A DNA stretch of 57,039 nt from NCBI GenBank assembly GCA_001824255.1, contig MHWQ01000002.1, positions 336,533 to 393,571 on the forward strand, read 5' to 3'. The stretch comes from Candidatus Zambryskibacteria bacterium RIFCSPLOWO2_02_FULL_51_21 (lineage in GTDB: Bacteria; Patescibacteriota; Minisyncoccia; Phycocordibacterales; Zambryskibacteraceae). Position numbers and translations under genes: made by a program. The notes beneath the pieces are model-generated. The model had not been told where the DNA came from and did no database searches. It saw only the letters and a list, made by a program, of their open reading frames with translations. Of the stretch, positions 1 to 57,039 are shown in pieces; positions within the stretch are counted from its first letter, which is position 1; each line of letters begins with the position of its first letter.

Positions 1-14
1 GTTTGTGCCCACAC

Positions 15-428
15 TTAAGAAATTCCCGTCTGTTCCTGAATCTGCTTGTACGCGAACTGCCCGTAGTTCTCGGCGTCAAGCTGGCTTACCGACGTGAGAA
101 ATCTGATGAGTGAGATGACCTCCTCAAATTCCTTGTCGGAAAAGGCCGCCTGGTGGTCGTAAACAAGCGCCCGATACCGGCTGGCGATCCGGAACAAATC
201 CTTCTTCGTCATGTTCCGGTTGGCGAGCGCCCGCATCGCCATGTTGTATGATTCGCAAGGGCTCATCTCTCCCCCGAGAACCATTTCCACTTCCACGAAG
301 AAGTTGTCGACTTCCTCGCAGATGTTGTCGAGAACGCTGGCGTGCCTGCCGTTCAGCTGGACAGAGAAACACGTCACCATAGCGGCAGCCGAGCTACGCA
401 AATCTCTCGAACCACCAATCTGAGGCAT
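15..428 (-). CDS. hypothetical protein (ORFan-like), start at MPQIGG
   Basis: ORF; ATG preceded by AAGGAGGGACAT (strong SD). Confidence 0.65.
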   Translation of the reverse strand: MPQIGGSRDLRSSAAAMVTCFSVQLNGRHASVLDNICEEVDNFFVEVEMVLGGEMSPCESYNMAMRALANRNMTKKDLFRIASRYRALVYDHQAAFSDKEFEEVISLIRFLTSVSQLDAENYGQFAYKQIQEQTGIS

Positions 429-487
429 ATGTCCCTCCTTGAGCAAGTCTATTGTAAGTATATTCCTTTATATAAATTTTGCCCGAC

Positions 488-521
488 AATGAAAACCCCG
501 GCATTAGCCGGGGTTTTCATT
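488..521. terminator. bidirectional hairpin terminator
   Basis: aatgaaaaccccggcattagccggggttttcatt. Confidence 0.75.
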
Positions 522-528
522 GTCACTT

Positions 529-627
529 TTAAGATTCGCGGCTGTTCATAGAGGACCTCGCCCGGCGCGCCGCCTGCGCTTTCTTGATATTGCGGCGGGC
601 CGCTTCCCGCTGTTTGCGTGATGCCAT
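529..627 (-). CDS. very small basic protein MASRKQREAARRNIKKAQAARRARSSMNSRES (32 aa)
   Basis: open frame ATG..TAA not in ORF track (too short); highly basic composition. Confidence 0.4.
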   Translation of the reverse strand: MASRKQREAARRNIKKAQAARRARSSMNSRES

Positions 628-671
628 AGATTTGCGTTAGCTAGTAATTCGCCCTCGCAATGTGAGACGAA

Positions 672-1130
672 TCACTTCCTGTCTATCTTACGGAAAAGTT
701 CGAGCAGTAGTTCATTCTGATTTTCGAGATGTGCGATAATCACTTCGATTTCCTGTTGAGCCCGGCGGTCCACTTCGAAATCCTTCTGGGCGCGCCATTC
801 CGCGGCCCTGCCTTCTATATTTTGTCCGACCATGATAATGGGCAAGAGAATAAGCTGGAGAATGTTGGAAGCAAAGAGCCAAATGACGAAAGCTGGCCCG
901 GGGTCGAAGCGCACTTCGACCGGAGCGAGCATGTTCCAGGCAAGCCAGACAATAGTCCAGACGAGGATGATGAAGAAGAACCCGAGTGAGCCGATTATTT
1001 TATGTATGAAGACGGCGAACCTTTCGGACCTGGTCAGGACCGAGCGGTGCGTCCGGTATTGCCCGTGGCCAAGCGCCGTAAGCGTTGCTCTCAACTCGTG
1101 CAGGGTCGGCGGATTGTGTTTGTATTCCAT
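672..1130 (-). CDS. DUF1003-type membrane protein
   Basis: two TM helices with LFASNILQLILLPIIMVGQN..A..D..A..E-x-E pattern typical of DUF1003. Confidence 0.8.
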   Translation of the reverse strand: MEYKHNPPTLHELRATLTALGHGQYRTHRSVLTRSERFAVFIHKIIGSLGFFFIILVWTIVWLAWNMLAPVEVRFDPGPAFVIWLFASNILQLILLPIIMVGQNIEGRAAEWRAQKDFEVDRRAQQEIEVIIAHLENQNELLLELFRKIDRK

Positions 1131-1176
1131 GTGTTAATAGCATATAATAAACGTCAATATAAGTTATACACAGAAG

Positions 1177-1680
1177 TTGCCAGAACCTCGCATCAACCAT
1201 AGGATTTCCGCACGCGAACTACGCGTCATCGGGCCCCAAGGGGAGAACCTAGGCGTCCTCACGCTCTCAGAAGCCATCAGGGCGGCCTCTGAACATCAGC
1301 TCGACCTCATAGAAATTTCTCCCAGCGCCACCCCGCCGGTAGCGAGAATCGCCGACTTCGGCAAGTGGCTCTACGAGGAGAACAAGAAACAGAAAGCTTC
1401 TAAGAAGCCGCGCTCCTCGGAGGTCAAAACCGTGCAGGTGAAGCTCGGCACCGGCGACCACGACCTCATGCTCAAGGCTAAGTCGGCTTCGAAGTGGCTT
1501 ACCGAGGGCAACAGGGTGCGGGTGGACCTCTTCCTCCCCGGCCGCTCCAAGTACATGGACGAGAAATTCCTCAAAGAGAGGATTGAGCGCATGCTCCAGC
1601 TCATCTCCGTGGACTACAAGATTGCCGACCCAGCCAGGAAGAGCCCGAAGGGCATGAGTTGCCTCATCGAACGGGCCTAA
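1177..1680 (+). CDS. infC: translation initiation factor IF-3, TTG start
   Basis: RINHRISARELRVIGPQGENLGVL...; followed by rpmI-rplT. Confidence 0.93.
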   Translation: MPEPRINHRISARELRVIGPQGENLGVLTLSEAIRAASEHQLDLIEISPSATPPVARIADFGKWLYEENKKQKASKKPRSSEVKTVQVKLGTGDHDLMLKAKSASKWLTEGNRVRVDLFLPGRSKYMDEKFLKERIERMLQLISVDYKIADPARKSPKGMSCLIERA

Positions 1681-1689
1681 CCCAACGGC

Positions 1690-1709
1690 CCTGCCTGCCG
1701 GCAGGCAGG
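1690..1709. repeat. dispersed palindrome CCTGCCTGCCGGCAGGCAGG (intergenic copy)
   Basis: exact 20-nt palindrome, 7 copies/variants in window. Confidence 0.95.
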
Positions 1710-1749
1710 CTAGACAAACCTCGATAAATCCGTATTATAGAGCCCTGCT

Positions 1750-1938
1750 ATGAAGACTAATAAGTCATATTCAAAGCGAATCAAGGTGACCAAGTCCGGC
1801 AAACTCCTTTCGAGGAAGGCCGGCCAGAACCACTTCAACGCCAAGGACAGGCGACCGGCGAAATCGGCCAAGAACCGCTCGTCGGAATTTCATATTTCGA
1901 ATAAATCTGCTTCCAGATATCTAGTTAATATAAAGTAA
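1750..1938 (+). CDS. rpmI: ribosomal protein L35
   Basis: MKTNKSYSKRIKVTKSGKLLSRKAGQNHF. Confidence 0.92.
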   Translation: MKTNKSYSKRIKVTKSGKLLSRKAGQNHFNAKDRRPAKSAKNRSSEFHISNKSASRYLVNIK

Positions 1939-1939
1939 C

Positions 1940-2284
1940 ATGACTCGAGTAAAGAAAGGAGTAAACGCGCTTAAGTCGAGGAGAAATATTCTCAGGAAGG
2001 TTAAGGGCTACCGCCACGGCAGGAAATCGAAGGAGCGCATGGCAAACGAAGCCATCGTCCATGCCGGCGTCTACGCCTTCGCGCACAGGAAAGACAAGAA
2101 GGGCGACTTCCGCCGCCTCTGGAACGTCCGCATGTCGGCATTGCTCAAGGCCGAGGGCCTCTCCTACTCCAAGTTCATTCCACTTTTGAAAAAGCATAGC
2201 ATCGCTTTGGACAGAAAAATTCTCGCCGGCTTAGCACAAAACAACCCCGAAACTTTCAGGAAGATTATTGAAACTGTGAAGTAA
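1940..2284 (+). CDS. rplT: ribosomal protein L20
   Basis: MTRVKKGVNALKSRRNILRKVKGYRHGRKSKERMANEA. Confidence 0.95.
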   Translation: MTRVKKGVNALKSRRNILRKVKGYRHGRKSKERMANEAIVHAGVYAFAHRKDKKGDFRRLWNVRMSALLKAEGLSYSKFIPLLKKHSIALDRKILAGLAQNNPETFRKIIETVK

Positions 2285-2288
2285 GAGC

Positions 2289-2316
2289 GAACGGCCAACG
2301 CAAGTCGGCCGTTTTG
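2289..2316 (+). terminator. hairpin terminator after rplT
   Basis: acggccaacgcaagtcggccgtttt. Confidence 0.6.
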
Positions 2317-2318
2317 AT

Positions 2319-2807
2319 TCAGAGTGGCAGGAGTGGGATGTGGACTTCTGGACATTGTTCGGAAAGAGCTCTCCTTACCCTCTCTTGCCAAACCGGCCAG
2401 ATAGACTTCGACAACCCGCGCTTGTCGGCGATCAGGAAATCGATAATCTCCGATACCTGCGTTTTCCATTCGTGAGCATTGTGCTGCTGCTGGTATTCGG
2501 CGTATTTTTCCTTGAGCGCAGACCTGTAGTTGTGGCTCAGGAAATTCTGGACCCCTCCCCAGATTTCAAGTCCGGCGAAGCTGTCGCTGTCGACACAGTC
2601 TTCCGGCCACATCTTACGAATGACATCCACTCCCTGGAAAATCATTTGGCCGATACTTAGCCGACCCCAGTCGGAACACGGACCATCTCCGCAAATGACG
2701 TAGAGAAAGTCCATATCACTCTGGTAGAAACATAGAGGTTTGCCGTCCGGCTTTTTAGCCAGCGCTTCGAGAAAACAAAAGAAATCCGAACTGATGATTA
2801 GAGACAA
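2319..2807 (-). CDS. hypothetical protein
   Basis: 162-aa ORF, TTG start behind AAGGAGGAGGAG. Confidence 0.6.
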   Translation of the reverse strand: MSLIISSDFFCFLEALAKKPDGKPLCFYQSDMDFLYVICGDGPCSDWGRLSIGQMIFQGVDVIRKMWPEDCVDSDSFAGLEIWGGVQNFLSHNYRSALKEKYAEYQQQHNAHEWKTQVSEIIDFLIADKRGLSKSIWPVWQERVRRALSEQCPEVHIPLLPL

Positions 2808-2839
2808 CTCCTCCTCCTTTGTGAGAACAGTCTAAAGTA

Positions 2840-3259
2840 TTATTTTAACATAGAAACGGAAGGATTATGCTTTATTCCAATAAACACCGCGAGAAGTGCG
2901 CCAACGGCGTCAGATAGAAGGTCATGCATAACGTCTAGATAATACTTGGCTTCGACAGCGTCGGTAATGCCGTTTACGTATTCAAAAATTTCCCATCCTA
3001 TCCCCACGGCCATAACCAGCAGGAAAACCGCCAGCACGGCAAAAATTTTTTTCCTCGGCGCGCCGCGAAAAATAATACCGGAAAGAAAAAGTCCCCAATA
3101 TAGCCCGAGTCCGCCCGCAAAACTGACCAGGAAATGTACCATCCAGTCGAACCACCAATAAGTCCAGTACAAATATAATTCGCCGGCCAGAAAGTGTAAC
3201 GCTGTGGTAATTATCGCGAGAAAAAGGACAAGGAACAGTATGAAATTATTTTTTCTCAT
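2840..3259 (-). CDS. small integral membrane protein (DUF2238/VanZ-like appearance)
   Basis: 4 TM segments; WFDWMVHFLVSFAGGLGLYWG and GWEIFEY..DVMHDLLSDAVGA motifs. Confidence 0.65.
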   Translation of the reverse strand: MRKNNFILFLVLFLAIITTALHFLAGELYLYWTYWWFDWMVHFLVSFAGGLGLYWGLFLSGIIFRGAPRKKIFAVLAVFLLVMAVGIGWEIFEYVNGITDAVEAKYYLDVMHDLLSDAVGALLAVFIGIKHNPSVSMLK

Positions 3260-3277
3260 TGAATAAGTCTAGCATAA

Positions 3278-3309
3278 ACGGAAATCCCGACCGAAGTCGG
3301 GATTTCCGT
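3278..3309 (-). terminator. 14-bp hairpin with UUCG loop on - strand
   Basis: ACGGAAATCCCGAC-TTCG-GTCGGGATTTCCGT. Confidence 0.7.
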
Positions 3310-3310
3310 T

Positions 3311-3431
3311 AGGGTTATTTTGGTATACCCTAGTTTCTAAACTAGGTGGGTGTCAGCTCTGTGCCCCGAGAGGCAGAGAGACATACGACTCCCTGAAAAT
3401 GTTTTAGCTAGATAATACCTCAAATAACCCT
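3311..3431 (-). ncRNA. candidate structured ncRNA, 121 nt
   Basis: closing stem AGGGTTATTT/AAATAACCCT, second stem GGTAT/ATACC, hairpins CCTAGTTT-AAACTAGG and GTATGTC..GACAC/CTCTG..CAGAG; TATAAT 6 nt before the 5' end; hairpin directly after. Confidence 0.5.
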
Positions 3432-3550
3432 GCCACTATTATAACGTGCGAGAAAACTTTTTCTTGTTGATAATATATAGACGAAGGGTCCAAAATATTC
3501 CGTACTCGTGGCTTTGTTGCTTCGTCAAAAAACGCTACTCCAAAATACCT

Positions 3551-4138
3551 TTACGCATCAACGCCAAAACGTTTGTAGGTCAACACCTTATTCTTGCCGA
3601 ACCAGTGTTGAATCTCATGTTGCGCCTCCTCGGCAGTTTCAGAAGCATGGACAAGATTCATCACGGCCCGTTTCTCGGCATTCGCAAGAGCTGGAGAGTC
3701 AATAGAGAAATCACCTCTGATAGTACCCATATCGGCCTGGAATGGCAGTGTCGGTCCGGCAATTTTCCTTACCGTATCTACGGCGTGAAGCCCTTGTACA
3801 ATCATTCGAACTAAGGGAGCCGAAGTCAGATAGTCAATTACCCAGCTGCGTACCATCGGACCAATTTTAGCCGGGTCATCACTACCCACAAGCGGCACTG
3901 GGTCAATACCGTATTTTTTGTAAGTACTAAGACTTTTTTCACCCAGACGAGTAATCCAAGCTTCGTCTTTTGGATAGTGGGCATCAATTTGTTCCGCAGT
4001 TGGCTGGAACATTTCCAGGGCCACAATTTTCAAATCTCTCTGTTCAAACCTTTTTATGATTTCACCAATCAATCCCTTCTGTACGGCATCCGGCTTAATC
4101 AGGACGAATGTTTGTTCTTCTTTAAAATGCTTGATCAT
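3551..4138 (-). CDS. ndk: nucleoside-diphosphate kinase (extended, 195 aa)
   Basis: FVLIKPDAVQKGLIGEIIKRFE...LTSAPLVRMIVQG...GTIRGDF...NLVHASE. Confidence 0.9.
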   Translation of the reverse strand: MIKHFKEEQTFVLIKPDAVQKGLIGEIIKRFEQRDLKIVALEMFQPTAEQIDAHYPKDEAWITRLGEKSLSTYKKYGIDPVPLVGSDDPAKIGPMVRSWVIDYLTSAPLVRMIVQGLHAVDTVRKIAGPTLPFQADMGTIRGDFSIDSPALANAEKRAVMNLVHASETAEEAQHEIQHWFGKNKVLTYKRFGVDA

Positions 4139-4160
4139 GGAAAACTCATCTTATCAGAAA

Positions 4161-4190
4161 AGCCCGCCCAGGTGAAGCATGGGCGGGCTT
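4161..4190. terminator. hairpin terminator
   Basis: agcccgcccaggtgaagcatgggcgggctt. Confidence 0.65.
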
Positions 4191-4201
4191 CCCTGGCGGG
4201 C

Positions 4202-4318
4202 TTAAAGGTAGTGCGTGACACACTCGAGTAGGGCGATGAACGCGATAATCGTCAGCGCCACCAGAAACGCTCTCTCGTGCTTATCGAGCCACAATGTGAC
4301 TCGCCAATACAGACTCAT
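4202..4318 (-). CDS. 38-aa single-TM small protein MSLYWRVTLWLDKHERAFLVALTIIAFIALLECVTHYL
   Basis: AAGGAGGCTTACATG SD; own TTGACA-N17-TAAGAT promoter. Confidence 0.55.
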   Translation of the reverse strand: MSLYWRVTLWLDKHERAFLVALTIIAFIALLECVTHYL

Positions 4319-4346
4319 GTAAGCCTCCTTGGGCTAATCTTTTTCC

Positions 4347-4375
4347 ATCTTAGCACAACCGTATCTATTTGTCAA
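4347..4375 (-). promoter_or_regulatory. sigma70-type promoter TTGACA-N17-TAAGAT
   Basis: hexamers at 4370-4375 and 4347-4352 (- strand). Confidence 0.65.
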
Positions 4376-5141
4376 GTGTCAAAACTATGTTGCCTTTTTC
4401 GGTAATAGCCACCGTGTGTTCGAAATGGGCGCTCCGAGAGCCGTCTCTGGTCTTTATAGTGTAGCCGTCCTTCATCTGCCGTATGCCGCCCCTGCCTGCG
4501 TTTACCATGGGTTCTATGGCCAGGACCATGCCCGGCACCAGTTTCTCCCCTTCCCCTTTCCTTCCGACATTCGGCACGTATGGTTCTTCATGGAGAGCAT
4601 AGCCCAGACCGTGGCCGACCAAATCTTCCGCCAGAGAAAACCTCGTCTCACTCACAACCTTGCTTATGGCGAAGCCAATGTCGCCTGTGTGGTTGCCGGG
4701 CTTCGCGGCAGCAATACCCGCTTCAAGCGCCCGCTTCGTCGCCTTGAGCAATTCGCGCGCTTCATCGTCTACCGCTCCCACCGGCACGGTGATGGCCGAG
4801 TCGGTAAAAAGCCCCTGGTGAATTACCGAGAGGTCGATGGCCACAACGTCGCCCTGCTTCAGCACCTTCGGTGTCTCGTTGGGTATGCCGTGGACAATCT
4901 CGTCGTTTATGGAAATGCAAAGTGCCGCCGGGAAGGGCCTCTTCGCTCCCGCGGGCGTGTAACCCAAATGGGCGGGTTTATCCCCGCCCGCCTTAACCAG
5001 CGCGAGTGCCTCTTCTTCAAGTGCCAGAGTGGAAACACCCGGCTCGACCATCTCGGCGAGGAGACGCAAAATTTCGGCGTGCCTTCGCCCGCCTTCTTTC
5101 AAGATTTCTATTTCTTTTTCGCTTTTAAGCCGAATAGTCAT
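4365..5141 (-). CDS. map: methionine aminopeptidase type I
   Basis: GDVVAIDLSV..LFTDSAITVPVG..GHGLGYALHEEPYVPN..EPM. Confidence 0.95.
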   Translation of the reverse strand: MTIRLKSEKEIEILKEGGRRHAEILRLLAEMVEPGVSTLALEEEALALVKAGGDKPAHLGYTPAGAKRPFPAALCISINDEIVHGIPNETPKVLKQGDVVAIDLSVIHQGLFTDSAITVPVGAVDDEARELLKATKRALEAGIAAAKPGNHTGDIGFAISKVVSETRFSLAEDLVGHGLGYALHEEPYVPNVGRKGEGEKLVPGMVLAIEPMVNAGRGGIRQMKDGYTIKTRDGSRSAHFEHTVAITEKGNIVLTLDK

Positions 5142-5733
5142 GCGACGCGATAATCTCGGCGTGCACCTCTTCTATGGTTTGTTCGCCGTTTATCTCGAAG
5201 AAGCGATAATACGGGTTTGCGCGGAAATATTCAACCGCCGGCATGACGTCCTTGTCGAACCAGTCGAGGCGCTTGTCTATCCTCGAGAGATTGACGTCGT
5301 CGGCCCGGCCGCGCGCCAGGAGCCGCTTCTCGGACCATTCCCGCGAAACATTTATGTAAATCACGGCCGGCTTATCCCGGCCGTAGAACTTCAGGGCCGA
5401 AGTGAGAATCTCCGCCTCATCGAGCGCCCGCGGCGCCCCGTCGAAGACTAGGTGCATGTCGGCATCAAGCTCGCTTAAAAGTATGTGCGACCACATGTAA
5501 CAGGCCAGGAAGTCCGGCTGGCGCTCATCAACTTCATAAATTTTCTTGGAAAGCTTCGCAGAGAAGTTTTCCCCGCGCAAGAAGCGGCGGAAATGCTCGC
5601 CCGTCTCGACGTAGAGAACCTGCCTGCCGGCAGGCAGGTCTGGCTCGAACTTTCTGATGCGATTTTTGAAAAGTTCGGCCTGAGTCCCCTTGCCGCACCC
5701 CGACCGACCGATGAAAATGATTGTTTGTAGCAC
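5125..5733 (-). CDS. adk: adenylate kinase with in-frame palindrome insertion
   Basis: FIGRSGCGKGTQAELFKN...DLPAGRQVLYVETGEHFR; secY-adk-map order. Confidence 0.88.
   Translation of the reverse strand: MLQTIIFIGRSGCGKGTQAELFKNRIRKFEPDLPAGRQVLYVETGEHFRRFLRGENFSAKLSKKIYEVDERQPDFLACYMWSHILLSELDADMHLVFDGAPRALDEAEILTSALKFYGRDKPAVIYINVSREWSEKRLLARGRADDVNLSRIDKRLDWFDKDVMPAVEYFRANPYYRFFEINGEQTIEEVHAEIIASHDYSA
5619..5638. repeat. dispersed palindrome, in-frame in adk
   Basis: cctgcctgccggcaggcagg. Confidence 0.95.
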
Positions 5734-5758
5734 ACAATCATTATAAACCCAAAAGAAA

Positions 5759-7030
5759 TTAATATTCGCGGACCGAAATCTGCGCGTCTATCTTTTTTAC
5801 CAAATCAATGACAACCGACACCACGATGAGAAGCGCCGTGCCGCCGATGGCAAGCGACTGAATGCCGGTAATAGAACGCAATATAAGAGGCAAAATAGCG
5901 ATAACGCCAAGGAAGAGCGCGCCGACGAGAGTGAGGCGCGTCAGCACTCGTGAAATGTAATCAGCGGTAGAAAGTCCGGGTCGCACGCCGGGAATGAAGG
6001 CTCCCGTCTTCTGCAAATTGGTCGAAATCTGGTCGGGGTCGAAGGTGACTGCCGTGTAGAAGTAGGTAAAGAGCACTACCAGGACAAAGTAAGCGCTGGT
6101 GTAGAACCAGGTATTGGCGAGAAGGCCGAGGAAGAAGCTGGAGAGGCCGGAAACAGCTGAGACATTGGACTGCGAGAGGAACTGGAAAATCATCTGGGGA
6201 AAAAGGAGAAGCGAGAGAGCGAAGATTATCGGGATAACGCCAGCCTGATTCACTCGCAAGGGAAGATAGGTTGAGAGACCTCCGTAGGATTTCCCGCCGC
6301 GAACCTGCTTGGCATAGGTAATGGGTATCGGCCGCTCCGCTTCCGTCACCACAACCACGCCGAAGGTGACAAGGAGTGCTACCGCGAGCCCCGCGAGATA
6401 TATTGGCAGCTGCGAGGCATCGAAGGTAAATGTTAGTTGCGAGAGAGTGGCCGGCAAACGCGCCACGATGCCTGCGAAGATGATGAGCGAAACGCCGTTG
6501 CCGATGCCGAATTCCGTTATAAGCTCGCCTATCCAGACAAGAAGCATCGAGCCCGCGACAATTATAAGAAGGTCCACCCCGAGCTGGGTGAAAGATAATG
6601 GCGGCAGAACCGACTGATTCTGCAGAAGCTTGATAAAGGCGTATCCCTGGAGAAGGGCCAGAGGTACTGTGAGGAGCCGTGAGTACTGCGCGAAACGCTT
6701 CCTGCCTGCCTCGCCCTCTTCCTGATACAGCGCCTTGAGCTTCGGCGACATGACCGTCATGAGTTGCATGATGATGGAGCCCGTGATGTAGGGGCCGACG
6801 CCAAGCATGACTATCGATAGATTCGAGAGACCGCCGCCCGAGAAGATATTGAGAAGACTCAGAAACTCGCTGCCGGAGAAAAGGGACTGGAGCCGGAGCA
6901 CATCAATGCCCGGGATGGGGATGACGGCGAAGATTCTAGCCACGGCGAGAAGTCCCAGCGCGAAGAAGATGCGCCTGCGCAACGTCGGGTCTCCGAAAAT
7001 AAACTGGAGTTTCTCTAAGACCTTGGACAT
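5759..7030 (-). CDS. secY: preprotein translocase subunit SecY
   Basis: 10-TM protein, IPIPGID..., QQEGEAGRKRFAQYSR-like loop. Confidence 0.96.
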   Translation of the reverse strand: MSKVLEKLQFIFGDPTLRRRIFFALGLLAVARIFAVIPIPGIDVLRLQSLFSGSEFLSLLNIFSGGGLSNLSIVMLGVGPYITGSIIMQLMTVMSPKLKALYQEEGEAGRKRFAQYSRLLTVPLALLQGYAFIKLLQNQSVLPPLSFTQLGVDLLIIVAGSMLLVWIGELITEFGIGNGVSLIIFAGIVARLPATLSQLTFTFDASQLPIYLAGLAVALLVTFGVVVVTEAERPIPITYAKQVRGGKSYGGLSTYLPLRVNQAGVIPIIFALSLLLFPQMIFQFLSQSNVSAVSGLSSFFLGLLANTWFYTSAYFVLVVLFTYFYTAVTFDPDQISTNLQKTGAFIPGVRPGLSTADYISRVLTRLTLVGALFLGVIAILPLILRSITGIQSLAIGGTALLIVVSVVIDLVKKIDAQISVREY

Positions 7031-7036
7031 GAGTGT

Positions 7037-7071
7037 AGCTTACAGCTTTTAGCTTTTAGCTGCCAGCTTTT
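7037..7071. repeat. degenerate heptamer array (AGCTTAC)(AGCTTTT)(AGCTTTT)(AGCTGCC)(AGCTTTT)
   Basis: five units with exact period 7. Confidence 0.85.
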
Positions 7072-7306
7072 CTTTGAGAGTGGCGCCGGTAAGTCTGGGC
7101 TGGAAAGATTTAAGGGAAGACTTGCCGCGGCCGCGGAGCTTCGGCACGCGCTTAATGACATCCCGGAGCTCTGGACGATTCTTGTGACCGGCGCGGGCGT
7201 TCTGACCCTTGGTGCCGCGTCCTGCGGTCTTGCCGCGCGTGCCGCCGCGCCCGACTTGGCGGGAAGTTTTGTTCGGAGTTTTTCTTTTGAGCGTGTGGAA
7301 CTGCAT
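7049..7306 (-). CDS. rplO: ribosomal protein L15, C-terminally truncated (85 aa)
   Basis: MQFHTLKRKTPNKTSRQVGRGGTRGKTAGRGTKGQNARAG; between rpsE and secY. Confidence 0.88.
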   Translation of the reverse strand: MQFHTLKRKTPNKTSRQVGRGGTRGKTAGRGTKGQNARAGHKNRPELRDVIKRVPKLRGRGKSSLKSFQPRLTGATLKEKLAAKS

Positions 7307-7331
7307 GTTATTTATAGTGAGCGTAGTCGAA

Positions 7332-7907
7332 CTATTTGTGCCAGCTTTTGAGCTTGGTGGTTTCGAGCTTCTTCAGTGCTTTGACCGCGGCGTAGGCATT
7401 GTTGGCACTGTTCTTGCTCCTGGACATGAGCTTCGCTCCTATCTCCTTCAGGCCCGCGAGTTCAAGCACTGTTCGCACGGAGCTGCCGGCGAGGATGCCC
7501 TTGCCTCTTACCGGCCTGATTTTCACCCAGGAGGAGGCGTGCTTGGCCTCGGTGTCGTGCGGGATGGACATTGTATTGGTCGTATTGACGGTAATCATGT
7601 TCTTCTTGGCGTCGCGGAAGGCCTTCTCGATGGCGACAGGCGTGTCTGTCGCCTTGCCCTGGCCCACGCCCACCTGGCCCTTCCTGTTACCGGCCACGAG
7701 CGCCACCGAGAAGCTGAAGCGCCTGCCTCCAGCCATAACGCGGGTTACCCGGCGCATGGAAACAATTTTCTGGTCGAATTCCGGCTTGATGCGCGCTTCC
7801 CTGCGGGCAGGACGCCGTCCCGGCCGGCGTTCCCGCCTGTCGGAAGTATGCTTTTGACCCGTCTGAGTATTTGCCGTAACAGCTCCTGGTGTTTGTTTTT
7901 CTTCCAT
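7332..7907 (-). CDS. rpsE: ribosomal protein S5
   Basis: VTRVMAGGRRFSFSVALVAGNRKGQVGVGQGKA. Confidence 0.95.
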   Translation of the reverse strand: MEEKQTPGAVTANTQTGQKHTSDRRERRPGRRPARREARIKPEFDQKIVSMRRVTRVMAGGRRFSFSVALVAGNRKGQVGVGQGKATDTPVAIEKAFRDAKKNMITVNTTNTMSIPHDTEAKHASSWVKIRPVRGKGILAGSSVRTVLELAGLKEIGAKLMSRSKNSANNAYAAVKALKKLETTKLKSWHK

Positions 7908-7910
7908 AAA

Positions 7911-8222
7911 TTAAAATTTGAGTCCTCCCTCGCGCGCCGCTTCGGCCAGAGCACGCACCTTGCCGGTATAAACGTAACCCCCGCGGTCGAAAACGACTGA
8001 ATTGATTTTTTTGACCGATGCCGCCTTGGCAATTTCATTGCCTACTTTAGCGGCATCGGTCCCCTTGGCCGAAGCCAGAGTCTTGCCGGCTGCATCATCA
8101 ACAAGCTGCGCGTAAACGGCGGTATTTGATTTGAAGACAGAAAGGCGCGGACGGAGAGCCGTGCCCGAAATCTTAGCGCGGATTTTCTTTCTCTTCCTGT
8201 CTCTGGCTGATTGCTTGTTCAT
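7911..8222 (-). CDS. rplR: ribosomal protein L18
   Basis: [22 protein letters not shown]...[26 protein letters not shown]. Confidence 0.94.
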
Positions 8223-8236
8223 GATTTTAAAAAATC

Positions 8237-8770
8237 TTAAGTCGATTTTTTACCCTGCTTTCTCGCGATTACTTCGTTGTGGTAGCGCATGCCCTTGCCT
8301 TTGTAGGGCTCCGGCTTCTTCAGCGCGCGAAGATTGGCGGCGAAAGCTCCGACCATCTCTTTGTCGGAGCCGGACACGATGATGTTGTTCTTCTCGGCCG
8401 TCACTTTGAGTCCTACCGGTATCGCCACTTCGACCGGGTGGGAGAAGCCGAGAGCGAAAACGATTTTGTCACCCTTGACCTCCGACTTGTAACCGATGCC
8501 CTCGAGAATAAGCTTCTTTTCAAACGGCTTGTTCACCCCCGAAACCATGTTGGAAATGTGCGAAGCGTAGGTTCCCCAGAGCGCTTTGGATTCCAGAGTT
8601 TCTTTCTTCGGCGTAAGCGAGACGTGATTGCCTTCCACCTTCACCTCAATCACGGGATGAAGCGGGCGCGAGAGCTCGCCCAGAGGACCCTTGACGGAAA
8701 TGAGTCCGCCCGAAACTTTTATTTCGGTTTTTTCGGGAAGCGTTATTCCTTTTTTGCCTATGCGTGACAT
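8237..8770 (-). CDS. rplF: ribosomal protein L6
   Basis: [12 protein letters not shown]...[21 protein letters not shown]. Confidence 0.95.
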
Positions 8771-8778
8771 ATTTTTGT

Positions 8779-9168
8779 TTACCAGATGGAGAAAAGCGCT
8801 TCGCCTCCGAGCTTCTGCTTCTTGGCGTCACGGCCCGACATCACTCCGGCCGAAGTTGAAACGATGAGAGCGCCGTAGCCGTTCTTTACCGGGCGCATTT
8901 CGCCCGCTTTCTTGTAGATTCTCTTTGAGGGCTTGGAAATTCTTTGAACGCCGTTGATTTTCGGAATCCTGTTTTCGGAAAGGAGACTCACCTCGAGAAC
9001 ATTTTTGCCCTTGGCGGTTTTAACTTCGAAATCTTTTATGAATTTCTCGTTCTTCAGCACCTGAGCTATGGCTTCCTTGAGCTTCGAATAAGGGACTGCA
9101 ACACTCTCGTGTCCGGCGAGGCCCGCGTTCTTGATCTGGATGATGAAGTTGGAGATTTGGTCCATAAA
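8779..9168 (-). CDS. rpsH: ribosomal protein S8
   Basis: MDQISNFIIQIKNAGLAGHESVAVPYSKLK. Confidence 0.94.
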   Translation of the reverse strand, partial: FMDQISNFIIQIKNAGLAGHESVAVPYSKLKEAIAQVLKNEKFIKDFEVKTAKGKNVLEVSLLSENRIPKINGVQRISKPSKRIYKKAGEMRPVKNGYGALIVSTSAGVMSGRDAKKQKLGGEALFSIW

Positions 9169-9169
9169 T

Positions 9170-9355
9170 TTACCAGGAGGCCTTCTTGACGCCCGGAATC
9201 TTGCCTTCGTTCGCAAGCTCACGGAAACAGATGCGGCAAATGTCGAAGTCTCTCATGTAGCCGCGCCCCCGGCCGCAGCGGAAGCAACGATTAGTAGCCC
9301 GAGTGGAGAACTTGGGCTTCTTTTTACTTCTTGCGATGACTGATGTTTTTGCCAT
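9170..9355 (-). CDS. rpsZ: ribosomal protein S14 type Z (zinc)
   Basis: [47 protein letters not shown]. Confidence 0.95.
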
Positions 9356-9378
9356 AAGAGCCGAGAGATTCTAACACA

Positions 9379-9891
9379 TTATTTCTTAAACGGGAAGCCG
9401 AGGTGCGTCATGAACTTGATTACTTCGTCCTTACTCTTGGCGGTGGTGACGATAGTCACGGCGAAGCCGAACACATCTTTCAATTCTTCGTCCGAAGTCT
9501 CGGGAAAAATAGTGTGTTCCTTCACGCCCAGAGTATAGTTCCCCATCTCGTCGGCGCCGGAGAGCGGGATGCCGCGGAAGTCCTTGGTGCGGGGCAGAGC
9601 GATGTGAATCAGCTTCTCAAGGAAGTCGTGCATCCTCTTGCCGCGGAGCGTCGCCTGGTAGCCCACCACGTCGCCTTCGCGACTTTTGAAAGTGGCGATA
9701 GAGACTTTTGCCCCTCTCGGCGCGGCCTTCTGTCCGGTAATTCGCGCCAGACGGTCTTCGACAATCTTGAATTTGTTCTTGTCTTTGAAGGAGCCCACGC
9801 CGGCGGAGACCACGACCTTCATGAGCCGCGGCGCTTGCATGGGATTCTTGTATCCCGGCATCTTTTTCGTTTTTTCTTTAAGACTTGCCAT
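9379..9891 (-). CDS. rplE: ribosomal protein L5
   Basis: NPMQAPRLMKVVVSAGVGSFKD...TAKSKDEVIKFMTHLGFPFKK. Confidence 0.94.
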   Translation of the reverse strand: MASLKEKTKKMPGYKNPMQAPRLMKVVVSAGVGSFKDKNKFKIVEDRLARITGQKAAPRGAKVSIATFKSREGDVVGYQATLRGKRMHDFLEKLIHIALPRTKDFRGIPLSGADEMGNYTLGVKEHTIFPETSDEELKDVFGFAVTIVTTAKSKDEVIKFMTHLGFPFKK

Positions 9892-10099
9892 GAAGTTTTA
9901 CGTTAGAAATGTGAATCGGAAAATTCTTCTCGATAATCTGGCCCTTGCCCTTGCTCTTTCCCCTCTCGTGAACTTTCTTCGCGTTCACGCCCTCAACCAG
10001 AACTTTATTTTCTTTGGGAAAGGCGCGCAGAATCTTGCCGACAGTTCCCTTGTCCTTGCCCGCGAGCACTATTACGCTGTCGCCTTTCTTTACGTGCAT
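9878..10099 (-). CDS. rplX: ribosomal protein L24, short (73 aa)
   Basis: MHVKKGDSVIVLAGKDKGTVGKILRAFPKENKVLVEGVN. Confidence 0.9.
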   Translation of the reverse strand: MHVKKGDSVIVLAGKDKGTVGKILRAFPKENKVLVEGVNAKKVHERGKSKGKGQIIEKNFPIHISNVKLHGKS

Positions 10100-10103
10100 A
10101 AAT

Positions 10104-10475
10104 TTATACGATTTCCGGCGCTAAGGAAATAATTTTTTGGAATCCTGCCTCCCCCACCTCTCTCGGCACGGGGCCGAAGACGCGTCCGGCCAAGGGCTCC
10201 TTCTTGGCATTGTCGAGAATGACGACCGCGTTCTCGTCGAAGCGCACGTAAGTGCCGTCCGAGCGGCGGAAGGGCGCCTTCTGTCTCACCACCACACCGA
10301 AGAGCACGTCCTTCTTCTTGACCTGCTTTCGGGGCTCGGCCTTCTGCACCGAGAGCACCACGAGCTCCCCCAGCTGCGCGTAGCGCTTCTTCGAAGAGCC
10401 GAGCACTTTGAAGACGCGGCCAAGCTTGGCGCCCGAGTTGTCTGCTATTTGCACTATGCTTCGCGGCTGAATCAT
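10104..10475 (-). CDS. rplN: ribosomal protein L14
   Basis: MIQPRSIVQIADNSGAKLGRVFKVLGSSKK. Confidence 0.95.
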   Translation of the reverse strand: MIQPRSIVQIADNSGAKLGRVFKVLGSSKKRYAQLGELVVLSVQKAEPRKQVKKKDVLFGVVVRQKAPFRRSDGTYVRFDENAVVILDNAKKEPLAGRVFGPVPREVGEAGFQKIISLAPEIV

Positions 10476-10503
10476 GTTGTTTTTAAATAATATTGAAAAA
10501 CAA

Positions 10504-10746
10504 TTATATTACTACAAAATGCTTATCCTTCGAAATCGGCGCGCATTCCCTGATCTCGACCTTCTCGCCGACCTTTCTGGTATTTCCGGCGTCATGGGCC
10601 TTGAACTTCTTGCCGCTTTTCACAAACTTGCCGTATTTCTTGTGCTTCTCGTAGTGTTCCACGAGCACGACAACGGTATCCTTCATCTTGTCGGAGACGA
10701 CCGTTCCCTTGAGCACTTTTCCCTTTGTTGAATTATTTGTTTGCAT
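10504..10746 (-). CDS. rpsQ: ribosomal protein S17
   Basis: KGKVLKGTVVSDKMKDTVVVLVEHYEKHKKYGKFVK. Confidence 0.93.
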   Translation of the reverse strand: MQTNNSTKGKVLKGTVVSDKMKDTVVVLVEHYEKHKKYGKFVKSGKKFKAHDAGNTRKVGEKVEIRECAPISKDKHFVVI

Positions 10747-10918
10747 TTAATTCTGTCATTATGCGGGCAATTTCCTTCCTTGCCGCTTGGCCCTCTTTGA
10801 CATTTCGAGTCTTCGAGCCGGCGGCGCCGAAGCGGAACTTCGAAAGGATTTCGCGCTGCTCGTAGAGCGCTTTGACGAGGTCGGTTTTCGGTTTGCCTTT
10901 GTAAGTAGTCTTTTTCAT
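10733..10918 (-). CDS. rpmC: ribosomal protein L29
   Basis: 61 aa between rplP and rpsQ; EQREILSKFRFGAAGSKTRNVKEGQAARKEIARIMT. Confidence 0.85.
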   Translation of the reverse strand: MKKTTYKGKPKTDLVKALYEQREILSKFRFGAAGSKTRNVKEGQAARKEIARIMTELNANK

Positions 10919-10921
10919 AAA

Positions 10922-11341
10922 TTATCTGGCCACTACTTTGGTCTTAAGCGGCAGCTTCGTGCCCGCCTTCCTCAACGCCTCGCGAGCGGTTGCTTCTGGA
11001 ATACCGTCAACCTCAAAGAGAATCCTCCCCGGCAGTACGGGCGCCACATAGCCCTGGAGGTCGCCCTTGCCCTTGCCGAGCTTCACTTCCGCTGGCTTCG
11101 AGGTATAAGGCATGTCGGGGAAAATTCTAATCCAGAAGCGGCCAGTCTTGCCTACCGAGCGCGAGACCACCTTCCTCGCGGCTTCAATCTGGTTCGAGCG
11201 GATGCGCGCCCCGGCAAGAGCCTTCAAACCGAAGGAGCCGAAAGCGACGGTAACGCCCCTTGTGGCAGGCCTGTTGTGCTTGGCCTTATTCGTCCTCATG
11301 GTCTGCCACTTCCTGTATTTAACTTTCTTGGGGAATAACAT
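10922..11341 (-). CDS. rplP: ribosomal protein L16
   Basis: MLFPKKVKYRKWQ...ALAGARIRSNQIEAARKVVSRSVGKTGRFWIRIFPDMPYTSKPAEVKLGKGKGD. Confidence 0.95.
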   Translation of the reverse strand: MLFPKKVKYRKWQTMRTNKAKHNRPATRGVTVAFGSFGLKALAGARIRSNQIEAARKVVSRSVGKTGRFWIRIFPDMPYTSKPAEVKLGKGKGDLQGYVAPVLPGRILFEVDGIPEATAREALRKAGTKLPLKTKVVAR

Positions 11342-11342
11342 G

Positions 11343-11999
11343 TTATTTATTGAAAATCTCTCCGCGATATATCCAGACCTTCACTCCCACGGAACCGAGC
11401 GGCAGTCTCGCCCGGCTGGTGGCGTAATCCACGTCGGCACGCAAGGTCTGGAGCGGGATGCGACCCTTCTTGTGCGTCTCCTTCCTCGACATACCGGAAG
11501 TAATCATGCCGGCAAGCATCACCTTCACTCCCTCGACGTCTCTGTTGGCCATCACCTTCTCGACGGTCTGCTTCATTACCCGGCGGAAGGGCAGGCGCTT
11601 CTCCAGCCCCTCGACCACCATCTGGGCGACGATGGCAGCATTGGCCTCGGCGTTCTTCACCTCTTTGATATCGAGTTTCAAATCGACTTTCTCGTCGAGC
11701 AGGTCATGCTTCTCGAGAATCTTCTTGAGCTCTTGGCGAAGTTTGTCGGCTCCGTCGCCTTGTCTGCCGATAATCATGCCGGGGCGCGAAGATGAGATGA
11801 TGACGCGAAGGGCCTTGGCGCTTCTCTCAATCTCGATATCCGCGACATAGAAACCGTGGAGCTTCTTCTCTAAATATTCGCGGATGAGAACATCTCCCTT
11901 GAGATGAGTCTTGTATTTGCCCTTGGCCGCAAACCAGCGGCTCTTCCAGTCGCGGAGCACTCCCAGGCGGTGTGAATATGGATGGACTCTGTGTGTCAT
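11343..11999 (-). CDS. rpsC: ribosomal protein S3
   Basis: MTHRVHPYSHRLGVLRDWKSRWF...PGMIIGRQG...GVKVWIYRGEIF. Confidence 0.95.
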   Translation of the reverse strand: MTHRVHPYSHRLGVLRDWKSRWFAAKGKYKTHLKGDVLIREYLEKKLHGFYVADIEIERSAKALRVIISSSRPGMIIGRQGDGADKLRQELKKILEKHDLLDEKVDLKLDIKEVKNAEANAAIVAQMVVEGLEKRLPFRRVMKQTVEKVMANRDVEGVKVMLAGMITSGMSRKETHKKGRIPLQTLRADVDYATSRARLPLGSVGVKVWIYRGEIFNK

Positions 12000-12000
12000 G

Positions 12001-12324
12001 TTACTTTTTTTCCGAAAGTACTACTGTTACGTGCGAAGTGCGCTTCTTCACGGGATTGGACATGCCTCTTGAGCGCGGGCGGCGGCGGGAGAGAGTGGCT
12101 CCGGCATCAACCTTGATTTCTTTGACAATAAGATTTTCTGCTTTGCCCGCATTGGCATAAGCCGATGCTACGAGCTTTCTCAAAGGCTCTCCGGCGCGCT
12201 TTGGCACGAAAGCGAGAATGTCCAAGGCCTGGCTCACCGACTTGCCTCTCACCAGGTCGGCAACGACACGCACCTTCCTGGGCGACTGGCGGTAGCTATT
12301 GAGTTGTGCCTTTGCCTGATTCAT
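12001..12324 (-). CDS. rplV: ribosomal protein L22
   Basis: QSPRKVRVVADLVRGKSVSQALDIL...RPRSRGMSNPVKKRTSHVTVVL. Confidence 0.94.
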   Translation of the reverse strand: MNQAKAQLNSYRQSPRKVRVVADLVRGKSVSQALDILAFVPKRAGEPLRKLVASAYANAGKAENLIVKEIKVDAGATLSRRRPRSRGMSNPVKKRTSHVTVVLSEKK

Positions 12325-12329
12325 AAATC

Positions 12330-12671
12330 TTACTTCTTACTATCTGCTGCGGACTTCGCTGACTTCGCGGCGGTAATCTCGGCTTCTTTCTGCTTGGTCT
12401 CAAGTTCCTTCTGCATCTTGCCTCCATGACGGACGAATTTTCGCGTAAGCGAAAATTCACCGAGGCGGTGTCCAACCATGTCCTCGGTGACGAATACCTC
12501 TATATGCTGTTTGCCGTTGTGGACCCCGAAGGTGAATCCGACCATCTCCGGAGCAATCTGGCAGGCTCTAGACCATGTCTTAATAACGCCGGTTTCGGTC
12601 GGCTTCTTGCCCTCGATTTTCTTCAAAACGCGAGGGTCGACATATGGTCCTTTGGAGGATGAACGTGCCAT
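12330..12671 (-). CDS. rpsS: ribosomal protein S19 (start [13 protein letters not shown])
   Basis: [17 protein letters not shown]...[47 protein letters not shown]. Confidence 0.94.
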
Positions 12672-12707
12672 TTCAAAAATAAAAGCGTCGAAAACGCTTG
12701 CCGAGAT

Positions 12708-12736
12708 ATAGTATAGAAAATAAGCGTTTAAGTCAA
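12708..12736 (-). promoter_or_regulatory. promoter of rpsS-secY operon, TTGACT-N17-TACTAT
   Basis: -35 at 12731-12736, -10 at 12708-12713 (- strand). Confidence 0.75.
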
Positions 12737-12758
12737 CTTTTCCCCTTGGGCAAAGCAA

Positions 12759-12785
12759 AACCGCCCCGTCGGGGCGGTTTTGCCA
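12759..12785 (-). terminator. hairpin terminator
   Basis: aaaaccgccccgtcggggcggttttg. Confidence 0.8.
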
Positions 12786-12823
12786 ATTTGAAGGTATTAC
12801 CTAGCTAGAATAATACCTCTGTG

Positions 12824-13510
12824 TCAGTTACCCTTCATTTCCGAGCGGAGTCGCTCGATGAAGCGACCTGCCGCGTCTTGTCCGCCAAGGCCGAAGGAAA
12901 GGCCCAAGGCGAGCGAGAGAGCGATAACGATGCCTGTGAAGAGAGTCTGGCTGAAGGCGGCTGCAATGCCGAGCTGGGAGAGCGCAACCAGGATCGCGAA
13001 GATCCAGATGGCCCACTTGGCGACAGCGCCGGCGAAGTGAGCGGAATGCACGCCCGCGGTGCGGGCGGCCGTAACGACCACGCGGCCGGTTACGTCACCG
13101 ATAACTCCCGCAACCAGGAGGACCAAGGCCGCCGCGAGCACTCGAGGCAAGTAGCCCAAGACAACTTCCTGGAGGAAGAGGTTAACCTGGGAGAGGCCGA
13201 GCACGTCGAAGGCCGCAACCAGGAACATGACGATTACAAACCACTTGACCAAAGCGCCGAGGAAAGCCCCGGAATTAAGGTCAACGCCTCCGCGGCGGAG
13301 GAAAGACTCCAGGCCGGCGCGGCGCAGAGCTTCATCCACTCTAAGAGACCTCACAACCTGCGCGATAGCCCTGCCGAGGAGAGCTCCTACGAGCCAGCCC
13401 AGAACGAGGATCACCAGCGCGACAACAAGGTTCGGGACGAAGTTGACTACTCCCACCCAGAGGTTCTGGAAAGAGAGTCTCAATACTTCGCTCCATGTGT
13501 TTAATAACAT
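12824..13510 (-). CDS. membrane protein with conserved TM-helix repeats (MscS-related/CmpX-like, no channel domain)
   Basis: NFVPNLVVALVILVLGWLVGALLGRAI... and ALSLALGLSFGLGGQDAAGRFIERL. Confidence 0.75.
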   Translation of the reverse strand: MLLNTWSEVLRLSFQNLWVGVVNFVPNLVVALVILVLGWLVGALLGRAIAQVVRSLRVDEALRRAGLESFLRRGGVDLNSGAFLGALVKWFVIVMFLVAAFDVLGLSQVNLFLQEVVLGYLPRVLAAALVLLVAGVIGDVTGRVVVTAARTAGVHSAHFAGAVAKWAIWIFAILVALSQLGIAAAFSQTLFTGIVIALSLALGLSFGLGGQDAAGRFIERLRSEMKGN

Positions 13511-13611
13511 ATGTCTAGACAGAATGACTTAATTGTTAATTACCACTTTAAAAGGGGTATGTAAACATTATACTACCTAACAATAAGGGTTTTTTCAGTG
13601 CTGTGGATAGC

Positions 13612-13631
13612 CCTGCCTGCCGGCAGGCAGG
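13612..13631. repeat. dispersed palindrome, flush with stop codon of next gene
   Basis: cctgcctgccggcaggcagg. Confidence 0.95.
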
Positions 13632-14189
13632 TTAAATCCCCAATTTATTCAAAATTTTGTGGTGTCTGCCGTCGAGGATGTCGCGGACGAGCTTGTCATA
13701 GATGCCCAGGCGGTACTGGAAATCGGCCGTATCGAAGGCGGCATAACGGATTTCCTTGCCAAGCTCGGCCTCTATTCCGGCAACAGCCTGCCTAAGCTTC
13801 GCCTGGCTCAGGTCGTCTCCCGCGACGAGAAGATCCACCCTGGCGTCAGAGTCGTGGAGGAATACGCCGGAAATGAGAACGAGTTTCAAGATGCCGGCCT
13901 TGCCCAATCTCTTCACAATCTCCTTCTCGGAGATGGGCGCCGCGTCGACAAGGAAGTTGCCAATGGCCGGCAGATAAATATAGGAGGAATTTAGGGCAAA
14001 ACCTTTACCCTTCTTCTTGAGAAGTCCGGCTTTGGAAAGATTGTGGAGTTCACGCCGGGCCGAGGCCGGATTAATCTTGGCCCGTTGGGCAACCTCAGAG
14101 GAGCGTACGGCCACACCCGGATTGAATATGAAAAGGCGCATAATCTTCACCTTCGCTTCAGAGCCGAAAATAAGCGAAACGGAATTCAT
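13632..14189 (-). CDS. winged-helix regulator fused to degenerate nucleotidyltransferase-like domain
   Basis: LIFGSEAKVKIMRLFIFNP..SSEVAQRAKINPASARRELHNLSKAGLLKKK + GVFLHDSDARVDLLVAGDD...EIRYAAFDTADFQYRLGIYDKLVRDILDG. Confidence 0.65.
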   Translation of the reverse strand: MNSVSLIFGSEAKVKIMRLFIFNPGVAVRSSEVAQRAKINPASARRELHNLSKAGLLKKKGKGFALNSSYIYLPAIGNFLVDAAPISEKEIVKRLGKAGILKLVLISGVFLHDSDARVDLLVAGDDLSQAKLRQAVAGIEAELGKEIRYAAFDTADFQYRLGIYDKLVRDILDGRHHKILNKLGI

Positions 14190-14205
14190 GCCCGTATTGT
14201 ACCCT

Positions 14206-14240
14206 CAAACAAAAACCGCGCAATCGCGCGGTTTTTGTTT
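14206..14240. terminator. hairpin terminator after rplL
   Basis: aaacaaaaaccgcgcaatcgcgcggtttttgttt. Confidence 0.8.
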
Positions 14241-14257
14241 CGAGAGGCCGGGTTTTA

Positions 14258-14626
14258 TTATTTCAATGTCACTTTTCCACCAGCTTCCTCGATCCTTTTC
14301 TTCAATTCCGCGGCTTCTTCCTTCTTCATGCCCGCTTTGAGCATGGAGGGAGCGGCATCGACGAGGTCCTTGGCTTCTTTGAGGCCCAGAGCGAGCACTT
14401 CCTTGACTACCTTGATGACGGCAATCTTGTTGGCGCCGCTGTCAGTGAGTTCGACATCGGCAGTCGACTTCTCATCTTCGGCAGGACCCGCAGCTGCGGC
14501 AGGGCCGGCAGCGACGGCTGTCGCGGAGACTCCGAACTTTTCTTCAAAAGCTTTTACCAGCTCATTGAGTTCGAGTACCGAGAGTTCTCCCACTTCATTA
14601 AGTATTTTTTCTAGTTTTTCAGTCAT
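14258..14626 (-). CDS. rplL: ribosomal protein L7/L12
   Basis: [33 protein letters not shown]...[30 protein letters not shown]. Confidence 0.96.
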
Positions 14627-15108
14627 TTTGTTTTACTAATTTCATTAAGCACAATCGCAAATCTCTGTATTGGCGAGTTGATGATGTTGACAAACTCGCC
14701 TCGAAGCACAACGAGTGTCGGAATCTTGGCCATCTCGAGAACTTCCGCCTCTCCAACGTACTTCCCTTGGAAGATTCCGCCGAGAATTTTCAGATTCTCG
14801 GGGAACTTTTTCATGAAGTTGTAGACTTCGCGGGCGGGAGAAATCAGGTCTTCACCCCAAGCCAGAGAGAGTTCGCCCGGCATTTCCGGTTTCTTACCCT
14901 CAATCTTGCCTTCATCTAGCGCACGGCTGGTGAGACTCTTCTTGGCCACGGTGTAAGAGATGCCGCTCTCCTTGAGCGCCTTCCTCATAGCCGTGGTGTT
15001 CCCCACCGAGAGACCTTTGAAGTTCACGAAGACAACCGAAGTCGCCGACTTGAAGGCCTTCGAGAGTTTGTCCACTATCAGAACTTTCTTCTCACGTGTA
15101 ATAGCCAT
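14623..15108 (-). CDS. rplJ: ribosomal protein L10
   Basis: [49 protein letters not shown]; adjacent to rplL. Confidence 0.95.
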
Positions 15109-15133
15109 TTGAAATTGGCTAAGCTGATAAATA

Positions 15134-15200
15134 TAAGGCCTAAGAGAGTTTGATCTCGGCGAGACTTCTGGGTTTCCCCTGCTCGCTGTCTTTGACCTTA
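15134..15200 (-). promoter_or_regulatory. ribosomal protein L10 leader (autoregulatory rplJL leader)
   Basis: UAAGGUC AAAGACAGCGAG..CUCGCCGAG..GGCCUUA: closing stem UAAGGUC/GGCCUUA plus AGACAG..GCCGAG core of L10 leaders. Confidence 0.75.
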
Positions 15201-15237
15201 CGCACGCCACTTTACAGGAATTTATGGAAAAAGCAAA

Positions 15238-15259
15238 GGGCGGACCGACCGGTCCGCCC
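15238..15259. terminator. perfect GC hairpin terminator
   Basis: gggcggaccgaccggtccgccc. Confidence 0.7.
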
Positions 15260-15272
15260 TCGCACATCATCC

Positions 15273-15569
15273 CTAGATCACGCCCTCGCACATGAGCGCG
15301 TCGGCGGCCTGCTGCTGGTCATCGAAGCGTTCCCATGCTTCCTCGAGGAGAATCAAGTCCCCAAGTGAGAGCTTGCGGCAGCTCCTTGGCCCATCGAGCG
15401 TCCGCAGCAGACTCACGATTCCACAAACGTCAGTTTGCCCGTCGGTGACGAGACCGTGTTTGCGGATATAGGGAAGAGGGTCCGCGGTGAAGCCCGAATC
15501 AATTACGACCCTCTTGTATTCCTCACCCGCCTCGCGAACCCGCTTTAGGAACTCCGACTTTCTCATCAT
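15273..15569 (-). CDS. hypothetical ORFan inserted between rplB and rplJ
   Basis: CTGGAGGGACTATG SD; own TTGACC-N17-TACTAT promoter (15601-15629). Confidence 0.6.
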   Translation of the reverse strand: MMRKSEFLKRVREAGEEYKRVVIDSGFTADPLPYIRKHGLVTDGQTDVCGIVSLLRTLDGPRSCRKLSLGDLILLEEAWERFDDQQQAADALMCEGVI

Positions 15570-15600
15570 AGTCCCTCCAGAAAGAAAAACGTCCTTCCAG

Positions 15601-15629
15601 ATAGTAAAGGGAAACGTGGCTACGGTCAA
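15601..15629 (-). promoter_or_regulatory. promoter TTGACC-N17-TACTAT
   Basis: -35 15624-15629, -10 15601-15606 (- strand), exact 17-nt spacer. Confidence 0.6.
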
Positions 15630-15630
15630 A

Positions 15631-16470
15631 CTATTTCTTGCCAACCCTTCTGCGGTTGACGATAAACTTGTTTGAATATTTCTTCGAACGGCGGGACTTC
15701 TGGCCCTTGCCGGTCGGCTTGCCGTAGATGGAAATGGCGCGGCGGCGGCCCCGGCCCTGTCTGCCTTCGCCTCCGCCGTGCGGATGGTCCACCGGGTTCA
15801 TGGCCGTGCCGCGGACGGTCGGACGGATGCCGAGCCAGCGATTTCGTCCGGCCTTGCCGATTTTCACCAGCCTGTTTTCATTATTGGAAACTTCGCCTAT
15901 AGTCGCCCAGGCGTTCACGGGAACTTTTCTCACTTCGGTCGAAGGCAATTTTATATCCACATAGCCGCCGTCCTTGGCGAGAATCTCGGCATAATCGCCG
16001 CCGGAGCGGGCGAGCTTCGCCCCGCCGCCCTGCTTGAGCTCGATGTTGTAGACGAAAGTGCCCACCAACATGTTGCCCAGAGGCATCCTATTGCCGGGAA
16101 TCATCGGTGCCTTGTCGGAGACGACGTTCTCGTCGCCAACCTGCGCCGTATTGTGAAGGAGAACATAGCGCTTCTCGCCATCCTTGTACTGGGCCAGTCC
16201 GATGAAGCCGGAGCGGTTCGGGTCGTACTCAACGGTTTTTACGACAAATGGCACATCGCGCTTGTCGAAGAGGAAGTCAATCGCGCGGAAAAGCCGCTTG
16301 TGTCCGCCGCCCTTGTGGCGGGTAGTGACGCGGCCGGTGTTATTGCGCCCGTTACCTCTGGAAAAACCTTTGGTCAAAGATTTTTCCGGTTCATTGGTCG
16401 TCACGAACTGCCGGTAGTTGATGCCGGACATATTGCGTCGCGATTTGGTTGTGGGCTTGTAGTGTTTCAT
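15631..16470 (-). CDS. rplB: ribosomal protein L2
   Basis: MKHYKPTTKSRRNMS...RNNTGRVTTRHKGGGHKRLFRAIDF...GTAMNPVDHPHGGGEGRQGRGR. Confidence 0.96.
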   Translation of the reverse strand: MKHYKPTTKSRRNMSGINYRQFVTTNEPEKSLTKGFSRGNGRNNTGRVTTRHKGGGHKRLFRAIDFLFDKRDVPFVVKTVEYDPNRSGFIGLAQYKDGEKRYVLLHNTAQVGDENVVSDKAPMIPGNRMPLGNMLVGTFVYNIELKQGGGAKLARSGGDYAEILAKDGGYVDIKLPSTEVRKVPVNAWATIGEVSNNENRLVKIGKAGRNRWLGIRPTVRGTAMNPVDHPHGGGEGRQGRGRRRAISIYGKPTGKGQKSRRSKKYSNKFIVNRRRVGKK

Positions 16471-16764
16471 TTAAATCAATTCTATTTTGTCGCCTTTTTT
16501 CAGTTCGACGTAAGCCTTCTTGACCGCGCTTTTTTCTCCCCGCTTGCCGCGGACGAAGACTTTCTTCGCCTTCATGTTCACGATTCTTACGCCGGTAGGC
16601 GTTACCTTATACGCTTCTCTCACCGAAGCGGCCACCGAGGCTTTGGTTGCTGACGGGGCGACTTCGAAGACGTAGACATTCGACTTGTCGGCGGAGATGG
16701 CGGCCTTCTCGGTAATGCGCGGGCCATAGAGCACGTTATTCGGCTTGAGATTAAGCTTTGACAT
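16471..16764 (-). CDS. rplW: ribosomal protein L23
   Basis: LYGPRITEKAAISADKSNVYVFEVAPSATKASV. Confidence 0.92.
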   Translation of the reverse strand: MSKLNLKPNNVLYGPRITEKAAISADKSNVYVFEVAPSATKASVAASVREAYKVTPTGVRIVNMKAKKVFVRGKRGEKSAVKKAYVELKKGDKIELI

Positions 16765-17419
16765 TTTGGTTTCTTGTCTTCTTCATCTTGGGGAGTGCCC
16801 CCAACGCCCTTTCCGGATTCTCAATCATCAGATATTTGTACTGGAGAAGAGTGATGGGGTCGAGATTTCTCGCCTCAAGCACCTCCACGTTGCCGAGATT
16901 GCCGAAGGCTTTCTTCGCATCGGTGTTATTGGCCGAGAGAGCGATAGCCAGGGCATTCTTCCTCTTCGAGAAGACATGCTCGAAGTTCTTAAGCGCCTTT
17001 ACCGCGGCGCGAGTCTTCCCCTCCGGCAGAGAGAGGGCGTCGACGAAGAGGATTTCTCCGTCGCGGTTCTTCTGCGCGAGTATCGTGTAGAGCGCCTTGA
17101 CACGCATACTCTTCGAAACGGTGCGCTCGAAGTTCTTGTCGTTCCTCGGACCGTGAGTAACGCCTCCACCGACCCAGATGGGGCTCCTGGTCGAACCGTG
17201 GCGAGCGCGGCCGGTGCCTTTCTGTTGCCAAGGCTTTCTGCCGCCGCCGCGCACTTCGCCCCTGGTCTTGGTATGAGCGACATTCTTTCTTCGCGAAGAG
17301 AGAATGGAGTCCGCGACCTGCTTCACCAAGTCGGCATTCCAGCGCAAGCCGAAGATACTCTCCGGCAGTTTTACTGTTCCGACCTTCTTGCCTTCCAGAT
17401 TGTGGAGTGCTGATTCCAT
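16751..17419 (-). CDS. rplD: ribosomal protein L4
   Basis: [63 protein letters not shown]. Confidence 0.95.
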
Positions 17420-17420
17420 G

Positions 17421-17843
17421 TTATTTCTTGATTTCCACGAGCGAACCCCTTCGTCCCGGCACGGCACCCTTGATGTAGATTTCCTTCGACTCGGGGACGA
17501 CCATCACAACCTTGAGATTCTTGACGGTGACCCGGTCGCCGCCCATGCGCCCTGCCATGCGCATGCCCTTGGCCACGCGGCCTCCAGCGCGTCCGCCGCC
17601 GCCGATGGAGCCCGCCTCGCGCTCGCTGTGCTTCTGGCCGTGGGAGCGTCTGCCTCCCTTGAAGCCGTGACGCTTGACCACGCCCTGAAAGCCCTTGCCC
17701 TTCGAAATTCCGCTGACGGTGATGTTATCACCGTCAGCGAGCTTCGACAGGTCTTCCTCGTTAATAGCCATGACCAAGGTTACCGGCACGGCTTCGCCTG
17801 ATGCAAGGAACATTTGGGTCATGTTTATTTTCTTGGCTTTCAT
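17421..17843 (-). CDS. rplC: ribosomal protein L3, internally shortened (140 aa)
   Basis: [20 protein letters not shown]...[51 protein letters not shown]. Confidence 0.92.
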
Positions 17844-18205
17844 ATCATTTTCACGTCGATGTTCACTCCCGAAGGCAGGGACATGTTGGTCAATGCCTCG
17901 ATAACCTTAGCGGAAGGATTCACTATGTCGATGAGCCGCTTGTGGATTCGCATTTCGAATTGTTCTCGCGCATTCTTGTACACGAACGCCGCGCGGTTCA
18001 CCGTATAGATTTTCTTCTCGGTTGGAAGGGGTATCGGGCCCTCAATCTTCGCGTCGTAGCGCAGGGCGGTATCGATGATTTGCTTGACCGAAAGGTCGAG
18101 AATCTTCGATTCGTAAGCCTGCACGCGTATGCGCAGCCTGGAAGATGCCTCTTCTACCGAAGCTTTTTTTGAAGCTCTTTTCTTGGAAGGAACGGCTTTT
18201 GCCAT
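17840..18205 (-). CDS. rpsJ: ribosomal protein S10
   Basis: [49 protein letters not shown]. Confidence 0.95.
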
Positions 18206-19396
18206 TTACTTGATTATTTTAGTCACAACGCCCGCGCCCACAGTCTTGCCTCCTTCTCGGATGGCGAAGCGCTGCTGCTCTTCGAGGGCGACTGGTGCCA
18301 CGAGTTTGACCGTGAAGGTCGCCGTGTCGCCCGGCATGACCATCTCAACGCCCTCGGCGAGTGCGACCTCTCCGGTAACGTCGGTGGTTCGGATGTAGAA
18401 CTGCGGCTTGTAACCGGTGAAGAACGGCGTGTGTCGTCCGCCTTCCTCCTTCTTCAAGACGTACACTTCTGCAGTGAAGTCGGTGTGAGGAGTCACAGAG
18501 CCAGGCTTGGCGAGCACCTGGCCGCGGTGAAGGTCTTCCTTCTTGGTGCCGCGGAGAAGCACTCCGGCGTTGTCACCGGCCTGTCCCTCGGAGAGAGATT
18601 TGTTGAACATTTCGATGCCGGTCACGACCGTCTTGGTCGTATCCTTGATACCGATAATCTCAACTTCTTCGCCGACCTTCACCACGCCTCTTTCAATTCT
18701 GCCCGTTACCACCGTGCCTCGGCCTTCAATCGAGAATATGTCCTCGATAGGCATGAGGAAGGGTTTGTCGAGTTCGCGAACCGGCTGAGGGATGTAGGTG
18801 TCGAGAGCGTCCGTCAATTCAAGAATCTTCTTCGACCACTCGTCGTCGATGCCGGTGGCCTCAAGAGCCTTGAGAGCCGAGCCGCGGATGACCGGGGCAT
18901 TCTTGCCGTCGAACTCATACTTGTCGAGGAGGTCTCTCACCTCTTCTTCGACAAGGTCGATAAGTTCCTTGTCTCCTACCATGTCGCACTTGTTGAGGAA
19001 GACCACAACCTTCGGCACTCCGACCTGCTTTGCCAATAGGATGTGCTCGCGGGTCTGGGGCATCACGCCGTCAGTCGCGGCAACCACGAGGATGGCTCCG
19101 TCCATCTGGGCGGCGCCGGTAATCATGTTCTTGATGTAGTCGGCGTGTCCGGGAGCGTCAACGTGCGCATAGTGGCGCGCGTCGGTCGCGTATTCGGAGT
19201 GAGAGAGAGCAATCGTTATGCCTCGGGCCTTCTCCTCCGGAGAGTTGTCAATCTGGTCGACGCCCTTGACGGTCGCCTCCTTGCCAGCGCGGTGAAGCAC
19301 GTTCAGGATGGCGGCGGTAAGAGTCGTTTTGCCGTGGTCGACGTGGCCGATGGTGCCTACGTTGACGTGCGGCTTGCTTCTGTCGAATTCTGCCAT
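18206..19396 (-). CDS. tuf: elongation factor Tu
   Basis: [23 protein letters not shown]...[14 protein letters not shown]. Confidence 0.98.
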
Positions 19397-19561
19397 TTTA
19401 TTTGTAAGTTATTTCTAAAGTTAATTGGTCAATTTTTGTTTCCAAAAACAAAGAAAGCGCGCGAGAACCATTGCTTTCTCCGGTTCTGGAAGCGCGTCAT
19501 AAAAGTGCGATACCTTATTGAGAGGATCTCAAAGAGCATGGCACTTATAGACGTAAGCGCC

Positions 19562-19590
19562 ATAGTATAGAAAAGGCCTAAAAATGTAAA
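19562..19590 (-). promoter_or_regulatory. tuf/S10-operon promoter TTTACA-N17-TACTAT with ~160-nt leader
   Basis: -35 at 19585-19590, -10 at 19562-19567; shares TTTTCTATACTAT with the rpsS promoter. Confidence 0.65.
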
Positions 19591-19595
19591 GGGCA

Positions 19596-19617
19596 GGACC
19601 TTTGGTCCTGCCCTGCC
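19596..19617. terminator. hairpin terminator
   Basis: agggcaggacctttggtcctgccct. Confidence 0.7.
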
Positions 19618-19629
19618 GTGCTGCCCCGA

Positions 19630-20082
19630 CTAGAAATCCTTCTTCAGGACCTTCCGTACGAGTCCCTCGAGGGTCTCCGGCGTATTGACGTCGTCGTACC
19701 TCTGGGGGAGGAATACCTCCCCCGGCAACGAGGGTATTGGCTCGGTCAGCCTTGAACGGGGGTCCATGGCCTCGCCAAGGCGGAAGGTGACCTCCCGGAA
19801 CCGCCGGTTCTCTCCCTGCAGACGCTCGATGTGGTCACGCTGGTTTTTCTCCCGGACGGCGGATTCTGCCGCCAGCTCCGCGAACTTTTCTGGCGTGAGC
19901 GGAAAGTGTGGCTTGTCGTACTCCGCGCCGCCGGTTGCCTGCCAGAGCGCCGTGGCACTCTCTTCAACCGCTTTCTGCCAGGCCGCGTTCTCGGCCTGCG
20001 TACGCTGGGCCTCATATCCCAGCAACGCCAGGCCGCCGAACCACGCGAGCACGAACAACAACGCGAGCAGCCAATTTTTCAT
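19630..20082 (-). CDS. hypothetical, N-terminal TM/signal, coiled-coil like
   Basis: MKNWLLALLFVLAWFGGLALLG; GAAGGAGATGTAATG SD; TTGACT-N17-TATAAT promoter. Confidence 0.65.
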   Translation of the reverse strand: MKNWLLALLFVLAWFGGLALLGYEAQRTQAENAAWQKAVEESATALWQATGGAEYDKPHFPLTPEKFAELAAESAVREKNQRDHIERLQGENRRFREVTFRLGEAMDPRSRLTEPIPSLPGEVFLPQRYDDVNTPETLEGLVRKVLKKDF

Positions 20083-20128
20083 TACATCTCCTTCAGAGGC
20101 AAAGGCCTCAAACCTTCAGTCTTTCTGT

Positions 20129-20157
20129 ATTATACGCCCAAATTTATATAAAGTCAA
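20129..20157 (-). promoter_or_regulatory. promoter TTGACT-N17-TATAAT
   Basis: -35 20152-20157, -10 20129-20134. Confidence 0.7.
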
Positions 20158-20160
20158 GCC

Positions 20161-22299
20161 TTATTTCCCTCCCGTGCGAGCTTCGATGATGCCGGTCGCG
20201 ACGTTGGTTGGCACGACGGCGTAGTGGTCGAATTCCATAGTCGAAGAGCCACGGCCTTCGGTCATTGAGCGCAGGTTTGTGACATAGCCGAACATTTCCG
20301 AGAGAGGTACTTTGGCCCGGACGACTTTCAGGTCGCCGCGGTCCTCCATCGCTTCAATCTGCCCGCGCTTGCCCGAGAGATTGCCGGTAATGTCACCCAT
20401 GAATTTCTCCGGCACCACTACTTCCACTTTCATAATAGGTTCGAGGATGACCGGCCTTGCTTTCTTGGCCGCTTCCTGGAAGGCCTGCGAAGCCGCAATC
20501 TTATACGCGATTTCCGAGGAGTCCACATCGTGATAAGAACCGTAGTTAAGCTCGGCGGAAATGTCGGTCATCTTGTAACCGGCGAGAATGCCTCTGTCCA
20601 TCGCTTCTTTAATACCCTTCTCAACGGCAGGGATAAATTCCTGAGGGATAACACCTCCTTTGATCGCGTCGATGAATTCGAATCCGGGCTCTCTGTGCGC
20701 GTTCTTCGGCACCTTCTCCTCCGGATCATAGTGAGGAAGCGGCTTAATCTTAATCTTGACGTGACCGTATTGGCCCTTGCCTCCCGTCTGCTTGATGTAT
20801 TTGTTCTCGACTTCCGCTTCGCCCTGGATGGTTTCTTTGTAAGCGACCTGCGGCTTGCCGACGTTTGCTTCGACGCTGAATTCGCGCTTCATGCGGTCGA
20901 CGATAATTTCCAAGTGCAGCTCGCCCATGCCCATGATAACCGTCTCGCCCGTGTCAGCATCGGACTTGATGCGGAAGGTCGGGTCCTCGTCGGAGAGACG
21001 CTTGAGCGCCATACCCATCTTCTCCTGGTCGGCCTTGGTCTTCGGCTCAATGCGAAGCGAGATAACCGGTTCAGGAAACTTAATCTGGTCGAGAGCGATG
21101 GGATTGGCTTCATCACAGAAAGTATGCGAGGTTTTGGCATCCTTGAGACCCACCGCGGCGGCAATTTCTCCGGCGAAAACTTTTTTCACATCCTCTCTTT
21201 TGTCTGCCTGCAGACGCACGATGCGGCCGAGGCGCTCCTTGGTGCCAGTAGTGGAATTATAAATATAGGTGCCCGCCTCAATTGTGCCGGAATAGACGCG
21301 GAAGAAAGTCAACTGGCCGACGAAGGGGTCTGCTTGGAGCTTGAAGGCGAGCGCGGCAAAAGGCTCTTCATCTGATGCGTGGCGCACCACCTCTTCTCCG
21401 GTATCAGGATGAGTGCCTTTGACCGGCGGGATGTCTAGAGGAGAAGGCAGGTAGTCGACAACGGCATCGAGAACAAGCTGAACGCCCTTGTTCTTGAGCG
21501 CGGAGCCGGTCATAACCGGGAAAATTTTGTTTTCTATAACAGCTTTGCGGAGAACACGCTTCAAATCTTCAAGCGTCGCTTCCTTGCCTTCGAGATAATC
21601 ATTCATCATCGCTTCGTCGTTCTCGACGATGCGCTCGACCAGGTCGTGACGATATTTCTGCGCTTGCTCCTTCAAACTCTCGGGAATTTCCTTCTCTACC
21701 ACCTGGTTGCCCATGTTGCCCTCGAAGTAGTAGGCCTTCATCTTCAAAAGGTCGACGACGCCCTCATGGTGGTCTTCTTCGCCGATGGGAATCTGCAGGC
21801 GAACGGCTTTCTTGGAGAGGCGATTCAGGATGGATTGATACGAACGCTCAAAGGAAGCGCCGGTTCTGTCGAGTTTGTTGATGAAGCAGATGCGGGGCAC
21901 CTGCGCCTCTTCCGCGTAACGCCAGTTGGTCTCAGACTGCGGCTCAACACCAGCAACACCGTCGAAGACGACGACGGCACCATCGAGGACGCGGAGCGAG
22001 CGCTTCACCTCCACGGTAAAGTCGATGTGGCCGGGCGTGTCGATGATATTGAAGCGATACTTATCACCGCCATAGGATGGGGCCCAGAAGCAAGTGATAG
22101 CGGCGGCGGTGATGGTGATGCCGCGCTCTCTCTCTTGTTCCATCCAGTCGGTCGTGGTATCACCCTCGTGCACTTCGCCGATTTTGTGCTGGCTGCCGGT
22201 ATAGAAAAGGACGCGCTCGGAAGTGGTGGTCTTCCCCGCGTCAATGTGCGCGATGATGCCGAAGTTCCTGACTTTTTCCAGCGGATAATCTCGTTGCAT
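20161..22299 (-). CDS. fusA: elongation factor G
   Basis: [26 protein letters not shown]... Confidence 0.98.
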
Positions 22300-22356
22300 A
22301 AATAAAACCCCTTAGGGCAAGAAAACTATATATTAATTGTCCTTTTGTTGCAATCT

Positions 22357-22779
22357 TTAAAATCGCAGGAACCAGCCGAGAACTACAAGCCCCAGACCGG
22401 CAAATGTCCAGAACCAGTGGCGGATGAGGAAAGCGAGACCGCTTATGACCTCGTCATAAGCGGAATCGAAGAAACTGACCTTGGATGCCGTACTGGTGCC
22501 GAGAACGCGCGGGGATAAAGAAGAATTTTTATACGACTCGAGATTCCCCGCTACGGACTCCGCTACGGCATCCGCCGCTTCCTTCACTTCATTTATCACC
22601 AGACCGGGCAACTCCTTTGCCCTCTGGGTAAGCTGGCCCCGGATAATTTCCGTTACCGTAGTTTTATCGTCCGGCTCAAGCACTTGCCGGCAGATGGCAG
22701 GCAATAATTCTTCAGCCGAAACTCCGACCGGCGCCGGAAGGATTAAAAAAAGACTGAGGACGAAAATGTTTTTCAACAC
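22357..22779 (-). CDS. hypothetical exported protein with C-terminal TM
   Basis: signal peptide plus C-terminal HWFWTFAGLGLVVLGWFLRF. Confidence 0.6.
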   Translation of the reverse strand: MLKNIFVLSLFLILPAPVGVSAEELLPAICRQVLEPDDKTTVTEIIRGQLTQRAKELPGLVINEVKEAADAVAESVAGNLESYKNSSLSPRVLGTSTASKVSFFDSAYDEVISGLAFLIRHWFWTFAGLGLVVLGWFLRF

Positions 22780-22800
22780 TCTCTCATTATAAAACGAAAT

Positions 22801-22823
22801 GCCCGGCGCGTAAGCGCCGGGCT
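22801..22823. terminator. hairpin terminator
   Basis: gcccggcgcgtaagcgccgggc. Confidence 0.7.
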
Positions 22824-22844
22824 TCCAACCTCCACTTGTCCCTG

Positions 22845-23090
22845 TCAGGCCTTCACGATGTCATACGTCGGCCCGCGCTGGCTGAAACATCGCTTCCCTT
22901 CCATATCGGGGAAGAGCATCTTCCAGCCGTCGTACTGGGTCATGTGGGCGAAGGTAACAGTTTCGTTAGTCTCTTCGTCCTTGAGAACGATCTCGGAGCG
23001 CCTGTCCTCGAGCACTACCAGAGGAATGGGGCTCTTCCCCCTGCGTTTCGGCTTCTCGACGAGCTGTACTTTGTCTCCGCACTTAAACAT
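22845..23090 (-). CDS. hypothetical small protein (ORFan cassette)
   Basis: AGGAGGTTTTCATG SD; flanked by hairpin. Confidence 0.6.
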   Translation of the reverse strand: MFKCGDKVQLVEKPKRRGKSPIPLVVLEDRRSEIVLKDEETNETVTFAHMTQYDGWKMLFPDMEGKRCFSQRGPTYDIVKA

Positions 23091-23166
23091 GAAAACCTCC
23101 TAATACATCAAATACCCGCTTGAGAAAGAAAACAAGCAAACGGAAGCAAACAAGAAGCACAACCGA

Positions 23167-23637
23167 CTACCAGGCGAAGTGGGCGAAGGCCTTATTCGCT
23201 TCCGCCATCTTATGCATGTTTTCTCTCTTCTTAATAGCTTCGCCTTCGTTGTTTGAAGCAGCGATAATCTCCTCGGCTAGTTTCTCTGCCATGGGCTTGC
23301 CCTTCTTGTGCCTGGCGGCGTCAATTATCCACTTCATGGAGAGGAATTGGCGGCGTTCGGGACGCACTTCGCGGGGCACCTGGTAGTTCGCGCCTCCGAC
23401 TCGGCGACTCCGCACCTCCATCATGGGGCCGGTGTTCTTGAGAGCGGTTTCGAAAATTTCGAGCGGGTTCTCATTCTTGGTCTTCTCTTTTATTTCATTT
23501 AAAGCGGCGTAAACGACCTTCCTCGCGGTCGCCTTCTTGCCTTCCTGCATGACGTAATTCACGAATTTGGTCACTCTCTCGGAATCATAGAGATAATCGG
23601 CTTCTATTTTCGGCTTGGCTTTAAGCTTGCGTCGCAT
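23167..23637 (-). CDS. rpsG: ribosomal protein S7
   Basis: [43 protein letters not shown]. Confidence 0.95.
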
Positions 23638-24047
23638 TATTTTTTAGGCCTTTTCGCGCCATATTGAGACCTTGCCTGCTTTCTTCCCTCAACGCCCGTG
23701 GCATCAAGCACTCCTCGGACTATAGAGTAGCGGAGTCCTACATCCTTGACGCGGCCGCCGCGCACCATGACGACCGAGTGCTCCTGGAGATTGTGGCCGA
23801 TGCCCGGGATGTAGGCCGTAATTTCCTGGCCGTTGGTCAGGCGCACTCTCGCAATCTTTCTGATAGCGGAGTTCGGCTTCTTCGGAGTCTTGGTCGTAAC
23901 CTTGGTGGCCACGCCCCGCTTGAAGGGCGAGTAGTTGAATACGGGGCGATTCTTAAGCGTATTAAACGAGCGCGTCAAAGCGACCGACTTCGATTTGCGG
24001 CGGAAAATCTTCCTCTTTTTCTTTACCAATTGATTGATAGTGGACAT
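23637..24047 (-). CDS. rpsL: ribosomal protein S12
   Basis: [13 protein letters not shown]...[51 protein letters not shown]. Confidence 0.97.
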
Positions 24048-24092
24048 TTAAAAACCTGCCATTGGCAGGCCAATACTGTACTAAAAGACTGC

Positions 24093-24704
24093 CTAAAATG
24101 CAATACCGGTAATAAGCCGAAAGACAAAAGCGATTACCGGAAAAAGGTATGACCAGAGGAAGAATATGAAAAAGAGCACTAACATTAACCCGTAACGTTC
24201 AAAGAATTGCCTGAATTTGAGCGTATTTTCGGGAAATAGAGCATATAGGAGCTTCGAACCGTCGAGTGGCGCTATGGGTACGAGGTTAAAGATGGCCAGG
24301 ACGATGTTGATGAAAACCACTATGGCCGTAATGGTGACGAAGGACTGGCTCGCCCAGCCCAGAGTGACGCCCGAGCGCAGTATGAAGCCGAAAATCAGAG
24401 CGATGGAGAGATTCGAAATCGGCCCGGCCGCCGCGACAATGGCTTCCGACCAGCGGCCGGGCCTCAAGTTATACGGATTGTACGGCACCGGCTTCGCCCA
24501 GCCGAAGATGAATCCACCTGTCAAATAAGCTATGACCGGCACAACAAAAGAGCCCACCGGGTCGAGGTGCTTTAATGGATTAAGCGTCAGCCGCCCCTGC
24601 CATCTGGCCGTCTCATCACCAAGGTAGCTTGCAGCATAGCCGTGGGAAACCTCATGGATAACAACCGACATTATTAGGATGGCTATTTGAAATACGAATT
24701 CCAT
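24093..24704 (-). CDS. site-2 protease family (M50) membrane metallopeptidase
   Basis: VIHEVSHGYAASYLGDETARWQGRLTLNPLKHLDPVGS; HExxH variant, NPLKHxDP. Confidence 0.88.
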   Translation of the reverse strand: MEFVFQIAILIMSVVIHEVSHGYAASYLGDETARWQGRLTLNPLKHLDPVGSFVVPVIAYLTGGFIFGWAKPVPYNPYNLRPGRWSEAIVAAAGPISNLSIALIFGFILRSGVTLGWASQSFVTITAIVVFINIVLAIFNLVPIAPLDGSKLLYALFPENTLKFRQFFERYGLMLVLFFIFFLWSYLFPVIAFVFRLITGIAF

Positions 24705-24724
24705 TCTGATAGTATAGCGCAGCA
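24705..24724. promoter_or_regulatory. 20-nt bidirectional promoter between M50 and rpmB start codons
   Basis: overlapping AGTATA/TATACT -10 elements 6 and ~8 nt from the two ATGs. Confidence 0.55.
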
Positions 24725-24967
24725 ATGGCTAAGACATGCCCAGTTCTACATAAGACGTCTAAGGTCGGCGGCGGATACTCCAACAGGACCCGTGCGACCC
24801 AATTCAACCCCACCGGGATGGTGAGGAAGTACCCCAATTTGCAGAAAAAGCGCATCTACGTCCCGGAATTGAAGAAAACCCTCACTCTCACCCTCTCCAC
24901 CCGCGCCTGGAAAACCATCGCCAAGAACGGCGCCCACTCTGTGCTCAAAAAAGCCGGGGTTATTTAA
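24725..24967 (+). CDS. rpmB: ribosomal protein L28
   Basis: MAKTCPVLHKTSKVGGGYSNRTRATQFNPTGMVRKYPNLQKKRIYVPELKKTLTLTLSTRAWKTI. Confidence 0.92.
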   Translation: MAKTCPVLHKTSKVGGGYSNRTRATQFNPTGMVRKYPNLQKKRIYVPELKKTLTLTLSTRAWKTIAKNGAHSVLKKAGVI

Positions 24968-24976
24968 TAAAAAAGA

Positions 24977-25002
24977 AAGAGCCGGAACGTTCCGGCTCTT
25001 TT
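24977..25002. terminator. perfect hairpin terminator (U-tract on both strands)
   Basis: aaagagccggaacgttccggctcttt. Confidence 0.8.
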
Positions 25003-25012
25003 GTGAAAGACG

Positions 25013-25155
25013 GGATCTGGGCGCCGACCACTCTGCCTTATTGTGTCCACTGCTGGGACTCGGAAGGTGTGGTATCAACGCATTTCACCGCTCCACCACG
25101 CCTTTACTCACTCGTTCTTGTGAATACTCTTTCGAGCTACGTGTCGCCCAGATCC
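25013..25155 (-). ncRNA. candidate structured ncRNA, ~143 nt, unknown class
   Basis: 11-bp closing stem GGATCTGGGCG/CGCCCAGATCC; internal stems AAGGcGTGGT/ACCACaCCTT, GCTC-GAAA-GAGT, TTCAC/GTGAG, GTCC/GGAC; TATGAT 7 nt before 5' end; terminator downstream. Confidence 0.55.
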
Positions 25156-25257
25156 AGTACCAATCATACTACCTCATCTCCAAAATTCTGCCATCCTTTT
25201 TGAAGAGCGTATTTAAACAAAAAGAAAGAGCCGGATATTTTAACTGTAGCATGAACA

Positions 25258-25285
25258 ATGGCCGATCCTGTACAGGATCGGCCAT
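25258..25285. terminator. 28-nt perfect palindrome hairpin
   Basis: atggccgatcctgtacaggatcggccat. Confidence 0.65.
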
Positions 25286-25292
25286 GTTTCTG

Positions 25293-25487
25293 CTACTCTT
25301 CCTCCCGCCACGGCGGAAAGACGTCGCCCGGACGCAGATGTTCGTGTCCGGCCCGGCATACCCACGATTCACAAATGATGTAAGCGCCGACAGCGTCACG
25401 GCGGTGCTCTCTGTTGTGTGTATTCTTCAGAGGTTCGCCGCATTTCGGGCAGGCCAAGCGAAGTACGCTTTGAACGCTATTATGCAT
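25293..25487 (-). CDS. hypothetical small Cys/His-rich (zinc-ribbon-like) protein
   Basis: LACPKCGEPLKNTHNREHRRDAVGAYIICESWVCRAGHEH. Confidence 0.55.
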   Translation of the reverse strand: MHNSVQSVLRLACPKCGEPLKNTHNREHRRDAVGAYIICESWVCRAGHEHLRPGDVFPPWREEE

Positions 25488-25520
25488 ATGCCACTCTCCA
25501 CATCGAACTCTACCAAAGTT

Positions 25521-26309
25521 CTATTTCAATCTCAATATGGTTCCGTCCGTATCAAATTCGATGGTGCCGGAATCAATTGTGGATATGATTTTTGCGCCGA
25601 CGCGTTCCAAAATTTTCAAAACTTCTTTGTGCGGGTGGCCGTAGGTATTGTCCTTGCCGGCGGAAATTACGGCGTACTCCGGCGAAACGACTTCGGCAAA
25701 TGTGAGCGAAGTCGAAGTGCGCGAGCCGTGATGCCCCGCTTTCAAAACATCGACGTCCAGAACCTGCCTGCCGGCAGGCAGGTCTTTGTCCAAATGCAGC
25801 AAAATATTTTCCGTCTTTATCGTCGCATCGCCGGTAAAGAGGAATGAGGCCTCGCCGTAGTCGAGCCGCGCCACCACCGAGCCGTCATTCGTATCCCAGC
25901 CGGATATGTCTCGGTCCGGGAAAAGAATCGTTAATTTCGCTCCGTCGCCGAAGTCTATCGTCTGTCCTCGCCTCGCGCTGTTTTGGTCCAGGTTAATACC
26001 CGTCCGGTATCTCTCGGCCACAGCCACAAGCCCCGCGGAGTGGTCCGCGTCCGGGTGCGTTTCAATAACCACATCTATGTAGCGGTCGCCGAAGGCCATT
26101 ACCTTCCCCAATTCCGAGAGCACCTTCCTGTTCCTGCCGCCGTCTATCAGCACCTGCTTGTGCGTCGGCGTATCGATAAAAATCGCATCCCCCTGCCCCA
26201 CGTCGAAGAAATAGACTTTCAAATTCCCCGGACCTTGCCCATAGACGGAAGTCCAGACCAAGATATTGGCCAAGACAAGAGTTGCCAGGACGTATTTCTT
26301 CCAATCCAT
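25521..26309 (-). CDS. MBL-fold hydrolase, ComEC C-terminal-domain-like, with in-frame palindrome
   Basis: VYFFDVGQGDAIFIDTPTHKQVLIDGG..ETHPDADHSAGLVAV...DLPAGRQVLDVDVLKAGHHGS. Confidence 0.88.
   Translation of the reverse strand: MDWKKYVLATLVLANILVWTSVYGQGPGNLKVYFFDVGQGDAIFIDTPTHKQVLIDGGRNRKVLSELGKVMAFGDRYIDVVIETHPDADHSAGLVAVAERYRTGINLDQNSARRGQTIDFGDGAKLTILFPDRDISGWDTNDGSVVARLDYGEASFLFTGDATIKTENILLHLDKDLPAGRQVLDVDVLKAGHHGSRTSTSLTFAEVVSPEYAVISAGKDNTYGHPHKEVLKILERVGAKIISTIDSGTIEFDTDGTILRLK
25763..25782. repeat. dispersed palindrome, in-frame in MBL-fold gene
   Basis: cctgcctgccggcaggcagg. Confidence 0.95.
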
Positions 26310-26330
26310 CGTCTTTAGTATAATCAATAT
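26310..26330. promoter_or_regulatory. 21-nt bidirectional promoter (MBL- / sod+), overlapping -10 elements
   Basis: TATAAT (26319-26324,+) overlaps TATACT (26317-26322,-); both 6-7 nt from ATG. Confidence 0.6.
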
Positions 26331-26951
26331 ATGACCAAACAATTCGAAGAGAAGAAATTCAATATCCCCTCGCTCAAGGGCATTTCCACAAAGACTATTG
26401 AAGAGCACCTGAAGCTCTATGCGGGCTACGTCAAGAACGCCAACATCATTTTGGCGAAGGTTGACGAATACTCCGAAGACTCCAATCCGCTCGTTGGCGC
26501 GGGCGAGGAGCACGCTTACGCCCTGGGCGAAATTCAAAGGCGCTTCGCATTTGAGTTCAACGGCATGAGAAACCACGAAATTTATTTCTCCCACTTCGTC
26601 GGCGGCTCAACTGCGCCCACCGCAGGCAGTCCGCTTATGAAAGCGATAGAAGAAGAATGGGATACGTTCGATAGGTGGCTCAAGCGCTTCAAAACTCTGG
26701 CCACTACCCGCGGAGTGGGCTGGGCTCAGCTTCTCTGGGACCCGGCTTCCGGGCGTCTTTTGAATAATTGGGTGGACGAGCAGCACCTGGGCCAGCTCTC
26801 CGCCTGCGTGCCGATTCTCGAGCTCGATATGTGGGAGCATTCATACGTGGCCGACTATCAACCTTCAGGCAAGAAGCAGTACGTCGAAGACTTTTTCGAG
26901 AACATCAACTGGCGGACCGTTGAAGAAAATTTCGCCAAGGTGCACCAATAA
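26331..26951 (+). CDS. Fe/Mn superoxide dismutase family
   Basis: NHEIYFSHF..., VPILELDMWEHSYVADYQ metal-ligand motifs. Confidence 0.88.
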   Translation: MTKQFEEKKFNIPSLKGISTKTIEEHLKLYAGYVKNANIILAKVDEYSEDSNPLVGAGEEHAYALGEIQRRFAFEFNGMRNHEIYFSHFVGGSTAPTAGSPLMKAIEEEWDTFDRWLKRFKTLATTRGVGWAQLLWDPASGRLLNNWVDEQHLGQLSACVPILELDMWEHSYVADYQPSGKKQYVEDFFENINWRTVEENFAKVHQ

Positions 26952-26963
26952 TTATTAAAACGA

Positions 26964-27002
26964 AGTCGCCCTCGGAAATCTTTTGGTTTCCGAGGGCGAC
27001 GC
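26964..27002. terminator. hairpin terminator
   Basis: gtcgccctcggaaatcttttggtttccgagggcgac. Confidence 0.75.
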
Positions 27003-27009
27003 AAGTGAA

Positions 27010-27294
27010 TCAGTGTACGGTCAGGAGCGGATTGCCGGGAAAAATCACTCGAAGTTGATCCTGATCGGCAGGTGAGAGTTCCTCGAGCAAGATAAAGCCG
27101 GTCTCTTCCTGCACGCAGTCGAACGGGACCGCCGTCTTGATCGTGTGGTCGTAGGTGAACTCGCGCGGCTCTTCGACGTTCACAGTCGAACCGGCGGCAA
27201 TCGCGGGCTTCTTCTCAAAATCCCACGAAAGCAGTGCCCCGTGCTGTGTGAACCAGCGTACCGCTGAGCTAAGTCTCAGTATGCCTGAATGCAT
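27010..27294 (-). CDS. hypothetical protein (ORFan cassette)
   Basis: ACAGGAGGAATGGTCAATG SD; hairpin downstream. Confidence 0.55.
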   Translation of the reverse strand: MHSGILRLSSAVRWFTQHGALLSWDFEKKPAIAAGSTVNVEEPREFTYDHTIKTAVPFDCVQEETGFILLEELSPADQDQLRVIFPGNPLLTVH

Positions 27295-28741
27295 TGACCA
27301 TTCCTCCTGTTTTCCGACGTTTAAAATACATTATTGAGAATAAAAGACAAGCGTACGCAAACGCAATAATCCATGCTGAAACGTGCGGAACCGCGACGGA
27401 AGCGAAGGGCATATTGCCGAGAAAATTTGATACGAAGAGAATCCAGACGAGAAGAAGATGCGCCAGGTAAGCTAGGGGCAGAGCGAGAAACGCGCTCACG
27501 TAAGAGAGGAGGGCCGCCGCGAAGCCGAGAAACATGGTGTAAGGGATGATGAGGAGTACCAGCACGTTTGCCGGCAGTGAAACGAGAGAGAAATTGCCCA
27601 TGGAATATATAAGGAGTGGCAAGACGGTGAGCTGAGTACCGATGGTCGTAGCGATAGTAATGCGCAAATCCCAAATCTCCGTGATAAATTTCAAATATTT
27701 CTCAACAACGGGCACGACATAGATAAGCGCGAGTGTCGCGAGGAATGAGAGTTGGAAAGACGGGTCGAATACGAGCACTTTCGGATTCTCGAGAAGCATG
27801 ACGAAGCCCGCGAGGATGAGCGCGCGGGGTGCGGAGTACTTCCGGCCGAGCATTTTTGCGGCAATGACGGCGAGCACCATTAAGCCCGCGCGCACCACCG
27901 TCGCTTGAGCGCCCGTCATGATGACGAAAAGCAGGATTCCAACGATAGATACGGTTGAAGCAAGCCTGGGACGGAGGATTCCTGCTGAGAGAAACGCTTT
28001 CTCGAACACTCTCCGGAGAAAATCAGCGATGATGGTGATGTTGTAGCCGGAGAGGACGACGATGTGAATGATTCCGGCTCTCCTAAACTCCTCGAGAATA
28101 TCTTTCGGCATGGCGTCTCTCCCTGCAACTATAAGACCGGCGAGGAGTGAAGCGTACGGTTCGGAGAAAGTTTCTTTGATCCGCCCGGTGAAGCTTCTTT
28201 TGAGTTTAAAGAGCGCCGACTTCACGGGATTGCCGTGTCCGGAACTTATGATTTCGACCTTGGCGAAATTAGCGACGAAATAAATATCGTCTTTCGAGAG
28301 ATATGCCGGATAGTCGAAACCATCGAAAGGCTCAGGGATTGTAAAATTGCTACGCAATTTTACTCTGTCGCCATATTGGACGGAAGAATAAATGCCCGTA
28401 CTCACCAGAACTTTCTCGCCGTTGTCGGATTCGAAAACGAATCTCGTCGCGTTGTCTCTTTGTTCGGGCTCGCTCGCCACGACACCATCACTTGCCGGAA
28501 CAATCGGCTCATAGAAATCTTTTATAGCGTACCGGAGAGAACCGAAACTGAAGGAAATCAAGACCAGCGCGACAAATAAAACTTGTTTTTCTATCTTGCC
28601 GCTCCAGACTTTCTCTCCCGCCAAGATTCCAGCCGCAATGAAAACAAGAAACGCGCCAACAACCGGCGGGACGAAGAAAAATGACGAAACCAGAATTCCG
28701 AAAGCGAAACTAAAGATGCTTATAAGAATCGCGCGGTCCAT
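27269..28741 (-). CDS. comEC: ComEC/Rec2 competence membrane domain protein (no MBL domain)
   Basis: LLAGLIVAGRDAMPKDILEEFRRAGIIHIVVLSGYNITIIADFLR; multi-TM. Confidence 0.88.
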   Translation of the reverse strand: MDRAILISIFSFAFGILVSSFFFVPPVVGAFLVFIAAGILAGEKVWSGKIEKQVLFVALVLISFSFGSLRYAIKDFYEPIVPASDGVVASEPEQRDNATRFVFESDNGEKVLVSTGIYSSVQYGDRVKLRSNFTIPEPFDGFDYPAYLSKDDIYFVANFAKVEIISSGHGNPVKSALFKLKRSFTGRIKETFSEPYASLLAGLIVAGRDAMPKDILEEFRRAGIIHIVVLSGYNITIIADFLRRVFEKAFLSAGILRPRLASTVSIVGILLFVIMTGAQATVVRAGLMVLAVIAAKMLGRKYSAPRALILAGFVMLLENPKVLVFDPSFQLSFLATLALIYVVPVVEKYLKFITEIWDLRITIATTIGTQLTVLPLLIYSMGNFSLVSLPANVLVLLIIPYTMFLGFAAALLSYVSAFLALPLAYLAHLLLVWILFVSNFLGNMPFASVAVPHVSAWIIAFAYACLLFSIMYFKRRKTGGMVNAFRHTET

Positions 28742-29186
28742 GGTAGAGAGGCATCGAGATATCGTCAGCAAAAGAGGTAGCCACTTCATCGCAGCGGTCG
28801 TTCAGCTTATGCCCGGAGTGGCCGGCCACGTATTTCCATTCTATTTTTTTGTCTTCGGAAACTTTCAGCAGTTCCTGCCACAAATCCTGATTTAAAACCG
28901 GTTTCTTCGCTATCGTCCGCCAATTCCTCTTCTGCCAGCCCTCAACCCAGAGAGTAATGCCCTTCATGACATACTCGGAATCGGTATAAATTTCAACCGG
29001 CCCGTCTGAGAGTTTGTCGGCATATTCGAGCGCCTTGATGGCGGCCATAAGTTCCATCCTGTTGTTTGTCGTGTGTTCTTCCCTGCCGCCGAGCTCTGCC
29101 ACCTTAACTTCGTCCATGACAATAGCGGCCCAGCCGCCCGGTCCTGGATTCCCCCTCGAAGCGCCATCGGTATAAATGGTAATCAT
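28710..29186 (-). CDS. rnhA: ribonuclease HI
   Basis: ITIYTDGASRGNPGPGGWAAIV...TTNNRMELMAAIKALE...YTDSEYVMKGI...GHSGHKLNDRCDEVA. Confidence 0.95.
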   Translation of the reverse strand: MITIYTDGASRGNPGPGGWAAIVMDEVKVAELGGREEHTTNNRMELMAAIKALEYADKLSDGPVEIYTDSEYVMKGITLWVEGWQKRNWRTIAKKPVLNQDLWQELLKVSEDKKIEWKYVAGHSGHKLNDRCDEVATSFADDISMPLYHGPRDSYKHL

Positions 29187-30802
29187 AGCTCTATATTAAC
29201 AATTCTAAGGCGAAGTTCCGGGCGGCTTCGGAAATATGATTTCTCAAGCGTGCCGTAGAGAGTGCAGGAGGAAGGGCTGGGTTCTAGGTTATAGGTGCTA
29301 GGGGAGGAAAAGAAAGAAATGGCTTTGACACCGTTACCGAGACCCAGCTCCAGATGATTCGCCTCTTTGCCAAACTGCCTGACCGATTTTATCGGTGCAT
29401 TCTTGATTTTAAACACCGGCTTTTCATTTCCCGTGCCGAAAGGGGCAAACTGCGCGACGGTTTGCCAAAGATTTTCCGAAACATCGGAAAGAGAGATTGG
29501 AAATCCGGATTTTTCCGAAATTTCATCGCAAGAAAGTCCCGCCAGCGCCTCCGACAACTTTTCTTCAAGCTTCGGCAGTTTTTCGAGCTCCACCGAGAAT
29601 CCGCCAGCGCCGGCGTGGCCGCCGAATTCGATGAAGTTCGGCGCCGCGCGCTCCATCAGTTGGAAAAGGTCGTAGCCGTTATACGAACGGCACGAACCCT
29701 TGAGCATTCCCTCGCCATCTCTAGCCCAGACGAAGACCGGTCGCTCGTATTCTTCGACCAAGGCGTTCGCGACAAGCCCCACCAAGGATGGCTTCCACTC
29801 CGGACTGCCTATAACGAGCACAGCTGGGAGATTCTCCCGGCTCTTGAGATGTTTCTTGGCCTCTTTCACCATACTCGCCACGACGCCCTTCCTCTCGTTG
29901 TTAATTTTCTCAAGATGGTCGGCGAGAATCTGCGCTTCGGCGGCGTCAGTAGTCGATAGAAGTTTGAAGGCATCATAAGACACGCCCATTCTCGAAGCGG
30001 CGTTGATGCGCGGAGTAATCATGAAGGCAATATCGTCTTCGCTAAGCGTTTTTCTGTCGAGATTTAAATTATTCAGCAGCGCCGCAAGCCCCGGGCGCGG
30101 CGATTTTCTCAGCACATCGAGGCCGAAGCGCGCGAATATTCTGTTCTCGCCGACAAGCGGCACCATATCCGAGAGAGTCGCGATACCCACCATGTCGAGA
30201 GACCACTTCTCCATCCCCTCTTTAATACCGAAATTCTCTTTCGCAAGTATCGCCTGCACCAGTTTGAAGGCAATGGCCGCGCCACAAAGTTCTTTGAAGG
30301 GATACTTCGAGCCGGCGCGTTTTGGATTAACAACCGCATATGCTTCCGGCATGAGAGATGCCTCGTGATGGTCGGTCACGATGACGTCCATTCCCAATTC
30401 ATTGGCCCGCTTCACTTCAGCCGCGTCGGCCGTGCCGCAATCCACGGTGACGATAAGATTCGTCCCCTTCTCCGCGCATTCTGCCACCGCGCTAGTATTC
30501 AGGCCGAAGCCTTCGTCGTGCCGGTGAGGGATGTAGAAAGAAACATTTTTGTATCCGGCGCGCGAGAAGAAATCCGAGAGCACCACCGCACCAGGTATGC
30601 CGTCGGCATCGTAGTCTGAAAAAATGGTAATTTTTTCAGAATTCTTGATTGCTTCAATCACCCTATCTCTTGCCTTCTCCATATCCGGCAAGAGAAGTGG
30701 GTCATAGAGCTTGCCGTAATCCGGCTTAAGGTATGCTTCGCTTTCCCCGGGCTCTACACCGCGCTGTTTCAGAAGCGTTTCTAAGAGGTCCGGATAGCTC
30801 AT
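29183..30802 (-). CDS. recJ: single-stranded-DNA-specific exonuclease RecJ
   Basis: FSDYDADGIPGAVVLSDFF...TVDCGTADAAEV...DHHEA...GGHAGAGGFS. Confidence 0.94.
   Translation of the reverse strand: MSYPDLLETLLKQRGVEPGESEAYLKPDYGKLYDPLLLPDMEKARDRVIEAIKNSEKITIFSDYDADGIPGAVVLSDFFSRAGYKNVSFYIPHRHDEGFGLNTSAVAECAEKGTNLIVTVDCGTADAAEVKRANELGMDVIVTDHHEASLMPEAYAVVNPKRAGSKYPFKELCGAAIAFKLVQAILAKENFGIKEGMEKWSLDMVGIATLSDMVPLVGENRIFARFGLDVLRKSPRPGLAALLNNLNLDRKTLSEDDIAFMITPRINAASRMGVSYDAFKLLSTTDAAEAQILADHLEKINNERKGVVASMVKEAKKHLKSRENLPAVLVIGSPEWKPSLVGLVANALVEEYERPVFVWARDGEGMLKGSCRSYNGYDLFQLMERAAPNFIEFGGHAGAGGFSVELEKLPKLEEKLSEALAGLSCDEISEKSGFPISLSDVSENLWQTVAQFAPFGTGNEKPVFKIKNAPIKSVRQFGKEANHLELGLGNGVKAISFFSSPSTYNLEPSPSSCTLYGTLEKSYFRSRPELRLRIVNIEL
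29274..29301. repeat. degenerate heptamer array GGGCTGG-GTTCTAG-GTTATAG-GTGCTAG inside recJ
   Basis: period 7, in-frame (SPSTYNLEPSP). Confidence 0.7.
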
Positions 30803-30840
30803 GGTGGCACTATTCTAGCACGCGTATTAATATAGGATTT

Positions 30841-31731
30841 ATGAGAAAGAATCTTCAATCCGGGCAGAGCGCTGTCATCGGCCTCATTATCCTCGCCGTA
30901 CTTATCGTCATCACGATTACTATGCCCAAGGACAGCCGCCAGATAGAGACGGTGAGTTCAAGCGGCGCCCCTTCGTCCATAAGTTCCGCCAATTCCCCTT
31001 CTTCCGCCGCAAGTTCCGGCTCAAACGGGTCAAACCACATCTCGATCGGCTCAGGCAACGCCTCTTACGCTTACCAGCCATACGAGGAGTACATCACTAT
31101 AGAGAACAGGGGTGATACAGCTGTGAATCTCGGCGGCTGGCAGCTAAGGAACGGCAAGGACAAGCGTCCTTACTACAGCGGTAGTGTCCTCCAGCGCTTC
31201 TCCGCCGACGTGGCTATCCTGCCTGGCATCTCTCTTGGCCCAGGCGAGAGAGCCATCGTCACTACGGGAAGAATTGCCGTACAATCGCCCTACCCGATAG
31301 AAAATTTCCGGGAGAATGTCTGCACCGGCTACATCGAGGCCTTGCCGGATTACGCCTTCGTCCCCTCGCTTACCCAGAATTGCCCCAGGCCTTCGCTTGA
31401 GCCGGGAGCAGAGAATCTCGACCGCGAGTGCCGCGACTTTGTTTCCTACTTCCCGACCTGCCAGACGCCCGTCTTCGGCGGCAAGGACAGCGATGGCGAA
31501 TATTGCGAGAATTGCATTAATGGCAAGCGCCTGTCGAGCTCGTGCGCGTCGTATCTCAAGGAGCACTTCAGCTACCAGGGCTGCCTCGCTTACCACAGCA
31601 GAGACGCCGGCTTCACGGGCAAGACCTGGCGCCTCTTCCTCGGCCGCGGCTGGGAGATGTGGGCGGACAAATACGAGACGATAGAGTTGTACGACAGTAA
31701 CGGCCAGCTGGTGGATTATCAGAATTATTAA
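30841..31731 (+). CDS. exported/anchored protein with lamin-tail (LTD) domain
   Basis: N-terminal TM, Ser-rich linker, EEYITIENRGDTAVNLGGWQLRNGK. Confidence 0.75.
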   Translation: MRKNLQSGQSAVIGLIILAVLIVITITMPKDSRQIETVSSSGAPSSISSANSPSSAASSGSNGSNHISIGSGNASYAYQPYEEYITIENRGDTAVNLGGWQLRNGKDKRPYYSGSVLQRFSADVAILPGISLGPGERAIVTTGRIAVQSPYPIENFRENVCTGYIEALPDYAFVPSLTQNCPRPSLEPGAENLDRECRDFVSYFPTCQTPVFGGKDSDGEYCENCINGKRLSSSCASYLKEHFSYQGCLAYHSRDAGFTGKTWRLFLGRGWEMWADKYETIELYDSNGQLVDYQNY

Positions 31732-31732
31732 A

Positions 31733-32095
31733 ATGCACGACCCAAATTGCATTTTCTGCAAAATAGCTTCGGGAGAAATCCCGTCTTACAAAGTTTATGA
31801 GGATGATTCTTTCCTCGCCTTCATGGATATTAACCCGCGCGGCGTCGGACACGTGCAAGTGATTCCGAAAAACCACTATCGTTGGGTCTGGAATGTAGAA
31901 AATGCCGGAGAATATTTCGAAGTAGTGAAGAAAATCGCTCTAGCGCAACAAGAAGCTTTCAATACAGAGATGATACGCTCGCAAATCTTCGGCGATGAAG
32001 TCGCCCACGCCCACATCTGGGTCTGGCCGAATGACGCTTCAGGCGACGCGAAGGATTTCGAAGGAAATGCGGAGAAGATTAAGAAATTTATTTAA
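31733..32095 (+). CDS. HIT-family (histidine triad) hydrolase
   Basis: CIFCKIASGEIPSYKVYEDDSFLAFMDINPRGVGHVQVIPKNHY...AHAHIWVWP. Confidence 0.9.
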   Translation: MHDPNCIFCKIASGEIPSYKVYEDDSFLAFMDINPRGVGHVQVIPKNHYRWVWNVENAGEYFEVVKKIALAQQEAFNTEMIRSQIFGDEVAHAHIWVWPNDASGDAKDFEGNAEKIKKFI

Positions 32096-32993
32096 GCGCT
32101 TCTATCCCAGGCAACGTGCCTTTCGCCAGGAATTCGAGCATCGCGCCGCCGCCGGTCGAGACAAAAGTGAATTTGTCATATAGATTTAATTCTTTTATAG
32201 CAGCCAGAGTGTCTCCGCCGCCGACAACAGAGATTTTGCCCGAGTCGGCAATCATTTGAGCGATGGTAAGCGTACCTTTCTTCAGCCCGTCTTCATACTT
32301 CCCCACGGGGCCGTTCCAGAGAATGAGAGCAGAACGTTTTATCCTGTTTTCCAGGTCACACAAAGTTTCTTCATCCACGTCGAGAGCGGCAATATCGCCG
32401 TGCGGGAAGAATATTTTCGGATTATTTCTGAGCTCCGTCTCGTATGCCGGCACGGCGTTCGTCCCGGCGATGAATATTTCATCCGCGATATTGAGAAATT
32501 TCTGTATCAAAGGCACTTTTGTCTCGAATTTCGCCCCACCAAGGAGGAATAGGAATGGGTGAGAAGGATTAAAAACCTTTGAAAGCTCTTTTACTTCCTC
32601 GGCGAAACGCAATCCGGCATAACTCGGCAGATATTTCGGCACTCCGACGATAGAGGCATGCGCGCGATGCGATACGGAGAAAGCTTCGTTCACATACACA
32701 TCCGCTTTCGCCGCCAATTCTTTCGTGAATTCGTCCGAATTCGCTTCTTCGCCGGGATTCTCCCGCAGGTTTGGCAGAAGTTCCACCCCCGCAGGCACAA
32801 ACTTCCTTAAATCTTCTAAGTTTCCACCTTCCAGATGTGTGGCGAGAATTATTTTCGCCCCCACTTTTTGCAGAAACTCAAGCGTTGGCATGGAAGCCCT
32901 CACGCGGAAATCATCTCCCTGGGCAATATTCCAATCCACCCGCACCAGAACTCTTTTGCCGTTCAAATTTCCTGCTTCGGTAATAGAAATCAT
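32088..32993 (-). CDS. pgk: phosphoglycerate kinase, reduced (301 aa)
   Basis: NEAFSVSHRAHAS, LLGGAKFETKVPLI, LWNGPVGKYE, VVGGGDTLAAI, STGGGAMLEFLAKGTLPGIEAL. Confidence 0.9.
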   Translation of the reverse strand: MISITEAGNLNGKRVLVRVDWNIAQGDDFRVRASMPTLEFLQKVGAKIILATHLEGGNLEDLRKFVPAGVELLPNLRENPGEEANSDEFTKELAAKADVYVNEAFSVSHRAHASIVGVPKYLPSYAGLRFAEEVKELSKVFNPSHPFLFLLGGAKFETKVPLIQKFLNIADEIFIAGTNAVPAYETELRNNPKIFFPHGDIAALDVDEETLCDLENRIKRSALILWNGPVGKYEDGLKKGTLTIAQMIADSGKISVVGGGDTLAAIKELNLYDKFTFVSTGGGAMLEFLAKGTLPGIEALK

Positions 32994-33751
32994 TTCGAAA
33001 TTAGTGAATTAGCGATTTCCTCAAGCCACTTCGCCCTAAGCGATGCGTGGCCGACGAGGAATCCTGCTACTCCTGTTTCCTTGACCAATGCTCCCGCGTT
33101 AGTCGGCTCGACCGACCCGCCGTAAACGATAGAAATCTTGTCCGCCGTGTTCCGGCCGAAGATATCAGAGAGAACTTTCTTGATAAATATGACCGACTGT
33201 GCGAGGTCTCCTGGCAGCAGAGCATCTTTGGCACTTTTCCCTATGACCCAGACAGGTTCGTAGGCGATGATGAGAGATGAAGTAGATTGTTTGCTCACAC
33301 CAGCAAGCGATTGCTTGATTTCTCCGCGCAAAAATTCGAAGTGGTCGCCATCTTTGTCCCGCTCATTCTCGCCAACGCAGACCAGAGGCACTATCCCCGC
33401 TCGCAGAACGGCCTTAATTTTCTGAGAAACTTCTTCCGAAGTTTCTCCCATGGCCCGTCTCTCGCTGTGGCCAAGGATGGCAAGGCGCGCGCCGAAACTC
33501 TTGAGGATATCGAGCGAGACCAGCCCCGTGTAATTGCCTTTCGGAACCAGAGTGATGTCCTGCGCCGCGAGCTTACTGAAGCTTGCGGCCCGTTCCGACA
33601 CCGATTCCATATAAGGCAGGGGCGGTGCGATAAAAAGCGCGAGCTTCTTGTACAACTCCTTCTTCTTCCCCATTTCCTTGAGCAATCCTTTCGCTTCCTC
33701 GAGAGAGCTCGGATGATTCTTCCAGTTGGCAACCAGTATCAGTTTGGACAT
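32990..33751 (-). CDS. tpiA: triosephosphate isomerase
   Basis: LVANWKNHPSS, LGHSERR, IAYEPVWVIG, YGGSVEPTNA. Confidence 0.95.
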   Translation of the reverse strand: MSKLILVANWKNHPSSLEEAKGLLKEMGKKKELYKKLALFIAPPLPYMESVSERAASFSKLAAQDITLVPKGNYTGLVSLDILKSFGARLAILGHSERRAMGETSEEVSQKIKAVLRAGIVPLVCVGENERDKDGDHFEFLRGEIKQSLAGVSKQSTSSLIIAYEPVWVIGKSAKDALLPGDLAQSVIFIKKVLSDIFGRNTADKISIVYGGSVEPTNAGALVKETGVAGFLVGHASLRAKWLEEIANSLISK

Positions 33752-33763
33752 TTCTCGATTGTA

Positions 33764-36184
33764 TCAGAATTCCTCAAACTCGGGATTGAAGTTTATCATC
33801 ACAGTGCCGGCGGGACAGGTGGATTGGATGCTGTCGCTGTCGGTCACGGTGGCCTGAGCACTCTTAAGACCGATTGTTGAGTAAGTCCTGGTGTAAGGAT
33901 TGGATGAAGGCGCTGGAGAAGTCGGGATGCCGGTGCCGCTCCAGGCGTAGGTGAAGGGCGCCGTCCCGCCGGAAACCGTCACCGTCCAGGTAACGTTTTG
34001 TCCCAAGAGAGCGGTCTGGGGCGAAGCGAGACAGGAAACACTTATCGGCGCGCCGGAGACGATGAGGTTGAAGCTCGTGGTCCTGTTCAAGGGCGAGCCG
34101 GTGACTGTGATGGGATAAGTGCCGGCCGGAGTCGAAGGCGGCACGGTGAAGGTGATAGTCGAGTTACAATTGGGCGAGCAGGCGCCGTTCGATATCGAGT
34201 AAGAAGTGCCTCCCGGAACTCCCGAGAGCGAGAGAGTCACGGCCTGGGTCGTGCCGGTCACAAGCGCCTTGGTAATCACATTCTGCGTGTAGGCGTTGCC
34301 GCTCGTCTTGGTCACGCTTGAGTTGCCGGAGTTCGAGAGAGAATAATCGAAAGGCGAATAAGTGAAACTCGCGGCAACCGAGCGATTCTGATTCATTAGA
34401 ACGGAACAGGAAGAGAGGCCGGAGCAGGCGCCGGACCAGCCGGCGAAGGTGTAGTTGGCCGCGGGCGCCGCCGTCAGAGTGACGTTGGTACCATCGGCGT
34501 AAACCTCGCTACAGTCCGTGGGACAGCTGATGCCCGTACCGGAGATTGTGCCGGAGCCGGAGGAGATTGAGGCGGTCAAGGTGCGATTTGAATTTGTAAT
34601 GGGCGTGGTGCAATCCGCCGTCGCCTGCGTGGCGAGATTCCTCACGTGGCCGCGGAGTGTCGCAGGAGCTGAGTAACTGCAGATATTGTTGAAAGTGTGC
34701 GGAGTCCAAGTAAGGTAAGTCGTCTCTTCGTACGAGCCGTTGTTGGTGCAGTCCACGTCGTATTCGTGGGCGGTGGTATCCCAGTTGAGCACGGTGACAG
34801 TCACGTCTACGTTATTGAGGGGGAAATTCGCGGTCGATGAAGGGCTGGCCGAGACGGTGCAGGCAGTGGCGCCGGAGTAAGTACAAGGCAATGGCTGACC
34901 GTAGTTATTGGCATTGGTATCGGTGCAGATGGACGGCTGGTCGGCCAGATTTACCGAGACCGAATCGTTCACCGTGCCTCCCGCTCCGGTGCAGGAAATG
35001 TTGAAGGTCATCGAAGAATTGATGGCGCCGGAAGACTGGCTCCAGGTGCCGTTGGTGGCAGTCTTAGAAGAAGGCGAGCTCCAGCTCGAAGTGCCGCCGG
35101 AAGCCGTGCAGGTGTTGGCGTTCGATACCGCCCACGAGAGTGTGCCGGAAGAGCCGGAGGTGAAGCCGTTTACCGGGCCGTCCGAGTTATTGAATTTGAG
35201 ATTGACGGTAGGCGGAGCGGGCGGCGGATTCTGCCCCGCCACAGTTACCGAGACTGAGTCGGAATCAGAACCCCCATCGCCCGTACAGCTTATGGAGAAG
35301 GTTGTCGAAGAATCAACGGCGCCGGAAGACTGGCTCCAGGTGCCGTTGGTGGCTACCTTCGAAGACGGCGAATTCCAGCTCGATGTGCCGCCGGAGGCGG
35401 TGCAGGTGTTGGCGTTCGATACCACCCACGAGAGTGTGCCGGCAGACCCTTGGGGGAAGCCGCTCACCGGGCCGTTCGAGCCGTTGAACTGGAGGTCCAC
35501 GGTGGGAGCCGCGGGCGGAGGCGGGGGCGAAGGCGGCGGACAGCTATTGCTGTAGGTGATTGAGAAAGTGATTGTGCCGCCCTCGCCAACACTCTGAGTA
35601 GAGCTATTGATGCTCTTGCTGTAGCAGTACAAATCGTCCGCCGTTATAGAATATGTGCCCGCGCCGCCGCTGTAGCTTGCGGAAGTGCCCGAGCCCGAGA
35701 AATTATTGGGGCCCGATATTACCCAGTTGGTATAAACATTCGATGAGACGTTTATAGTCGCGGGGGTTGGAGGCGGTGGAGGGGGCGGAGCTGAACGGGT
35801 AATAGTAAAACCAGTCTCTTGCAGACAATCGTAATTACTGTCAGTCGATACGTGACCGGCCAAATAAATCCTATAGGTGCCTGATGGAACGTTTAATATT
35901 GTATAACTGGCAGTAATGGAATCTTGATTTCCAACTTGATTGGAAACGCCAGTCGACAAGCCTGTCGTGTCAGAGAGATCTATCGATACTGTCCTTGGCC
36001 CTGAGTATGTATTAGCGATCGAAACCGTGCCGGATATGATAACCTTACCGTCGGCATCGGTATATATATCGCCTAAACTACATACAGCGCTAGGAAGTTG
36101 AGCAAAAGCGATATGGTTAAATTGTAATGAAACCAAACCAACAAAGATTAGGCTAAAAAGTAATATTTTCCTTTTTAAATTCAT
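33764..36184 (-). CDS. large secreted Ser/Thr-rich surface protein with tandem Ig-like and InlB_B-type repeats
   Basis: signal peptide MNLKRKILLFSLIFVGLVSL; two ~98-aa tandem repeats; LTAAPAANYTFAGWSGACSG. Confidence 0.8.
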   Translation of the reverse strand: MNLKRKILLFSLIFVGLVSLQFNHIAFAQLPSAVCSLGDIYTDADGKVIISGTVSIANTYSGPRTVSIDLSDTTGLSTGVSNQVGNQDSITASYTILNVPSGTYRIYLAGHVSTDSNYDCLQETGFTITRSAPPPPPPPTPATINVSSNVYTNWVISGPNNFSGSGTSASYSGGAGTYSITADDLYCYSKSINSSTQSVGEGGTITFSITYSNSCPPPSPPPPPAAPTVDLQFNGSNGPVSGFPQGSAGTLSWVVSNANTCTASGGTSSWNSPSSKVATNGTWSQSSGAVDSSTTFSISCTGDGGSDSDSVSVTVAGQNPPPAPPTVNLKFNNSDGPVNGFTSGSSGTLSWAVSNANTCTASGGTSSWSSPSSKTATNGTWSQSSGAINSSMTFNISCTGAGGTVNDSVSVNLADQPSICTDTNANNYGQPLPCTYSGATACTVSASPSSTANFPLNNVDVTVTVLNWDTTAHEYDVDCTNNGSYEETTYLTWTPHTFNNICSYSAPATLRGHVRNLATQATADCTTPITNSNRTLTASISSGSGTISGTGISCPTDCSEVYADGTNVTLTAAPAANYTFAGWSGACSGLSSCSVLMNQNRSVAASFTYSPFDYSLSNSGNSSVTKTSGNAYTQNVITKALVTGTTQAVTLSLSGVPGGTSYSISNGACSPNCNSTITFTVPPSTPAGTYPITVTGSPLNRTTSFNLIVSGAPISVSCLASPQTALLGQNVTWTVTVSGGTAPFTYAWSGTGIPTSPAPSSNPYTRTYSTIGLKSAQATVTDSDSIQSTCPAGTVMINFNPEFEEF
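34935..35510. repeat. 294-nt tandem coding repeat (2 copies) in surface protein
   Basis: near-identical blocks, e.g. tgcaggtgttggcgttcgatacc at 35107 and 35401. Confidence 0.85.
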
Positions 36185-36190
36185 AAAACC

Positions 36191-36196
36191 ATTATA
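36191..36196 (-). promoter_or_regulatory. -10 TATAAT 6 nt from ATG of surface protein (leaderless)
   Basis: TGTATAATggttttATG. Confidence 0.55.
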
Positions 36197-36202
36197 CAGC
36201 AA

Positions 36203-36236
36203 AAAACTCCGCGTCCAGAGGGCGCGGAGTTGAAAG
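36203..36236. terminator. hairpin terminator
   Basis: aactccgcgtccagagggcgcggagtt. Confidence 0.7.
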
Positions 36237-36249
36237 AACGAAGCGGAGG

Positions 36250-36792
36250 CTACTTCCAGTTATACGACACAGGAATTACCCCCTTGTGGAACGGCCCGCC
36301 GTCGACTTTCGTGTTGACATCGGGCACGTACCGGGTCACGTCGTAAATGATGAACTCGGTCTTAGTCACTTCCTCCGAGCTCCTCATCACTTCTAGTATG
36401 TGCCTTGTCTCCCCTACTGCCGAGTCGCGGGTATTGACTCCGTAGCAGCTGAAAGGAACCTCGGTTACTCCGTCGGTCGAGAGGCAAGCTCTCAGGACGA
36501 CAGTGAGGCCTTTCGACCTCGCGACATCGTTCTCAGAGTAAGCGAATTTGAGTGTGGCGACGAGACGGTCGCCATCACTGAAATCCGCCGACATTTTCCT
36601 GATCGTAGACCCCGGTATGGGGTTGCTGCCCTCGAATTCGACCCTGGTCGCCGCCGGCGAAGGCGGAGGCGGCTCGGTAGGCGGAGGGGTGGGATTCGTG
36701 ATCCCGTTTCCCTCTCCACCGCACGCTGCGAGGATGCTGGCCACGAGGACCAGCATTGAAACGACGACGAGCCGCCGAAGTTTGCTGGTCAT
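36250..36792 (-). CDS. putative lipoprotein (ORFan cassette)
   Basis: lipobox ILAACGG; AAAGGGAGGCCATCATG SD. Confidence 0.65.
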   Translation of the reverse strand: MTSKLRRLVVVSMLVLVASILAACGGEGNGITNPTPPPTEPPPPSPAATRVEFEGSNPIPGSTIRKMSADFSDGDRLVATLKFAYSENDVARSKGLTVVLRACLSTDGVTEVPFSCYGVNTRDSAVGETRHILEVMRSSEEVTKTEFIIYDVTRYVPDVNTKVDGGPFHKGVIPVSYNWK

Positions 36793-36882
36793 GATGGCCT
36801 CCCTTTCCCGCCGGATTTGGCGGATGTGCAGTTCTAACCGTTAAAGACGGATAACCCTACCCGCCTCTTACTGTCTAGTACT

Positions 36883-36911
36883 ATCATACACCCAATCAAC
36901 CCTTTTGTCAA
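36883..36911 (-). promoter_or_regulatory. promoter TTGACA-N17-TATGAT
   Basis: -35 36906-36911, -10 36883-36888. Confidence 0.75.
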
Positions 36912-36972
36912 GTACGAAATAGAATATGGCCTTAGTCAAGGGCAAAACGGCTATTTCTAGCCATGAGACTCT

Positions 36973-37455
36973 TTAGAGCAATTTACCCACTTCTTCAAGA
37001 TAAGAGTCGTTCATTTCGTGCCCGGTATTAGCTACGAGAATGTCCCCTTTTTCCCCTTCTTTATCGCCATATAAGATTACTTGCTTCTCGGCCTTATGTT
37101 CTGATTTTATATGAACAATTAAATCTTCTGTAAATTCTGTCCCGGCCAAGTCGATAAAAGCCTGTTTGATTTTAGTATCAGCGAAGCTGGATAGCGGTTG
37201 CATCGAAGCGAGTATTACCTGTCGGCATGGATAGTCTTGAGCCACGAACCACGCGAGGATAGCTCCAAGAGAAAAACCGAATATGACATCATCTTTTGCA
37301 ACAGGAAAAATTTGAGGGTGAAGAGGCTTTTTCCAGTCCACATTGTGAGACACAACCTCATACCCCTTGCTTCTCGCTATATTTGCTAGTTTGGCATAGG
37401 ATTCCATATCGCCCGTGTCCTCCCAAGCCGGAATAATATGTAGAAATTTTTTCAT
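36973..37455 (-). CDS. alpha/beta-hydrolase-like protein
   Basis: DVIFGFSLGAILAWFVAQDYPCRQVILASMQP; C-terminal NTGHEMN. Confidence 0.6.
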   Translation of the reverse strand: MKKFLHIIPAWEDTGDMESYAKLANIARSKGYEVVSHNVDWKKPLHPQIFPVAKDDVIFGFSLGAILAWFVAQDYPCRQVILASMQPLSSFADTKIKQAFIDLAGTEFTEDLIVHIKSEHKAEKQVILYGDKEGEKGDILVANTGHEMNDSYLEEVGKLL

Positions 37456-37476
37456 TGTGATTTTGGTAAAAAAGAG

Positions 37477-37501
37477 GCGGACAAGTCGAGCTTGTCCGCC
37501 T
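37477..37501. terminator. hairpin terminator
   Basis: ggcggacaagtcgagcttgtccgcc. Confidence 0.7.
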
Positions 37502-37592
37502 TGTCACGGCATCCTCCCGAAATCTAATCGTCAGTTGTATGCTAGACGAATAGTGATAATGTAGACCAAATCTAGAAGTTTGTTAAACTATC

Positions 37593-37979
37593 CTATCTCT
37601 TCAAAACCTCCACCCTATTCGCCACGAATTCATCCTTGCCGGCCGGATTGTCGGCGCCGGTGCCGTAGAAAGTTGCCGTGTCCCCCGCCTTGAGCTTCGC
37701 CAGAGACGCTTTCCTTGCCGCGTCGGTGAAAAACACCACTTTGTCGTACTCCACAAGCATATTGCCCTGGTCTGTCCTCTGCACTCTGCCAGCCCGCACC
37801 GTGACATAATCCTTTCCTAAGATAAGTACCTTACCTTCGAACGAAACCTCAGAAAGATTCAAACCGGCCGCCACTTCCGAAGAGAGGGGTTCCGCGCCTT
37901 TTCTCAAGCTTTTATAGACAAACCACGCCGCCACGACCACCGCCGCCAGTACAACGACAATCAAAATTTTTTTCGTCAT
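37593..37979 (-). CDS. hypothetical protein with N-terminal TM
   Basis: MTKKILIVVVLAAVVVAAWFVYKSLRKG. Confidence 0.6.
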   Translation of the reverse strand: MTKKILIVVVLAAVVVAAWFVYKSLRKGAEPLSSEVAAGLNLSEVSFEGKVLILGKDYVTVRAGRVQRTDQGNMLVEYDKVVFFTDAARKASLAKLKAGDTATFYGTGADNPAGKDEFVANRVEVLKR

Positions 37980-38007
37980 ATGTTTGTAAATATTGTAACA
38001 TAATCCC

Positions 38008-38775
38008 ATGACCACCATTATCTCCTGGAATGTGAATGGCCTGCGGGCAGTGCATAGCAAGGGCAATTTGGATGACGTGTTTCAGATGAAACCGGATATT
38101 CTATGCATCCAGGAGACCAAGGCCATGCCGGACCAGCTGACGGCAGAGCTTCGGGACCCGGAGGGCTACCACTCCTACTTCCACTTCCCCACCGTCAAGA
38201 AGGGCTACAGCGGTGTTGCCATATATACCAAAGAGAAGCCCCTGAAGGTTACACGCGACCTCGGCATAGAGAAATATGACCAGGAAGGGCGCCTAATAAT
38301 GGCCGAATATAAGGATTTTATACTTATAAACACCTACTTCCCCAACGGTGGCGGTGCTCCGGAGCGTCTGCACTACAAGCTCAACTTCTATGACTACTTC
38401 CTCGAATTTATAGATAAGTTACACAAGAAACATAAGCACATTATCTTCTGCGGGGACGTAAATGTCGCCCACAAGGCCATAGACCTAGCGAGGCCCAAAG
38501 AGAATGAGACTCACGTCGGCTTCTTGCCTATAGAAAGGGCTTGGATGGACAAGGTTACAGCCCATGGCTGGGTAGATATCTTCCGCCAGTTCTACCCCGA
38601 CAAGGCGGAGGCCTATACATACTGGGATATGAAGAGTTTTGCCAGAGACAGGAATGTGGGCTGGAGGATAGATTACTTCTTCGCCTCCCCCGAGATGGCC
38701 AGGGAGATAAAGAAGATAGAAATTCTAAATGAAGTATATGGTTCGGACCATTGCCCGGTAAAAATTGTCTTTTAA
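38008..38775 (+). CDS. xth: exodeoxyribonuclease III
   Basis: ISWNVNGLRAV..DILCIQETKA..FCGDVNVAHKAIDLARPK..GWRIDYFFAS..SDHCPV. Confidence 0.94.
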   Translation: MTTIISWNVNGLRAVHSKGNLDDVFQMKPDILCIQETKAMPDQLTAELRDPEGYHSYFHFPTVKKGYSGVAIYTKEKPLKVTRDLGIEKYDQEGRLIMAEYKDFILINTYFPNGGGAPERLHYKLNFYDYFLEFIDKLHKKHKHIIFCGDVNVAHKAIDLARPKENETHVGFLPIERAWMDKVTAHGWVDIFRQFYPDKAEAYTYWDMKSFARDRNVGWRIDYFFASPEMAREIKKIEILNEVYGSDHCPVKIVF

Positions 38776-39095
38776 ATTCTTGTCCACAGATTTTTTATTT
38801 TAATTTTGTCCTTTACGGATTATGATGTGCTCAGACGCGGAACGTTGCTGCCCATCTGGCGGCTTTAGTTCGTCATGCCTTGCTCTTTCGGTTCTTTAGC
38901 GTACGTACGATTTTTGGAAAGACACCTTGGTTTGGGAAGGCCCGGTGGACAAACGACGGATCCTCACTCTTTATTTTAGATCCCAGCCGTTTCTGTCTCC
39001 TCTTCCTCTACTGGAGTTATCTTTCGTTGTTCAGTGCTTAGTTCCCGTGCGTAGCGAGGTCCCCGCCAAATCTCAACATTCGAGGAAGGGCGGTC

Positions 39096-39134
39096 AAAGC
39101 CGCTATGCGTCAGCCCCGCAGAGCGGCTTTTTGT
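39096..39134 (+). terminator. hairpin terminator
   Basis: aagccgctatgcgtcagccccgcagagcggcttttt. Confidence 0.65.
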
Positions 39135-39305
39135 ATGTCCTTTTTTGAAAATAGCCAGGAAAAAGGGGAATTACACAAGAAATTTCACAAACTGGGGATA
39201 AAGATGTGGAATATGTGTACTAAAAGACATATTATGGTCTTAAGCCCAAGAATGTCCTTAATTCTGGCCATTTAATGAATTGAATGTTTCATGTGAAATA
39301 GTTTC

Positions 39306-39701
39306 ATGAATAACATCGATAAAAGAACCGAAAAGAGACGTTTGGGCGATATCGGCGAGAATATTGCCTGTGATTTCTTGAAAAGCAGAGGATTTGAGAT
39401 TATTGAGAGAAATTACCTAAGAAAATGGGGCGAAATAGACATAGTGGCCAAAAAAGCCGATATGTATCGATTTATAGAGGTAAAAAGTGCCTGCCTGCCG
39501 GCAAGGCAGGTTTCAGGTGTAACCTATAGACCAGAAGAGAATATGCACCCGTGGAAGCTCAAGCGTCTAGGCAGGGTAATTCAGACGTATTTGTTACACA
39601 AGAAACTGGAGTGCGACTGGCAGCTTGACTTGGTAACCGTCCAAATGGATATGGCCACCCGCCGCGCCAAGGTGGAGCTCATAGAGAATATTGTGATTTA
39701 A
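39306..39701 (+). CDS. UPF0102 (YraN-like) endonuclease-fold protein with palindrome insertion
   Basis: GDIGENIACDFLKSRGFEIIERNYLRKWGEIDIVAKKADMYRFIEVKS. Confidence 0.88.
   Translation: MNNIDKRTEKRRLGDIGENIACDFLKSRGFEIIERNYLRKWGEIDIVAKKADMYRFIEVKSACLPARQVSGVTYRPEENMHPWKLKRLGRVIQTYLLHKKLECDWQLDLVTVQMDMATRRAKVELIENIVI
39490..39510. repeat. dispersed palindrome variant with 1-nt insertion (CCTGCCTGCCGGCAaGGCAGG)
   Basis: in-frame in UPF0102 gene (CLPARQ). Confidence 0.85.
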
Positions 39702-39703
39702 GT

Positions 39704-39774
39704 GCGGGATGCCAGAATCGAACTGGCGACCACAGTTTGGAAAACTGTTGTTTTGCCACTAAACTAATCCCGCA
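39704..39774 (-). tRNA. tRNA-Gly(TCC)
   Basis: full cloverleaf, AC loop TTTCCAA, T-loop TTCGATT. Confidence 0.92.
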
Positions 39775-39792
39775 TTATTGGCTTATATGCTT

Positions 39793-39863
39793 TCGGGCTG
39801 CCCGGTAATGCTCCGGGGCCTCATCCACCCCATGGACGTATACTGCTTTTATACTACAGCCCG
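39793..39863 (-). tRNA. putative aberrant tRNA-Pro(GGG)
   Basis: CGGGCTG/CAGCCCG acceptor, AC stem CGTCC-ATGGGGT-GGATG, T-stem CCCGG/CCGGG; T-loop AGCATTA and D-loop AAAAGCA atypical. Confidence 0.6.
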
Positions 39864-39877
39864 TTATTCTATTGTTG

Positions 39878-39948
39878 TCGGGGCGCCGAGAATCGGACTC
39901 GGATCTCGCGCTCCCAAAGCGCGTATACTACCACTGTACTACGCCCCG
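39878..39948 (-). tRNA. tRNA-Pro(TGG)
   Basis: cloverleaf, AC loop TTTGGGA; T-loop TCCGATT. Confidence 0.88.
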
Positions 39949-39969
39949 CGGGGAGTGTGAATACCACGT

Positions 39970-40040
39970 TCGGAGTGCCGAGAATCGAACTCGGGTCTCA
40001 CGCACCCGAAGCGTGTATACTACCGCTGTACTACACTCCG
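39970..40040 (-). tRNA. tRNA-Pro(CGG)
   Basis: cloverleaf, AC loop TTCGGGT, T-loop TTCGATT. Confidence 0.92.
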
Positions 40041-40094
40041 TCAGCTTTTCTACTCTAGCATTTCGGAGTGATTTACGCTAACATTTCCTTACTT

Positions 40095-40165
40095 GCGGCC
40101 ATGGTTTAGTGGTAGAACGCGTCCTTGCCAAGGACGAGACGGGAGTTCGATTCTCCCTAGCCGCA
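40095..40165 (+). tRNA. tRNA-Gly(GCC)
   Basis: cloverleaf, AC loop TTGCCAA. Confidence 0.92.
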
Positions 40166-40183
40166 CTGGTACAATGGAATAAG

Positions 40184-40255
40184 GCACCCGTAGTGAAATG
40201 GATATCACGACGCGCTTCGGACGCGTTATTGTGGGTTCGAGTCCTGCCGGGTGCA
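40184..40255 (+). tRNA. tRNA-Arg(TCG)
   Basis: cloverleaf, AC loop CTTCGGA. Confidence 0.9.
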
Positions 40256-40289
40256 CAAATTATGGGATAATTTGTGCGAAAAGAAAGGG

Positions 40290-41735
40290 ATGAATTACAA
40301 GATTCCACAGGAAGTCAAAGATATTTCTGAAACACTCTCGAAAGCCGGATTCGAGAATTTTCTCGTCGGCGGATGTGTGAGAGATTTGCTGCTAGGCAGA
40401 GAGCCGAAGGACTGGGACATCACGACTATCGCTACGCCAGAAGAGATACAAAAAGTTTTCCCCGATTCTTTCTACGAAAACGACTTCGGCACCGTCGGAG
40501 TAAAAACTGAGACGACAGGAATTGTAGAGGTCACTCCATACCGTCTCGAGTCGGAATATTCTGACGCAAGACACCCCGATAAGGTCACTTGGGCAAATAA
40601 AATTGAAGATGACCTCGCTCGCCGAGACTTCACCATGAACGCAATTGCTCTCAATATCGAAACCGGAGAAATAATCGACCCGTTCGAGGGCCGGAAAGAT
40701 ATTGAGAAGAAAGTAATCCGCACCGTAGGCAAGCCGGAGGAGCGCTTCGGCGAAGACGCTCTGCGCATGCTCCGCGCGCTCCGGTTTGTTTCGGAGCTTT
40801 CATTCGTTCTCGACTCCGAGACACAGTCCGCGATAGGGGAAGGCGCCAATCTTCTCAAGAAAATTTCCAAAGAGCGCATCCGCGACGAGTTCGTAAAGAT
40901 AATTATGTCGGATAATCCGGCCATTGCTCTCGACATGGCGGCCCGGCTTAGTCTCCTCAAATATATTTCAAGCGAATTTGAGCAGGGGATAGGGGTGGAG
41001 CAGAATAAGGCGCACGCTTACACCGTATGGGAACACCTCCTGCGCTCGCTCAACCACGCGGCGGCCAAGAAGTTTCCTCTCCACGTGCGCGTCGCGGCCC
41101 TCTTCCACGACATAGCGAAGCCCCATACCAAGAGGATGGTTAATGACCAAGCCACTTTCTATGGACATGAAGTTGTCGGCGCGCGTTTAACGCGAAAAGC
41201 ACTTGAAGATTTGAGATTCCCCAAAGATTTGATAGAAAAAACGACCAAGCTCGTGCGCTGGCACATGTTCTTCTCCGACACGGAGCAGATTACGCTCTCT
41301 GCGGTGCGAAGAATGGTGCGAAATGTCGGCCCGGAGCTCGTCTGGGACCTCATGAACACTCGCGCCGCCGACAGAATCGGCACCGGAAGACCGAAAGAGA
41401 CGCCGTATCGCCTGCGCAAGTATCACTCGATGATAGAACAAGTTATGCGTGACCCGATTAGCGTAAAACAGCTTGTCGTAAACGGCGAAAGCATAATGAA
41501 ATTGACTGGCGCCACGCCCGGACCGCATATAGGATTTATTCTCGAAATTCTTCTGGCCGAAGTGCTTGATGAACCGAAGCGGAATGACAAAAGTTATTTG
41601 GAATCGCGTGTGAAAGAGCTCTACGACCTCGACCCGCAGGAGCTTGAACGGGTAGGCAGGGAAGCGAGGGCAAAAAACGAAAGCGAGGAAGAAAAAGAAA
41701 TAGAAAAGATAAAAGGAGAATACGGAGTAAAATAA
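40290..41735 (+). CDS. cca: CCA tRNA nucleotidyltransferase with HD domain
   Basis: FLVGGCVRDLLLGREPKDWDITT...RRDFTMNAIAL; HD domain ALFHDIAKP. Confidence 0.94.
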   Translation: MNYKIPQEVKDISETLSKAGFENFLVGGCVRDLLLGREPKDWDITTIATPEEIQKVFPDSFYENDFGTVGVKTETTGIVEVTPYRLESEYSDARHPDKVTWANKIEDDLARRDFTMNAIALNIETGEIIDPFEGRKDIEKKVIRTVGKPEERFGEDALRMLRALRFVSELSFVLDSETQSAIGEGANLLKKISKERIRDEFVKIIMSDNPAIALDMAARLSLLKYISSEFEQGIGVEQNKAHAYTVWEHLLRSLNHAAAKKFPLHVRVAALFHDIAKPHTKRMVNDQATFYGHEVVGARLTRKALEDLRFPKDLIEKTTKLVRWHMFFSDTEQITLSAVRRMVRNVGPELVWDLMNTRAADRIGTGRPKETPYRLRKYHSMIEQVMRDPISVKQLVVNGESIMKLTGATPGPHIGFILEILLAEVLDEPKRNDKSYLESRVKELYDLDPQELERVGREARAKNESEEEKEIEKIKGEYGVK

Positions 41736-41736
41736 A

Positions 41737-41767
41737 AATCCGCTTCGAGATGCGAAGCGGATTTTTA
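41737..41767. terminator. hairpin terminator
   Basis: aaaaatccgcttcgagatgcgaagcggattttt. Confidence 0.8.
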
Positions 41768-41780
41768 TTTTACGGAGTAT

Positions 41781-42053
41781 TTATTTTACGGCGTCTTTCA
41801 AACCTTTGGCCGGGCGGAACTTGGGCACGCGCATGGCGGGCACGGAGATCGATTCGCCGGTCCTCGGATTCCTGGCTTGCCTCGCGGCTCGCGTCTTGGT
41901 GGAGAAGATGCCAAGACCCGCGATAGAAACTTCGCCGCCCTTCTTCAGAGTCGAGACGATTGAGTCGATGACGACATCAACCACTTCTTCCGCCTGCACC
42001 TTGGTGCCGCCGATTTTCTCGTGCACCGCATTTGCGATATCTACTTTGTTCAT
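41781..42053 (-). CDS. hup: HU-family DNA-binding protein
   Basis: MNKVDIANAVHEKIGG...GLGIFSTKTRAARQARNPRTGESISVPAMRVPKFRPAKGLKDAV. Confidence 0.95.
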   Translation of the reverse strand: MNKVDIANAVHEKIGGTKVQAEEVVDVVIDSIVSTLKKGGEVSIAGLGIFSTKTRAARQARNPRTGESISVPAMRVPKFRPAKGLKDAVK

Positions 42054-42159
42054 TATCTAGCTAAATTATTGATAATCTTTGAATCTAAGAGCCTTAGAAT
42101 TCATGGAATAATTATACCTCTGGCCATTTTCTAGCGCCAACCCTAGACAAATAGACGAA

Positions 42160-43689
42160 TTAGCGGGCGAATTCTATTGACCTGGCCTCCCGGATGACGT
42201 TGACCTTAATCTCACCGGGGTACTTGAGCTCGCTTTCTATCCTTATGGCAATGTCCCGGGCTATCTTCTTGGCCTCAAGGTCGCTTATCTTCTCCGGAGT
42301 CACAAAAACCCTTATTTCTCGCCCTGCTTCCAGAGCATAGGCCTTTTCCACACCCTCGAAGGAGGTGGCTATATTCTCGAGGTCTTCGAGCCTTTTTAGA
42401 TAATTTTCCAAGTTGTCTCTCCTTGCCCCCGGCCTGCCGCCGGATATGGCGTCGGCCGTCTGGACTATGACGGATTCAATGGTCTCATATGGATATTCGC
42501 CATGGTGAGCTTGCATGGCCTTGATAATCTCGCCGGAAACGCCGAATTTCTGGAGAATCCGCCGGCCAATCTCGACGTGCGTACCGGCAACTTCGTGGTC
42601 GAGGGCCTTGCCTATGTCGTGGAGGAGCGCCCCTGCCTTGGCCACGGAGACGTTTGCCCCAAGTTCCTCGGCAATCATGCCCGCGAGGTGCGCCATCTCA
42701 ACCGAGTGCTCAAGCACGTTCTGGCTGTAGCTTGTCCGGAAGTGGAGCCGGCCAAGGATAGAGAGAAGCTTCGGGTCGAGGTTATACACCTCGCACTCAA
42801 GCGCCGCTTCCTCGCCTTTCTCCCTTATGATTTTGTTTATTTCTTCCTGCGCCTTACTGACAAACTCTTCAATCTTGGCCGGCTGTATACGCCCGTCGGC
42901 AATCAGGTTCTCCAGAGCAAGCCGAGCCACCGCGCGGCGCACTGGGTCGAAAGAAGAGAGAGTGATGAGATTTGGCGTGTCGTCGACAATTACTTCGACA
43001 CCAGTTGCACGCTCAAAGGCCTTGATGTTCCTGCCTTCCTTGCCAATAATCTTGCCCTTGATGTCATCCGAGGCGAGGGGAACGGAAGTGGCCATCACTT
43101 CGCCGGCGATGGAAGATGAGAGGCGCTGAATGGCAGTGGCGAGAATTTCCTTGGCCCGCTTGTCGAGCCGTTCGGCGTTCTGAGTCTCAATCTTCTTCAT
43201 TTTGACAAGAAAGTCTTCTTCAAAGTCGCGCTCGATTATTCTCATAAGCTCGTCCTTGGCTTCCGCGATTGAAAGGTTGGAAATTTTTGAAAGTTCTTGC
43301 GTCTTTTCTTCGGCAAGCTTCTGAATCCTGTCTTTAAGCGAGCGCACTTCGACGGCGCGCTCCTCTACGCGCTCGGCTTCCCGGTCTATGTCCGACTGGC
43401 GCTTGTCGAGAGTTTCCTCCTTCTTAATAATCCGGTCTTCGCCGGCCTTGAGACGGGTTTCGCGCTCCCTAAGCTCGTTCTGAGCGCCCTTCAAAATTTC
43501 TTCGGCCTTGGTCTCAGCTTCCTCAAGTATCTGGGTGGCTTCTTCGCGGCTTCGTGCCTCAAGCTCGCGAATCTCCAGCTCCATAGAACCTTTGCGTCCG
43601 AGGGAAATAAGCAGGCGCAGCAAATAACCGAAGCCGATACCGGCCGATGCGGCAAGCAATGCTAAGAGTAGGGCTAACTTTAGGGACAT
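42160..43689 (-). CDS. rny: ribonuclease Y
   Basis: N-terminal TM, coiled coil, KH GKIIGKEGRNIKAFERATGVEVIVDDTP, HD ALLHDIGKALDHE. Confidence 0.95.
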   Translation of the reverse strand: MSLKLALLLALLAASAGIGFGYLLRLLISLGRKGSMELEIRELEARSREEATQILEEAETKAEEILKGAQNELRERETRLKAGEDRIIKKEETLDKRQSDIDREAERVEERAVEVRSLKDRIQKLAEEKTQELSKISNLSIAEAKDELMRIIERDFEEDFLVKMKKIETQNAERLDKRAKEILATAIQRLSSSIAGEVMATSVPLASDDIKGKIIGKEGRNIKAFERATGVEVIVDDTPNLITLSSFDPVRRAVARLALENLIADGRIQPAKIEEFVSKAQEEINKIIREKGEEAALECEVYNLDPKLLSILGRLHFRTSYSQNVLEHSVEMAHLAGMIAEELGANVSVAKAGALLHDIGKALDHEVAGTHVEIGRRILQKFGVSGEIIKAMQAHHGEYPYETIESVIVQTADAISGGRPGARRDNLENYLKRLEDLENIATSFEGVEKAYALEAGREIRVFVTPEKISDLEAKKIARDIAIRIESELKYPGEIKVNVIREARSIEFAR

Positions 43690-43784
43690 TATCCGTGGCT
43701 CAATCAGTCGGAGCGGTCAGGCGGTAGCGTACTTGCAAACGTTTCGATTTAATTTTTCAGTTGAACTGCCTAAGAGTACGCCTG

Positions 43785-44360
43785 TTACAAAATCTTGTCA
43801 ATAATTCCGTATTTCTTGGCTTCGTCGGAAGACATGAAGAAGTCTCGGTCTATATCCTTCTGGACCTGGGAGAGGGTTTGCCCGGTGTTCTTAGCCATCA
43901 TTTTGGCAAGAGTCTCGCGGAGCCTGATAATCTGCTTGGCGCGAATTTCTATATCCGACGCCTGGCCTTCGGCGCCGCCGAGAGGCTGGTGAATCATTAT
44001 TTCCGCATTCGGGAGGGCAAATCGCTTACCTTTGGCGCCCGCGGAGAGAAGCCACGCGCCGCCGCTTGCCGCCATGCCGACACAGACCGTCGAGACATCG
44101 GGCTTGATGTGGTTCATGGTGTCGATCATCGCAAGTGTCGCCGTAGCTGAGCCTCCGGGGGAGTTGATGTAGAGAGAAATGTCTTTCTTGGGGTCTTCCG
44201 ACTGAAGGAAGAGGAGCTGGGCGATGACGATGTTTGCCACCGCGTCGTCTATGGGCCCGCCGAGAAAGATTATGCGCTCGCGGAGTAAGCGCGAGTAAAT
44301 GTCGTAAGCACGCTCGCCGAATTGCGATTTCTCTATAACGGTTGGGATAAGGTATGTCAT
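43785..44360 (-). CDS. clpP: ATP-dependent Clp protease proteolytic subunit
   Basis: [76 protein letters not shown]. Confidence 0.97.
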
Positions 44361-44447
44361 GCGGCTACATTATCTCAAAGTCGTATCCAAATCAAGATTC
44401 TGACAGAATTTGCTTATTCTTGCGTTTATACGCTGCAAAGCCTTGCA

Positions 44448-45026
44448 ATGTACCACTATTGCCACCCCGAAGAGGTCGAGAGAATAATCTCGAAGCTTGC
44501 TAGACACGAACTAACCGCCAAGTCTCTTCAAATTATTAAATCGCACCATGAGGAAACATATAAACATTCGTTGAGGGTGGCAAAATTATCCATAGACCTC
44601 GCGCTCGAAAATAATTTATCTGAAAAAACCGTTAGGATGATCGGCTGCGCCGCCCTTCTCCACGATTTCGGCAAGACGAAAATTGACGCAAGGATTCTTT
44701 CGAAAAAAAGTTCTCTAACTCGGCTTGAAACATTAGTCGTCATGAAGCATCCCCACATGGGCGCCCAGGAACTTAAGAATTTTCTGCCGAAAAAAGCCCG
44801 GAGAATAATTGAAAATCACCATCATCCCACCGACCGTCTGACGCAAATCGTCTCGGCCGCCGATATGTACGACGCCCTGACTTTCCCGCGCACTTACAAA
44901 GATGGACTCCCGATAGAGAAAGTGCTCGAGATCATGTCTGGCCAATTCGCGGGCAAAGCCCGTCTCATCGACCAGCTTAAGAAGCGTTTAGTTCAGCATC
45001 CACGCTCTCAATATCGGTTGAATTGA
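44448..45026 (+). CDS. HD-domain (HD-GYP-like) phosphohydrolase
   Basis: HHEETYKHSLRVAKL...AALLHDFGKTKID...HPHMGAQEL...IIENHHHPTDR. Confidence 0.85.
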   Translation: MYHYCHPEEVERIISKLARHELTAKSLQIIKSHHEETYKHSLRVAKLSIDLALENNLSEKTVRMIGCAALLHDFGKTKIDARILSKKSSLTRLETLVVMKHPHMGAQELKNFLPKKARRIIENHHHPTDRLTQIVSAADMYDALTFPRTYKDGLPIEKVLEIMSGQFAGKARLIDQLKKRLVQHPRSQYRLN

Positions 45027-45270
45027 GGTCGGCTTCGATTGAGGAGGTGTCATCGGGCGCGACTTGCGCGTTGGTGGCGTCAAGCTGGTCGCTCTGGCGC
45101 TGATTCCAGAAGTAGAACGCGCCGAAAGCAATAACAGCGAGAAGAATAATAACGCCTAGAACTAACCCTACCGAACTGCTGCTATTTTGCGGTTGCGACT
45201 GCTGAGGTTGGGGCTGAGGTTGGGGTTGGGGCGGCATCTGCGGAGGCATTACGTTGTTGTTTAGGTCCAT
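44977..45270 (-). CDS. small Pro/Gln-rich single-TM protein
   Basis: PPQMPPQPQPQPQPQQSQPQ + VGLVLGVIILLAVIAFGAFYFW. Confidence 0.65.
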   Translation of the reverse strand: MDLNNNVMPPQMPPQPQPQPQPQQSQPQNSSSSVGLVLGVIILLAVIAFGAFYFWNQRQSDQLDATNAQVAPDDTSSIEADLNSTDIESVDAELNAS

Positions 45271-45278
45271 GGGTTTTA

Positions 45279-45313
45279 AATTTTCAATTTATAATTTTCA
45301 ATTTTCAATTATT
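45279..45313. repeat. degenerate heptamer array (AATTTTC)(AATTTAT)(AATTTTC)(AATTTTC)(AATTATT)
   Basis: five units with exact period 7, overlapping the stop of the next gene. Confidence 0.85.
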
Positions 45314-45812
45314 CCGAAGTTGTAGTTGCCGTTGATGTGGCGTTGGGCGTCCTGAAGCCCGGTTTGAGTGACACAACCGCCTTCATGAGAGCCCGATGCG
45401 CGTTGCGAAGGTGGCCCTTGGCCTCGGTGGCAACGGCTTTCACCGCATCGTACTTGGCGCGAATGTCGGTGCCGGAAAGGTCAAGAGAAATAAAGTTTGC
45501 GATAGAAGTTTTCGCAAGCGAAAGATAATTTCTGGCTTCGGCAAGAGCGACCCTGGATTCTGTCGCTACACCACCGGCAGTTTCGACCTTGACGATTCTC
45601 GACTCTATGCGATTGGCGATATTTTCGAGTTGTTGAATGGCTGCGTTGATTACGCGATAAGTATTGTCAGCGCGCTTCTTGGCGATAGAGGTCTGAAGTT
45701 CAATCCTCTTTTCGGTCGAAGAGGCCTTGGCGGTAGTCGAGGCTGCCAGAGCGGGGGAGGCGGCGAGAACAAGTATCGCCGCCATCACAAATACAAGTAT
45801 TCTTTGTTTCAT
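45309..45812 (-). CDS. hypothetical secreted protein
   Basis: signal peptide MKQRILVFVMAAILVLAASPALA; helical. Confidence 0.7.
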   Translation of the reverse strand: MKQRILVFVMAAILVLAASPALAASTTAKASSTEKRIELQTSIAKKRADNTYRVINAAIQQLENIANRIESRIVKVETAGGVATESRVALAEARNYLSLAKTSIANFISLDLSGTDIRAKYDAVKAVATEAKGHLRNAHRALMKAVVSLKPGFRTPNATSTATTTSE

Positions 45813-45852
45813 TGTTTTTCTATTTAATTGCGAACCTTAAAATTATAACACC

Positions 45853-47853
45853 TTAGAGGAGAAAACTTACGATGAGCAGAGCCACAATGTTGACTACTTT
45901 AATCATCGGGTTGATAGCCGGGCCCGCGGTGTCCTTGTAAGGGTCGCCAACAGTGTCGCCGGTCACGGCCGCGTGATGGGCGTGCCCGCCCTTGCCGCCG
46001 TAGTTGCCGTCTTCGATAAATTTCTTGGCATTGTCCCAGGCGGCACCGCCGGAAGTCATGGAGATGGCGACGAAGAGGCCCGTGACGATGACGCCAACGA
46101 GAAGTCCGCCGAGGGCTTCAAGGCCCAGGAGCCACCAGATGAGCACCGGAACGAGCACGGGGAGAATAGCCGGAACCACCATGAGCCTTTGTGCGGCGGC
46201 GGTCACAATTTCTACCGCCTTGCCGTAATCCGGGAGAGCTGTCCTCTCCATAATTCCTGGAATTTCTTTAAATTGTCTTCTCACTTCCTCAACCACCGCG
46301 TGGCCGGCCTTGCCCACCGCCTCCATGGCGAGAGAACCGAAGAGATAAGGGAGAAGTCCGCCGATAAGGAGTCCCACGAGAACTTTCGGATTGGAAAGTT
46401 CAAATGACAAATGGCCAATGTTCAATTTCTCCAATTCCTGCGTGTAAGAAGCGAAGAGCACCGTCGCGGCAAGGCCGGCCGAAGCGATGGCATAGCCCTT
46501 GGTCACCGCCTTGGTGGTGTTGCCCACGGCATCGAGCGCGTCGGTTACCTTCCTCACTTCGCCGGGGAGTTCCGCCATCTCGGCGATACCGCCGGCATTG
46601 TCGGTAATGGGACCGAAAGCGTCAATTGCCACCACAACCGCCGTGAGAGAGAGCATCGACATGACCGCCACCGCCACGCCGTAAAGTCCTGCAAAATAGT
46701 GCGCGGTGAGAATTCCCGCCACGATGAGAATTACGGGCAGAGCAGTCGACTGCATCGAGACGGCCAGGCCGGTGATGATGTTTGTGCCGTGGCCGGTAGT
46801 CGAAGATTTGGCGATAGACTGCACCGGCTTGTATTTCTTTGAAGTGTAGTAGTCGGTGATGACGAACATGCCGGCTGTTACCGCCATGCCGACGAGCGCG
46901 CAGTAGAAGAGATTAATAATTTCAAACTGGCCGTTGCCCGCCATAATCCAACTTGTCAGAGGATAGAAGGCCGCAACCGAGAGGAGAAGCGAGATAACGA
47001 GTCCGCGATAGAGCACTTTCATAATCGTGTCCTCGGTGCCGCCGCGGACGAAGAAGGTCGCGACGATGGAAGCGATGAGAGCCGCCGCGCCGAGAGCGAG
47101 AGGGTAGACGAGCGCTCCGGCGAATCCGGGAAGAAGCAGCGAGCCGAGAAGCATGACCGCCACGGCCGAAACCACGTAAGTCTCGAAGAGGTCCGCCGCC
47201 ATGCCGGCCGTGTCACCGACATTGTCGCCGACATTGTCGGCAATGACCGCCGGATTCCTCGGGTCGTCTTCGGGGATACCAGCCTCAATCTTGCCCACCA
47301 GGTCTGCACCGACGTCAGCCCCTTTGGTGAAGATGCCTCCGCCGAGACGGGCAAAAACAGAAATAAGGGAGGAGCCGAAGGCAAGGCCGATCATGGCCGA
47401 GAGATTACCGGTCGCATAATAGAAAATGGCCACGGAGAGAAGCGCCAGAGCCGCCACTGTAAGACCGGTGATGGAGCCTGCGCGGAAAGCGGTAGAGAGA
47501 GCGGCCGGAATACCGTGTTTGGCCGCTTCCGCGGTGCGAACGTTACTCCTTACCGCCACCGCCATGCCGACGTAACCCGAAAGAGCCGAGACCACGGCAC
47601 CGAGGAGGAATCCAACGGCAACGACAGTCGAGAGATAGAGTCCGAGGAAGAGCGCCACAAGCACCGCCACAGCAGCGACAACCTTGTATTGCCTCCAGAG
47701 ATAGGCGTTGGCACCCGTTTTAATCGCCTTGGCGATTTCATTCATCTTGTCATTGCCGTCAGGGAGAGAAAGGACTTGGAAAGTGAGGAAACCCGCGAAC
47801 AGAAGCGCCGCGACACCCGAACCAATCGTCCAAAGCAGGATAGTGGATTCCAT
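45853..47853 (-). CDS. hppA: membrane-bound ion-translocating pyrophosphatase
   Basis: [69 protein letters not shown]. Confidence 0.97.
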
Positions 47854-47876
47854 GAATTAATTTAATTAGTTAATGT

Positions 47877-49007
47877 TTATATATTAGTGTCTGTTTCCGA
47901 CGTTGCAAGCTCCTCTCCTTTGGCGGACTGGATATCTATCTTCCAGCCGGTGAGCTTGGCCGCTAGGCGCACGTTCTGACCACCCTTGCCGATGGCAAGA
48001 GACTGCTGGTCTTCGGCCACCATGACAGTTGCGGCTTTTTCCTCATCGTTTGTCGTAATCTCAAGAGTCTTGGCCGGAGAAAGCGCCTCTTCTATGAATT
48101 TCTTCGGGTCAGCGGACCACTCGATGATGTCAATTTTCTCACCACGAAGTTCGGACATAACAGTCGAAACTCTGACTCCGCGCTGTCCCACCATGGCTCC
48201 GACAGGGTCGATGTGGGTATCCTTGGCCTCTGCGGCAATCTTCGAGCGATAACCTGCTTCGCGGGCGATGGCCTTGATGAGGACAGCGCCGGACGCAAGT
48301 TCCGGAGACTCCGATTCAAAGAGTTTTTCAAGAAACTTAGGATGAGAGCGCGAGAGACGCAGGAATACGCCGCGCGGAGACTCTTCCACTCTGTAGAGGA
48401 AGGCTCTGACGCGTTCACCTTGGGAGAATCTTTCGCCCGGAATCTGCTCTTCGTAAGGCAGAAGACCGGTAGCGCGCCCCATATCGACGAAAATGTTGCC
48501 GCGCTCAATCCTCTGCACCGTGCCGGTGACAATAGTTCCTTCGCGGGAGCCGAATTCGGCAACGACCGAGGTCTTCTCCGCCTCACGGATTTTCTGCATG
48601 ATGACTTGCTTGGCGGTCTGGGCGGCGATGCGACCGTAATCGCCTTTAGACTCGATAGGGAAGACGATTTCCTCATCAAGCTGGGCATCCTTTTTTATTT
48701 TTCTCGCGTCTTCAATAAGAATATGCTTCTCGGGGTTGTAGTATTCGCGAAGGTCGGTGTCGGGAACCTCTTCGTTCTCGTCAAAAATGACCTTGGTGCC
48801 GTCGACCACAATCTTCACCTGGAAGAATTCCGTCTGGCCGGTAGCAATGTCGAAAGTAGTGCGGATAATCTGCCCTCTCTTGCCGTACTCCTTCTTATAG
48901 GCAGTGGCGAGAGCGGCTTCTATGGCTTCTATAATAGAGGCGCGCGGAATACCGCGGACTTCTTCAAGCTCGCTTAGGACCGAATTGATGACTTTAAGGT
49001 CGAACAT
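47877..49007 (-). CDS. nusA: transcription termination/antitermination protein NusA
   Basis: S1 + two KH domains: DPVGAMVGQRGVRVSTVMSELRGEKIDIIEWS, LAIGKGGQNVRLAAKLTGWKIDI. Confidence 0.95.
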   Translation of the reverse strand: MFDLKVINSVLSELEEVRGIPRASIIEAIEAALATAYKKEYGKRGQIIRTTFDIATGQTEFFQVKIVVDGTKVIFDENEEVPDTDLREYYNPEKHILIEDARKIKKDAQLDEEIVFPIESKGDYGRIAAQTAKQVIMQKIREAEKTSVVAEFGSREGTIVTGTVQRIERGNIFVDMGRATGLLPYEEQIPGERFSQGERVRAFLYRVEESPRGVFLRLSRSHPKFLEKLFESESPELASGAVLIKAIAREAGYRSKIAAEAKDTHIDPVGAMVGQRGVRVSTVMSELRGEKIDIIEWSADPKKFIEEALSPAKTLEITTNDEEKAATVMVAEDQQSLAIGKGGQNVRLAAKLTGWKIDIQSAKGEELATSETDTNI

Positions 49008-49067
49008 ATGTGTATTTGTTACTCTTTTATTAAAGAAGGCCCGCCTCGCGGCGGACCCCCTAATGCC

Positions 49068-49095
49068 TTTACAATATAGCAAACTGTGCTAGACT
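49068..49095 (+). promoter_or_regulatory. leaderless rpsO promoter TTTACA-N16-TAGACT, 6 nt from GTG
   Basis: TTTACA 49068-49073, TAGACT 49090-49095. Confidence 0.55.
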
Positions 49096-49101
49096 TGTAA
49101 A

Positions 49102-49368
49102 GTGATTTCCAAGACCAAGAAGCAGAAGCTCATTTCCGAGCACCGGGTTCATGATACGGACACCGGCTCTCCGGAAGTGCAAATTTCCATACTTACCAAG
49201 CGCATCGAGGAACTCTCGAAGCATTTGAAGACGCATGCCAAGGACAATCACTCGCGCCGCGGCCTCTTGGCCATGGTCGCCGATAGGCAGTCTCATATGA
49301 AGTATTTGGAAAAGAAGAATCCCAAAAGAGCTTCTGCTCTCCAGAAGAAACTTGGACTTAGAAAGTAG
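49102..49368 (+). CDS. rpsO: ribosomal protein S15 (GTG start)
   Basis: HRVHDTDTGSPEVQISILTKRIEELSKHLKTHAKDNHSRRGLLAMVADRQSHMKYL. Confidence 0.95.
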   Translation: MISKTKKQKLISEHRVHDTDTGSPEVQISILTKRIEELSKHLKTHAKDNHSRRGLLAMVADRQSHMKYLEKKNPKRASALQKKLGLRK

Positions 49369-49369
49369 C

Positions 49370-49409
49370 AGCTTCCTAGCTTAATTAAGCTTCGAAGCTT
49401 TATAAGCTT
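49370..49409. repeat. AGCTT array (5 copies, spacing 8/10/8/9) with nested AAGCTT palindromes
   Basis: agcttcctagcttaattaagcttcgaagctttataagctt. Confidence 0.7.
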
Positions 49410-49424
49410 AGAATCTAATTTAAT

Positions 49425-49970
49425 ATGACAGTTATCAAGCACAAGGCTCAGCGTGTGGCTATATTTATCGACACCGCCAACATTTATCACTCGGCGAAGA
49501 ATCTCTATCACGCCAAGGCCAACTTCGGCGCTATAGTGAAGGACGCCCTCGACGGCAGAGTTCTCGTGCGCGCCATAGCTTACGTCGCCTCGACTGAAGG
49601 CGGGGAGGAGAAAGCCTTCTTTGAAGCTCTCTCCAAGGTAGGTATTGAAACTCGCGCTAAACCGCTCCAAGTTTTTGCCGGCGGAGCCAAGAAGGCCAAT
49701 TGGGACATCGATCTCGCGATAGACGCGGTGAAAATCGCACCGAAGGTTGACACTATGATTATCATTTCGGGCGATGGGGACTACGTAGCGCTGGTTGAAT
49801 ATTTGCAAAACACCCACGGTACGCAGGTAGAGGTGGTCTCCTTCGGCAAATCTTCTTCGGCAAAATTAATGGATGCCGCCGACGACTTCTTCGACCTCGA
49901 TTTAAATCCGAGAAAATATCTTATAATGGGTGACAATGGACGAGTCACAAGGAGAAAAATCGGAGCTTAA
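49425..49970 (+). CDS. NYN-domain (LabA/PIN-like) protein
   Basis: RVAIFIDTANIYHSAKNLY..., DTMIIISGDGDYVALVEYL...FGKSSSAKLMDAADDFFDL. Confidence 0.85.
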   Translation: MTVIKHKAQRVAIFIDTANIYHSAKNLYHAKANFGAIVKDALDGRVLVRAIAYVASTEGGEEKAFFEALSKVGIETRAKPLQVFAGGAKKANWDIDLAIDAVKIAPKVDTMIIISGDGDYVALVEYLQNTHGTQVEVVSFGKSSSAKLMDAADDFFDLDLNPRKYLIMGDNGRVTRRKIGA

Positions 49971-50784
49971 GCAAATCCGCACCTTCCAGGGTGATGTGGC
50001 CGAGGCCCTGGGCCGGCAGAACGAGTCTTTGGTTTCCATCCAGCGGCAGGAAACAGCAAAAAGGCCGCCGGAATCTTCCGCAGAATCCGAACTCGACAAG
50101 AAGAAAAAGGATTTCCTTTTTCTTCTTGTCGGCAGCGCCTTTCTCATCATCGTGGGCTCGCTCGGCGCATGGTTCGGCTACAAGGAATACCAGAGGAGGA
50201 TTGCTCCGCCCGTCGTGACGGTGCCGACGAGCCGCTTCATCACCGCCTCGAAAGAAACTACTCTCGGCATCGCCACCATGACGCGCGAGGAATTCGCCCT
50301 TGCCTTTGCCGAAGTAGCACGGGACGTGCCGGCGGGAGCAATTCTTCACGTCGCCGTTGCGCCGGAAATCACGACTTCGCAATTTTTGAATATACTCGAA
50401 GTTCGAGCGCCTGGAGCCTTGGTGAGGTCCTTCGACAAACTCTTCATGATAGGCGTCATCGGAGGAAATCCCTTCCTCATCGTGAAGCTTGTTTCATTCG
50501 AGAACGCCTTTGCCGGCATGCTCTCGTGGGAAAGTACCATGCCCCAGGACCTTCTACCTCTCTTCCCGCAAAACGAGGGGCTGAAAGCGATTACCACGAC
50601 ATCCGTCTTCAAAGATATCGTCGTGAGGAATAAGGACGTGCGCGCTCTTCCCGGAGGAGCAAGCTCCACCACGCCCGTTTTGCTTTATACCTTCTTCGAC
50701 AACAAAATGCTGATTATCACCGACAGTATCGAGGCCCTGGAAACCCTGATGGACCGGCTGACCCGGGAGCGACTTTCCCGTTAG
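49936..50784 (+). CDS. hypothetical membrane protein
   Basis: TM segment FLFLLVGSAFLIIVGSLGAWFGY; TATAAT 8 nt before ATG. Confidence 0.65.
   Translation: MDESQGEKSELKQIRTFQGDVAEALGRQNESLVSIQRQETAKRPPESSAESELDKKKKDFLFLLVGSAFLIIVGSLGAWFGYKEYQRRIAPPVVTVPTSRFITASKETTLGIATMTREEFALAFAEVARDVPAGAILHVAVAPEITTSQFLNILEVRAPGALVRSFDKLFMIGVIGGNPFLIVKLVSFENAFAGMLSWESTMPQDLLPLFPQNEGLKAITTTSVFKDIVVRNKDVRALPGGASSTTPVLLYTFFDNKMLIITDSIEALETLMDRLTRERLSR
50094..50131. repeat. 38-nt near-perfect palindrome (18-bp arms, tt centre) inside CDS
   Basis: cgacaagaagaaaaagga-tt-tcctttttcttcttgtcg. Confidence 0.95.
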
Positions 50785-50818
50785 CTAGCGTTCTGTTACA
50801 CTAGTGAATACCCAAAAT

Positions 50819-51187
50819 ATGACTATAGACTACGAACACTTCAAAAATAAGCTCGAGACGGAGAAAAAGCTCTTGGAAAAGGAGCTTCACAAGGTCGGCA
50901 GGGTGAATCCCGACAATCCCTCCGACTGGGAACCCACTCCTCCGGGCGACCGAGATATTTCCCAGGCCGACGAGAACACTATGGCCGACACCATGGAGGG
51001 TTACGGCGGCAACACCGCTATCGTCAACACGCTTGAGAAGCGCTACATGGACGTGAGAAGCGGCCTCGACAAGATTAAGCACGGCACCTACGGCCTCTGC
51101 CAGGTCTGCGGCAAAGAAATCGAAGCGGATAAACTCGAAGCGAATCCATCGGCCAGAACCTGTAAAGAACACGTGGACTCAATTTAA
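50819..51187 (+). CDS. TraR/DksA-family zinc-finger protein
   Basis: GDRDISQADENTMADTME...LDKIKHGTYGLCQVCGKEIEADKLEANPSARTCKEH. Confidence 0.85.
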   Translation: MTIDYEHFKNKLETEKKLLEKELHKVGRVNPDNPSDWEPTPPGDRDISQADENTMADTMEGYGGNTAIVNTLEKRYMDVRSGLDKIKHGTYGLCQVCGKEIEADKLEANPSARTCKEHVDSI

Positions 51188-51201
51188 ATAAAATCCCGTT
51201 G

Positions 51202-51207
51202 TATAAT
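51202..51207 (+). promoter_or_regulatory. -10 TATAAT 7 nt from ATG of comM (leaderless)
   Basis: gtTATAATcaacgagATG pattern (TGTATAATCAACGAGATG). Confidence 0.6.
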
Positions 51208-51214
51208 CAACGAG

Positions 51215-52744
51215 ATGAGTTTCTCGAAAGTTTATTCCGCGCAGACGCAGCTACTCAACGTTACACCCATTTCAGTTGAGACGGATATTACGCGCGGAAG
51301 TTTGTTTGCTTTTGCCATCGTGGGCCTCCCCGACAAGTCGGTCGAGGAAGCAAGAGACAGAGTAAGCGCGGCCATCAAGAATTCCGGCTTCAAATCGCCG
51401 AAGAATAATAATCACAAGATTGTAATTTCCTTAGCGCCCGCCTCTCTCGAGAAGCAGGGCGCTTCTTTCGACGTCGCTATCGCCCTCTCGTATCTACTGG
51501 CAAACGACGAAATAAATTTCGACCCGGAGAAAAAGATTTTCCTCGGCGAACTTTCCCTTGACGGGAAAGTTCGCCCCGTCCGCGGCGTCTTGCCCGTCGC
51601 CCGATTCGCCAGGGAGAAGGGATTCAAAGAACTTTACGTGCCGGTTGAGAATGCGAGAGAAGCGGCATTGATTGACGACATCCTTGTTTACGGCGTGAGG
51701 GATTTGAGAACCCTGATTGAGCATTTGACGGGAGAAAAAACGCTTGATGCGGAAGAAAAAACTCTTCTGGATGAAAGCGTTGTCATAACGCCAACCGACT
51801 TCGCCGACGTGAGAGGTCAGGAGAGGGCCAAGAGGGGACTCCTCATTGCCGCGGCGGGCGGGCACAATGTCGCCATGTACGGCCCGCCCGGCACGGGAAA
51901 GACCATGCTGGCGAAAGCGTTTGCCGGCATCCTGCCCAAGCTCACATTCGATGAAGCGCTCGAAGCAACGGGCATTCACTCCGTCGCCGGGACTCTCCAG
52001 GAAACTTTCATAACCAATCCGCCCTTCCGTTCGCCTCACCACACCGCTTCATATGTCTCTCTTGTCGGCGGCGGGACGAATCCCAGGCCGGGAGAAATCA
52101 CTCTGGCCCATCGTGGTGTACTCTTCATGGACGAATTTCCGGAATTCGAGAGAAGAGTGATAGAGAGTTTGCGCCAGCCGCTCGAAGACAAAGTAATTTC
52201 CGTCGCACGAGCGAAGGGTACGGCTCACTTCCCGGCCAACGTCCTTCTCGTCGCCGCCATGAACCCGTGCCCTTGCGGCAATTACGGCTTCCGCGGGAAG
52301 CAGTGCATCTGCACGCCAAGCGCTTTGCAAAGGTACAGGAGAAAAATGTCCGGACCAATCATGGACCGCATAGATATTTGGCTTGAGGTGGACAGAATTC
52401 TGCCTCACGAACTCGGAAGCGAAGGCAGAGTGGGCGATGAGAGCAAAAGTTTCAGAACTGCGGTGGAAAAAGCCAGGAAAATTCAATCAGAAAGATTTAA
52501 AGATAAGAAAATTTCAAAAAACGGCGAAATGGGAGCGAAAGAACTGGTCCTCCACGTGAAGCTTGAGAAAGACGCCGAGAAAGCATTGAATCTGGCGGCG
52601 GAAAGACTGGGATTCTCTCCTCGCGTATATCACCGGATGATAAAAGTTGCGCGCACTATCGCAGACCTTGAGGGTTCAGATATCGTTAAGACAAATCACA
52701 TCCTCGAAGCGGTGGAATATCGTCCGAAGAAGTTTGATTTGTAA
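51215..52744 (+). CDS. comM: YifB/ComM-family Mg-chelatase-like AAA+ ATPase
   Basis: VETDITRGSLFAFAIVGLPDKSVEEARDRVSAAIKNSGF, AAAGGHNVAMYGPPGTGKTMLAKAF, NPCPCGNYG. Confidence 0.95.
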   Translation: MSFSKVYSAQTQLLNVTPISVETDITRGSLFAFAIVGLPDKSVEEARDRVSAAIKNSGFKSPKNNNHKIVISLAPASLEKQGASFDVAIALSYLLANDEINFDPEKKIFLGELSLDGKVRPVRGVLPVARFAREKGFKELYVPVENAREAALIDDILVYGVRDLRTLIEHLTGEKTLDAEEKTLLDESVVITPTDFADVRGQERAKRGLLIAAAGGHNVAMYGPPGTGKTMLAKAFAGILPKLTFDEALEATGIHSVAGTLQETFITNPPFRSPHHTASYVSLVGGGTNPRPGEITLAHRGVLFMDEFPEFERRVIESLRQPLEDKVISVARAKGTAHFPANVLLVAAMNPCPCGNYGFRGKQCICTPSALQRYRRKMSGPIMDRIDIWLEVDRILPHELGSEGRVGDESKSFRTAVEKARKIQSERFKDKKISKNGEMGAKELVLHVKLEKDAEKALNLAAERLGFSPRVYHRMIKVARTIADLEGSDIVKTNHILEAVEYRPKKFDL

Positions 52745-52759
52745 GATATACTTATTTGC

Positions 52760-53188
52760 ATGAAAAGATTTTATTATCTAACCACGCTCATCTTCGTATT
52801 TTGCATTCCTGCGGCCGCATCATACTTTTTTCTTAAGGAACATGTTTCGATTGGGGCATTGATTCCCTTTATCGTGCTAATCACAATCATGGGAAGCATT
52901 TGGGATGTATGGGCAACGCGACACAGCAAGAAAGACAGGGTGTGGCTCTGGCAATTCAATCACTCGGATACTTTAGGTATTAAATTTTTAGGACTGCCAA
53001 TCGAAGAATACCTTTTCTACGTGACGAGCGGTACATATGTGGTTTTTATGTGGGAAGGAATGAAACTTATTAGAAATCAGGGGCTGACGGAAGCATATAT
53101 TATGGTTGGAGGAATGGCGGTTTGGACTTTTATTTCCATCACCATACCTTATATTTTTTCTCCAAAAGGAGATAGATTGATTAACTAG
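52760..53188 (+). CDS. lycopene-cyclase-domain (CrtYc/d-like) membrane protein
   Basis: WDVWATRHSKKDRVWLWQFNHSDTLGIKFLGLPIEEYLFYV. Confidence 0.7.
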   Translation: MKRFYYLTTLIFVFCIPAAASYFFLKEHVSIGALIPFIVLITIMGSIWDVWATRHSKKDRVWLWQFNHSDTLGIKFLGLPIEEYLFYVTSGTYVVFMWEGMKLIRNQGLTEAYIMVGGMAVWTFISITIPYIFSPKGDRLIN

Positions 53189-54165
53189 AACGGATTCTTC
53201 GCTCCTCTGATTTCGAAGTGGACGTGAGGGCCCGTTGAGCGGCCGGTGTTACCGACAGCACCTATAACTTCGCCCTGCGAGACGTGCTCTCCGACCGTGA
53301 CATTTACTCTCGACATATGGCCGTAAACGGTCTGCGTGCCGTTCGGATGCTTGATGGCAACGTAGAGTCCATAGCCGCCGTTGTAGCCGGAAGTCTTGGC
53401 GATAATAACCGTGCCTTCGGCCGAAGCTATAAGCGGCGTGCCGGTCGGAGCGGCAATGTCCACGCCGTTATAGCCGTGAATACCCTGAGTCTTCCTGCCG
53501 CCGATAATCGGACGGATGAAATAGCCGGAAGAAACAACTGTCTGCGAAGTGCTCTTGGCGATGGCGCTCTGTGTAGCGCTTATGACACCGTCCGGAATGA
53601 TAATCACATCGCCCACGGCAATTTTCGAGCCGGTTTCGAGCCCGTTATATGAAAGGATGTCGTTCAAGTCGGCCTTGTACTTCTGGGCAATGCTCTGGAG
53701 AGTGTCTCCCGACTTCACCGTATGCTTCACGCCCGTTATCGGCAGGATTACGAGTTCCTGTCCGACCTTGAGCGTGCGGCTCGTCATGTTGTTGGCCCAG
53801 ACGATGGTGTTGGCCGAAACGCCGAACATCTCGGCTATGCCCGAGAGAGTGTCACCCGGACGGACGACGTAAGTGCTGATTTCTCCGGTGCCGGACTTGC
53901 CGAGGTCGATGTAGGCCCCGGCATCTTCGCCCGAGGCGAGAGCGGAACCCTCTATCGTGGCAAGAAGAGGCCCGCCGATGCCGACGGGGTTAAGATTCAG
54001 ATATCCTTCGAGCAAATCCATGGTCTGGGAGTTGCCGGCATCATAATTCTCCGGCATGCGCAAAACCTTGCCGCTCTGGCTTCGGGCTGAGACCAGGACG
54101 GGCAGGAGGATAAGGCCCAATATGACGAAATGGCTCAACAGAGCCATATGACCACGTTCTTTCAT
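53185..54165 (-). CDS. LysM-domain M23 peptidoglycan endopeptidase
   Basis: two LysM (YVVRPGDTLSGIAEMFGVSANTIVWANNM; HTVKSGDTLQSIAQKYKADLNDILSYN) + M23 GYNGVDIAAPTGTPLIAS..GHVHFEIR-like. Confidence 0.92.
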   Translation of the reverse strand: MKERGHMALLSHFVILGLILLPVLVSARSQSGKVLRMPENYDAGNSQTMDLLEGYLNLNPVGIGGPLLATIEGSALASGEDAGAYIDLGKSGTGEISTYVVRPGDTLSGIAEMFGVSANTIVWANNMTSRTLKVGQELVILPITGVKHTVKSGDTLQSIAQKYKADLNDILSYNGLETGSKIAVGDVIIIPDGVISATQSAIAKSTSQTVVSSGYFIRPIIGGRKTQGIHGYNGVDIAAPTGTPLIASAEGTVIIAKTSGYNGGYGLYVAIKHPNGTQTVYGHMSRVNVTVGEHVSQGEVIGAVGNTGRSTGPHVHFEIRGAKNPF

Positions 54166-54229
54166 TGATGTCTATATATTATATTCCCGCCAATGCCGCA
54201 CCACAATTGACCTATCCCCATATGCTATA

Positions 54230-56167
54230 GTGTGCTCTGTGAAGCAAATTTCTCTCAATCCGGAGCAAAAAAGAGCAGTTGAGGCGACGGAGGGTCCGGT
54301 TCTAATCCTCGCGGGCGCCGGCGCCGGCAAAACCAAGACTATAGCCGAGCGTATCCGCCACCTGGTGGGCAAAGGAGTGGCTCCTTCGGAAATCCTCGCC
54401 ATCACCTTCACCAATAAAGCAGCCAAAGAGATGCGCGAGCGGATTGAGGCGGGACTCCAGACCGACGAGAACCTCAACCGGCCGGTTTCCATGAGTGAAA
54501 GGCCGTTTGTCTCGACCTTCCACTCGCTCGGCGTCCATATTTTGCGGGAACACGCCGGGCGGGTGGGGGTGAAGAAGCATTTCTCCATCTTCGACAAGGA
54601 CGACAGCAAGAAACTGGTTAAAGAGGCCCTCGTCTCTTTGGGCCTGGACCCCAAAACTCATGAGCCGGGAGCGATTCTCGGCGTTATCTCGAAGCTCAAA
54701 GGGAGGGGGATAAGCCACAGAGAGTGGGGAGCTGAAGGGCGCCTGCCTGCCGGCAGGCAGGGCTACTTCATGGACGTGGTGGGACAGGTCTGGCCGATTT
54801 ACGAAAAAGCTCTTGAAAGGGAGAATGCGCTCGACTTCGACGACCTCCTGCTTAAGACCAACAATCTCCTGAGAGACGACGGTGCCGTGCGCGACCACTA
54901 CCGACGCGTCTGGAAATATATCCACATTGACGAATACCAGGACACCAACCGCGTGCAGTATGAAATCAGCCAGGCGCTCGTAGGCGCTGATAAAAATATC
55001 TGCGTCGTGGGCGACATCGACCAGAACATTTATTCCTGGCGCGGTGCCGATATCAAAAATATTCTCGCTTTCGAAGACGACTACCCCAATTCGCAGACCA
55101 TCACACTGGAAAAAAATTACCGTTCGACCAAGACGATTTTAGAGGCGGCCAACGCTGTCATCGAGAAGAATAAAATGAGAAGAGAAAAAAATCTTTTCAC
55201 CGAAAATCCGGCGGGAGAGAAAATCGGCGTCGTTTCGACGCTCGACGAGACGACTGAGGCGCTCTTCATCGCCTCCAGAGCGAAGGAGTTGATAAAAAAT
55301 AACGTGCCGCCCGACGAAATTGCCGTGCTTTACCGCGCCAACTTCCAGTCGCGCGTCATGGAAGAAGCATTTTTGAAATTGGATGTGCCCTACCAGATTC
55401 TCGGCACCAGATTCTTCGAGAGAAGGGAGGTAAAAGACGTTATTTCCTATCTGCGCGCGGCGCTGAACCCCGACAGTCTCTCGGACCTGAAGCGCGTTAT
55501 CAATACTCCCGCGCGCGGCATCGGCAAAACAAGCATCGTGAAGATTTTTTCGGGCCTTGAGAGTGAGCTGCCGCTCGGCATGAGGACAAAAGTTTCAAGT
55601 TTTAGGCATTTATTGGAGCGGATTGCCGAAGCCGCGAGGAAAGAAAAAATTTCCGAAACAATTCTCTTCATCATCAAGGAATCCGGGCTTGAAGAAGAGT
55701 GGAAAGAGGGCGGGGAAGACGGCTCCGCGCGGCTCGAGAACGCCTACGAGCTGGCAAACTACGCGACCAGATTCGACGACCTTCCGGGCGAAGACGGAGT
55801 TTCGGCCTTTCTCTCGGAAACGGCTCTGCAGAGCGACCAGGACGAATTGAAGGAGGAGAAAAAGGCTGTGCGCCTCATGACCGTGCACGCCGCCAAAGGG
55901 CTCGAATTCGACGCCGTTTTCGTCGCGGGACTCGAGGACGGATTATTCCCGCACGCCAGAGCCAGCGCGTCGCGCGTCACGCCGGAAGAAGCGGAGGAAG
56001 AGCGCCGCCTTTTCTACGTGGCGCTCACCCGCGCGAGGAAGAAGGTGTATCTTACTTACGCGCAGACGCGTTCGGTCTTCGGCCGGACGCAGGTCAACAT
56101 GCCTTCGGAATTTATCTCCGACATTCCGGAGAAATTGCTCGAAGATGACATTGCGATAGAATTCTAA
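54230..56167 (+). CDS. UvrD/PcrA-type ATP-dependent DNA helicase with palindrome insertion
   Basis: LNPEQKRAVEATEGPVLILAGAGAGKTKTIAERI...DEYQDTN...GDIDQNIYSWRGAD...VHAAKGLEFDAVFV. Confidence 0.95.
   Translation: MCSVKQISLNPEQKRAVEATEGPVLILAGAGAGKTKTIAERIRHLVGKGVAPSEILAITFTNKAAKEMRERIEAGLQTDENLNRPVSMSERPFVSTFHSLGVHILREHAGRVGVKKHFSIFDKDDSKKLVKEALVSLGLDPKTHEPGAILGVISKLKGRGISHREWGAEGRLPAGRQGYFMDVVGQVWPIYEKALERENALDFDDLLLKTNNLLRDDGAVRDHYRRVWKYIHIDEYQDTNRVQYEISQALVGADKNICVVGDIDQNIYSWRGADIKNILAFEDDYPNSQTITLEKNYRSTKTILEAANAVIEKNKMRREKNLFTENPAGEKIGVVSTLDETTEALFIASRAKELIKNNVPPDEIAVLYRANFQSRVMEEAFLKLDVPYQILGTRFFERREVKDVISYLRAALNPDSLSDLKRVINTPARGIGKTSIVKIFSGLESELPLGMRTKVSSFRHLLERIAEAARKEKISETILFIIKESGLEEEWKEGGEDGSARLENAYELANYATRFDDLPGEDGVSAFLSETALQSDQDELKEEKKAVRLMTVHAAKGLEFDAVFVAGLEDGLFPHARASASRVTPEEAEEERRLFYVALTRARKKVYLTYAQTRSVFGRTQVNMPSEFISDIPEKLLEDDIAIEF
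54742..54761. repeat. dispersed palindrome, in-frame in uvrD-like gene
   Basis: cctgcctgccggcaggcagg encoding LPAGRQ. Confidence 0.95.
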
Positions 56168-56168
56168 T

Positions 56169-56951
56169 ATGTACGCGAAAAAATCATTGGGACAGCATTT
56201 TCTCAAATCGGAGCGCGCTCTCACGAAAATTGTCGAGGCGGGAGAAATTTCTCCCGGCGAGACGGTTCTGGAGATCGGCCCGGGCACCGGAACATTGACG
56301 GAAAAATTGTTAAAAACGGGAGTAAAAGTAATCGCGGTAGAAAAAGACGACAATCTTTTCGAATTTTTAAAAAATAAATTCCAAAGTCAAAATTTAGAAT
56401 TAGTTCATGATGATATTTTAAACTTTGATACCGCGTTGATTGATGTTCGCTACAAAGTAGTAGCGAACATCCCATACAATCTCACCGGAATTATTCTGGA
56501 AAAATTTCTTTCGACGGAAAACCAGCCGGAGAGAATGGTGCTTCTGGTGCAGAAGGAGGTAGCAGAAAGAATTGTCGCTGGACGCCTGCCTACCGGTAGG
56601 CAGGGGAAAGAAAGTATACTCTCAATTTCGGTCAAGGCGTACGGCGAGCCGAAATACATAGAGAAAGTGCTGGCCGGCTCCTTCACCCCCGCGCCGCAAG
56701 TCGATTCCGCCATCATTTCTATAGCGAATATTTCAAAAAAGTTCTTTAGCGACTTTTCTGAAAAATTCTTCTTCACTCTACTCAAGGCGGGTTTCAAGTC
56801 GAAGAGGAAGAAGCTCTCTTCCAACCTCTCGACTCTGGCAAGTAAGGAAAAAACGCTTGAAATCTTCGAAAAACTGGGTCTGGACCCCAACTTGCGGGCG
56901 GAAAATGTCTCAGTAGAGCTCTGGCGGGAACTTGCGACTCTATTTGGTTAA
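56169..56951 (+). CDS. rsmA: 16S rRNA dimethyladenosine transferase
   Basis: KKSLGQHFLKSERALTKIVEAGEISPGETVLEIGPGTGTLTEKLL...VVANIPYNLTG. Confidence 0.95.
   Translation: MYAKKSLGQHFLKSERALTKIVEAGEISPGETVLEIGPGTGTLTEKLLKTGVKVIAVEKDDNLFEFLKNKFQSQNLELVHDDILNFDTALIDVRYKVVANIPYNLTGIILEKFLSTENQPERMVLLVQKEVAERIVAGRLPTGRQGKESILSISVKAYGEPKYIEKVLAGSFTPAPQVDSAIISIANISKKFFSDFSEKFFFTLLKAGFKSKRKKLSSNLSTLASKEKTLEIFEKLGLDPNLRAENVSVELWRELATLFG
56585..56604. repeat. dispersed palindrome variant CCTGCCTACCGGTAGGCAGG, in-frame in rsmA
   Basis: symmetric compensatory changes, still a perfect palindrome; encodes LPTGRQ. Confidence 0.95.
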
Positions 56952-57039
56952 ATCCGGAACTAGAAAGACGGCAAGCTTGTCCCGACTTGTGTCATGAGCC
57001 CAATTGTGGGAAACGGCACGCATGCCACCCCCACATATA

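What the first reader, a model, noticed from the sequence alone, without database searches (positions are those of the whole stretch)
25013..25155. Candidate novel structured ncRNA (about 143 nt) with promoter-to-terminator architecture
Seen on - strand: TATGAT, 7 nt, then GGATCTGGGCG paired perfectly with CGCCCAGATCC 143 nt later, then a strong hairpin with TTTCTTTTTT. Inside are AAGGcGTGGT/ACCACaCCTT, a GAAA tetraloop hairpin (GCTC-GAAA-GAGT), TTCAC/GTGAG and GTCC/GGAC. No convincing ORF was found. By eye it does not match tmRNA, SRP, RNase P or a tRNA, and 5S similarity is partial and in the wrong register. This looks like an ornate stand-alone RNA of unknown class.
Basis: partly seen in the sequence, partly recalled or inferred. 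Interest (0 to 1): 0.75.

Follow-up and report, generated by a model that had tools for sequence, protein, structure and literature searches.

The report
Orphan RNA carrying 16S rRNA hairpin
A very small uncultured bacterium of the candidate phyla radiation has a compact stand-alone RNA gene of no known family, and one of its hairpins is an almost perfect copy of a single hairpin of the ribosome's 16S RNA (not the bacterium's own version), which suggests a ribosome-mimicking decoy RNA that still needs experimental proof.

Summary
On the minus strand at 25013-25155 there is a 143-nt sequence closed by a perfect 11-bp helix. It contains four hairpins, folds far better than shuffles (z about -4.6 to -4.9), and is followed by a strong intrinsic terminator. 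The promoter is weak: a -10-like TATGAT with no -35. No Rfam family matches, and the genome's 16S, 5S, RNase P and tmRNA lie elsewhere.
The central hairpin is a near-perfect copy of the tip of 16S rRNA helix 23 (the 690 loop). RNA nt 56-87 match 16S of another member of the phylum at 31 of 32 positions, and all 120 exact genome-collection hits of its 21-mer are 16S genes. It is not this genome's own version. Similarity stops abruptly on both sides, yet the stem continues with new, paired sequence. No full-length relative was found in 16 congeners, about 300 genomes of the order, 387 of the class or 384 of the phylum, so covariation cannot be tested.
Best reading: a lineage-specific structured RNA that displays a 16S helix-23 mimic, probably to capture a platform ligand such as IF3 or uS11. 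The mimic is shown; the function is inferred. The main rival is a captured scrap of foreign rDNA.

The parts
25013..25155 (-). The 143-nt structured RNA (RNA position p = 25156 minus window coordinate)
   Evidence: Fold z -4.86, 0 of 200 shuffles as good; no Rfam match
25145..25155 (-). 5' arm of the closing helix GGATCTGGGCG
   Evidence: 11 perfect pairs, pair probability 0.95-1.0
25013..25023 (-). 3' arm of the closing helix CGCCCAGATCC
25126..25137 (-). Hairpin GCTC-GAAA-GAGT (tetraloop); competes with an alternative long-range pairing
   Evidence: pair probability about 0.6
25106..25125 (-). Hairpin ATTCAC/GTGAGT
   Evidence: pair probability 0.93-1.0
25064..25104 (-). Central hairpin AAGGcGTGGT...ACCACaCCTT
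   Evidence: pair probability 0.8-1.0
25069..25100 (-). 16S rRNA helix-23 (690 loop) copy CGTGGTGGAGCGGTGAAATGCGTTGATACCAC, equal to E. coli 16S about 679-710
   Evidence: 31/32 identical to 16S of same-phylum genome G837 (locus L219); 21-mer hits in genome contigs, 120 of 120 in 16S
25045..25059 (-). Hairpin GTCC-CAGCAGT-GGAC
   Evidence: pair probability 0.75-0.84
24976..25001 (-). Intrinsic terminator hairpin (11 bp) followed by CTTTTTT; convergent with rpmB and perhaps used from both sides
25163..25168 (-). -10-like TATGAT, 7 nt before the RNA; no acceptable -35
   Evidence: not found by the promoter scan
24961..24986 (.). Copy 1 of a 26-nt direct repeat (terminator 3' half plus tail)
25210..25235 (.). 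Copy 2 of the 26-nt direct repeat (92%), on the other side of the RNA, 249 bp away
25293..25487 (-). Upstream 64-aa zinc-ribbon-like ORF with CxxC motifs, same strand, also in the insertion
   Evidence: only sub-threshold zinc-ribbon Pfam matches; no clear homologue in 297 genomes of the order

Best explanation
The locus encodes a terminated, stand-alone, compactly folded RNA of about 143 nt that displays a faithful copy of the tip of 16S rRNA helix 23 (690 loop) on a scaffold of unrelated sequence. SHOWN: the predicted fold, the terminator, the near-identity with 16S helix 23, the sharp limits of that identity, and the absence of relatives in the genomes searched. INFERRED: the RNA is transcribed, and the displayed hairpin acts by rRNA mimicry. 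It would bind a factor that normally sits on helix 23 of the 30S platform, most likely the IF3 C-terminal domain or uS11 (with bS18/bS6 or an assembly factor as alternatives), and sequester it, so tuning initiation or subunit assembly in trans. This would be a free decoy version of the mimicry that ribosomal-protein leaders use in cis.
For: Fold and terminator. Helix-23 copy: 28/29 identity with 16S of Planctomycetes and several CPR lineages and 31/32 with a same-phylum 16S. A covariance model of the whole RNA, run over 387 class and 384 phylum genomes, hits only this hairpin (RNA nt 54-90 or a part of it), and only inside 16S genes. The match stops exactly at the hairpin: anchored extension on both sides is no better than shuffles. 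The stem nevertheless continues with non-16S sequence that is paired at 5 of the next 6 positions (sequences; chance about 0.03, my estimate), and the one mismatch within the 32 nt turns a G-U pair into G-C. The bases that IF3 protects in 16S (G700, U701, G703, A706, C708; PMC4611024) are all kept, as RNA G77, U78, G80, A83 and C85. rRNA mimicry is an established control principle (PMC10931766; PMC4647458), and RNAs that sequester proteins are known (PMC8058203).
Against: One genome only; no relatives, hence no covariation. No expression data. No convincing promoter. The mimic follows the 16S of other lineages (GCG/GCG) rather than this genome's own 16S (GGG/CCG), which is odd for a decoy of its own factors unless those contacts are tolerant. 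No partner protein has been identified.
Confidence: 0.38

Rival explanations
1. A captured scrap of foreign rDNA: a short piece of another bacterium's 16S gene landed in an intergenic insertion next to unrelated DNA that happens to fold; no function.
For: The helix-23 sequence is of a foreign type. The RNA and a 64-aa ORF lie in about 550 bp between rpmB and the metallo-hydrolase gene; in the closest relative, L011, rpmB is followed almost directly by that gene. A 26-nt direct repeat flanks the segment. Singleton.
Against: A random scrap would not be expected to start and end symmetrically around one hairpin with complementary non-rRNA extensions, nor to sit inside an 11-bp closing helix next to a terminator.
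Confidence: 0.25
2. A cis-acting element: the structured 3' UTR or attenuator of the upstream 64-aa zinc-ribbon ORF, whose product or a ribosomal protein binds the helix-23 mimic and controls termination or mRNA stability.
For: Same strand, with the ORF end 137 nt upstream; ribosomal-protein leaders mimic rRNA in cis.
Against: The element is followed by a terminator and a convergent gene, so nothing lies downstream to regulate. A near-perfect palindrome at 25253-25290 separates it from the ORF.
Confidence: 0.15
3. An RNA carried by a mobile element or phage of CPR bacteria, mimicking the ribosome of the host or of a neighbouring bacterium.
For: Patchy singleton in an insertion with direct repeats; foreign helix-23 type.
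Against: No convincing match in the phage or plasmid collections beyond short weak hits; no transposase, integrase or phage gene found next to it. Viral contigs could not be searched.
Confidence: 0.12
4. A divergent copy of a standard RNA (5S, SRP, 6S, RNase P).
For: SRP and 6S RNA were not found at Rfam gathering scores in this genome.
Against: 5S, RNase P, tmRNA and 16S are present elsewhere. The RNA has no SRP domain-IV motif and no Rfam match at E<=10 inside its bounds. An SRP-like candidate lies at C2 about 286,140.
Confidence: 0.03

Closest known systems
16S rRNA helix 23 (690 loop), RF00177
   Same: 31/32 identical hairpin tip, same loop GUGAAAUG, same internal loop and IF3-footprint bases
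   Different: Only this hairpin is shared; the closing helix, the other hairpins and the lower stem are unrelated, and the length is 143 nt, not 1540
Ribosomal-protein autoregulatory leaders that mimic rRNA (e.g. rpsF S6:S18 leader, S8, S15, L1, L20)
   Same: rRNA binding-site mimicry in a non-ribosomal RNA
   Different: Those lie in cis upstream of ribosomal-protein genes; this one is terminated, points at no downstream gene and copies the rRNA sequence almost exactly. The rpsF leader mimics the helix-23a region, not the 690 loop
Protein-sequestering decoy RNAs (6S RNA, GlmY)
   Same: Proposed mode of action: RNA imitates the natural nucleic-acid target of a protein
   Different: No sequence or structural relation; the target here would be a 30S-platform factor

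Membership tests
SSU rRNA (RF00177) | Covers the conserved 16S core and scores above the Rfam cut-off | tested here: not met
   No RF00177 match at this place; homology limited to about 32 nt; genuine 16S at C1:9820-11359
SSU rRNA helix 23 module | 690-loop hairpin sequence and pairing | tested here: met
   31/32 identity, same predicted hairpin
5S rRNA / tmRNA / RNase P RNA | Rfam model match | tested here: not met
   No match here; genuine copies elsewhere in the genome
6S RNA (RF00013) | Rfam model match; long hairpin with a large central bubble | tested here: not met
   No match; multi-hairpin fold instead
Ribosomal-protein leader (rRNA mimic in cis) | Located upstream of a ribosomal-protein gene on the same strand | tested here: not met
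   Downstream is a terminator, then convergent rpmB
Ribosomal-protein leader (rRNA mimic in cis) | Binds the ribosomal protein | not testable with these tools
   Needs a binding assay
Protein-sequestering decoy RNA | Expressed stand-alone transcript | tested here: inconclusive
   Strong terminator, weak promoter; no RNA-seq
Protein-sequestering decoy RNA | Binds and titrates the target | not testable with these tools
   Needs biochemistry
Conserved structured ncRNA family | Compensatory changes in relatives | tested here: inconclusive
   No relatives found

The most novel reading that the evidence does not exclude
A free, trans-acting RNA that controls translation by presenting an almost exact copy of a 30S-platform hairpin (helix 23), titrating IF3 or uS11, or passing itself off as a foreign ribosome, in an ultra-small CPR bacterium.
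Probability: 0.25. Interest if true: 0.85.

Novelty: new variant of a known kind. Interest (0 to 1): 0.52.

Why it matters
rRNA mimicry is known to me only from mRNA leaders acting in cis. A stand-alone RNA built around an almost perfect 16S hairpin would be a trans-acting version aimed at initiation or 30S assembly, and it would give direct access to which proteins read helix 23 in isolation. It also shows that a Rfam search can miss a short, faithful rRNA module inside an otherwise unknown RNA.

Tried and rejected
(1) Rfam at gathering and permissive thresholds: only chance hits to the terminator and neighbouring palindrome. (2) Whole RNA as a shuffled mini-16S: ACGAGTGAGTAA and CAGCAGTGG resemble other 16S sites, but scores are at shuffle level. 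(3) 16S homology continuing beyond helix 23: rejected. (4) Relatives by DNA search, pattern and covariance model in genus, order, class and phylum: none, only 16S helix 23. Model R1 had one hairpin written one column off and was replaced by R2. (5) rpmB neighbourhoods of relatives and the upstream ORF as a guide to relatives, with a model search of those loci: nothing. (6) viral contigs failed on every attempt. (7) Literature: nothing found on a stand-alone helix-23 mimic in the open library.

Full report
CHECK. The fold is a closing 11-bp helix with four inner hairpins. The minimum free energy is -56.5 kcal/mol, z -4.86, with no shuffle as good. Pair probabilities are high for all helices except the GAAA hairpin, which competes with a long-range alternative. 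In the same 57-kb window about 1.4% of 143-nt windows reach z <= -4.8, mostly simple palindromes, so the fold is a good but not exceptional signal. The terminator is strong. The promoter is only a TATGAT with no -35.

SETTING. The window is part of a 482.7-kb genome that is 96% complete. Its 16S is closest, among the sequences at hand, to genomes of its own order, and its size and gene content fit the candidate phyla radiation (inference). The RNA lies between convergent rpmB (24725-24967) and a metallo-beta-lactamase-fold gene ending at 25521, together with a 64-aa zinc-ribbon-like ORF. In the closest relative (L011) rpmB is followed almost directly by that gene, so this genome has about 550 bp extra. 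A 26-nt direct repeat brackets the RNA.

NOT A KNOWN RNA. No Rfam family matches. The genome's own 16S, 5S, RNase P RNA and tmRNA are elsewhere.

THE KEY FINDING. The central hairpin contains GGAGCGGTGAAATGCGTTGAT. Because the scan stopped at its limit, a non-16S occurrence among unlisted hits is not excluded. The site is the tip of helix 23, the 690 loop. Over 29 nt the RNA is 28/29 identical to many of these. Over 32 nt it is 31/32 identical to 16S of a same-phylum genome (L219), and the one difference turns a G-U pair into G-C. The genome's own 16S has the order's GGG/CCG form and differs more. A match of this length to 16S cannot be chance.

LIMITS OF THE MATCH. Extension from the hairpin in either direction is no better than shuffles, and the 5' and 3' parts of the RNA show no significant 16S similarity. 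The stem nevertheless continues for six more positions with sequence unlike 16S, five of them paired. So a helix-23 tip sits on an unrelated scaffold.

DISTRIBUTION. DNA, pattern and covariance-model searches over 16 congeners, about 300 genomes of the order, 387 of the class and 384 of the phylum found no second copy of the RNA. The model's hits elsewhere cover only RNA nt 54-90 or a part of that stretch (one chance-level hit in a congener apart), and all of them lie in loci with a 16S match. Phage and plasmid collections gave only short weak hits. Viral contigs could not be searched.

MECHANISM. Position p of the RNA corresponds to E. coli 16S p+623 (my numbering from the sequence). The platform bases protected by the IF3 C-terminal domain (G700, U701, G703, A706, C708; PMC4611024) are all kept. 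uS11 also contacts this region (general knowledge). The most economical functional reading is therefore rRNA mimicry in trans: the RNA displays helix 23 and captures a platform ligand. Mimicry of rRNA sites is established for ribosomal-protein leaders, and RNA decoys for proteins are established, but I found no report of a stand-alone helix-23 mimic. Transcription, binding and effect are not shown. The strongest rival is a non-functional scrap of foreign rDNA, disfavoured by the symmetric, paired extension of the stem, the closing helix and the terminator.

VERDICT. Its function is plausible but unproven, and it is a singleton in the data available.

Noticed in passing
window 25210-25235 and 24961-24986: 26-nt direct repeat (92%) bracketing the RNA; it is the 3' half of the terminator plus its T-rich tail, so the segment may have been inserted or duplicated at a terminator.
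   Followed up: partly
window 25253-25290: Near-perfect 19-bp head-to-head palindrome GAACAATGGCCGATCCTGT/ACAGGATCGGCCATGTTTC between the 64-aa ORF and the RNA.
   Followed up: no
window 25293-25487: 64-aa ORF with CxxC motifs (zinc-ribbon-like, Lar/Ogr-like at sub-threshold scores), with no clear homologue in 297 genomes of the order.
   Followed up: partly
locus L059 about 7510-7600 (genome C2 about 286,110-286,200): SRP RNA is not found at Rfam gathering score in this genome; GTGCTGGAAGGAAGCAGCC here looks like a divergent SRP RNA candidate.
   Followed up: no
window 41641-41783, 421-563, 3241-3383, 26881-27023: Very stable long hairpins (z -6 to -10) with stems of about 14-21 bp, probably terminators between genes.
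   Followed up: no
window 39702-40256: Five tRNA genes clustered on both strands (Gly, Pro, Pro, Gly, Arg).
   Followed up: no
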